Part shown: one piece after another, positions 1 through 43,253 of the stretch
How positions within the stretch are numbered: the stretch's first letter is position 1
Layout: each line of letters opens with the position of its first letter
Assembly: GCA_013696315.1 (NCBI GenBank)
Contig: JACCYU010000037.1
Span: 1-43,253, forward strand
Origin: Gammaproteobacteria bacterium
GTDB taxonomy: Bacteria > Pseudomonadota > Gammaproteobacteria > JACCYU01
Reading direction: 5' to 3'
DNA length: 43,253 nt
The notes under the pieces: generated by a model
What the model saw: only the letters and a program-made list of their open reading frames with translations
The model's database searches: none
What the model was told of the DNA's origin: nothing
Program-made: the position numbers and the translations under genes

Positions 1-1015
1 CATCGTCCACTGTGACCAGATCCATAACGCCCGGGTATTCGAGCCTCTTTCCCCAGCGCAACTCGCGGGCGGGCCGATTCTGGTAGCGTCGCGCCGCCAG
101 GTCATAGCGATCGATGCACCATTCACTATTCAGGTACGGGCCGGTACGCTGCAAATTACTGGCGGCATAAAGCCCGATTACCGGTGTGCCCACACTGGTT
201 GCCATATGCACCGGTCCCGAGTCCGGCGACAGCAGCACGTCGGCGCGTTCGAGCAATGCCAGCAATTGCTTGAGGGTGTCCTTGCCGATGAGATCGATCG
301 GCGTGTTGCGCATGTGGCTAGTGATGGCGGCGCCGAACTCCCGCTCCGCGGCGGTGCGCCCGCCGCAAAGTGCGACGCGCATGCCCAGTTTTTCGATAGC
401 GTAGTCCGCCACCGCGGCGTAACGTTCCGACGCCCACGCGCGAGCCGAGCGCGTAGAGCTGGGACTTACGATCATGGTGGGCTGCGTGCCCGGCAGATGC
501 GACTCGGCAAATTCCCGGTCCGCAGGCGCGATCGGAATATCCCAGCGCACCACGCGATCGCGCAGGCCGAGCACCTTGAGGAAGTCGAAGAAGCTATCCA
601 CTACGTGCTGTCTGGGGTCAGGCGGCAGCCGCTGATTTATGAACAAGCCCTGCAGGTCTCTGGCGCGCGCGCGGTCATAGCCCAAGCGTACGTCCGCGCG
701 CACGAGGGCGCTCACCAGGTTCGCGCGCAGCGACGCCTGCGTGTGAATCAACACATCGAATTGTCGGCCGGCAAGCCGCCGCCGCACGTCTCGTCGACCT
801 TTCGAACCAGCGCCCTTGTCGTACGTGATGAACTCGACGCCGTCCAGGTCGCCGACCAGTTTCATGCCGGGCTGACCGACAATCCAGGTGATCGACGTCG
901 CGGGCCAGAATTCCTGCACGGTGCGCACGATCGGCACCGCGTGGACGACATCGCCGACGGCCGACAGCCGTAGCAGGCAGATCGATTCGGGCGGCGTAAC
1001 CAAGGGGAGTTTCAT
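1..1015 (-). CDS. Glycosyltransferase family 9, heptosyltransferase-like (3' end outside window)
   Basis: This frame is open from an ATG at 1015 down to base 1, giving 338 residues without a stop, so the C-terminus lies outside the window. The N-terminus carries the GT9 signature LLRLSAVGDVVHAVP (residues 14-28), in which Gly21-Asp22 is typical of this fold. The second Rossmann domain shows IVSPSSTRSARAW (182-194) and the nucleotide-sugar motif SPDSGPVHMA (263-272), with the conserved Asp265 region. Family knowledge: GT9 enzymes such as WaaC and WaaF transfer ADP-heptose to the lipopolysaccharide inner core at the cytoplasmic face of the inner membrane. Which core position it serves cannot be told from the sequence. 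Plus-strand reading frames over this stretch are shadows. Confidence 0.85.
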   Translation of the reverse strand, partial: MKLPLVTPPESICLLRLSAVGDVVHAVPIVRTVQEFWPATSITWIVGQPGMKLVGDLDGVEFITYDKGAGSKGRRDVRRRLAGRQFDVLIHTQASLRANLVSALVRADVRLGYDRARARDLQGLFINQRLPPDPRQHVVDSFFDFLKVLGLRDRVVRWDIPIAPADREFAESHLPGTQPTMIVSPSSTRSARAWASERYAAVADYAIEKLGMRVALCGGRTAAEREFGAAITSHMRNTPIDLIGKDTLKQLLALLERADVLLSPDSGPVHMATSVGTPVIGLYAASNLQRTGPYLNSEWCIDRYDLAARRYQNRPARELRWGKRLEYPGVMDLVTVDD

Positions 1016-1148
1016 TTCCAGTGGCGGTAAGTCGGCGGTGATGGACTATCGAGAAAGACGGCACGCGCCTGCGACGGCATACGTTCCTGTATGCCATAAA
1101 CATCCCTGTATGTCCCTAACAAAGCGTTGACCTAATCCGAGGGTTTCT

Positions 1149-1892
1149 TCAAGGTACAGTCGTAAATTGAACGTCCGATACGGTTTGATTGCCGTTGTCG
1201 GCAATGGCTATCACATCCATCGTATACAGGATCCCGGGTTTCAGGAACGTAGCAGGTACGTCGAAGCTTGTGGTATCTCCAGGTAGATCGACCACCAGCG
1301 CTATGCTTGACTCTTCTTCTTCAACTGCCAATCGTACGGCTTCGGCATCCGGTATTTCCTCCCACAGCGCGGTGAATCCTGCTGCCGAAACTCCGTAGCT
1401 GTCCTCCGTCGGGAAGGCAATCACAGGCGCAGGTAGCAGCCGATATGACAGCTTTACCGAACTTCGCAGCGTGCAGTGTGACGTTGTCGTTGCGGAAAAT
1501 CGATATTGGCCCGCCGGATACGCTCGCATAAGTTCCGCAAGTGAGGGCTCCGGGGTATCGAACTGAAAATCGGCCTGACCGATGTTGCGCCCGTCTTCGA
1601 ACTCTGCATCGATATCAACCATGCCCCCGGGGCCTGTGATCTCGACCTTCGTCAGTCCGTCTTCAAGTCCTCCGGCCAGGATCAACTGCGCATCAACATC
1701 AGTGCTGTTGAAGACGGCGTACATTTCGGAGTCTTCGAGCTCCGGCTCAGGACAGGGCTTGCCTCCAGCCAGCGCCATGCCGCTGACCAGGCATAACATG
1801 GTGCTCAACGCAATCGATTTAGCGGGACGACGAAACGATCTAGCATTAGAACGTTTTTTTACCCCGATGCCAAATAAGTGCACTTCGTTCAT
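1149..1892 (-). CDS. Secreted protein of unknown function with a fibronectin-III-like C-terminus
   Basis: The 247-residue product has a long basic leader (about 25 residues) and then a hydrophobic stretch ending in SGMALAGG, which reads as a Sec signal peptide cleaved near residue 43. The mature part is acidic. The C-terminal half has the beta-strand pattern of a fibronectin type III module: Pro-rich linker, FTALWEEIPDAEAVRLAVEE, then a YTMDVIAIADNG strand and a terminal VQFTTV strand. There is a GGAGAA ribosome binding site 7-8 bases before the ATG. No catalytic motif is visible. I do not recognise the family; a periplasmic or surface role is inferred from the leader alone. A start inside the leader is possible. 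Confidence 0.6.
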   Translation of the reverse strand: MNEVHLFGIGVKKRSNARSFRRPAKSIALSTMLCLVSGMALAGGKPCPEPELEDSEMYAVFNSTDVDAQLILAGGLEDGLTKVEITGPGGMVDIDAEFEDGRNIGQADFQFDTPEPSLAELMRAYPAGQYRFSATTTSHCTLRSSVKLSYRLLPAPVIAFPTEDSYGVSAAGFTALWEEIPDAEAVRLAVEEEESSIALVVDLPGDTTSFDVPATFLKPGILYTMDVIAIADNGNQTVSDVQFTTVP

Positions 1893-2219
1893 TTGATGTT
1901 CTCCGTTCGTTGTTACAGTTAATACTATAGCTTCACCACAGTTACGCTTTGCCCGTTAACGGCATTCGTCCATTCCAGGTTCGGGTTAGCCAGCGAGGGA
2001 CGTCATGGCTGACGTGATGCTGATGCCGCCAGTGATTGGCAGTTACACACGAGCGTCCATTGGCGCTATGACGTAGGTGGAGTTAAACCCCGCGATCAGC
2101 GGCAAATACTTAAGCCGAAACACGCCTATTGGCGGAATGACGCGGATATGCCATCGCGGACAGTCACAGCTGCGACCTGCGGCATCACGATGGTTAAACC
2201 ATCAGAGTAAACAACCTAA
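1893..2219. other. Intergenic stretch without a gene
   Basis: This stretch lies between the secreted protein and suhB, which both read on the minus strand. I see no convincing coding frame; a 72-codon plus-strand frame here has no homology I recognise. A TATAGT hexamer on the minus strand at 1924-1929 is a plausible -10 element for the secreted-protein gene, but no good -35 box stands at the right distance. Confidence 0.4.
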
Positions 2220-2238
2220 GCCCGCGCGGACCGCGGGC
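2220..2238 (-). terminator. Probable intrinsic terminator of suhB
   Basis: A GC-only 7-bp stem (GCCCGCG / CGCGGGC) with a 5-base loop begins seven bases past the suhB stop codon. Read on the minus strand it is followed by TTAGGTTGTTTAC, which is T-rich but not a perfect U-tract. Position and shape support termination of suhB transcription. Confidence 0.55.
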
Positions 2239-2244
2239 GGGCGT

Positions 2245-3057
2245 CTAAGCCGGGCTTCGGTGAACCTTCGCAACGTCGGCCAGATGCGGCCGTAGCGCGC
2301 GCACCATCTCCTTGAATGGCTTGGGGCTCGCCGCCAGGACATTGCCGGTATTCACGAAATCCTGGCCGCCCGACATGTCGCCGACCATGCCACCGGCCTC
2401 CTGCACCAGCAGCACACCGGCGGAAAAATCCCACGGTTTCAAGCCGAATTCCCAGAAACCGTCCAGGCGTCCGCAGGCCACATAAGCCAGATCCAGCGCG
2501 GCCGAGCCCGCGCGGCGCACGCCGGCGGTGTCCGGCAGCAGCGCTTTCAGGGTGGCGAGATAAGCGTCGAGATTCTGATCCGGACGATACGGAATGCCGG
2601 TGCCCAGCAGCGCGCCGGAGAGTCCAGCGGCCTGACTGACACGGATGCGACGGCTGTTAAGGGTCGCGCCCGCGCCGCGGAAGGCGGTAAACAATTCCTC
2701 CTTGAATGGATCGTAGACCACACCCAGCTGCGGCCTGTGCCTGTGATCCAGCGCGATCGACACGGCGTAGTGCGGGAAGCCGCGCAGAAAATTGGTGGTG
2801 CCGTCCAGCGGGTCGATGATCCATCGGTACTCGTCGTCGCCGTGCGCGCCGCTTTCTTCCGCCAGGATCGCGTGCCTGGGGTACGCGCGGCGGATCACGT
2901 TAATGATCTCGCGCTCGGCTAAGCGATCGACCTCTCTGACGAAATCGTTACGCCGCTTGCCGGCGACGGAAACGCTGTCAACTCTATTGATATAACGGAT
3001 AATGATATGGCCGGCGGCGCGAGCGGCGGCGATCGCGATGTTGAGCAGGGGTTGCAT
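2245..3057 (-). CDS. suhB: Inositol-1-monophosphatase family protein SuhB
   Basis: The 270-residue length is standard for the family. The metal-binding residues of the inositol monophosphatase fold are all present: AEESG (66-70), WIIDPLDGTTNF (79-90, with Asp82 and Asp85), GSAALDLAYVACGRLDGF in the second half, and WDFSAG for the third metal site. The enzyme hydrolyses myo-inositol phosphates; in Escherichia coli SuhB also joins the NusA/NusB rRNA antitermination and maturation complex, a role that may apply here. It is divergent from the DUF3187 gene and near trmJ and cysE, a common gammaproteobacterial arrangement. A GC hairpin follows its stop codon. Confidence 0.93.
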   Translation of the reverse strand: MQPLLNIAIAAARAAGHIIIRYINRVDSVSVAGKRRNDFVREVDRLAEREIINVIRRAYPRHAILAEESGAHGDDEYRWIIDPLDGTTNFLRGFPHYAVSIALDHRHRPQLGVVYDPFKEELFTAFRGAGATLNSRRIRVSQAAGLSGALLGTGIPYRPDQNLDAYLATLKALLPDTAGVRRAGSAALDLAYVACGRLDGFWEFGLKPWDFSAGVLLVQEAGGMVGDMSGGQDFVNTGNVLAASPKPFKEMVRALRPHLADVAKVHRSPA

Positions 3058-3177
3058 GGCACGTATCTTGGGCGGGATACGTAGAATAACAGACGCATCA
3101 GGCTTTGTAAGGCGGCGGCGAAGTTCAATGGGTTATCGATCAACGCAAGAGGTTCGTCAGGCGCTGACTACAAAGTT

Positions 3178-4317
3178 TTGTCGTTCGTGAATATCCACGC
3201 GCCCCGTCGCGGTTACGCTTTGTTCGCTTGGGCGCTTGCATTCGTGGCCGTGCTGCATGCAGTTCCGGCCCGTGCGCGGGACGCGCTGCCGAAGTGGCCG
3301 TTGATTGGGCCGCTGCAGACCCGCAACCTCTCTCCATTCAGTTTGTTGCGCATGGACTTTATGCCGCCGCCGGCCGCCGCCGGTCAGCGGCCCGGCTGGG
3401 ATCTGGATGCGCGACTTACGCACGCCAACAGCTTCGTCAAGAGTGAAAACGTCAAGAACTATCTTCGCGCGCGCGGACAACCCAGGACGCTCACGGCGCA
3501 GGACGTACAGGCGCTGCTGGCCACACCGGGCGATGTGCTCTACTTCGATGGCGAGATCACCGCGCTGGATCTGACCGCGCGCTACGTGCATGACCGGCAC
3601 TGGACGGGTTACGTCAACCTGCCGCTGCTTTTTTACGGCGGGGGCATTCTGGATGACGCAATCGACGGTTTCCATCAGGCGTTTGGCTTCACGTCGGCGG
3701 AGCGGGATCTGGTCGCGGACAACGAGTACCAGGCCGTTATCCGTCACAGCGGCGACACCCTGGTGCTGCTGGATGCGCCCTCCGGCGTGCAGGTCGGTGA
3801 TCCCGTGCTGGGTGTGCGTTTCGCCTCTGAATTCGCGAACGAGGCGTTCGCCATTATCGAGGGCGCGGTCAAGCTTCCGGTCGGCGATGCCGATAACTAT
3901 GTGTCCAGTGGTGCCGTGGATTACGGCCTCCAGCTCACCCTACAGAAACAACTGGGCCGGCATGGCTTGTACCTGAGTGTGGCGCACCAATGGCTGGGTG
4001 AGGCGAAGCGGTTCCCGAACGCCTTTCGAAGCCAGGCGTCGGAGGCGAGCGTGGCCTATGAATTCGGCTTCACGCGCCACACCGCGACGGTGTTGCAAAC
4101 GTCCTGGAGCAAGACCGCCTTCAAGACCGGCAGCGGACCGTTTGCCACTGACGAGTTGCTCGCGAGCTTAGGTGTGCGCCACTGGCGCGGCAACGTCGCC
4201 TACGACTTCTCGATCACCCGGAATTACGGCAATTACGAGAACACGCAGGACATCGCCGCAACCCTGGGTGTGAGCTGGCTGCTGCCGGGCAATCCCGTCA
4301 ACCCTCCCATAAATTAG
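3178..4317 (+). CDS. DUF3187-type outer membrane beta-barrel protein
   Basis: The 379-residue product starts with a signal peptide (hydrophobic YALFAWALAFVAVLHAVPARA, residues about 14-34). The mature part is rich in alternating hydrophobic residues typical of outer-membrane strands, with repeated aromatic-ended segments such as VDYGLQLTLQKQLG and VAYDFSITRNYGNY. The pattern matches the family of uncharacterised proteins DUF3187, which I recognise from GPLQTRNLSPFSL near the N-terminus. Function is unknown. The frame opens with a TTG at 3178; a GTG at 3187 would give the same signal peptide, and neither has a strong ribosome binding site. The gene is divergent from suhB and ends 27 bases before trmJ. 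Confidence 0.72.
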   Translation: MSFVNIHAPRRGYALFAWALAFVAVLHAVPARARDALPKWPLIGPLQTRNLSPFSLLRMDFMPPPAAAGQRPGWDLDARLTHANSFVKSENVKNYLRARGQPRTLTAQDVQALLATPGDVLYFDGEITALDLTARYVHDRHWTGYVNLPLLFYGGGILDDAIDGFHQAFGFTSAERDLVADNEYQAVIRHSGDTLVLLDAPSGVQVGDPVLGVRFASEFANEAFAIIEGAVKLPVGDADNYVSSGAVDYGLQLTLQKQLGRHGLYLSVAHQWLGEAKRFPNAFRSQASEASVAYEFGFTRHTATVLQTSWSKTAFKTGSGPFATDELLASLGVRHWRGNVAYDFSITRNYGNYENTQDIAATLGVSWLLPGNPVNPPIN

Positions 4318-4344
4318 GGGGCGCGTCGCGTCGCGCGCTGACTG

Positions 4345-5073
4345 ATGCAGGCTTTGCAAAAAATCCGCATTGTGCTGGTCGAGACCTCGCATCCCGGCAA
4401 TATCGGCGCCGCGGCGCGCGCCATGAAGACCATGGGCCTTGCGCGGCTGTATCTGGTGCGGCCAAAGTATTTCCCCGACGCGAGCGCCGTTGCCCGCGCC
4501 ACCGGCGCGGAGGATATTCTGCACGGCGCGACTATCTGCGCATCGCTGGACGAAGCGCTGCGGGATACGACTTTCACTGTGGGCACCAGCGCGCGGCCGC
4601 GTAGCCTTCCCTGGCCCGGGCTCGACGCGCGTGGCGCCGCCGACCGTCTCATGGCCGAGTCTTGCACGGGGGAGAGCGCGCTCGTGTTCGGCCGCGAGCG
4701 CAGCGGGCTCACCAATGAGGAGCTGGCGCGTTGTCATTGTGCCGCGACGATTCCCTGCGATGCAAGCTTCGGTTCGCTCAACCTGGCCGCGGCCGTCCAG
4801 GTTTTCTGCTATGAAATGCTGATGCGCGTGCAGATCACACGCGCAACCGAAGCTGCGCGACCGGAAGATATGCCCGCGCCGGCGCAGGAACTCGAGGCAT
4901 TTTATGCGCACCTTGAAGGCACGCTGATCGCGCTGAGTTTTCTAGACCCCGCCAGTCCTCGCCACCTAATGCACCGGCTGCGACGTCTGTTCAACCGCGC
5001 TCGCCCGACCCGCAACGAAGTGAATATTCTGCGCGGCATCCTTACCGCCACAGGCGCCCGTCCGCCGGCCTGA
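4345..5073 (+). CDS. trmJ: tRNA (cytidine/uridine-2'-O-)-methyltransferase TrmJ
   Basis: The 242-residue product has the SPOUT fold signatures of TrmJ. Motif 1 is [19 protein letters not shown] near residues 13-31, followed by LYLVRP. Motif 2 is [14 protein letters not shown], and motif 3 is [17 protein letters not shown], which forms the trefoil-knot S-adenosylmethionine site. Family knowledge: TrmJ methylates the 2'-hydroxyl of nucleotide 32 in the anticodon loop of several tRNAs. The C-terminal segment is the usual helical extension, and overall length matches. The neighbours suhB, cysE and iscR are those expected in gammaproteobacteria. Confidence 0.93.
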
Positions 5074-5084
5074 AATCCGCTGTA

Positions 5085-5093
5085 TGTTATAGT
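5085..5093 (+). promoter_or_regulatory. Candidate extended -10 promoter of cysE
   Basis: TGTTATAGT matches an extended -10 element (TGn followed by TATAGT) about 30 bases before the cysE ATG. No clear -35 box is visible, which is tolerated when an extended -10 is present. The assignment is by pattern only. Confidence 0.4.
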
Positions 5094-5123
5094 GCGGGCA
5101 TCAAGTTATGGCTACCCGGAACC

Positions 5124-5900
5124 ATGCTTAAGCGGCTGAAAGAAGACATCAACTCCGTATACGAGCGCGACCCGGCCGCGCGCAGGTTGATCGACATCAT
5201 TGTTGCGTATCCGGGCATGCACGCGCTGTGGCTGCACCGGCTGAACCATGCCCTGTGGCGGCGCGGATTCAAGTCGATCGCGCGATTTTTTTCGCATCTG
5301 GCGCGGGGCTTGACCGGTATCGAGATTCACCCGGGCGCGCGGATCGGGCGACGCTTTTTCATCGACCACGGCATGGGCGTGGTGATCGGCGAGACCGCCG
5401 AGATCGGCGATGACTGCACGCTTTATCACGGCGTCACCTTAGGCGGCACAAGCTGGGAGCACGTCAAGCGTCATCCAAGCTTGCGCGATAATATCGTGGT
5501 CGGGGCCGGCGCCAAGATCTTGGGGCCGGTGGTGATCGGCTCGGGCGCGCGCATCGGCTCGAACGCGGTGGTGCTCAAAGACGTACCCGAGGGCGCGACG
5601 GTGGTCGGGATTCCTGGCCGCGCGGTATCGGCCGGCCACGACGAACTGCAACGCCGCCGTCAGGAGATCGCCTGCAAGATGGGTTTCGACGCGTATGGCA
5701 CCACCCAGGACATGCCGGATCCGGTGGCGACCGCGATCAACAGCATGCTGGATCATATTCATCTGCTGGATAGAAAGCTGGAGGAAACCTGTCACGAGGT
5801 CAAGAAACTCGGCGGCGTGTTGGACGACGCGCCCTTGCCGGAAATCGAGCAGCATATCGAGCCGGTCGAGCCCAAGCAGACCGCGCATCGGAACAGCTGA
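5124..5900 (+). CDS. cysE: Serine O-acetyltransferase CysE
   Basis: The 258-residue product has a helical N-terminus ([24 protein letters not shown]) followed by a left-handed beta-helix of hexapeptide repeats: [36 protein letters not shown], then [28 protein letters not shown]. The motif [19 protein letters not shown] holds the active-site and cysteine-feedback region. The enzyme makes O-acetylserine from serine and acetyl-CoA, the first step of cysteine synthesis. The shorter N-terminal domain resembles the compact form paired with iscR in many bacteria rather than the longer enteric form. An extended -10 element precedes it, and iscR follows 51 bases later, consistent with a cysteine and iron-sulfur context. 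Confidence 0.94.
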
Positions 5901-5951
5901 CGTGTCACGGGCTTCGCACCAGCGCGGCCTGGCGTTCAAAGGAGCCTGAAC

Positions 5952-6416
5952 ATGGATATGACCAACCGCACGCGCTACGCCATAGCCGCCATGCTGGACC
6001 TGGCCCGCGCGGTGCAGCCGGTGCCGTTGTCGGAGCTTGCGCGGCAGCAGGCGATATCGCGGGGCTACCTCGATAAACTGCTGGCGCGCCTGTGCGCGCG
6101 AGGGTTGCTGATGCGCAGCGCCGGGGTGGAACATGATTTCTGGCTCGCACGCCCGCCTGCCGAGATCGCGCTGGCGGAGATTGTTGCGGCTGTACACGCT
6201 CGCAGCGATCGATGCCGGCGCCGCAACAAGGCGCGTGGGTGGTGCGCAACTCGTCGTCCTGGGCATTATCTGTGGGACGCGCTGAACCAGGGGGTCGCGG
6301 ATTTTCTCGCCGGCATCAGCCTTGCCGATCTGCTGACGCGGGAACATGTGTTTGGCACCCTGCCGCGCGCCCGCAGGCCCAGGTTGCGCGCGGTGCCCAG
6401 CCCGGCAGTCGAATGA
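5952..6416 (+). CDS. iscR: Divergent Rrf2-family regulator at the iscR position
   Basis: The 154-residue product has an Rrf2/IscR winged helix: TNRTRYAIAAMLDLA (4-18), then a recognition helix region ISRGYLDKLLARLCARGLL (35-53). A strong AAAGGAG ribosome binding site precedes the ATG. Two canonical features are altered. The wing motif (usually RGPGGGY) reads SAGVEHDFW. The cluster-binding loop has only Cys88 and Cys98 with His105, instead of three cysteines and a histidine spaced as in Escherichia coli IscR (C92, C98, C104, H107). It sits between cysE and iscA, where iscR normally heads the isc operon. It may be a regulator that no longer binds [2Fe-2S], or a decaying one; DNA binding is inferred only from the fold. 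Confidence 0.75.
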   Translation: MDMTNRTRYAIAAMLDLARAVQPVPLSELARQQAISRGYLDKLLARLCARGLLMRSAGVEHDFWLARPPAEIALAEIVAAVHARSDRCRRRNKARGWCATRRPGHYLWDALNQGVADFLAGISLADLLTREHVFGTLPRARRPRLRAVPSPAVE

Positions 6417-6563
6417 CCGTTTCCACGCGTGCCAGGCATGGTGCGAGTCGTTCCTGAAACCAGTGGCGCCGGCAAATGTCCAAATAAACCTGGATTCGCG
6501 GCCTCATAAGCGGCTTTGAATTATTAACTATGCATGCAGGTGCATTAACGAGGTGTTCAAGCG

Positions 6564-6887
6564 ATGGCGATTACACTTACCGAAGCGGCGGCCAGCCGCG
6601 TCAGACGTTATATCGAAAAGCGGGGAAAAGGCGTGGGCTTGCGGGTCGGCGTCAAGAAAACCGGCTGCTCAGGCCTTGCTTACGTGGTCGATTACGCGGA
6701 CGACGTACGGGCGGGCGATACGGTGTTCGAGGATAAGGGCATCAAAGTGGTCATCAATCCCGACAGTGTGAGCTACCTGGACGGCGCGGTCGTGGATTTT
6801 GCGCGGGAAGGTTTCAACGAAAGCTTCAGGTTTACGAATCCAAACGAAAAAGATCGTTGCGGCTGCGGCGAAAGCTTTCACGTCTGA
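6564..6887 (+). CDS. iscA: Iron-sulfur cluster assembly A-type protein IscA
   Basis: The 107-residue product is full length for the A-type carrier family. It carries the three ligand cysteines: Cys35 in KTGCSGLAY and the pair in the C-terminal CGCGESF. The segment VVINPDSVSYLDGAVVDF matches IscA rather than ErpA or SufA in my reading, though A-type proteins are hard to separate. It would carry iron or [Fe-S] clusters to apoproteins in the cytoplasm. The usual partners iscS, iscU, hscB, hscA and fdx are not next to it; 147 bases without a gene separate it from the regulator. Confidence 0.88.
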   Translation: MAITLTEAAASRVRRYIEKRGKGVGLRVGVKKTGCSGLAYVVDYADDVRAGDTVFEDKGIKVVINPDSVSYLDGAVVDFAREGFNESFRFTNPNEKDRCGCGESFHV

Positions 6888-6893
6888 GCGTGT

Positions 6894-6949
6894 GAACGGC
6901 CCTGCCGGTTATGCGCAATGATGACAAAGACGACCGGGACCGGCCGTTC
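6894..6949. repeat. Large imperfect inverted repeat between iscA and ndk
   Basis: The outer arms GAACGGCC (6894-6901) and GGCCGTTC (6942-6949) are perfectly complementary, and inner arms CCGGT (6905-6909) and ACCGG (6933-6937) extend the pairing. A transcript would fold into a long stem with a 23-base loop, just past the iscA stop. No U-tract follows, so it is not a standard terminator. Confidence 0.45.
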
Positions 6950-7029
6950 AAGCGCCAGTCGCATAACCCGCTATAAAATCTAAAGCAACAAATTAAAGAA
7001 ACGAGGCGCTGCGAGCGCGCGTCCCCGCG

Positions 7030-7086
7030 TTGTACAATAAGCCGCTTGTACAATAACGATTGCACGATAACCCCGCTTTACAATAA
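7030..7086. repeat. Four iterated TTGTACAATAA units upstream of ndk
   Basis: Copies lie at 7030-7040 and 7046-7056 (both exact), 7060-7070 (TTGCACGATAA) and 7076-7086 (CTTTACAATAA), with periods of 16, 14 and 16 bases. The core TTGTACAA is a perfect 8-bp palindrome. The array ends about 50 bases before the ndk start codon. Regular iteration of a palindrome in a promoter region suggests an operator for a dimeric regulator, but no regulator is identified. Confidence 0.55.
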
Positions 7087-7137
7087 GAAACACACAAAGC
7101 ACACGTTTCACACCGCTGGATTCCGTGGAGTCAATGC

Positions 7138-7566
7138 ATGGCCGAACAAACCCTCTCCATCATCAAGCCCGACGCCGTCGCCGCCAATGCGATCGGGGAA
7201 ATTTACAGTCGCTTCGAGCGCGCCGGCTTGCGCGTGGTGGCGGCCAGAATGCTGCACCTGGACCGCGAACAGGCCGAAGGTTTTTACGCGGTGCACAGCG
7301 AGCGACCGTTTTTTAAGAATCTCGTGAAGTTCATGACGTCGGGGCCGGTGATGGTGCAGGTGCTGGAAGGGAATAACGCGGTGGCCAAAAATCGCGAAGT
7401 GATGGGCGCCACCAATCCGAAGGACGCCGCGCCTGGCACCATCCGCGCGGACTTGGCAACGAGCATCCAGGAAAATGCGGTGCACGGTTCGGACGCCGCG
7501 GAGACCGCGCGCACGGAGATTGATTTCTTCTTCGATGTGGCCGACATCTGCCGGCGCACGCGGTGA
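7138..7566 (+). CDS. ndk: Nucleoside-diphosphate kinase
   Basis: The 142-residue length is standard. The N-terminus [19 protein letters not shown] is the family hallmark, and the catalytic histidine lies in [20 protein letters not shown] near residue 117. The enzyme moves the gamma phosphate between nucleoside triphosphates and diphosphates through a phosphohistidine intermediate, balancing cellular nucleotide pools. It heads a tight run ndk-rlmN-pilF-rodZ in which consecutive genes overlap or nearly touch. The iterated TTGTACAATAA motif upstream may control this whole operon. Confidence 0.96.
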
Positions 7567-7583
7567 GCCCCGTAGCAGGCACT

Positions 7584-8708
7584 ATGCAAGCCACAAAGCT
7601 GAACCTGCTGGGCCTGCCACGCCCGCGCCTGGAAGAATTTTTTGAGGGCTTGAACGAACCGGCGTTTCGGGCCACGCAGTTGGTCAAGTGGGCTCATCGC
7701 CAGGGCGTGACCGACTTTGACGCTATGACGGACCTGAGCTTGAAGCTGCGTGCGCGGCTGCGCGAAACAGCGGAAATCGCCACGCCCCAGTGCGTCGACG
7801 AGCAGGCGTCCGCGGATGGTACCGTCAAGTGGCTGCTGCGGCTCGATGACGCGAACGCGATCGAGACCGTGTTTATACCCGAACCCGGCCGCGGAACCTT
7901 GTGCGTTTCGTCGCAAGTCGGCTGTGCGCTGGATTGCACATTCTGTGCGACCGCGCGGCAAGGCTTCAATCGGAATTTGAGCGCCGCCGAGATCATCGGA
8001 CAGTTGTGGTTCGCCCGGCGGGCATTGCAGGGGCGGCCGGATTGCAGTGCCGGCGTGACCAACGTGGTGTTAATGGGCATGGGTGAGCCTCTGCTGAATT
8101 TAGATAACGTGGTCGACGCGATGCACCTGATGATTGACGACCACGCCTACGGACTAGGGAAGCGCAAGGTCACCTTGAGCACCTCTGGTGTGGTGCCCGC
8201 GCTGGACAAGCTAAGGTACCGCATCGACGTGAGCCTGGCTGTGTCGCTGCACGCGCCAGAGGATGCGCTGCGCGATCGGCTGGTGCCGCTCAATCGCAAG
8301 TATCCGATTCATACCCTGCTGGCGGCCTGCCGGCGATATATCAAAGATAAAGACCGCAAAGCGGTCGTGACTTTTGAATACGTGATGCTGGACGGCGTCA
8401 ACGATTCGGAAAGTCAGGCCGGGCAGTTGGCGCGTCTGTTGCGCGACATCCCCGCCAAGGTCAATCTGATTCCGTTCAATCCTTTTCCCGCGGCACTTTA
8501 CCGGCGTTCCAATGATGCCTCCATCGATCGCTTCCGGAACGTGCTGCAACGCCACGGTATCGTGACCGTCACGCGCCGCACGCGCGGCGATGATATCGAT
8601 GCGGCCTGCGGACAGCTGGCCGGTCGCGTGCATGACCGCAGCCATCGGCAACAACATTTCATCCGGCTGGCGGCGCGCATCGGCCGCGAGCAGGGCGCGC
8701 CCGCATAA
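7584..8708 (+). CDS. rlmN: Dual-specificity 23S rRNA/tRNA adenine-C2 methyltransferase RlmN
   Basis: This radical SAM enzyme shows the cluster motif CALDCTFC (Cys114, Cys118, Cys121), the segment [27 protein letters not shown], and the C-terminal [19 protein letters not shown] that holds the second catalytic cysteine. It methylates C2 of A2503 in 23S rRNA and A37 in some tRNAs using two SAM molecules. The frame opens with a GTG at 7563 that overlaps the ndk stop, but the ATG at 7584 ([11 protein letters not shown]) agrees better with the family N-terminus, so I chose it. About 374 residues, normal length. It needs a [4Fe-4S] cluster, of interest given the missing isc genes. Confidence 0.94.
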
Positions 8709-9478
8709 TGCATACGGTGCGCGCGTTAGCGTTATCGATGGCGGTGCTGGCAATCGGCGCCTGCGCCTCGACGGGCTCAGGGTCAGGCGCCTACGTGGAG
8801 CCAAACGAGGAGGCGGCCTCCATCAACGTCAGTCTCGGCGCGCAGTATCTGAGCCGGGGCGAACTGAACCTCGCCAGCGTGAAACTGCAGCGCGCGCTGG
8901 AACAGGATCCCGATCTCGCCACGGCGCACTGGACGTATGCGCTGCTGCAGATGCGCCTTGACCGCGCCAAGCTGGCGGAGCAGCACTTTCTTCACGCGCT
9001 TGCTCTCGATCCGGGTGATTCCCTGCCGCACAACGCCTACGGCACTTTTCTGTGCGACAGGGGCCGGCTGTCGGAAGCGCAGACGGGGTTCAACAAGGCG
9101 CTGAACGATCCGCTCTATGAGCAGCCCGAGACCGCGCTCACCAACGCCGGTGTTTGCGCGCTGAAGGCGTCGGACGAGAAACAGGCGGAAGACGCCTTTC
9201 GCCGGGCGCTGGCCAGAAATGCCACGTTCATCCCCGCGCTCTACGAGATGGTGCGGCTGACCTACGACCAGCAGCGCTATGCGCAGACCCGGCAATACTT
9301 GCGCCGGTACGCGCAGGCGGCTGGCCACACCGCGCACACTCTGTTGCTCGCCGTACGAACCGAGTCCGGGCTTGGCAACCGCGATGCCGCCCGCGCCTAT
9401 GCCGCGCGCCTGCAACAGGATTATCCAAAGTCCCGGCAAGCCGCCCGCGTGGCCGAGATGGAACGGCATGGAATCTGA
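8708..9478 (+). CDS. pilF: Type IV pilus biogenesis lipoprotein PilF (TPR)
   Basis: The 256-residue product has a lipoprotein signal with the lipobox IGAC (Cys19-20 region), followed by tetratricopeptide repeats: YLSRGELNLASVKLQRALEQDPDLATAHW, ALLQMRLDRAKLAEQHFLHALALDPGD, and further units. This is the PilF (PilW) pilotin layout, which takes the PilQ secretin to the outer membrane and helps it assemble. The ATG overlaps the rlmN stop codon. Gene order rlmN-pilF-rodZ is conserved in gammaproteobacteria, which supports the name. No other pilus genes are in the window. Confidence 0.88.
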   Translation: MHTVRALALSMAVLAIGACASTGSGSGAYVEPNEEAASINVSLGAQYLSRGELNLASVKLQRALEQDPDLATAHWTYALLQMRLDRAKLAEQHFLHALALDPGDSLPHNAYGTFLCDRGRLSEAQTGFNKALNDPLYEQPETALTNAGVCALKASDEKQAEDAFRRALARNATFIPALYEMVRLTYDQQRYAQTRQYLRRYAQAAGHTAHTLLLAVRTESGLGNRDAARAYAARLQQDYPKSRQAARVAEMERHGI

Positions 9479-10625
9479 GCCGGCGCGAACACTTGCGCCA
9501 ACCGATGGGGAAATCGTCGCGCTTCAGCCCGCCGGCGCGGGCGAGACGCTCAAGTCCGCACGCACGCGCCTTGGCATGAGCCTGGAGCATGTGGCCAAAT
9601 TGTTATGCCTGCCGACACAGATCGTGGTCGCGCTGGAAGACGAGGACCACGAGGCACTGCCGGCGCCTGTGTACGTCAAGGGATATTTGCGTACTTATGC
9701 CCGCGCGCTGGAAATCGCCGAGCGGAAGATCATCGAAAAATACCAGGCGCTCGGTGTCCGCGAGCACGAGCTGCGGGTGGCCGATGCGGTCAACGAAGGT
9801 CCGCCGAATTCCATTTCCGTAGGGCTTAGCGCCGGTGCGGTCGCGCCGGTGTCGGTGGCGTTGTCCGCGCTGTGGTGGGGCACGGAGCAGCGGGAAATTG
9901 CAAAGGAAGCGAGCATCGATCAGGCCGCGCTCGCGGCGAGCGAATCGCGGCCGCTTACTCGTGCCGGGACTCGTGACGGGTCGGCGCTGCAAAGGCCGCG
10001 GCAAATCGAGCGCGATCCGGCACGCCAGCAGGCGGGGGGCAACCGCGCCGCGGACGAGAACCGTATAGCTGGAAGTAGCATCACCGGTCAGCACCAGAAT
10101 CGCGCTATCGCCCGGAACAATAAGCTACCCGGAGATCGTCAAGTGACCGACGGCCGTGGCGCCGCACTGCCGCGTGAATCAGACGCCGCGAGTCTGGAAG
10201 CGCCCGCGGCGCGGCTGAATCCGGATACCGGCTCGCGCGGTAACGCGGCAATAGCGGATTCAGCCAACGCGCGTGCGCCTGAATCAGCCGAGACCGTGGC
10301 GGGGGCCGCCACGCGGGACGACAGCCAGGTTCCGCCGGATGATGACGCGGGCTCCAGGGCCGCCGCTGCGCATGATCAGCTTGCTCTGCGCTATCGGGAC
10401 GACTCCTGGACGGAAGTCACGGACGCCAGCGGCAAACAGCTGATGTACGGCATGGTGTCGGCCGGGGAGGCGCGCAGCGTGGCCGGCGAGGCGCCGTTCG
10501 AGGTGCTGCTGGGTCGTGCGTCGAGCGTACAGGTCACTATTAACGACGAAGCGTTCGACTCTTCACCATTTGTGCGCACCAACGAAACCGCGCGGTTTAC
10601 CGTCGATACCAGCGCCGGCCAATAA
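9468..10625 (+). CDS. rodZ: Cytoskeletal protein RodZ
   Basis: I place the start at ATG 9468, inside the last codons of pilF, giving 385 residues; the frame is open further upstream but that part is pilF shadow. The N-terminus has the RodZ helix-turn-helix domain: GETLKSARTRLGMSLEHVAKLLCLP, then LPAPVYVKGYLRTYARALEI. A single weakly hydrophobic segment follows near 120-140 (VGLSAGAVAPVSVALSALWWG), then a long low-complexity periplasmic linker, and a C-terminal DUF4115 domain (RYRDDSWTEVTDASGKQLMYGMV). RodZ ties MreB filaments to the inner membrane and maintains rod shape. The membrane segment is less hydrophobic than usual. In most relatives ispG follows; here hisS follows directly. Confidence 0.88.
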   Translation: MESEPARTLAPTDGEIVALQPAGAGETLKSARTRLGMSLEHVAKLLCLPTQIVVALEDEDHEALPAPVYVKGYLRTYARALEIAERKIIEKYQALGVREHELRVADAVNEGPPNSISVGLSAGAVAPVSVALSALWWGTEQREIAKEASIDQAALAASESRPLTRAGTRDGSALQRPRQIERDPARQQAGGNRAADENRIAGSSITGQHQNRAIARNNKLPGDRQVTDGRGAALPRESDAASLEAPAARLNPDTGSRGNAAIADSANARAPESAETVAGAATRDDSQVPPDDDAGSRAAAAHDQLALRYRDDSWTEVTDASGKQLMYGMVSAGEARSVAGEAPFEVLLGRASSVQVTINDEAFDSSPFVRTNETARFTVDTSAGQ

Positions 10626-10664
10626 GCCCCGCGCCAGTAAATCCTAGTCATTAAAATACAGGGC

Positions 10665-11939
10665 ATGCCCAAACGCATTCAGTCGATCCGCGGCATGCAC
10701 GATATTCTGCCCGCGCGCAGCCCCGCCTGGCAGCACCTTGAAGCCACCTTCCGGAAATGTTTCGCGGCATATGGCTATCAGGAGATCCGACTGCCCATCG
10801 TGGAGCCCACCGAGCTGTTTACGCGTTCCATCGGCGAGGTCACGGACATTGTCGAAAAGGAGATGTACACCTTCGCGGACCGCAACGGCGACAGCTTGAC
10901 CTTGCGGCCTGAGGGCACGGCCAGTTGTGCGCGCGCCGGTATCGAACACGGACTGCTGCACAACCAGCAGCAGCGACTGTGGTACACGGGGCCCATGTTC
11001 CGTCACGAACGCCCACAGAAAGGGCGTTATCGTCAGTTTCATCAGGCCGGCGCGGAGACGTTCGGCATGGCGGGACCGGACATCGACCTCGAACTAATCG
11101 CGATGAGCGCGCGCCTGTGGCGGATGCTGGGGCTCGATGCGTTGCGGCTGGAGATCAATTCGCTGGGCACCAGCGCGGCGCGCGCGGCGTATCGCGAAAA
11201 GCTGGTCGAATATCTCTCGGCGCAGGTGCTGGACGCGGAATCCAGACGCCGTCTGGATGATAATCCGCTACGTGTGCTGGACAGCAAAAACCCGGAGATG
11301 TGCGAGGTGATCGCCGGCGCGCCCAGTCTGCTGGATGCGCTGGATGGTGAGTCCGCCGCGCATTTCGAACAGCTGCGCGGCTTGCTCGATGGCGCCGGCA
11401 TCGTTTATAAGACAAACCCGCGACTGGTGCGCGGACTGGACTATTACTCGCGCACGGTGTTCGAGTGGATATCCGACGACCTGGGCGCGCAGGGTACCGT
11501 GTGCGCGGGCGGACGTTACGATCGCCTGGTCGAGCAGCTGGGTGGTCGCCCGACACCTGCCGCGGGCTTCGCTATGGGTCTGGAGCGTATCCTGGATCTC
11601 ATGGATACACAGTCGCTTGTGCCCGAAATGCCGGATGTATACTTCTGCGTGGTCGGGCCGGCGGCGGCGCGTGAGGGTCTGGCGCTGGCCGAACGGCTGC
11701 GAAACGAGCTGCCGGAGATACGGCTGATCGTCAATGGCGGCGACGCAAGCCTGAAAGCGCAGCTCAGGCGCGCCGACAAGGCGGGCGCGCGACTGGCATT
11801 GATCCTCGGCGAAGACGAGATGGCCGCGAACACCGTGGCGATCAAGTATCTGCGTGAAGATCGCGCGCAAGCTGCGGTGGCGCTTGGCGATTCACCGCGT
11901 CTGCTAAGGCAGGCACTCGCACGCTCTGCCTCTCTATAA
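10665..11939 (+). CDS. hisS: Histidyl-tRNA synthetase
   Basis: This 424-residue class II synthetase has all expected motifs: motif 1 near IRGMHDILP and [24 protein letters not shown], motif 2 [16 protein letters not shown], the histidine-specific [15 protein letters not shown], and motif 3 [15 protein letters not shown]. The C-terminal anticodon-binding domain follows. It charges tRNA-His. It lies 39 bases after rodZ and 29 bases before yfgM. Translation probably starts at the ATG with AGGG a few bases upstream. Confidence 0.96.
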
Positions 11940-11968
11940 TCAACAGAATTAGTGTTCAGGAGCAATCG

Positions 11969-12607
11969 TTGGCTTCATATCATACCGATGAAGAACAGGT
12001 CGAAGCGCTGAAGCGCTGGTGGAGTGAAAACGGGCGTTCGGTCGTAGCCGGCGTCATCATCGGCGTCGGTGCGCTGGTCGGCTGGCGCGGCTGGACAGCA
12101 TATCAGAACGGCCAGGCCAACGCGGCGTCCGTGCATTACGCGCAGTTACGCGCGGCGACGCTCAGCGACGACGCGCAGGGGATCGAGACGGCCACCAGGG
12201 TTCTGCAGGAGTCTTATCCTTCCACGCCATACGCCGCGCTGGCAGCGCTGTCGTTGGCCAAGGTCAAGGCAGACGCTGGCGATCTGGAAGCGTCCGCCGC
12301 GCAGTTACGCTGGGCGGCCGAGCACAGTTCCCAGGAAGTGGTTCAGGCCGTGGCTAACCTGAGGCTCGCGCGAGTGCGAGTGGCGCAAGGCGATAACGAC
12401 GCCGCGCTGACCCTCGTCAAAGGTGATTTCCCGGCCCCGTATACATCGCTGGTCGAAGAGATTCGCGGCGATGCTTATGTTGCCAAAGGCAACCTCGACG
12501 CGGCCAGGGAAGCGTACGATCGCGCGCTGTCGGCCGCCGCCGGCGGTACCGAATACCTGCGCATGAAGCGCAAGAATCTGGGTCAGGCGCCGGAGTCCGC
12601 ATCATGA
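11969..12607 (+). CDS. yfgM: YfgM/TPR-like membrane-anchored protein
   Basis: The 212-residue product has a short cytoplasmic N-terminus (SYHTDEEQVEALKRWWSENGRSV), one membrane segment (VAGVIIGVGALVGWRGW, residues about 25-41) and a periplasmic TPR-like helical domain. This is the YfgM layout, an ancillary SecYEG translocon component working with periplasmic chaperones. The start is TTG at 11969, chosen because AGGAG stands 6 bases upstream and the protein begins as in relatives. It overlaps bamB by four bases, so the two are probably translationally coupled. Confidence 0.88.
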   Translation: MASYHTDEEQVEALKRWWSENGRSVVAGVIIGVGALVGWRGWTAYQNGQANAASVHYAQLRAATLSDDAQGIETATRVLQESYPSTPYAALAALSLAKVKADAGDLEASAAQLRWAAEHSSQEVVQAVANLRLARVRVAQGDNDAALTLVKGDFPAPYTSLVEEIRGDAYVAKGNLDAAREAYDRALSAAAGGTEYLRMKRKNLGQAPESAS

Positions 12608-13875
12608 CCGGCGGTGCAGGAATGCGGTGGCTTGAATTTGCACCATGCTGCGCGACCCTGCTGTCGATCATCCTCGCCACCGCCTGCGGCACGGTGGAAG
12701 AGACGCGCGTGCCGGCCGAACTCAAGCAAGTAAATTCCACACTATCCGTCGAAGACAAGTGGCATCAATCGGCCGGCAGCGGTGTGGACGAGCGATACCT
12801 TAAACTCAAGCCCGCGCTCGCGCGCGGCAGGATATACGTCGTCGATGCGAAAGGAACGGTGAGCGCCCTGCGCGTCGGCGATGGCGAGTCGATCTGGCAA
12901 GTCGCCTCGGACGACGGGGTTATCGCAGGTCTGCAGCGCGGCGACGGCCTGCTGTTTCTGGGCACGGAGGACGGCGCGGCGATCGCGCTGCGGCAGCGCG
13001 GCGGCACGGAGGTCTGGCGCAAACAGCTAGGCGCCGAGGTCGTGGCGTTGTCCGAACCCGATCTGGGGGTCATCGTGGTGCGCACTGCCGACAGCCGCCT
13101 GCATGGTCTGGACGTCGCCAGTGGCGAAATTCTCTGGCAGACCGGGCGTACGACGCCGGTGCTGAATCTGCGTGGCGCCAGCCGGCCGTTGATGGACAGC
13201 GGTCGCGTGGTGGTGGGATTCGATGACGGCAAGCTCGTGGCGGTGTCGGCCGATCGCGGCAACGTGCTTTGGACAACAACCATTTCCAATCCTACCGGCA
13301 GCTCCGAGTTGGAGCGGCTGACGGACATCGACGGCGAGATCAAGGTGCTCGACGGTATCGTGTATGTCGCGAGCTTTCAGGGAAGCGTCGCGGCGGTAAC
13401 TTTGAGCGAAGGGCGCACCCTGTGGTCACGCGAGATTTCGTCGCACATGGGCCTGGACGTAGATGCGGAAAATGTCTATGTCACGGATGCGGACAGTTAC
13501 ATCTGGGCGCTAGAGCGGATCAGCGGCGCGACCTTGTGGGAGCAGGACAACCTCGAATACCGGGAGGTGACCGCGCCGGTCGCCATCGACGACTATGTGC
13601 TGGTCGGCGATCTCGAAGGCTATGTGCACTGGTTGTCCAAATACGACGGCCGCTTCGTCGCGCGCACCACGATCGCCAGTGCGGGCATCCTGTCGACGCC
13701 GGTCGTAACCAACGAGACCGCTTACGTGCTGGACCGCGGCGGGGTCATCGCGGCGCTGCAAAGTGAGCAACAGCAATCGCAGCCGCCAGTCGATGACTCC
13801 CGGGGTGAAAAGGACGGGCTGGAGGCGCTGGAACTGGAGCCGTTTCCCGAGGAAGGCGCGTCATCGCCGCCGTAA
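12604..13875 (+). CDS. bamB: Outer membrane protein assembly factor BamB
   Basis: The 423-residue lipoprotein has a lipobox ILATACG, with the lipidated Cys near residue 28. An eight-bladed beta-propeller follows, marked by repeated Trp-ending strands such as GESIWQVASDDGVI, GGTEVWRKQLGAEVV, GEILWQTGRTTPVL, GNVLWTTTISNPTGSSE and GATLWEQDNLEYREV. BamB binds BamA at the periplasmic side of the outer membrane and helps insert beta-barrel proteins. The C-terminus carries an acidic, Pro- and Ser-rich tail of about 40 residues not seen in the enteric protein. The gene lies between yfgM and der, as expected. Confidence 0.92.
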   Translation: MTGGAGMRWLEFAPCCATLLSIILATACGTVEETRVPAELKQVNSTLSVEDKWHQSAGSGVDERYLKLKPALARGRIYVVDAKGTVSALRVGDGESIWQVASDDGVIAGLQRGDGLLFLGTEDGAAIALRQRGGTEVWRKQLGAEVVALSEPDLGVIVVRTADSRLHGLDVASGEILWQTGRTTPVLNLRGASRPLMDSGRVVVGFDDGKLVAVSADRGNVLWTTTISNPTGSSELERLTDIDGEIKVLDGIVYVASFQGSVAAVTLSEGRTLWSREISSHMGLDVDAENVYVTDADSYIWALERISGATLWEQDNLEYREVTAPVAIDDYVLVGDLEGYVHWLSKYDGRFVARTTIASAGILSTPVVTNETAYVLDRGGVIAALQSEQQQSQPPVDDSRGEKDGLEALELEPFPEEGASSPP

Positions 13876-13944
13876 TCGCGGCGCGCCGCGAAGCAGGGGG
13901 CCGATGACGGCGGGGCCGCGTGTAACAACCCACGCACCGCGGTC

Positions 13945-15348
13945 ATGAGACCTACCATCGCACTGGTCGGACGTCCGAACGTCGGCAAGTCAACCCTGTT
14001 CAATCAGCTTACGCGCACGCGCGACGCCCTGGTGGCGGACGCGCCCGGTCTCACGCGCGACCGCAATTACGGTCTGGCGACGCTGGGTCCGCGCCAGTGC
14101 TGGGTGATCGATACCGGCGGGCTCGAAGGCGAACGGGAGGCGCTGGATAAAGCGGTCACGGAACAAACGCTGGTCGCGGTGAACGCGGCGGATGCGGTGG
14201 TGCTGCTGGTGGATGCGCGGGCGGGGCTGACCTGCGCCGACGAAAACATTGCCAGTCAGCTTAAAAAAGCGGGGCGCCCGTTGCTGGTCGCGGTCAACAA
14301 GGTCGATGGTCTGGACGCCGCACAGGTCAGTGCTGAATTTCACCGTCTCGGCATCGCGCCGCTGATCGCGATCGCAGCGGCCCACCGGCATGGTCTCGCA
14401 GCGCTGACGGCGGCCATTCTCGCCAGGTTTCCGATTGGTGAGGATGACGCCGAAGCGAAGCGCGCGGATGTGGCCGGCGGCGGCATCCGTATCGCGCTGA
14501 TCGGCAGGCCCAACGTCGGCAAGTCCACCCTGGTCAACCGCCTGCTCGGCGAACAGCGGGTGGTGACCTCACCGGAGCCGGGGACCACGCGCGACAGCAT
14601 CTCGATCCCGTTCGAGCGCGATGGTCGGCGCTACGTGCTGGCCGATACGGCGGGTGTGCGCCGCCGCAGCCGCATCGAGGAAGCGATCGAGAAGTTCAGC
14701 GTGATGAAGTCGCTGCAGGCCATTGACTCCGCCCAGGTAGTCGTGGCCGTGCTGGACGCGCACCTGGGGGTGGCTGAACAGGACGCGAGCCTGCTGGGGC
14801 TGGTCCTGGAGACAGGGCGCGCCCTGGTGATCGCCGTCAACAAATGGGACGGCCTGGATCAGGACCAGCAGCGCTGGGTGCGGCGCGAATTGGATCGAAG
14901 GCTTAGCTTCGTGGACTTCGCCGAACGTATCATGATTTCCGCGCTGCACGGCAGCGGAGTGGGCAAATTGATGAATGCCGTGCGGCGCGCACATGCGTCG
15001 GCGATGATCGATGTATCGACCCCGATACTGACACGCCTGCTGGAACAGGCGACCTCAGTTCACCAGCCGCCGCTGGTCGCGGGCCGACGAATCCGGCTGC
15101 GCTACGCGCATCAGGGCGGCAACAATCCGCTGACTCTGGTGATTCACGGCAACCAGACGGGCAAGCTGCCGGGTGCGTACAAGCGCTATCTGATGAATTA
15201 CTTTCGCGAGGCGTTGCGTTTGAGCGGCACGCCGGTGCGGCTGGTGTTCAAGACGGGCGAGAATCCCTACGCGGGCCGCGTCGCCGGCGCCCGGCCGCAT
15301 GATAAAAGCCACGGTCGGCGCTCCGGACGTAGCGTAAAACGCGGATAA
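13945..15348 (+). CDS. der: Ribosome biogenesis GTPase Der
   Basis: The 467-residue product has two tandem GTPase domains, which is diagnostic of Der (EngA). Domain 1 has GRPNVGKSTLFNQL (residues 8-21), DTGG and NKVDG. Domain 2 has a second GRPNVGKSTLVNRL near 187-200, DTAGV and NKWDG. The C-terminal KH-like domain includes RRIRLRYAHQGG and the basic tail typical of proteobacterial Der. It acts in assembly of the 50S ribosomal subunit. It closes the housekeeping operon; the hairpin after it serves the converging gene better than this one. Confidence 0.96.
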   Translation: MRPTIALVGRPNVGKSTLFNQLTRTRDALVADAPGLTRDRNYGLATLGPRQCWVIDTGGLEGEREALDKAVTEQTLVAVNAADAVVLLVDARAGLTCADENIASQLKKAGRPLLVAVNKVDGLDAAQVSAEFHRLGIAPLIAIAAAHRHGLAALTAAILARFPIGEDDAEAKRADVAGGGIRIALIGRPNVGKSTLVNRLLGEQRVVTSPEPGTTRDSISIPFERDGRRYVLADTAGVRRRSRIEEAIEKFSVMKSLQAIDSAQVVVAVLDAHLGVAEQDASLLGLVLETGRALVIAVNKWDGLDQDQQRWVRRELDRRLSFVDFAERIMISALHGSGVGKLMNAVRRAHASAMIDVSTPILTRLLEQATSVHQPPLVAGRRIRLRYAHQGGNNPLTLVIHGNQTGKLPGAYKRYLMNYFREALRLSGTPVRLVFKTGENPYAGRVAGARPHDKSHGRRSGRSVKRG

Positions 15349-15374
15349 AAAAGACCCGCGATCGCTCGCGGGCC
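15349..15374 (-). terminator. Intrinsic terminator for the SGNH hydrolase gene
   Basis: The stem CCCGCGA / TCGCGGG (15355-15372) has a four-base loop. On the minus strand it is followed by TCTTTTTTAT, a good U-tract. It lies between two converging genes, 30-odd bases past the stop of the minus-strand gene. On the plus strand no T-run follows, so der may rely on another signal. Confidence 0.7.
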
Positions 15375-15405
15375 CGGTGAACATTCTTGCATGGGCGGTA
15401 TTTGC

Positions 15406-16959
15406 TTAGTTGAGAATCCCGCTGCCCGCCAGCGACTGGAACCATAGATTGGCCATTGCCTGATACCCCGCCCCGTTGGGGTGGATATTGTCGGGCAGCT
15501 GGCCGGGGTTCTGTTTGAAATAGCCATAAAAATCCGGCGGGGTTACGGTGATGGCATTTGCCGCCACCAGCTCATCGATCACCAGGTTGTAGTCCTGGAT
15601 CAGCCGGTCCTGCGATACCGGTGCGTTGCGGATGAACGGCACCTTGGCGAGTATCGGAATTTTGTTCGACTGCTTGAGGCTGGTGATGATGCGCTGCATC
15701 GCGTCCTTGAACGAGCCGCTGTAGCCGCTGGCGCCGGGCAGCAGACCTTTGCCGCTGCGAATCGGGCGCTTGGAATCGTTGGTGCCGAACATGATCAGCC
15801 AGTACTGTGATTCGGTGTGGCGCAGCTTGGTGGAGTTGATCCGTGAAGCGCCGCTCCGACCCCCGGTGCCCGACGTAGTGCCGCCATGACCTTCGTTCAA
15901 AACCGTTACCGGCAGCCCGAGCTGCGCGGTAAGCAGATCGTTGAGGATGGGGGTGAAACCATGGCTGACGTTGCGCCCATCGGACGAGTCGTCATCGCCG
16001 GCGACGTCGTCATACGCGCCGACGGTAATGCTGTCGCCCATGGCGACGAAATACCGGCCTCTCGCGCCCACCACCGCATTTGTCTCCTGCGCCAGCGGTG
16101 ACGGCAAAGCGAGGCCGGCACCATTGACGATAACGGCGCTTACGAGGTGATCGCCGGCTGCGACCGCAGAGAACTTACCCGCGTAAGGCGAAGTCTTGTC
16201 GGTGAACGAGACGCCGTTGTCCAGGCTGAAACGTACGCCGCCGCCGGTCGGCACCCCTTTGGCGACCGCCGCGACATCCAGCGCGCCGCTGGTTTCCACC
16301 GAATAAGAAACCGGTCGGGAAATAATCAATGCGGACGCGGCGCTGGTAGTGTTTACGACCACATCGTCGAACACCGCATTGCCTTGCGCGAACAGGCCCA
16401 CGGTGCCGGTGGTCAGGCTCGTATCCTGCGCACTCAACAGCGCCTCGCCGTCCAGATACACCAGAATATTGCTGCCGAGAACATTGATGGTCACCACGTG
16501 CGGCTGGCTGAAATCCGGCCCGCGGCCGTCGAAGGCCAGGGTCGTGAAGCTTCCGTTAACCCGCTTCTCCAGGCGGCTGAAGCCCTGATTGCGGTTGATA
16601 GTGAACCGATAGTAATTACTGTTGTTCGTGTATCGGAACATTACGCCGACGCTGTGGGTGCTGACCGGCGCCAGGTGCACGGAGACTTCGTAATCCGTGA
16701 AATTCAGACCGCTCTGATTGAACGCGTAACTGCCGCTGTGAAAACTCTGTACGTACCCGCGTACGTCGTTCGCCTGTCGGTAGCCGCCGTTGACCGCTTG
16801 CCAGGCCGGCGCGTCGGAGGAGTCCTTGACCACCGTCCAGCCATTGGCGTTGCCATCATTAAAATCATCGGATAGCATGGTGGCGCCGTGCGCCGCCAGG
16901 CTCGTGAACAGCATAAACGCGCCGGCGAGTCTGCCGGTTACATGAAATGCGTGTCGCAT
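15406..16959 (-). CDS. Secreted SGNH/GDSL hydrolase with an N-terminal concanavalin-like domain
   Basis: The 517-residue product starts with a signal peptide ending in SLAAHGAT (about residue 25). Residues about 30-205 form a jelly-roll region (DDFNDGNANGWTVV, then YYRFTINRNQGFSRLEKRVNG, ILVYLDGEALLSAQDTSLTTGTVGLF split by strands), as in LamG or DUF1080-like carbohydrate-binding domains. A short Ig-like linker follows. From about residue 300 the SGNH hydrolase blocks are intact: block I AMGDSITVGAY with nucleophile Ser, block II NEGHGGTTS, block III MFGTNDSK, and block V PDNIHPNGAGYQ with the Asp/His pair. It is probably a secreted esterase acting on an acylated polysaccharide; the substrate is inferred only from the domain pairing. 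A terminator follows the gene. Confidence 0.82.
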   Translation of the reverse strand: MRHAFHVTGRLAGAFMLFTSLAAHGATMLSDDFNDGNANGWTVVKDSSDAPAWQAVNGGYRQANDVRGYVQSFHSGSYAFNQSGLNFTDYEVSVHLAPVSTHSVGVMFRYTNNSNYYRFTINRNQGFSRLEKRVNGSFTTLAFDGRGPDFSQPHVVTINVLGSNILVYLDGEALLSAQDTSLTTGTVGLFAQGNAVFDDVVVNTTSAASALIISRPVSYSVETSGALDVAAVAKGVPTGGGVRFSLDNGVSFTDKTSPYAGKFSAVAAGDHLVSAVIVNGAGLALPSPLAQETNAVVGARGRYFVAMGDSITVGAYDDVAGDDDSSDGRNVSHGFTPILNDLLTAQLGLPVTVLNEGHGGTTSGTGGRSGASRINSTKLRHTESQYWLIMFGTNDSKRPIRSGKGLLPGASGYSGSFKDAMQRIITSLKQSNKIPILAKVPFIRNAPVSQDRLIQDYNLVIDELVAANAITVTPPDFYGYFKQNPGQLPDNIHPNGAGYQAMANLWFQSLAGSGILN

Positions 16960-17180
16960 GGATGTCCCTCGTAGATGTCCTTAATAAATCGATTGTCGGC
17001 GACGGCACTGCAGCCGCACGGAGTGGCCGATCTGTTGCCTTCCGTAGCCTGAATCACCCCTTTCGTCGGGCATTATAACCGCAAATTCCGCGCGAACTGT
17101 GCCGGAATTCAAAAATCAGTCGCGACAGCGAAATGGGTGCCTCGATGTTGAATTCAGCCTGAAGCGAGCGCCATGCGCCG

Positions 17181-18020
17181 TTATGGCGGCGTTTCGCCCA
17201 GGAACAGTGTAGGGTCGACGGGCGTGCTGTTCAAATAAACGCCCCAGTGCAGATGCGGACCGGTGACGCGCCCGGTCTGGCCGATGGTGCCGATGACGTC
17301 GCCCTTGCTCACCTGCTGGCCTTTTTCGACCTTGATTTCGGTCATGTGCGCGTACATGGTGGTCAGGCCCTGCCCGTGGCTCAAGTACACGACGTTGCCA
17401 CTGAAAAAGAATTCGCCCGTGTGGATCACGGTCGCGGCCGCCGGCGCCCGGATCGGCGTGCCTTTGGCGGCGGCGATGTCCAGACCGCTATGCGGGCTGC
17501 GCGGCTGATTGTTGTAAAACCGGCGCAGGCCATACACGCTGCTGATCGGCCCCTCGACCGGGCTAGAAAACGCGAAATCTGGCGACCGCGGCGTCCAGGT
17601 TGCCAGTACTTCGGAGGTAATGGCCTGTTCCCTGTAGATGCGTTCCAGGTCTTCCGCCAGGGGCTCGACTTTGCGTTCATCGGTAATCGTAAGATATTGC
17701 GTTTCGTAGTTTTTCGGCTCGACCATGAAACTCTGGCGCGCGTGCACGCCGTTCGGCCAGCGCATATCCAGCCATTGTTCCCCGGGCTGCGTGTCGAGCG
17801 GGATGCCCACTACCGCGATCAAGTCTTCACCGTCTTCGACCACGGCTACCCGTCCGTCAGCGAAGCTCACTTCAGGCGGAACGCGATCGCGCGCCTCGAC
17901 CGATTCCAGCGCGACGCCGCCCGGGACGTTGAGTGCTTCTGGCAGGTTCGCGGCCGGCAAAGCAAATGGAATGACGAGCAGGGATAACAACAGTAGTACG
18001 TGGCGCGTCAGGATGTACAT
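17181..18020 (-). CDS. M23 family zinc metallopeptidase (LytM-type)
   Basis: The 279-residue product has an N-terminal signal peptide (hydrophobic residues 8-24), a beta-rich middle domain, and a C-terminal M23 domain. The zinc ligands are intact: His177 and Asp181 in SPHSGLDIA, and His258 in GPHLHWG, with His225 (TMYAHM) and His256 as catalytic partners. Such enzymes cut peptide cross-links in peptidoglycan in the periplasm, so a role in wall growth or remodelling is likely. The gene is divergent from the aminotransferase. No coiled-coil regulator domain of the EnvC kind is visible. Confidence 0.87.
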   Translation of the reverse strand: MYILTRHVLLLLSLLVIPFALPAANLPEALNVPGGVALESVEARDRVPPEVSFADGRVAVVEDGEDLIAVVGIPLDTQPGEQWLDMRWPNGVHARQSFMVEPKNYETQYLTITDERKVEPLAEDLERIYREQAITSEVLATWTPRSPDFAFSSPVEGPISSVYGLRRFYNNQPRSPHSGLDIAAAKGTPIRAPAAATVIHTGEFFFSGNVVYLSHGQGLTTMYAHMTEIKVEKGQQVSKGDVIGTIGQTGRVTGPHLHWGVYLNSTPVDPTLFLGETPP

Positions 18021-18111
18021 GAGGTTCTATAGGGGTTGATGGTTCAGCTTCGCCCGCTAGCCGCGGGCGCTGCAGGCGTTGATTTTCTGGAGGGGATGCT
18101 ACCATAAGCGC

Positions 18112-19290
18112 ATGACTTCGTACCCCGCGCCCGAGGCCGGCATGGCGATGAGAATGCGCCAGATCCGTCCCTTTCACGTGATGCGGTTGCTGGCGCGCGC
18201 CCAGGCGCTGGAGGCGGCGGGCAAATCCATCATCCACATGGAGATCGGTGAGCCGGATTTCCCCACCGCGCGGCCTATCGTGCAAGCCGGCGTGCGCGCG
18301 CTTCACGATGGCCACACGCACTACACGCCGGCAGCCGGCCTGCCTGCGTTGCGCGAGGCGGTGGCTCTGTTTTACCAACAGCGATATGGCTGCGACATCT
18401 CGCCCCAGCGCGTGGTGATTACCACCGGTGCCTCGGCGGCATTGCAATTAATCTGCGGCGTGCTGATCGATCCCGGCGACCGGGTGCTTATGGCTGATCC
18501 CGGCTATCCCTGCAATGCTAACTTCGTGCGGCTGTTTGGCGGTGAGCCACATTGCATCCCCGTCGACGCGGCTAGCGATTATCAGTTGAACACGTCCCTG
18601 CTACGAAAACACTGGGGCAGATCGGTGGCCGGCGCGTGGCTGGGATCGCCTTCGAATCCGACCGGTACGTTGGTCTCCGAGCCCGAGCTGCGCGCGATGA
18701 TCGATTACTGCCGTGAGAGAAGCGGATTCGTGATCGTCGACGAGATCTATCACGGGCTGACCTACGAAATCTCGCCCCAGAGCGTGGCAGCGATGTCGGA
18801 TGACGTGTTCGTCGTCAACAGTTTTTCCAAATATTTCGGCATGACCGGCTGGCGCCTGGGCTGGATAATCGCGCCCGAACGCTTCGTGCCCGGAATCGAA
18901 AAGCTCGCGCAGAACATTTACCTCGCGCCGCCGACACCGGCGCAGCACGCCGCGCTTACCGCGCTTAAACCCGCCACCATCGATATTCTGGAGAATCATC
19001 GCGAGGCTTTTAAGCGCCGCCGCGATTTCCTTGTGCCGGCACTGCGCGAACTCGGCTTCGACATCCCGATTACGCCACACGGCGCGTTTTATCTGTACGC
19101 GAACTGCGCGCGTCTGACCGACGACAGCTTCGCCTTCGCCGAGCGCCTGCTGAACGAGTTCGGCGTCGCCATCGCGCCCGGCATCGATTTCGGCAACCAC
19201 CGCGCCGCGCAGCACGTACGCTTTGCCTACACCACCTCAATGGAACATCTGCATGAGGGCGTGAAGCGGTTGGCAAAAGCGCTTTTGTAG
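18112..19290 (+). CDS. Pyridoxal-phosphate aminotransferase, class I/II
   Basis: The product of about 392 residues has the fold type I signatures: HMEIGEPDFPTARPIV, TTGASAALQLICGVLIDPGD, LGSPSNPTGTLVS (Asn pairing with the cofactor), and NSFSKYFGMTGWRLGW with the Schiff-base lysine. The C-terminal FAYTTSMEHLHEG carries the substrate carboxylate region. The exact amino donor cannot be read; such proteins are often annotated as aspartate/tyrosine-type. The frame opens with TTG at 18079; I prefer ATG 18112, though ATG 18142 has a better-placed GAGG. Its TAG stop codon lies inside the first REP element, so the REP probably trimmed or set the C-terminus. Confidence 0.86.
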   Translation: MTSYPAPEAGMAMRMRQIRPFHVMRLLARAQALEAAGKSIIHMEIGEPDFPTARPIVQAGVRALHDGHTHYTPAAGLPALREAVALFYQQRYGCDISPQRVVITTGASAALQLICGVLIDPGDRVLMADPGYPCNANFVRLFGGEPHCIPVDAASDYQLNTSLLRKHWGRSVAGAWLGSPSNPTGTLVSEPELRAMIDYCRERSGFVIVDEIYHGLTYEISPQSVAAMSDDVFVVNSFSKYFGMTGWRLGWIIAPERFVPGIEKLAQNIYLAPPTPAQHAALTALKPATIDILENHREAFKRRRDFLVPALRELGFDIPITPHGAFYLYANCARLTDDSFAFAERLLNEFGVAIAPGIDFGNHRAAQHVRFAYTTSMEHLHEGVKRLAKALL

Positions 19291-19310
19291 TCGGCAATCC
19301 CTTGCCGACT
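19287..19310 (+). repeat. REP element a
   Basis: Palindrome with arms TCGGCAA / TTGCCGA around TCCC. The head is GTAG with one G shared with the arm. The stop codon TAG of the aminotransferase lies within it. It pairs head-outwards with the inverted element at 19323. Confidence 0.75.
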
Positions 19311-19322
19311 GTTTGTATATAC

Positions 19323-19346
19323 GTCGCGAAGGGATTCGCGACCTAC
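19323..19346 (-). repeat. REP element b (inverted, second type)
   Basis: On the minus strand this reads as a GTAG head followed by arms GTCGCGAA / TTCGCGAC around TCCC. It is the opposite partner of element a, forming a REP pair with a 12-base spacer. Confidence 0.75.
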
Positions 19347-19377
19347 GGTTACTACGGAAAGAATGTGGACAGCTTCC

Positions 19378-19403
19378 GTAGGTCGGCAATCCTTTGCCGA
19401 CAT
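19378..19403 (+). repeat. REP element c
   Basis: GTAG head, then perfect arms GTCGGCAA / TTGCCGAC around TCCT, then AT. It stands alone about 110 bases before the start codon of the HExxH gene. Confidence 0.75.
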
Positions 19404-19513
19404 AAAAAATACGACAATAAGGTTCTCCAGTCCTTGTGCGGAATTTCCGGTTCAGGATATAAGAGCAAACTCGCGTATTTCGCGCGGAAAACAACATTAA
19501 GGAGGCAGCAACC

Positions 19514-20655
19514 ATGCGTGCGTTAGGCATTTCACTATCAGGGTTCCATTTATCTCTCAAGCATAAGCCGGCACAAATTTGGACAGGTAGGTCGGCAATC
19601 CCTTGCCGACATCAGAAGATAAAGGCGCCGCTTCTGGCGCTCGCGGCGTTGGCCGTTTTCGGGGCGGGGGGAGTAATAGCTCCTGATGCGCACGCAGCCT
19701 CGGCCCAGCAGACCTTAAGAGCCCGTCCCCTCGCCCCCACCGACATAAACCTCTTCAGTCCCGTCGCTTACCCGGACGCGCCGCCGCTGGTTCCCGCGCA
19801 AGGTCATGAGCTGGACATCAACGAAGCGTACATCGCCATTACCCAATACTTCAAGAATGATCGAAGCAGGCGGCAGCGCGCGCTGAATCTTTTCTATAAC
19901 GAAGACCTCATGCAGCGGATTCCGAATCACTCGCTGCGGGCGGGCTTGACGGGCCTGCTGGGCACTATCGGCGAACCGGCGACTAATTTCATTCTGAACG
20001 CGAAGACGCCCGCAGGCCTGCCCAAGGTGTTCGCCATCGATTTTGATGCCAATCCTTTTAATCCTTCCGATACAGGCATTGCGAGATCAATAAGGAATCC
20101 CGATACGGAACAATTGGCGTCGTTTTCAATCCCAAGTATAAATTTGAAAATCCATTCCTGTTTACAAATATCATCGCGCATGAAGCTCTTCACTCTGATC
20201 CCGCACTCTCTGATTTAGAGGAAGTCATTAATGTCGCGTTAGACACCAGTATCCGCTTGGAGCAACTCGCCAAGCATCCGGAACTGGCTGTTACCGGCAC
20301 CGAATTAGCCCGGCGCGACAACACTAATGCTTTAGCGCGCTTGAACTCCGGCACGGGCGCGAAACTCGGGTTGTTCGCTTCTAATGGCAACCAGCCAATT
20401 TTACCGGGAAGCCCGCTGACCTTCACAAGCTGGTTCGATCAACTCGATCAACTCGATCAATCGGCTGACCTGACGCCGACGCCAGGCGACCCGCTGCTGC
20501 GGCAAATACTCCTCAGGCTGAGGGAGCGCGGCAAGGTTTCGGTAAAACCGAACTTCGACATGAAGACGCTCAGGTTCATCGACAAGAACAGCCGAAACCT
20601 CACGGCGCAGGAGCTGGTTAGGGCCGCCAAAGCACTGAAGTTGCAGCTGCCATAA
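19514..20655 (+). pseudogene. Secreted HExxH protein of unknown family, frameshifted
   Basis: A very good AAGGAGG ribosome binding site precedes the ATG at 19514. Frame 2 gives a leader, a signal peptide (KAPLLALAALAVFGAGG then DAHAASA) and a helical domain (INEAYIAITQYFKND, LRAGLTGLLGTIGEPATNF). Frame 2 breaks down after about 20095. Frame 1, open from about 20062, then continues the same protein: GTIGVVFNPKYKFENPF, FTNIIAHEALHSD, and a helical C-terminus ending at 20655. The HEALH at 20179-20193 is a zinc-protease type HExxH motif. Joining the frames needs one missing base near 20080-20110. A REP element encodes part of the leader, between start codon and hydrophobic core. I do not recognise the family; a secreted metallopeptidase is a guess from HExxH alone. 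It could also be one intact gene with a sequence error. Confidence 0.55.
19587..19612 (+). repeat. REP element d, inside a coding leader
   Basis: GTAG head, perfect arms GTCGGCAA / TTGCCGAC around TCCC, and AT. It lies 73 bases inside the HExxH reading frame and is translated as TGRSAIPCRHQ between the start codon and the signal-peptide core. Confidence 0.75.
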
Positions 20656-20658
20656 TCC

Positions 20659-20684
20659 GTAGGTCGGCGATCCTTCGCCGACAT
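20659..20684 (+). repeat. REP element e
   Basis: GTAG head and arms GTCGGCGA / TCGCCGAC around TCCT. Compared with the other copies both arms have changed by one base so that pairing is kept, a compensatory change. It lies four bases after the stop of the HExxH gene. Confidence 0.75.
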
Positions 20685-20722
20685 GCGCCGGTTGATCCTA
20701 TCGCCGAGGACGCGGTCGTCAA

Positions 20723-20746
20723 GTCACGAAAGGATTCGCGACCTAC
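20723..20746 (-). repeat. REP element f (inverted)
   Basis: Minus-strand GTAG head with arms GTCGCGAA / TTCGTGAC; the one difference in the second arm still allows a G-U pair in RNA. It pairs with element e, 38 bases away. Confidence 0.72.
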
Positions 20747-20768
20747 GGCTCTGCAACTGCCGTGACAG

Positions 20769-20794
20769 GTAGGTCGGCAATCCCTTGCCAACAA
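20769..20794 (+). repeat. REP element g
   Basis: GTAG head and arms GTCGGCAA / TTGCCAAC, with one mismatch. It pairs with element h. Confidence 0.7.
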
Positions 20795-20805
20795 TCATCC
20801 AATAA

Positions 20806-20829
20806 GTCGCGAAAGGATTCGCGACCTAC
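20806..20829 (-). repeat. REP element h (inverted), 3' side of the transposase gene
   Basis: Minus-strand GTAG head and perfect arms GTCGCGAA / TTCGCGAC around TCCT. It lies 15 bases beyond the stop codon of the RAYT gene. Confidence 0.75.
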
Positions 20830-20844
20830 ATCGGTCCGATCGCA

Positions 20845-21354
20845 TTATTCCAGATTCATGCTCTTCAAATCATCTGGTTCGGTTTCTCCCCAGTCCGCGG
20901 TGTAAACCCCGCGCTTTAGCCACTCGGCGAAGCTGGTATGCGGGTAATCGAGCGGGCGCCGGCAATAGCCATGCTTGACCGGGTTGTAATGGATGTAATC
21001 CAGATGCCGGGCAAAGTCCTCATCGTCGCGGATCACGTGGTCGTAATACCTTTTCTGCCATACGCGGGCAGGAGTCTGCGCGCTATCCTTAAAATGCCAG
21101 GTTACGTCTCGCTTGACCGCGGCAACGATCCGAGGAAGGTCGTTCGGAATAGTCGGTTCCAACATCCAGTGCAGGTGATCCGGGAGAACCGCATGGGCCA
21201 CGTGGCGGAACGGGTACAGCGTTTTGACCCTGCGCATTGAGCTGAGGAGCGTATTGACCGCCGCGTCATTCGTAAGCCAGCATTTTCGATCGTAGGTCAC
21301 GATAGTGATAAAGACCGCATGGCCGGGTAGGTAATAGCGCCGGTAGTCAGGCAT
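20845..21354 (-). CDS. REP-associated tyrosine transposase (RAYT)
   Basis: The 169-residue product has the Y1/HUH nuclease fold of the IS200-related RAYT family. The divalent-metal motif is VLPDHLHWML with His60 and His62, and the catalytic tyrosine lies in DYIHYNPVKHGY (Tyr120 or Tyr123). Other family marks are YRRYYLPGHAVFITIVTY at the start, VWQKRYYDHVIRDDEDFARH, and the C-terminal WLKRGVYTADWG. I chose ATG 21354 because the family begins near PDYRRYYLPG; upstream codons to 21393 would read through a REP element. RAYTs bind and cut REP palindromes at the GTAG head and are thought to spread REPs while being domesticated single-copy genes. REPs lie directly on both sides of the gene. Confidence 0.93.
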   Translation of the reverse strand: MPDYRRYYLPGHAVFITIVTYDRKCWLTNDAAVNTLLSSMRRVKTLYPFRHVAHAVLPDHLHWMLEPTIPNDLPRIVAAVKRDVTWHFKDSAQTPARVWQKRYYDHVIRDDEDFARHLDYIHYNPVKHGYCRRPLDYPHTSFAEWLKRGVYTADWGETEPDDLKSMNLE

Positions 21355-21366
21355 CGTGTTGTTTAA

Positions 21367-21390
21367 GTCGCCAAAGGATTGGCGACCTAC
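21367..21390 (-). repeat. REP element i (inverted), 5' side of the transposase gene
   Basis: Minus-strand GTAG head and perfect arms GTCGCCAA / TTGGCGAC around TCCT. The arms are intermediate between the two main types yet fully self-complementary. It sits 12 bases before the RAYT start codon, so it may lie in the leader of its mRNA. Confidence 0.75.
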
Positions 21391-21407
21391 CATTTCCTGT
21401 TGTAATT

Positions 21408-21433
21408 ATAGGTCGGCAATCCTTTGCCGACAC
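21408..21433 (+). repeat. REP element j
   Basis: Head ATAG (one change from GTAG) and perfect arms GTCGGCAA / TTGCCGAC around TCCT. It is the outermost element, just past the stop of the dienelactone hydrolase gene. Confidence 0.72.
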
Positions 21434-21448
21434 GTTGTCCAATCCCTC

Positions 21449-22150
21449 TTACGACTTGATATGCTTGCCGAGAAACTCGTGCGTGCGTTGCCAGGCGAGC
21501 TTCGTGGCCTCGGGATTGTAGTGATCGGCGAGTTTCTGCACGTGTGGATTGCCGGGTTTCAAGGTTTCGTTGCCGAAGCCGTGATGGGCGTCGTACCAAT
21601 GAAATTCATAATTTACCTGTGCGTCTTTTAGTTTTTTCTCCACCGCGCGCACCTGGTTCGCCGGAAAAAATTCATCGTGCTCTGCGAAATGGCCTTGTAA
21701 GGGAATCGCAATCCTCGCCACGTCGGCCGCGTCTTCGGGCGGCATGCCGTACCAGCACACCGCGGCGTCGGCTTCACTCACGTGCACGGCCGCGAGGATG
21801 GTCAGCGCGCCGCCCATACAGAAGCCCATCACAGCGACTTTCGGGCTCGATTTTTTCAGAAATTGCACCGCGCCACGAATGTCTTGAGTGGCAGCGTCAG
21901 CGAAATCGAGGTCGCCCATCAGATGCTCGGCCTCGGCCTCTTCGACCGTGACTTTGCCCTTGTACAAGTCCGGCACCAGCACGCGGTAGCCCAGGCTTGC
22001 CAAGCGGTCGGCGACACCTTTGATCTGATCGTTGAGCCCCCACCATTCCTGTATCACCACCACGCCGGGCGCTTGTTCGGCGTCCGGCTTGACGCAATAA
22101 CCAGATGTCTTTTTGCCGTCGGGCCGTTTGAAGGTAATCATCTCGCTCAT
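21449..22150 (-). CDS. Dienelactone hydrolase family protein
   Basis: The 233-residue alpha/beta-hydrolase has the dienelactone hydrolase triad: Cys111 in VMGFCMGGA as nucleophile, Asp159 in AEHDEFFP, and the histidine in YDAHHGFGN (about 190). The N-terminal PGVVVIQEWWGLNDQIKGVADRL is typical of the family. Members open lactone or ester bonds; the physiological substrate here is unknown, since no chlorocatechol pathway genes are near. GGAGAG stands just before the ATG. The gene is followed by a REP element. Confidence 0.9.
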   Translation of the reverse strand: MSEMITFKRPDGKKTSGYCVKPDAEQAPGVVVIQEWWGLNDQIKGVADRLASLGYRVLVPDLYKGKVTVEEAEAEHLMGDLDFADAATQDIRGAVQFLKKSSPKVAVMGFCMGGALTILAAVHVSEADAAVCWYGMPPEDAADVARIAIPLQGHFAEHDEFFPANQVRAVEKKLKDAQVNYEFHWYDAHHGFGNETLKPGNPHVQKLADHYNPEATKLAWQRTHEFLGKHIKS

Positions 22151-22304
22151 AAGGCTCTCCAGATACCGATGGAAGGATTCGTCAGTTTACGTCGCCAGCA
22201 CGCACGCCGTCTTCCATGTATCGAGCGTAATTTATCAGCTTCATTATGGGCCGCTGAGCGCTGCGGTATGCGCGCGTCGGACTCAAACTGGTAACTAAAC
22301 AGTT

Positions 22305-23084
22305 CTATGTCTTTGCGATACGCCTGCGCGACGATTCCCGCGTCTCATCGCTGTAATAATGACTGTAGCCGAGCCGCTTGGACTTGTTCAGGTGGATCAT
22401 CTCCCTGCCGAGATTGCCCAGCTTTTGCCGCACCTGCGCGTAGTCGGCGGTCCGATTTTCATGGTAGCCCACGAAATCGACCGCCAGCCGGCCCGCCTCA
22501 TCGCATACATACTCATGCTGCGGAATCAGGATGTGATGTTCATAGATCGATTCGGGGTTGATAAAGCCGCGCACAAATGACCCGAAATCCGGATATGGGC
22601 TTAAGTGCTCGGCTCCCCAGCGCCGCAACCCAGCTCTGGTGCAGCCGTTATGGTAGAAATGGTACATCGAAACCAGGCGGTCTCACGGGTTACGCACGAA
22701 AGTGAACTTGAAATAGTCTTTGAAGGCGCGCTCACCAAAGATCTGTTTGTACTCGGCGACGGTGCGATGCCTGCCCGTGGTTGAGCCAAATAGAGATGTG
22801 CTGATCGACACGCCGCCTGTCTTCGGTATGTGCACGTAAATACAGCGATACCGATCGAATGGCTGCAGTGTTCGAACATTTGTGCCGTAGATGTCCTTGT
22901 CGATGCTATGGCGGAAGGTACGGAGTTCCCGGCAGTAGCGCACATTATCGCTCTGCGCACTTTTCAGCCTGGCGATTCGATGCCCCCGGTAGCATTCTCG
23001 GGCAACCAGTCTGGCGGACTGTGGCGAGGTGGCGCCCTCTTGAACGTCGCTTACGATAAACCAGTAAGAACCGGCTTGCAGCAT
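22305..23084 (-). pseudogene. Sulfotransferase-family gene with a nonsense codon
   Basis: Two pieces lie in one frame, 22683-23084 and 22305-22667. The first holds the PAPS 5'-phosphosulfate motif YVHIPKTGGVSISTSLFG and ends at FVRNP followed by TGA (22683-22685). The next codons read DRLVSMYHFYHNG. Family members read FVRNPWDRLVS here, so TGA replaces the TGG of a conserved Trp by one base change. The second piece completes the fold (PYPDFGSFVRGF, FVGYHENRTADYAQVRQKLG, YYSDETRE). Intact enzymes move sulfate from PAPS to carbohydrates or other acceptors. The N-terminal 75 residues upstream of the motif look unusual and the true start is unclear; a GTG in the frame is possible. GC content is lower than in its neighbours, suggesting acquired DNA. 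Confidence 0.8.
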
Positions 23085-23163
23085 AAACCTGCCTTAAAAA
23101 TGCCAGTTAGCCTATCAACTTTTGTGCCATGCGCGCTGACAAAAACCCGCTGCACGGGCGCCC

Positions 23164-23931
23164 CTAATCAATGGGTCGATTCCGGGTATCGCGGATGGCG
23201 CCGACGCCCGCGCCGCCGCGCAACCGCTCTACCCACATTGCGGTTGCGCCCGCCACGCCCACCGGCATCGCGAGGAAATTCAGCACGGGAATACTGGTCA
23301 TCACCAACACCGCGCTGCCGAAACCCAGCGCCAGCGGTTTGTTCTGACCCATCAGTCGGCGGCCATCGCGGAACGCCAGGTCATGATTGCCCATGGGCGC
23401 GTCGGCATACTCCAGCGCCAGCATCCACGCGCTGAACACCAGCCACGCAAACGGCGCGAAGACATTCAAGCCGGGGATCAGGAACAGGATCAGCAGCGGG
23501 ACGGTGCAAACGACGAGATAGCGAAGCTTGCGCAGCTCGTTGAGTATGGCGGTGAGACCCGCGCGGAACACGTGTGCCCAGCTCTGCGCGGGCAACGTCT
23601 GGCCGGTTAGCCGCGCCTCCAGCTTCTCCGCCAGCAGGCCGTTGAACGGTGCGCCGACGAGATTGGCGATTAAGGTAAATGTGTAGAACACCACCAGCAG
23701 CGCGGTGAGCGCGAACAGCGGCCACAGTATCCAGCGCGCCCATTCCAGCCATCCGGGCAACAGCCAGTCGAGGAACGCTTCGAACCGGCTGGCGCCGAAC
23801 CAGATCGCGCCGCCGAACAGGGTAAGGTTGATCAGCAACGGAATGATCACGTAGCGGCGGATGCCGGGTTCTGTAATCAATTTGACGCCGCGCGTCACGT
23901 AGCGCGCCCCGCTGGTGAATTGGCCAATCAT
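23164..23931 (-). CDS. cysZ: CysZ-type sulfate permease
   Basis: The 255-residue inner-membrane protein has the CysZ/EI24 layout. It begins SGARYVTRGVKLITEPGIRRYVIIPLLINL, and hydrophobic segments fall near residues 28-48, 70-90, 140-165 and 205-230. The motif SAWMLALEYADAPMGNHDLAFRDGR and NFLAMPVGVAGATAMWVERL are characteristic. CysZ brings sulfate into the cytoplasm for cysteine synthesis, so it fits with cysE elsewhere in the window. The gene is transcribed away from queF. Confidence 0.88.
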   Translation of the reverse strand: MIGQFTSGARYVTRGVKLITEPGIRRYVIIPLLINLTLFGGAIWFGASRFEAFLDWLLPGWLEWARWILWPLFALTALLVVFYTFTLIANLVGAPFNGLLAEKLEARLTGQTLPAQSWAHVFRAGLTAILNELRKLRYLVVCTVPLLILFLIPGLNVFAPFAWLVFSAWMLALEYADAPMGNHDLAFRDGRRLMGQNKPLALGFGSAVLVMTSIPVLNFLAMPVGVAGATAMWVERLRGGAGVGAIRDTRNRPID

Positions 23932-24107
23932 GTTTGCGTTATTAAAGGGCTCGTCCTGGTCACGCCGCCGAGCGCATCCGGGTACATCAGTGGCGGCGCC
24001 AGCGGTTGCCCGTGTTCATTGATGGCGCAGGTCCCCAGCCTGACGCGCCTGGATCGACGCGAATAAACAATGCTACGGCACTCATTGCGTTGCAGCAACC
24101 CGACCCG

Positions 24108-24497
24108 CTACGGCAACTCGACCCGGGGCGGCGCTTCCCAGCCTGCCTTGCGATGCTCGACGATTACGCTAGTATAGATTCCGCCGCGGACGTTGAAATC
24201 CGCGGTGACGCGCATGAAGCGCGGCGCGATTGCGGCGACCAGATCCGCCAGAATCTGGTTGGTCACGGCTTCGTGAAAAGCGGCCACGTCGCGGTAGGAC
24301 CACACGTACAGTTTCAGCGCCTTCAATTCCACGCACCGTTTGTCCGGAACGTATTCGAGCCGTAGTTCCGCGAAATCCGGCTGTCCCGTCTTCGGGCACA
24401 GGCAGGTGAACTCGGGCACGCGGATCCGAATCGTATAATCGCGCGCGGCTTGCGGATTGTCGAAAGTCTCCAGCGTGGTTTGCGGCTGGCCTGGCAT
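24108..24497 (-). CDS. queF: NADPH-dependent preQ0 reductase QueF
   Basis: The 129-residue product is the short (unimodular) form of QueF. The catalytic Cys34 and Asp41 lie in [16 protein letters not shown], and the substrate Glu/His region is [24 protein letters not shown]. The C-terminal [14 protein letters not shown] is typical. The enzyme reduces 7-cyano-7-deazaguanine to preQ1, in queuosine synthesis for tRNA. Divergent from smc. The 176 bases between its stop and cysZ hold no gene I can support. Confidence 0.94.
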
Positions 24498-24523
24498 CGT
24501 TTACACTCCGGTCACATTAAAGA

Positions 24524-24540
24524 ACTCTGCAATACAGAGT
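24524..24540. other. Short inverted repeat in the smc leader
   Basis: ACTCTG (24524-24529) and CAGAGT (24535-24540) form a perfect 6-bp stem with a 5-base loop, 27 bases before the smc ribosome binding site, in the divergent queF-smc region. It may be a small operator or an mRNA hairpin; chance is also possible. Confidence 0.3.
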
Positions 24541-24579
24541 CATCGAAATCACTTCTTATTCTACCGAAGGAGCGCATCC

Positions 24580-27500
24580 ATGCGCCTCAGCAAGGTCAAG
24601 TTGGCGGGATTCAAATCGTTTGTCGATCCGACGACGATCAGTTTCCCGAGCGATCTGGTGGGTGTGGTGGGTCCGAACGGCTGCGGCAAATCCAATATCA
24701 TCGACGCCGTGCGGTGGGTGATGGGTGAAAGCTCGCGGCACCTGCGCGGCGACTGCATGGAAGACGTGATATTTAACGGCTCGAACGCGCGCAAGCCGGT
24801 GGGGCAGGCGACCATCGAACTCGTGTTCGACAATCACGACGGCCAGGTCGGCGGACAATACGCGCAATACAGCGAGATCGCTCTGCGGCGAACAGTCGCG
24901 CGCGACGGCCAGTCCAGATATTTCCTGAATGGCGGCGCCTGCCGGCGGCGCGACGTGACGGATATTTTTCTCGGCACGGGGCTGGGGCCGCGCAGTTACG
25001 CGATCATCGAGCAGGGCATGATCTCGCGACTGATCGAGGCGCGGCCTGAGGATCTGCGCGTGTATCTGGAAGAAGCGGCCGGCATCTCGAAGTACAAGGA
25101 ACGCCGCCGCGAAACCGAACTGCGCATCCGTCACGCGCGCGAAAACGTCAGCCGACTCAATGACCTGCGAGAAGTGATTGAAAAACAGATTAACCATCTT
25201 CAGCGTCAGGCGAAGGCGGCGGAGAAGTATCAGGCTTTAAGAATCGAGGAACGGCGCGCGAAGGCGGCCCTGCTGGCGCTGCGCTGGCGACGGCAGTCGC
25301 GGGACGCCGAGCAGGCCGAACGGGAAGTCAACGCGCACCAGACCCGATACGAGCAGGCCGTGGCGGAATTGCGCCGAATTGAGGCCGGTGTCGAGCGACT
25401 GCGCGCGCGGCATGTCGAAGCCAACGAAACCTTCAACGATGTGCAGGGCGATTACTATCGGCTCGGCGGCGACATCTCCCGGGTGGAGCAGTCCATTGCG
25501 CATCACCGGACGCTGGCCGAGCGTCAGCAGCAGGAACTCGCGCAGGTGCGACAGGCGGCGGAGAACGCGGACGTCCAGCTTGATCGCGATCGCCACCGCT
25601 GCGCGCAGCTGGCTGACGAAATTGCCGATTCAGAGCCTGAATTCACAAACGGCAAAGCCGAACTCGAGCAACACACGGCGGTGTTAGCCGCCGCCGAGCA
25701 GGCGCTGCAGCATTGGCAGGCGCGATGGGAAGATTTGAGCCAGCGCGCGAAGTCGCCGGAGCAGGCCGCGCAAGTCGAGCGCGCGCGGACCGAACACCTG
25801 GCGCGGCAGCGCGCGCAGCTCGAACAACGCGCGGAGCAGCTTTCGCAGGAGAGCGACCAGATCGACACGGCCGCGCTGGAAGCCGAAATCGAACGACTGC
25901 GCGCACGGGCGGAGGAGGCCGGCGCCTGTCTGGATGAACAGCAACGGGCGCTGCACGAGGCGCTGGCGAATATCAGGCGGCAGCGCGAGTACGACGCCTC
26001 CATGAACCAGCGGCTGGACGATGCCCGCGGGCGCGTGCAGCAGGCGAGCGGCCGGCTGACTTCTCTGGAAGTCTTGCAGGAAGCGGCCATGAACAAACAA
26101 ACGCAAGACGTCGCGCAGTGGCTGGCGCGGACGGGTCTTGCGGGCGCGCCGCGGCTGGCCGAGCGGATTCGCGCCGAGCCCGGCTGGGAACACGCCCTGG
26201 AAACCGTGCTGGGACCGACCCTGGAGGCGGTATGCGTGAACGCGCTGGAGACAGCGGCGGCGAAGCTAGCGGATTTAAAAAAAGGGCCACTGCACCTGCT
26301 GGACATTGACGGCGGCGCGCCCGCGCGGCGTCGCAACGTTTCTGACGACGTGCTGTTGGGTCATGTCGCCGGGCCTGACGCGATCAACGGCCTGCTGGCG
26401 AGCGTGTACGTCGCGGCCGATCTGCCGCGCGCGCTGGCGCGCCGCGAAGCGCTGACCGAGGGCGAATCCGTGGTCACCCCGGACGGCGTATGGCTGGGTC
26501 GCACCTGGTTGCGCGTTGCGCGCAAGGGCGACGAACACGGCGGCGTACTTGCGCGCGCGGCCGAGATCAAGTCGCTGCGCGAGAAGCTGATGGAACTGCG
26601 CGCGCAGGTCGAGCAGCAGCAGCGCGAGCGGGCTGGCAGCGAAAGCCGGCTGCACGCGCTGGAACAATTGCGTGAACGGCTGCAGGCCGACGCCATCGCC
26701 GCACATCGCGCCCAGGCTGACGTCGAGACCGAACGCAATCGTCAGCAGCAGTGGCTGGAACAGGCTACGGCGCGCGCCGCCCAGCTTGCGCGGGAGCACC
26801 GCGAAATCGACACGCAGCTTGGACAAGTCCGCGCCGAGCTTGGCGGCTGCGAAGCCCGGCGCGCGCAAGCGTTGAGCGCGATCGATGTGCTGACCGGCGA
26901 GCGCCGCGCGTTGAGCGCACAGCGCGATACGCTGCAACGCGCAGTAGCGGAGGCGCGTGAGACCGCGCGTCAGCACCAGGAACAATCGCACCGCCTGGCC
27001 CTGCGCCTGGAGGCCGCGCGTACGACTCACGCGTCGACGCTGGAAGGGCTGGCGCGCATGCAGGCTCAGCGCGAGCAACTCCATCGACGCCTCACGCAGC
27101 TCAATGAAGCCGTCGTGCAGGGCGGTGAACCCAAACGAGCGCTGGAGCAGGAACTGACCGGCATGCTGGCGCGGCGTCTTGAGCTCGAGCGCGCGCTGAG
27201 TGCGGCGCGGGCGAGTATGCAGGACATCGAGGCCGAATTGCGCGAGCAGGATGGGCAACGGCTGCAGGCTGAACGTAGCTGCGAGGGGTTGCGGGAGGAT
27301 CTAGAGACGCTGCGCATGACCTGGCGCGACGCCGCGGTGCGCTGTCAGACGTTGGAGGAGCAGTTCGAGGAAGGTGAATTTCAACTCGACACCCTGCTGG
27401 ACGAAATCGACCGCGCTGCCGCCATCGATCCCGCGGGTGAATACACGGTTGAAGAATGGGAAGCGCAGGTAGAAAATCTCATCCGACGTATCGAACACCT

Positions 27501-28113
27501 TGGCGCGATCAATTTGGCGGCCATCGACGAATTCCGGGAACAAAGTGAACGCAAGGCGTATCTGGACAGCCAGCACGCGGATCTCACACAGGCGCTGGAG
27601 ACCCTGGACAGCGCGATCCGCAAGATTGATCGCGAGACCCGGCATCGCTTCAGGGAGACTTATGACAAGGTCAACGCGCGCCTGCAGGAGATGTTCCCCC
27701 GCCTGTTCGGTGGCGGTCAGGCGCATCTGGAGATGACGGGCGACGATCTGCTGAACACGGGCATTGCATTGATGGCCCGTCCGCCGGGAAAACGGCTGTC
27801 GACCATTCATCTCATGTCGGGCGGCGAGAAGGCCTTGACCGCGGTGGCGCTGATCTTTGCGGTTTTTGAATTGAACCCGGCGCCGTTCTGTCTGCTGGAC
27901 GAGGTTGACGCGCCGCTGGACGACGCCAACGTGGGCCGTTTCTGCGAGCTGGTGAGCGAGATGTCGCAGCGCGTCCAGTTCATAGTGATCACGCACAACA
28001 AGACCACCATGGAGTACGCGCGGCAACTGGTGGGCGTTACTATGCACGAGCCGGGCGTGTCGCGTCTGGTGGCGGTCGATGTCGATGAAGCCATGCGCAT
28101 GGCTACCGGCTGA
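24580..28113 (+). CDS. smc: Chromosome segregation protein SMC
   Basis: I start at ATG 24580, which has AAGGAG seven bases upstream and gives MRLSKVKLAGFKSF as in relatives; the frame is open further upstream. The 1177-residue product has the Walker A site GPNGCGKSN (31-39), a long first coiled coil, a hinge domain near 510-680 (AQWLARTGLAGAPRLAERI, VLGPTLEAVCVNALE), a second coiled coil, the signature LMSGGEKALTAVAL (about 1078-1091) and Walker B FCLLDEVDAPLDD (about 1103-1115). SMC dimers with ScpA and ScpB extrude and align DNA loops. scpA and scpB are near 40 kb in this window, so the complex is complete. This SMC replaces MukB, as in most gammaproteobacteria outside the enterics. Confidence 0.96.
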   Translation: MRLSKVKLAGFKSFVDPTTISFPSDLVGVVGPNGCGKSNIIDAVRWVMGESSRHLRGDCMEDVIFNGSNARKPVGQATIELVFDNHDGQVGGQYAQYSEIALRRTVARDGQSRYFLNGGACRRRDVTDIFLGTGLGPRSYAIIEQGMISRLIEARPEDLRVYLEEAAGISKYKERRRETELRIRHARENVSRLNDLREVIEKQINHLQRQAKAAEKYQALRIEERRAKAALLALRWRRQSRDAEQAEREVNAHQTRYEQAVAELRRIEAGVERLRARHVEANETFNDVQGDYYRLGGDISRVEQSIAHHRTLAERQQQELAQVRQAAENADVQLDRDRHRCAQLADEIADSEPEFTNGKAELEQHTAVLAAAEQALQHWQARWEDLSQRAKSPEQAAQVERARTEHLARQRAQLEQRAEQLSQESDQIDTAALEAEIERLRARAEEAGACLDEQQRALHEALANIRRQREYDASMNQRLDDARGRVQQASGRLTSLEVLQEAAMNKQTQDVAQWLARTGLAGAPRLAERIRAEPGWEHALETVLGPTLEAVCVNALETAAAKLADLKKGPLHLLDIDGGAPARRRNVSDDVLLGHVAGPDAINGLLASVYVAADLPRALARREALTEGESVVTPDGVWLGRTWLRVARKGDEHGGVLARAAEIKSLREKLMELRAQVEQQQRERAGSESRLHALEQLRERLQADAIAAHRAQADVETERNRQQQWLEQATARAAQLAREHREIDTQLGQVRAELGGCEARRAQALSAIDVLTGERRALSAQRDTLQRAVAEARETARQHQEQSHRLALRLEAARTTHASTLEGLARMQAQREQLHRRLTQLNEAVVQGGEPKRALEQELTGMLARRLELERALSAARASMQDIEAELREQDGQRLQAERSCEGLREDLETLRMTWRDAAVRCQTLEEQFEEGEFQLDTLLDEIDRAAAIDPAGEYTVEEWEAQVENLIRRIEHLGAINLAAIDEFREQSERKAYLDSQHADLTQALETLDSAIRKIDRETRHRFRETYDKVNARLQEMFPRLFGGGQAHLEMTGDDLLNTGIALMARPPGKRLSTIHLMSGGEKALTAVALIFAVFELNPAPFCLLDEVDAPLDDANVGRFCELVSEMSQRVQFIVITHNKTTMEYARQLVGVTMHEPGVSRLVAVDVDEAMRMATG

Positions 28114-28166
28114 CCCTTGCGCCATGTTTTACGCGGGGAACGAGTATCTGAAAATGGATTATTACC

Positions 28167-31113
<2,947 letters not shown>

Positions 31114-31188
31114 TATTCCTGTCGCCCCTCACTCTTCCGGCAGCCGCTTGATCATGCGCGCCGGTCACCATGCAACCCGGAGGTATTC

Positions 31189-31800
31189 ATGAAGTTTCCA
31201 GACCCGTTTTACCGTTGGCGCCCGCATCCCTGGCATGGCCTGGAGACAGGTTCCAACCCTCCGAAGCTGGTCAACGCGTATATCGAGATCACGCAGTTCG
31301 ATTTGGTGAAATACGAAATCGACAAGACCACAGGTTATATGCGCGTCGATCGTCCGCAGCAGACGTCGTCCCACCCGCCGACCTTGTACGGCTTCATCCC
31401 GCGCACCTATTGCAGTCGGCGCGTGACGGCTCTGTGCGACAAGGCCGAGCGCGGCGACGAGGATCCACTGGATGTCTGCGTGGTCAGCGAACGGCAGATC
31501 ACCCGTTCAGAGGTGATTCTGCATTCACTGGTCCTCGGTGGTATCCAGATGCTCGATGGCGGCGAAGCTGACGACAAGATCATTGCCGTGCTGGAGAACG
31601 ACAACTTCTGGGGCGAAGCGCAGGATATCGCGGACTTGCCCGACAATCTCATCGATCGCCTGCGTCACTATTTCGCGACCTACAAGATGGTGCCGAACAA
31701 ACCCAACAAGATATCCATCGAAGGCGTGTATGGCTGCGACCACGCCATGAAAGTGGTCGAAGCGGCGATGGCGGACTACGAGGAGGAATTCGGGCGCTAA
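31189..31800 (+). CDS. ppa: Inorganic pyrophosphatase (soluble, family I type)
   Basis: The 203-residue product has the family I signature: [15 protein letters not shown], then YGFIPRTYC, then the metal-binding [12 protein letters not shown], and a later [15 protein letters not shown]. It splits pyrophosphate in the cytoplasm and pulls biosynthetic reactions forward. The start ATG has GGAGG about seven bases upstream. A membrane-bound pyrophosphatase is encoded on the other strand about 1.4 kb away. Confidence 0.93.
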
Positions 31801-31821
31801 CGGCGTGTGACGTTCGTCGAT

Positions 31822-31995
31822 ATGTTGCTCACGGCGGTACTCATTCCGGCTGAAGAAGGCGGTTTTGCGGCGCTGAACCATGAGACGGGAACGACGAACG
31901 GGAAGAATCCGTCGAGGAGGCGCTCAAGAATCTCCGCGAGGCGCCGAACTTTACCTGGAGGAATTTCCCATCACCTCCAGTGTAGTCATGCCCGA
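31822..31995 (+). pseudogene. HicB-family antitoxin relic with two frameshifts
   Basis: The frame from ATG 31822 begins LLTAVLIPAEEGGFAALNHETGTT, the N-terminus of a HicB-type antitoxin. The next frame continues EESVEEALKNLREA (31902 onward), and the third gives ELYLEEFPITS (from 31946). Together they rebuild the family core, GESVEEALKNLREATELYLEEFP in type. Each junction needs one missing base; at the second, a single A restores the expected Thr codon. No HicA toxin or second gene of the pair is visible on either side. HicB antitoxins bind HicA and DNA; this copy cannot make a normal protein. The rest up to 32106 shows nothing recognisable. Confidence 0.72.
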
Positions 31996-32106
31996 ATCCG
32001 CGCAATCGAAATACTCAGCTCCCGGATCACATACCCGAGATGCGATCCGGAGCTGGGATAGACGCCCTACCTTATCCCTACGAAAGCTTAAGCATCCCGG
32101 TGTTAA

Positions 32107-32819
32107 TCAAGGCGACATAGCGCTCTGAATCTGCGCGCCGGTAAGCGTGTGGTTATAAACGCGAACGTCGTCCATCATTCCCAGGACAAAGTTTTTCTTG
32201 AGGTTATTCTTTTGAATAAGGCGCCAACGATCAAAGGCTCGTTATTTACGCAAACTGCGCCTGACACGGCAGCCGTGTTGGCTAACCTGCCATTAACATA
32301 AATTCTGAACTGCCTGCCGTTGTAAGTGCTCGCCAAGTGAGTCCAGGTGCCATCGGGTATGGCCGTCGGGCCGTCTACCTGCTTCCATCTCAATTTAGGA
32401 ACGTTACACTGTCCAAAAAAACCGCCGGCCCTCGGGTTCCTGGTTTCCATGGTGATATTCAACCAATACGAGCGCGCCTTCTCCATGAGCTCCGCCGCGC
32501 GCTCCCCGGTTCCAAAGTACTTGATCCACCCCATCAGCGTGTAATTTCTTCGGAGATCCAGCGGGGGGCGGTCTCCTACATTGATAAAATCATCCACACC
32601 ATTAAGGGTCACCGCGTATCCGTGCCCGGGGCGGCCGGGCTCGAGATGAATGCTGCTGCCCACAAAAGCACCGTGGAGGTTGTTGCCGCTGGTGTCGACG
32701 GCCCGGGTCGCGGAAGGGTCGTTGAAGCGATACTCAAGCACCTTCGCAGCATTTGAGATTTGAGGAAAGAGCATGCACAACGTGGTAATCATAATCGATA
32801 GAGTTGCTTTAATGTTCAT
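32107..32819 (-). pseudogene. Secreted LamG/concanavalin-like protein, frameshifted near its end
   Basis: The start is ATG 32819, with AGGAGC about seven bases upstream, followed by a signal peptide MNIKATLSIMITTLCMLFPQ and cleavage near SNA. The mature domain is a LamG jelly roll: VLEYRFNDPSATRAVDTSGN, VTLNGVDDFINVGDR, NYTLMGWIKYFG, GTWTHLASTYNGRQFRIYVNGRL. The frame runs into a stop at 32175 after LFKRITSRKT. In another frame the canonical end continues as NFVLGMMDDVRVYNHTLTGAQIQSA to a stop at 32107. One missing base near 32215 explains this. Family members bind glycans; the role here is unknown. If the shift is real, the last strands of the fold are lost. Confidence 0.75.
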
Positions 32820-33164
32820 GTGCCTGCTCCTGTAAGTCCTTGTCTCGGTGCGTAAAGCGCCTGTTGCGCACGAGGTACCCGGTTCGGTTCCCGTGCCTCG
32901 GATGAAAGCGCGGCAGGTGCAGACAATCATGCACTAGCGAGGTATCTAATTCTTTATATCACGCCGCCGCATCCAACACTTGTTCATGTAAACATGCATC
33001 AGGAAAATAAAACAAAGCGCGCCATAAAACCCCACGCGAATACGTGGTTTTTCGTGATAGTCAAGCCGCGAAATGCGATACTCCCTGGCGCAGGCATTGA
33101 CAGTCGATCATGGACTCAATGCAAGTGCTCTGCGTATCGCTAACGTGCGTTTCTCCAGTGGCGC
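32820..33164. other. Intergenic stretch between the LamG-like gene and hppA
   Basis: I see no coding frame here that I would support. On the minus strand, TGATATAAA at 32953-32961 reads as an extended -10 box that could drive the LamG-like gene with a leader of about 125 bases; no clear -35 is present. No terminator of hppA with a U-tract is visible. Confidence 0.35.
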
Positions 33165-35192
33165 TTACAACATCGGCACGATCAGCAACGCCACGATGTT
33201 CATGATCTTGATGAGCGGATTGACCGCAGGGCCGGCGGTGTCCTTGTAGGGGTCGCCCACGGTATCGCCGGTCACCGCGGCTTTGTGCGCTTCCGAACCC
33301 TTGCCGCCGTGGGCGCCGTCTTCGATGTATTTCTTGGCGTTGTCCCAGGCGCCGCCGCCGGTGGTCATTGATATCGCGACGAACAGGCCGGTGACGATCG
33401 AACCCATCAACATGCCGCCCAGCGCTTTGGGCCCTAGCAGCAGCCCGACCACGACCGGCACCAGCACGGGCAGCAACGAGGGCAGGATCATTTCCTTGAT
33501 CGCCGCTCTGGTGAGCAGGTCTACCGCGCGCGAATAGTCCGGCTTCGCGGTGCCTTCCATGATGCCCTTGATCTCGCGAAACTGGCGGCGCACTTCGATT
33601 ACCACCGATGCCGCCGCGCGACCTACGGCTTCCATCGCCATGGCGGCGAAGAGATAAGGCACGAGCCCGCCGATGAAGAGACCAATGATTACCATGGGAT
33701 CGGACAGATCGAAGCGCAGGGCCGTGCCGGCGTGGTCCAGCGCATGCGTGTAGTCTGCGAAGAGTACGAGTGCGGCCAGTCCCGCCGAGCCGATTGCATA
33801 GCCCTTGGTGACTGCTTTGGTGGTGTTGCCCACGGCGTCTAAGGGATCGGTAATCGCGCGCACCGATTCAGGCATGTCGGCCATCTCGGCGATGCCGCCG
33901 GCGTTGTCCGTGATCGGGCCGTAAGCGTCGAGCGCTACAATAATCCCAGTCATGGACAGCATCGCGGTCGCGGCGATGGCGATGCCGTACAGGCCGGCGA
34001 ACGCGTACGACACGAAAATCGCGGCGCATACCGCGATGACCGGCAGCGCGGTCGATTTCATAGAGACGCCGAGGCCGGCGATGATATTGGTCGCGTGGCC
34101 GGTGGTGGAAGCCTCAGCTACGTGGCGTACCGGAGAATATTCGGTGGCGGTATAGTACTCGGTGATCACCACGAGCAGCGCCGTCAGTACCAGCCCGACG
34201 ACCCCCGATGCCCAGAGGGCGGCCACGCTGAGATACTCGTTGCCACCCATGAGCCAGGCCGTGACTGGGAAAAACGCCACCAGCGATATCAATGCTGAGA
34301 CAATCACGCCCTTGTACAGCGCGTTCATGATCTTGGCGCCGGGGCTGGTTTTGACGAAGTAGCAGCCGATGATCGAGCCGATGATCGAAACGCCGCCCAG
34401 CACCAGTGGATAAACGACCGCATCGAGTCCTGCGGTCGGCATCAGCAGCGCGCCCAGAAGCATCGTGGCGATGATGGTGACGGCGTAGGTTTCAAACAGA
34501 TCCGCCGCCATGCCGGCGCAATCGCCCACGTTGTCGCCTACGTTGTCCGCGATAACCGCGGGATTGCGCGGATCGTCTTCGGGAATGCCTGCTTCGACTT
34601 TACCGACCAGGTCCGCGCCGACATCCGCACCTTTGGTGAAAATGCCGCCGCCCAGTCGCGCGAAGATCGAAATCAGCGAGCCGCCGAAAGCGAGACCAAT
34701 CAGGGGCTGCAAAATCTGTGTGAGATTGGCCGCGTCGTCTGCCAGCCCTAAGAGAATGGCGAAGTAGCCGGCGACACCGAGCAGCCCCAGTCCCACCACA
34801 AGCATGCCGGTGATCGCGCCACCGCGAAAGGCGACGGACAGCGCTTCGTTCAAGCCGGTGCGCGCGGCTTCAGCGGTGCGCACATTGCAGCGCACCGACA
34901 CGTTCATGCCGATGTAGCCCGTCGCACCCGACAGCACCGCGCCGATGGCGAATCCCCATGCGGTCGCCCATGACAGAAAAAAACCGACGATGAAAAAGAG
35001 CACCACGCCAACGATGCCGATGGTCGTATATTGCCGATTCAAATACGCCATCGCGCCTTCCTGCACCGCGGCCGCGATCTGCCGCATGCGGTCGTTGCCG
35101 TCGGAACGGCTCAGGACTTCTTTGGTGGAAACGGCGCCGTAGACGATCGCGACGACCGCGCAGATGAGCGCGAACAGAAGACCCAGTGACAT
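33165..35192 (-). CDS. hppA: Membrane-bound proton-translocating pyrophosphatase
   Basis: The 675-residue protein has about 16 hydrophobic segments. It carries the pyrophosphatase signatures [22 protein letters not shown] (split by residues), [21 protein letters not shown] and, near the end, [10 protein letters not shown] with [15 protein letters not shown]. The family pumps H+ (or Na+) out of the cytoplasm with energy from pyrophosphate. The sequence [14 protein letters not shown] has Lys at the position that is Ala in potassium-dependent members, so a K+-independent H+ pump is expected. It is separated from the parvulin gene by about 280 bases. Confidence 0.95.
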
Positions 35193-35238
35193 GAATTCTT
35201 ACCCCCTATTATTGGCTGTGCGAATAAAACTCGCGCGG

Positions 35239-35244
35239 ATTATA
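35239..35244 (-). promoter_or_regulatory. Candidate -10 box of hppA
   Basis: A perfect TATAAT on the minus strand lies 47 bases before the hppA ATG. The -35 region is weak (CCCCAA at 17 bases). The leader would be about 35-40 bases. Assigned by pattern only. Confidence 0.45.
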
Positions 35245-35471
35245 CAGATAAGGCTCGGGCGTTGGGGAAATCACCGGGGTGGATGCGCCAGCAGGTAAAA
35301 AAAGTTTGGTGACAGCCGAAACTACCCGGTTCCCGGGTCGCAAGATAATGCGGCTGCGGCAGGCCGGGTTGAGCGGCGCTGCGCTGAGCGTAACCCGGCA
35401 CGGGGGATCGTGGGGCCGGGTACGCCGCGCCCCTTCCTTTGCGCTCGCTACGGTCGGCGTCTGCGTACGGA

Positions 35472-36323
35472 CTAGCTTCCGGAATCCTGCGCCTGCGTTT
35501 TTAGCTTGATGTTCACTTGGGCCTCGTCGCGCAAGGACTTGATGTAGTCCTGCAACGCCCGATTGGACAATATGCCGGACAGCCGTTCCTCCACTTCCGC
35601 GTACGTCGGCGGCTCCAGCTCGCGGGTGTCCTCAAGCAGAATGACGTGCCAGCCAAACTGCGTCGGCACCGGCTGTTTGGTATAGGTGCCTTTTTCCAGC
35701 TGCTTTATCGCTTGCGCGAACGGCGGCACCATCGCCTCGGGACTGAACCAGCCCAGATCACCGCCCTGCGGCGCGGAGGAGTCTGTGGACTCCTGCTCGG
35801 AGAGAGTGGCGAAGTCCGCGCCGCCATCCAGCTGCTTGATGACGGCCTGCGCTTCTTCTTGCGTGGCGGTGAGAATGTGTCTCGCCTTGTATTCGCGATT
35901 CGAAAGCTGCGCGAGCTGCTTCTCGTATTCGGCCTTCAAGTCTTTGTCCGAGAAAGTCATATCGCTCATGCGTTCCTGCATCAACGTGTTCACCAGCAGG
36001 TTAGTGCGTTGCCACCCCAGTTCAGCCTGGATCTCGGGTCGCTTATCTATACCTTGCTGCTCGGCTTCTTGCGCGATCAGTTTCAATCTGACCAGGTCGT
36101 TGAGCGCCGTTCCCGGGTCGGCCACAACGCCGGGCTGGGCGGCCTGCAAGCCTTGCAGGTAGGCATCGAGATCGCTCTGGGTGACGTCGGCTCCGTTCAC
36201 GGTTGCGACCACTTCGGCCGCTTCAGTGGGCGCCGCCGGTTCGCTGTTGTTCTGATCGCAGCCCGCGACGAGCACAGCGCCCAGCAGCAGGGTTGATGTC
36301 CATCGAGCAGTCGCTAGATTCAT
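35472..36323 (-). CDS. Parvulin-type peptidyl-prolyl isomerase lipoprotein
   Basis: I chose ATG 36323 because the lipoprotein signal follows at once: LLLGAVLVAGC, Cys about residue 21. The 283-residue product has a SurA/PrsA-like helical part (VATVNGADVTQSDLDAYLQ, LNDLVRLKLIAQEAEQQGI) and a parvulin domain (REYKARHILTATQEEAQAVI, DFATLSEQESTDSSAPQGGDLGWF, FGWHVILLEDTRE). Such proteins help fold periplasmic or outer-membrane proteins by proline isomerisation. The C-terminus has a further helix, LSGILSNRALQDYIKSLRDEA. It resembles PpiC-type lipoproteins rather than SurA, which is longer. Confidence 0.87.
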   Translation of the reverse strand: MNLATARWTSTLLLGAVLVAGCDQNNSEPAAPTEAAEVVATVNGADVTQSDLDAYLQGLQAAQPGVVADPGTALNDLVRLKLIAQEAEQQGIDKRPEIQAELGWQRTNLLVNTLMQERMSDMTFSDKDLKAEYEKQLAQLSNREYKARHILTATQEEAQAVIKQLDGGADFATLSEQESTDSSAPQGGDLGWFSPEAMVPPFAQAIKQLEKGTYTKQPVPTQFGWHVILLEDTRELEPPTYAEVEERLSGILSNRALQDYIKSLRDEAQVNIKLKTQAQDSGS

Positions 36324-36427
36324 GATTTTTTTCCTGATGATTAAAAGGCGGTCCGGCAAATGCACTGCGCGAGGCGTGTGACGCGCCCGCGCGAGATTCC
36401 GGGCTTATGAAAACGTGGCGATAGACG

Positions 36428-36727
36428 TCAGGGCAGAACTTTTTTGAATGGTTTGACCGTCACGCGCTGATATGCCCCCGCGGCGACGTAAGGATCTTCA
36501 TCGGCCCAGGCCTGCGCCGCTTCCAGCGAATCGAACTCCGCCACAACCAGGCTGCCGGTAAAGCCGGCCGGGCCCGGATCCGGGCTGTCGATAGCCGGAT
36601 GCGGACCGGCCAGAATCAGGCGACCGCGCGCTTTTAGCGCCACCAGCCGTCCGATATGCGCCTCGCGCGCGGCTTTGCGTTTTTCCGTGCTGTTTTCGAC
36701 GTCCTCACTGAGGACCGCGTATAACAT
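36428..36727 (-). CDS. yciI: YciI family protein
   Basis: The 99-residue product is of standard length for YciI. It has a ferredoxin-like fold: [42 protein letters not shown], then [26 protein letters not shown]. The His in REAHIGRL and the Asp in ADEDPYV are the conserved catalytic-type pair. The function is not established. It lies 34 bases downstream of yciB, as in relatives. Confidence 0.9.
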
Positions 36728-36761
36728 CGCTAAGTATCCTGGACGTTAATTTTCGTGGGGC

Positions 36762-37391
36762 TCAACTTTCCCGGGTCTCACTCTCGGCGGGCTCCATGTA
36801 ACGGGACAGATAAAGCGCCTGGCCGAACACGAAGGCCAGGGTCATTCCCATCAGTCCGAACAGCTTGAAGTCCACCCAGGCCCCTTCGCTGAAATTATAG
36901 GCCACATAAATATTGGCCAGGCCGGCGATGAGAAAGAACGTGACCCAGCCCAGATTCACCCGCCGCCAGATTACCGTGCGCACCGTGACCGCGTGTTCCA
37001 TCATACGTTCGACCAAGGTCTTGTTGCCGACGAACTGGCTGACCAAGAACGCCGCGGCGAACAGCCAGTTGAGAATGGTAGGCTTCCATTTTATGAACAG
37101 CGGATCGTGCAGCGCCAGGGTCGCGCCGCCGAATACGGTGATTAGCGCCAGCGAGATCAGGTGCGACTTCTCGAAGCGGCGAAAACGCGCGTAATAAAAG
37201 GATACCTGCAGCAGCGACGCCATAATGGCGACCGCCGTGGCGAGATAGATCGCGTGCTGCGCCTTGCCGGGTATCAGCGCGAGCAGCGGCAGAGCGTCGA
37301 ACGCGTTTACGACGCCTGACGGTATGGCACCATAAAACTTGTAGACGATAAAAAACAGCAGAACAGGAAAAAAATCGTACAGAAACTTCAT
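36762..37391 (-). CDS. yciB: Inner-membrane septation protein YciB (IspA type)
   Basis: The start is ATG 37391 (MKFLYDFFPVLLFFIVYKFYG), which gives 209 residues with five or six hydrophobic segments; the frame is open further upstream but only this start gives the family N-terminus. Signatures include KPTILNWLFAAAFLVSQFVG, VNLGWVTFFLIAGLANIYVAYNFSE and WVDFKLFGLMGMTLAF. YciB is an inner-membrane protein linked to septation and envelope synthesis. It is divergent from yciO. Confidence 0.92.
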   Translation of the reverse strand: MKFLYDFFPVLLFFIVYKFYGAIPSGVVNAFDALPLLALIPGKAQHAIYLATAVAIMASLLQVSFYYARFRRFEKSHLISLALITVFGGATLALHDPLFIKWKPTILNWLFAAAFLVSQFVGNKTLVERMMEHAVTVRTVIWRRVNLGWVTFFLIAGLANIYVAYNFSEGAWVDFKLFGLMGMTLAFVFGQALYLSRYMEPAESETRES

Positions 37392-37545
37392 TGAGAGTGG
37401 CGTTGACCCGTGCTGACTTGGGCTTATGGTAGCGCATGCATGGCGCGCTGAACACGCTTTGGCCATGCGCGGCCGCCATTGGTTCACCACGCAAGGCAGG
37501 GTAGAATCGACGCCAAGTTCCCATGGCCCGAAAAGAGGCGCTGCC

Positions 37546-38172
37546 GTGAGCCAGTTTTTCGCGATACATCCTGATAATCCTCAAGCTCGGCTGGTGCAAA
37601 TGTCCGTTGAGATACTCAATGATGGCGGACTGATCGTGTACCCCACGGACTCGTGCTACGCGCTTGGCTGCCTGATCGGCAACAAGTCCGCCATGGAGCG
37701 CATGCGCCGCATCAGAGACGTGGACGAAAAGCATCATTTCACCCTGGTGTGCCGCGATCTGTCCGAGATCGCGACCTACGCCAAGGTGGACAACACCGCG
37801 TACCGACTGCTCAAGGCGCGCACGCCGGGGCCTTATACATTCTTGCTCAAGGCCACCCACGAGGTGCCGCGCCGGCTGCAAACCACCAAGCGCAACACCA
37901 TCGGCATCCGCGTGCCGGATCATACCGTGACGCATGCGCTGCTGATGCAGCTCGACCAGCCGCTGATGAGCAGCACCCTGCTGATGCCGGGCTCCGACCT
38001 GCCGATGACTGAACCCGAGGAGATGCGCGAGCAGCTGGAGCATCAGGTGGATCTCATAATCGACGGCGGTTACTGTGGGATTGAACCGACCACCGTTATC
38101 GACCTGATCGACGGCACGCCGACGATCATCCGCCAGGGCCGGGGCGCGGTCGATGACCTGGCGGGCTATTGA
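37546..38172 (+). CDS. yciO: YciO/Sua5-family threonylcarbamoyl-AMP synthase-like protein
   Basis: The start is GTG 37546, with AGAGG eight bases upstream, giving 208 residues beginning MSQFFAIHPDNPQARL. The Sua5-YciO-YrdC fold shows GGLIVYPTDSCYALGCLIG, RRIRDVDEKHHFTLVCRDLSEI, GPYTFLLKATHEVPRR and GIRVPDHTVTHALL. Family members make threonylcarbamoyl-AMP for the t6A modification of tRNA; the YciO branch often lacks full activity in cells, so its exact role is uncertain. trpS lies 82 bases downstream. Confidence 0.9.
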   Translation: MSQFFAIHPDNPQARLVQMSVEILNDGGLIVYPTDSCYALGCLIGNKSAMERMRRIRDVDEKHHFTLVCRDLSEIATYAKVDNTAYRLLKARTPGPYTFLLKATHEVPRRLQTTKRNTIGIRVPDHTVTHALLMQLDQPLMSSTLLMPGSDLPMTEPEEMREQLEHQVDLIIDGGYCGIEPTTVIDLIDGTPTIIRQGRGAVDDLAGY

Positions 38173-38253
38173 TTTGATGATCTATACCCGTCAACGCTAC
38201 GTGATGCGCGCGTACCCGAACCGCTTTAAATAATAATCAAATCAGGGCCTTCC

Positions 38254-39471
38254 TTGAGTTCCTTGTTGAATCAAAACCGGCGCGTGCTGTCCGGCATGCG
38301 ACCCACGGGGCGTCTGCACCTGGGTCATTATCACGGTGTGCTTAAAAACTGGATAGCGCTACAGCGCACGCACGATTGCTTTTTCTTCGTCGCCGACTGG
38401 CACGCGCTGACCACGCACTACGAAGACCCGCGGGTGATCGGCAGCAGCGTTTGGGAGATGGTCATCGACTGGCTGGCGGCCGGGCTGGACCCGCGGGCCG
38501 CGACCGTGTTCATTCAGTCGCACGTGTCCGAACATGCCGAGCTGCATGTGCTGCTGTCGATGCTGACCCCGCTTTCATGGCTGGAGCGCGTGCCCAGCTT
38601 CAAGGATCAGCAGGCGCAGCTCAGGGAACGGGCCCTCGCGACCTATGGATTTCTGGGTTACCCGCTGCTGCAAAGCGCCGATATTCTTGTCTACAGGGCC
38701 GGGCACGTGCCGGTGGGCGAGGATCAGGTGCCGCACGTGGAGTTCACCCGCGAGATCGCGCGGCGCTTCAATTTTTTGTACGGGCGCGAGCCCGATTTCG
38801 CCGCGAAGGCCGAAGCCGCGGCCCACAAGCTCGGCAAGAAATCAGCCAGGCAATTTCATGCCTTTTGCCGGGCGCATCAGGAGCAGGGCGAGCCGCAGGC
38901 GCTCGAGCGTGCGCGCGCGCTGCTGGAGGAGAGCGTCAATCTATCGGCCGCGGATCGCGAACGCCTGCTGGGGTTCATTGAAGGTACCGGCAAGATAATA
39001 CTGCCCGAACCGCAGCCGCTATTGACCAAAGACTCGAAGATGCCAGGCCTGGATGGCCGCAAGATGTCCAAATCCTACGGCAACACCATCGAGCTGCGCG
39101 AACCGCCGGAAGACGTTGAACGGAAGCTGCGCACCATGCCTACCGATCCGGCACGCGTGCGTCGTACCGATCCCGGCGAACCGGAGAAGTGCCCGGTGTG
39201 GCCGCTGCATCAACAATATTCCAGCGACGAGATACAGGCGTGGGTGCAGCACGGCTGCCGCACCGCCGGCATTGGCTGCCTGGATTGCAAGCAGCCGGTG
39301 ATCGACGCGATCAAGGCGGAGCTCGCGCCGATCCAGGAACGCGCAAGGGAATACGAGCGCGATGTGGATTCGGTGCGTGAGATCGTGGCCCATGGCTGCG
39401 AGACCGCGCGCGGCATCGCGGCTAAGACGCTAACGGAGGTGCGGCGGGTGATGGGGTTGGGATATCAATAA
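38254..39471 (+). CDS. trpS: Tryptophanyl-tRNA synthetase
   Basis: The 405-residue class I synthetase has the HIGH-type motif HLGHYHG (about 22-28) and KMSKS (Lys270 onward). Between them it shows PVGEDQVPHVEFTREIARRFN. An insertion of about 60-70 residues (AAKAEAAAHKLGKKSARQFH, to LLGFIEGTGK) precedes KMSKS, as in a longer gammaproteobacterial type. Near the end are AGIGCLDCKQPVIDAI and a helical tail. It charges tRNA-Trp. The first start is TTG 38254; no good ribosome binding site stands before it, so the start may be a later TTG or GTG. Confidence 0.92.
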   Translation: MSSLLNQNRRVLSGMRPTGRLHLGHYHGVLKNWIALQRTHDCFFFVADWHALTTHYEDPRVIGSSVWEMVIDWLAAGLDPRAATVFIQSHVSEHAELHVLLSMLTPLSWLERVPSFKDQQAQLRERALATYGFLGYPLLQSADILVYRAGHVPVGEDQVPHVEFTREIARRFNFLYGREPDFAAKAEAAAHKLGKKSARQFHAFCRAHQEQGEPQALERARALLEESVNLSAADRERLLGFIEGTGKIILPEPQPLLTKDSKMPGLDGRKMSKSYGNTIELREPPEDVERKLRTMPTDPARVRRTDPGEPEKCPVWPLHQQYSSDEIQAWVQHGCRTAGIGCLDCKQPVIDAIKAELAPIQERAREYERDVDSVREIVAHGCETARGIAAKTLTEVRRVMGLGYQ

Positions 39472-39550
39472 ATTCGGTATCTATGAAAGCTATACTGGGT
39501 CGGTTCAATCGCTGGCGCATAAAAAGGGTTCGGCGCTCGGCGAGACAGCC

Positions 39551-39736
39551 CTGAATGTCGCATGGGGACCTTGTTGCATTTGCGGTTTAGAAATTATGGA
39601 AACTTATATTGATCCATGCTCGCTCACTGTCGAAACGTCGCAGCAAAAATGGCAGGTTTGGTATTGTCACGCTGAGTGTTTTAAGACTTGTCTCAACAAC
39701 AATGCCCCTATTGATATTTCCCCGGCGCATTCCTGA
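39551..39736 (+). CDS. Small Cys-rich zinc-ribbon-like protein, start unresolved
   Basis: A frame open from 39452 ends at a TGA at 39734 and encodes NVAWGPCCICG, a stretch with DPCSLTVET, WQVWYCHAECFKTCL. The pattern CxxC near the start and CHxxC later is that of a small metal-binding protein. I recognise the general type (short hypothetical proteins with this core) but not a function. No ATG, GTG or TTG lies in frame before the motif; CTG at 39551 is possible, and an ATG at 39483 is in another frame. So either a CTG start, a lost 5' end or a frameshift is involved. The DNA is more AT-rich than its neighbours, so it may be acquired. Confidence 0.55.
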   Translation: MNVAWGPCCICGLEIMETYIDPCSLTVETSQQKWQVWYCHAECFKTCLNNNAPIDISPAHS

Positions 39737-39748
39737 GAAAAAGAGAGC

Positions 39749-40579
39749 ATGCATCTCAAGCTTGTGAAGTCTCCGGGTCCGTCGCCACTAGCGGTGGTGC
39801 GCGGCGAGCCGCTCACCGAATTGCCGGTCGATCTATATATTCCTCCGGATGCGCTGCGGGTTTTCCTCGAAGCCTTCGAAGGGCCGCTGGATCTGCTGAT
39901 CTATCTGATCAAGCGCCATAATCTCGACATTCTCGACATCCCCATCTTCGACATTACCCGCCAGTACATGGAATACGTCGAGATAATGAAGGACTTGCAA
40001 CTGGATCTCGCGGCCGAATATTTGCTCATGGCGGCTATGCTGGCCGAAATCAAGTCGCGCATGCTGCTGCCGCGGCCGGTGGAGATCGACGATGAGGCCG
40101 ATCCGCGCGCCGAACTGGTGCGCCGCCTGCAGGAATACGAGCGCTTTCGCCAGGCGGCCGAGGATATCGACGCATTGCCCCGGCTGGAGCGCGATATCTT
40201 TAACGTCGCGGCGCTGCCGCCCGAGGTCAGCGCGCCGCGGCCGCTGCCCGAAGTCAGCCTCAAGGACATGCTGGCCGCCTTCAAAGGAGTCCTGCAGCGT
40301 GCGGAGATGTTCTCCCATCACCACATCCGGCGCGAATCGCTGTCGGTGCGCGAACGCATGTCCAGCGTGCTGAGCCGGCTGAAGGACGAGCAATTCACGG
40401 CTTTTACCGCCTGTTTCACGCCGCAGGAAGGCCGCGCCGGCGTCAACGTGACCTTGCTGGCGGTGCTGGAGCTGATCCGCGAGCGCTTGATCGATCTCGT
40501 TCAAGCCGAACCGTTCGCGCCGATTTATCTGCGACCCGCCGCGTGCGACTCCGGATCGGCAGCAACGGGCGTCGAGTAA
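39749..40579 (+). CDS. scpA: Segregation and condensation protein ScpA
   Basis: The 276-residue kleisin begins VFLEAFEGPLDLLIYLIKRHNLDILDIPI, the N-terminal domain that binds the SMC neck. AAEYLLMAAMLAEIKSRMLLP follows and the C-terminal winged helix is VNVTLLAVLELIRERLIDLVQ, which contacts the SMC head. It joins two SMC heads with ScpB. The stop TAA overlaps the scpB ATG by one base, so the pair is translationally coupled. The N-terminus has about 35 extra residues before the core. Confidence 0.94.
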   Translation: MHLKLVKSPGPSPLAVVRGEPLTELPVDLYIPPDALRVFLEAFEGPLDLLIYLIKRHNLDILDIPIFDITRQYMEYVEIMKDLQLDLAAEYLLMAAMLAEIKSRMLLPRPVEIDDEADPRAELVRRLQEYERFRQAAEDIDALPRLERDIFNVAALPPEVSAPRPLPEVSLKDMLAAFKGVLQRAEMFSHHHIRRESLSVRERMSSVLSRLKDEQFTAFTACFTPQEGRAGVNVTLLAVLELIRERLIDLVQAEPFAPIYLRPAACDSGSAATGVE

Positions 40580-41220
40580 TGGAACTGCGTAAACTCAAAA
40601 GTATAATCGAGGCCGCGCTGCTGGCGGCCGATCGCCCGCTAAGCGTCGAGCAGCTCGCGCAACTGGTGGCCGACGACCAGGGTCAATACAGTCGCGACGC
40701 GATTCGCGAGGCGCTGGGCATGCTGGAGGCGGATTGCGACGAGCGCGGCGTGGAACTCAAAAGAGTGGCCAGCGGTTACCGCTATCAGGTGCGTCAGGCA
40801 ATGAGTTCCTGGATTTCGCGATTATGGGAAGAAAAGCCGCCGCGCTACTCGCGCGCGCTGCTGGAGACGCTCGCGCTGATCGCGTATCGCCAGCCCATCA
40901 CGCGCGGCGATATCGAGGCCATACGCGGGGTGGCCGTCAGCACCGGCATCGTGAACACCTTGCAGGAGCGGGAGTGGATAAGAGTGGTGGGGCATCGCGA
41001 CGTGCCCGGCCGGCCGGCGATGTACGGCACTACCCACCAGTTTCTGGATTATTTCAATCTCGGTTCGCTGGACGCACTGCCGGCGCTCGCTGAACTGGTG
41101 GGTCTGGACAAGGCGCAGCCGCAGCTTGATCTGGTTGACTCGGATATTCCGCCCGAGGCTGGATCGCAGGCGGAGTCATGCAAGCCCGCGCAGCGCACAC
41201 AAATCGGTCAAGGGGAGTAA
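40579..41220 (+). CDS. scpB: Segregation and condensation protein ScpB
   Basis: I start at ATG 40579 (MELRKLKSIIEAALLAADRPLSVEQLAQLV), overlapping the scpA stop as TAATG. The 213-residue product has two winged-helix domains. The second includes YSRALLETLALIAYRQPITRGDIEAIRGV, a ScpB hallmark. FNLGSLDALPALAEL follows and an unstructured tail of about 35 residues. ScpB dimers stabilise ScpA on the SMC complex. Confidence 0.94.
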   Translation: MELRKLKSIIEAALLAADRPLSVEQLAQLVADDQGQYSRDAIREALGMLEADCDERGVELKRVASGYRYQVRQAMSSWISRLWEEKPPRYSRALLETLALIAYRQPITRGDIEAIRGVAVSTGIVNTLQEREWIRVVGHRDVPGRPAMYGTTHQFLDYFNLGSLDALPALAELVGLDKAQPQLDLVDSDIPPEAGSQAESCKPAQRTQIGQGE

Positions 41221-41247
41221 GCGCCACAACGCTGGAACGAAGGCGTG

Positions 41248-41652
41248 TTATCTCCCGGGAGGGTGCTCTTTTTCCGACTTCGGTTTGTTGGTTTTCCTGC
41301 CGCTGAAGGATTCGCGCGCATCCATGTACTTCTGTTTGAACGTGTGCAGCAGCGAACGCGCCCAGGCGAATTCGATCGACAGAATGCCTAAGCCCACTGC
41401 GATTCCGAGCAGCCCGGGGCCGGGCGTGACCAGCATGATGATACCCGCCAGCAGCACCACACCGCCTACGAGCAGCACCGCAATACGCCTCACCTGGCGC
41501 AGCCCGGTGACGAACAGTCCGTCGCCCGGTGCTGCCTGTGCCTGGTGCGCCGCCGCCTGTGGCTTGAGCGCCGGCTGCGCTACGGCGGCGCGTGGGTGGT
41601 CTGTATCCTGTGGTTTGTACATTGGGCTTCCCATTGAGTAATCCGTAATCAC
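41248..41652 (-). CDS. PGPGW-motif transmembrane protein
   Basis: The 134-residue product has a Gln/Ala/Pro-rich N-terminal half and then a hydrophobic block (AVLLVGGVVLLAGIIMLVTP), the motif TPGPGLLGIAVGLGILSIEFAWA, and a basic, charged tail. This is the PGPGW (DUF family of putative transmembrane proteins) pattern, two membrane helices joined by PGPG. Function is unknown. A start at Met11 (MYKPQDT) would also fit. Convergent with scpB, divergent from rluB. Confidence 0.75.
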   Translation of the reverse strand: MITDYSMGSPMYKPQDTDHPRAAVAQPALKPQAAAHQAQAAPGDGLFVTGLRQVRRIAVLLVGGVVLLAGIIMLVTPGPGLLGIAVGLGILSIEFAWARSLLHTFKQKYMDARESFSGRKTNKPKSEKEHPPGR

Positions 41653-41777
41653 TGTGTCCCGAAATTTCCGATCCTGGATGTTCCAGACCGGGTGGTTGAT
41701 GCTCGGCTATTAAAACAGGTTCTACCTGGGCGATACAGCGCGTATCGATATCCGTGCCACCGCTGTCCGCTCCCGAT

Positions 41778-41819
41778 CCGGTATTGTTAACAAATTCACC
41801 GGTATTGTTAACAGATTCA
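41778..41819. repeat. 21-bp tandem duplication abutting the rluB start
   Basis: Two copies of a 21-base unit, CCGGTATTGTTAACAAATTC plus A, lie end to end at 41778-41798 and 41799-41819 with one difference (A to G). Each holds the palindrome GTTAAC. The second ends one base before the rluB ATG, and no ribosome binding site can be seen between them. Confidence 0.75.
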
Positions 41820-41820
41820 A

Positions 41821-42624
41821 ATGAAAGAACGCTTACAAAAACTGCTGGCGCGCGAGGGCCTGGGTTCACGCCGCGAAATCGAGGGCTGGATCACGGCAGG
41901 ACAGGTCAAAGTCAACGGCCACGTCGCGCAGCTAGGTGATCGGGCGGGAGACGGTGACCGGGTGCGCGTGCGTGGCAAACCCGTGCGCCTGTCCAGGCAC
42001 GTGCGCCCGCGGGTGATCGCATATCACAAGCCGCAGGGCGAGTTGACCACGCGCAAAGATCCGGCAGGGCGCCCGACGGTATTCGCGCGGCTGCCGTACC
42101 TGCACGCGGGTCGCTGGATCGCGGTGGGCCGTCTGGACGCGAGCACCTCGGGTCTGCTGTTGTTCACCACCGATGGCGCGTTGGCGAACCGGCTCATGCA
42201 CCCGTCGTGCGGCGTCGAGCGCGAATATGCCGCGCGCGTGCGCGGCGAGATCAGCACGAAGGTGCTCGGGCGACTGCAGCAGGGGGTGATACTGGACGAT
42301 GGTCCCGCGCGCTTCGAGACCGTTTTGGAGGCCGGCGGCGGTGGCGCCAACCGCTGGTACCACGTGATGCTGCGCGAAGGACGCAACCGCGAAGTCAGGC
42401 GGCTGTGGGACAGTCAGAACGTGACGGTCAGCCGGCTCATTCGCATTCGCTATGGTTCGCTGACCCTGGGCCGGTGGTTGCGGCCCGGACGCTGGCGCGA
42501 ACTGGCGGCGGACGAGCTGCGGACGTTGTACGGGCAGGCCGGTCTGGACGCGCACGAATCCGCGCCCGTCCCGCGGGCCGCGAGGGATCCGACTCCGGCG
42601 CACAGCAGGCGCCGGCCGCAGTGA
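41821..42624 (+). CDS. rluB: Ribosomal large subunit pseudouridine synthase B
   Basis: The 267-residue product has an N-terminal S4 domain (RLQKLLAREGLGSRREIEGWI) and the RsuA/RluB catalytic core with the aspartate in VGRLDASTSGLLLFT and the later MLREGRNREVRRLW. RluB makes pseudouridine at position 2605 of 23S rRNA. A stop codon just upstream (41809-41811) rules out an earlier start in this frame; ATG 41821 is used although no Shine-Dalgarno sequence precedes it. The basic tail ARDPTPAHSRRRPQ is not conserved. It follows scpB in many relatives. Confidence 0.92.
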   Translation: MKERLQKLLAREGLGSRREIEGWITAGQVKVNGHVAQLGDRAGDGDRVRVRGKPVRLSRHVRPRVIAYHKPQGELTTRKDPAGRPTVFARLPYLHAGRWIAVGRLDASTSGLLLFTTDGALANRLMHPSCGVEREYAARVRGEISTKVLGRLQQGVILDDGPARFETVLEAGGGGANRWYHVMLREGRNREVRRLWDSQNVTVSRLIRIRYGSLTLGRWLRPGRWRELAADELRTLYGQAGLDAHESAPVPRAARDPTPAHSRRRPQ

Positions 42625-42663
42625 CCCGAAGAGTCACGCGCCGATCGATCGCGGCAGTGACCG

Positions 42664-43253
42664 TTATCGCGCCCACCTGAAGTTCTGTCCGGTAATGTCC
42701 TTGCTGTCCGGGCCCATGAAATACAGGTAAGGCGCGATTACGTCCTCTGGCATGGGCAGCTTGGTCGCGTCTTCGCCTGGGTAGTTCTGCGCACGCAGGT
42801 GGGTCTGTACGGGCCCCGGGTCGATCCCATTGACCCGCACCGGGCGATCGGTGTCCAGTTCGTCCGCCAGGATATTCAAAAGCGCCTCCTGACCGTGCTT
42901 CGCGACGGCGTAAGCGCCCCAGTTCGCGCGCGTGCAGTGATCGGTCGAAAATACGATCGCGGAATCCGCGCCCTGTTCCAGAAGCGGTATGCACACCTGG
43001 CAGATGAGAAACGGCGCGTTGAGATTGACATTGATGATCTGGGCCCACAGTCCGATGTCGTAGTGCTGAATGGGGGTCAGGCCGCCGACCTGCGCGGCGT
43101 TGTTGAGGAGGCCGTCGAGCCGGCCGAATTCGTTCTTGATGTTGTCGCCCAGATCGTCGTAGTCCTTGGCCGTCGCCGTCTCCAGGTTCAGCGGGAAAAT
43201 CGCCGGCTGCGGGTAGCCGGCGGATTCGATTTCGTCATAGACCTGTTCCAGCT
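42664..43253 (-). CDS. SDR-family oxidoreductase, YciK-like (5' end outside window)
   Basis: The frame is open from the window end to a stop at 42664, so the N-terminus with the NAD(P)-binding glycine motif is missing. The visible part has LDGLLNNAAQVGGLTPIQHY (the NNA motif), NVNLNAPFLICQ, NWGAYAVAKHG with the YxxxK pair, and RVNGIDPGPVQTHLRA. This matches the YciK branch of classical short-chain dehydrogenases. The catalytic Ser-like residue is in FSTDHCTRANWGAY, 12 residues before the Tyr rather than 13, so that spacing may differ. The substrate is unknown. Confidence 0.85.
   Translation of the reverse strand, partial: LEQVYDEIESAGYPQPAIFPLNLETATAKDYDDLGDNIKNEFGRLDGLLNNAAQVGGLTPIQHYDIGLWAQIINVNLNAPFLICQVCIPLLEQGADSAIVFSTDHCTRANWGAYAVAKHGQEALLNILADELDTDRPVRVNGIDPGPVQTHLRAQNYPGEDATKLPMPEDVIAPYLYFMGPDSKDITGQNFRWAR

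Follow-up and report, generated by a model that had tools for sequence, protein, structure and literature searches.

The locus described here raises the question of whether a transposase gene and the dense group of palindromes around it are the source of all related repeats in the genome. The window, by which we mean the whole contig that was analysed (43,253 bases, JACCYU010000037.1 of assembly GCA_013696315.1), belongs to a gammaproteobacterial draft genome of 3.05 Mb (3,045,675 bases in 280 contigs, 96% complete). The initial annotation had described ten palindromes within 2.15 kb, nine with a GTAG head and one with an ATAG head, in both orientations, and all ten are located at 19286-21431 as 24-base REP elements that surround a gene for a REP-associated tyrosine transposase (RAYT), with the consensus GTAG-GTCGSSAA-TCCY-TTSSCGAC. 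Their order and strands are a+ b- c+ d+ e+ f- g+ h-, the RAYT gene on the minus strand, i- and j+. The three facing pairs of that annotation are likewise present, lying tail to tail with their heads outward: a (19286-19309, plus strand, 31.7 bits) is paired with b (19323-19346, minus, GCG stem), e (20659-20682, plus, GGC stem) with f (20723-20746, minus, GCG stem) across a 40-base spacer, and g (20769-20792, plus, GGC stem with one broken pair) with h (20806-20829, minus, GCG stem) across a 13-base spacer. Elements c (19378-19401, plus, 47.5 bits) and d (19587-19610, plus) have GGC stems, while i (21367-21390, minus, GCC stem) and j (21408-21431, plus, ATAG head, GGC stem) form a head-facing pair that the annotation had not listed. 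REPs flank the RAYT gene on both sides, h lying 15 bases past its stop codon and i 12 bases upstream of its start; these two share the same orientation, and the nearest oppositely oriented elements are g and j.

The palindromes exhibit the features by which REPs of the GTAG superfamily are recognized, namely the GTAG head, a short perfect stem, a short loop and many, mostly intergenic copies, and the pairs a-b and g-h additionally have the arrangement of REPINs, in which tail-to-tail REPs with a short spacer form a unit. Across an alignment of 25 copies, 96% of stem cells are paired compared with 85.6% in shuffles, stem changes on both sides number 17 compared with 6.4, and all slid versions of the stem score far lower. 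The inner pairs 13-24 and 14-23 alternate between GC and CG, and these compensating swaps support the stem. When folded as single-stranded DNA, a-b, g-h and the common dispersed pair each yield two separate hairpins; e-f folds otherwise than a-b and g-h. Element d falls within the first codons of a signal-peptide-like frame with a HEALH motif (19514-20655), a frame that a frameshift near 20080 interrupts. The idea that this broken gene is a passenger of the RAYT/REP system was considered and rejected, since it matches no family and has a counterpart in none of the 143 genomes sampled from the class.

The gene between h and i occupies 20845-21354 on the minus strand and encodes 169 residues, including the His60 and His62 already named in the annotation as well as Tyr120. 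Its product passes the NCBI RAYT model NF047646 (138.9 bits, cut-off 80) and matches PF01797 (26 bits, cut-off 23); the IS200 model yields only 13.8 bits, far below its cut-off of 55. The best match among solved structures is E. coli TnpA-REP (PDB 4er8, E 7.2e-23), whose HUH motif and Tyr115 align to H60/H62 and Y120. Judged by these matches, the product is a RAYT, a TnpA-REP-like transposase of the HUH/Y1 type. Several candidates for a second RAYT that might have served as a source were rejected: C196:5625 is a mere 36-residue fragment, the C68 gene of G001, a genome of the same genus, is of the IS200 type, and C6:3297 of this genome and the C127 gene of G001 fall in a distant class of 230-aa proteins that lacks adjoining REPs. 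This class of HUH transposases of about 230 residues (G001 C127:68-754; C6:3200 in this genome) is common in the class sample, where it has no adjoining REPs of the cluster's family. Carriage by a plasmid was also rejected, the best plasmid RAYT being just 40% identical, as was carriage by a phage, the five viral contigs with the REP motif being devoid of a RAYT. These five viral-filed contigs (L174-L178) are possibly host DNA or proviruses.

In a search of 84,980 species genomes, the closest RAYTs found share 47-57% identity with that of the window. Together with two proteins from Thioploca, two from gammaproteobacterial or proteobacterial MAGs and one from Wenzhouxiangella (L027-L031), it forms a clade supported at 100/99 in one tree and 99/97 in another. 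At the loci of four of the five relatives (L027-L030) the same motif occurs in 4 to 9 REPs each, and the fifth (L031) has a looser version; with a REP model from this genome, the best copies beside four of the five score 30-44 bits, and RAYT loci outside the clade give weak matches only. The shared motif beside the closest RAYTs shows that gene and repeat are paired throughout the clade. Such a link is expected, Nunvar and colleagues having described how each RAYT is coupled to a REP type of its own (PMC2817692). Among the 143 class genomes, the REP motif is confined to this family apart from one single site in G042, a member of another family, whose one perfect REP (C9:27216-27238, L160) stands alone, with neither further REPs in its vicinity nor a close RAYT.

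A whole-genome count of the palindromes, as the initial annotation had proposed, was performed with both pattern and model searches. Allowing up to 2 mismatches, the pattern identified 24 sites versus 0 for a reversed control pattern, and a covariance model built from the copies returned much the same sites plus a few weak ones. Ten of the 25 counted copies lie within 2,150 of the 3,045,675 bases (binomial P ~1e-25 under an even spread); the concentration of REPs around the RAYT gene is not a matter of chance. Most dispersed REPs are tail-to-tail pairs with spacers of about 5 bases, and REPINs with 5- to 8-base spacers are found on contigs C79, C81, C96, C193 and C33. The REP on C159 is situated 26 bases from the junction of a segment of about 1.4 kb (118-1548 of L010) that is missing from the matching stretch of G001 and carries the frame of a glycine-rich repeat protein.

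The history of the locus was examined in two relatives, the congener G001 at 99% completeness and the family-mate G002 at 78%. A RAYT of this clade was found in neither of these two genomes, and the pattern search identified 11 REP sites of the cluster's family in G001 and 4 in G002. The locus is syntenic in all three genomes, with the aminotransferase and hydrolase genes convergent. The G001 intergene comprises about 550 bases without a RAYT and, in the position of j, contains a single decayed REP, which scores 25.2 versus a maximum of 15.1 in 2000 shuffles. That of G002 spans about 100 bases and has a degraded match where i would lie (plain shuffles, P 0.004 for i alone and 0.019 for i-j; ungapped scan, P 0.027), which is suggestive of a relic of REP i. 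Together, the decayed REP and the suggestive match indicate that this spot already had REPs before the species diverged, the RAYT having been lost from both relatives or having arrived later beside them. At the other end of the cluster, one G is absent after the head of REP a, so that head and stem merge (GTAGTCGGC), and its GTAG provides the TAG (19288-19290) with which the reading frame of the upstream aminotransferase stops. At the place corresponding to 19279-19290 of the window, the G002 aminotransferase ends at the same codon with TGA and that of G001 extends about 20 residues further, and from this comparison REP a appears to have landed on the end of the gene. Elsewhere, the C81 pair is missing from its syntenic place in G001; for C193, C226 and C159, shared insertion sites in G001 and G002 were not established, as the flanks were misaligned at the REP or rearranged.

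We consider it very probable that the locus is a REPtron, i.e. a RAYT with its cognate REPs, representing an old family-wide system of which the RAYT was kept only in this genome, where the REPs multiplied locally. The RAYT of this clade and its REPs would already have been present in the family ancestor, and presumably this genome kept the gene while G001 and G002 lost it, their REPs persisting and decaying. Counting against this reading, some 25 copies is a low number for a REP family, the match in G002 is no more than suggestive, and completeness of that genome is 78%. Furthermore, the absence of the RAYT from G001 and G002 may also mean a later gain in this genome. We tentatively retain such a recent gain as a possible, if less probable, history: the RAYT, REPs a-h and the small broken gene would have been acquired horizontally, between the aminotransferase and hydrolase genes of this species and beside an older i-j pair, and would account for the local pile only. 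It would be consistent with the presence of a RAYT of this clade in just one of the 143 class genomes, with its absence from a congener and a family-mate, with nearest relatives in other families (Thioploca), with the lower G+C content of the RAYT (55.9%) and the broken gene (55.1%) relative to the window (61.4%), with cluster stems unlike the dispersed ones, and with a published precedent in Thauera (PMC2817692). However, the dispersed REPs of all three genomes share the head and loop of the clade, so that an earlier cognate RAYT is needed anyway, and the RAYT-less congener has its decayed REP exactly at the position of j.

The proposal of the initial annotation that this is the source locus of the genome's REPs draws only partial support. 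That 40% of the copies are local agrees with it. By the same annotation, REPs in strains without a RAYT at this locus would refute it and, taken to the letter, G001 and G002 are such strains. The stem subtypes differ as well: GGC or GCG inner stems occur in 9 of 10 cluster REPs, compared with 5 of the 15 others in this genome and 2 of the 12 in G001 (Fisher P 0.012 for cluster versus elsewhere, 0.0019 for cluster versus G001 and 0.41 for elsewhere versus G001, values that are descriptive because the contrast was noticed before testing). GCC/GGG stems and 5-base spacers characterize most of the dispersed pairs, as they do those of G001 and G002, whereas pairs in the cluster have GGC/GCG stems and spacers of 13 or 40 bases. 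On account of these differences in stem and spacer, the majority of dispersed copies resemble an older population common to the relatives rather than offspring of the cluster, and it is quite improbable that this locus gave rise to every REP in the genome. Exact copies of c/j-type stems do exist at C79, C96 and C159, and of the h stem at C81, whose pair, missing in G001, is either newer than the split or was lost there; some spread from the cluster is therefore possible. What can be rescued is a weaker claim, which the decayed REP in G001 fits through loss of the RAYT there: the REPs of the family would owe their spread to an ancestral RAYT of the clade, and the local pile would have been built or maintained by the present gene. 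The two subtypes are distinguished by swaps, each compensated, at two inner pairs of the stem, and it is conceivable, albeit rather unlikely, that a single RAYT has both a linked GGC/GCG and an older dispersed GCC/GGG population, with the enzyme now preferring the linked one. Finally, the position of the block between two convergent genes, its perfect stems and its 4-base loops might recall plain transcription terminators with a RAYT nearby by coincidence, a scenario made scarcely credible by the invariant GTAG head, the constant loop, the occurrence in both orientations, the lack of a T-run and the identical motif adjoining related RAYTs in other families.

Binding, cutting and joining of REP hairpins are known for the enzymes of E. 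coli, S. maltophilia and Marinomonas. By analogy, the RAYT of a REPtron such as this would bind REP hairpins formed in single-stranded DNA, reading the GTAG head and the loop, and would cleave beside the hairpin via its tyrosine before joining strands. REPs and tail-to-tail REP pairs (REPINs) might thereby be copied or moved, mostly near the gene. TnpA-REP itself binds the single-stranded GTAG strand of the hairpin and cuts at an adjacent CT or CA, with the 5' phosphate held on the tyrosine and then passed to another end (PMC8266576).

The system is a REPtron and hence of a known kind, and it leaves the accepted picture of RAYT/REP systems unchanged. What it contributes is a pairing of RAYT and REP that extends over several gammaproteobacterial groups. 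With the gene kept once, missing twice and the repeats persisting, it also offers a natural comparison for how long REPs outlast their transposase, and if the enzyme did now prefer the linked subtype, the locus would document, in nature, a change in the REP specificity of a RAYT. The motif was not found spelled out in the literature searched: a text search for the head-and-stem letters, outside of which fell consensus tables printed as figures, returned only a Thioalkalivibrio REP whose outer stem is the same but whose loop differs, plus unrelated primer-like matches.

That REP, from Thioalkalivibrio sp. HL-EbGR7 (GTAGGTCGGCCTTCAGGCCGAC; PMC2817692 Table 1; GTAG-5 family, PMC3733652), resembles those described here by its GTAG followed directly by a perfect GTCGGC stem, although its loop and inner stem read CTTCAG rather than AATCCYTT, in a comparison made on the REP sequences. 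E. coli TnpA-REP/RayT (4er8) shares the HUH motif and tyrosine, the YRRYY start, the WQ.R and NPVKHG motifs and a C-terminal extension of similar length, yet it is only about 34% identical and placed elsewhere in the tree, and E. coli REPs have a bulged stem whereas those of the cluster are perfect. The RAYT may belong to group 2 (E. coli-like) or to group 3: in a tree without group 3 reference proteins it does not join E. coli TnpA-REP, and perfect palindromes are the REP type of group 3. Tail-to-tail REPs forming a unit with a short spacer recall the REPINs of Pseudomonas fluorescens (PMC3116915), which however number hundreds of copies as opposed to tens here. Partner REPs differ in stem and are thus heterodimers as in PMC3733652, where GTAG REP families, heterodimers with differing stems and REPtrons have all been described. 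Local accumulation of REPs beside rayt genes has been published for Marinomonas (Ma/Mb) and Thauera (PMC2817692, PMC8266576), and the REPtrons of these species similarly concentrate cognate GTAG REPs in alternating orientations around the RAYT; they differ in RAYT clade and REP sequence, and the present system is set apart by its second, older dispersed subtype.
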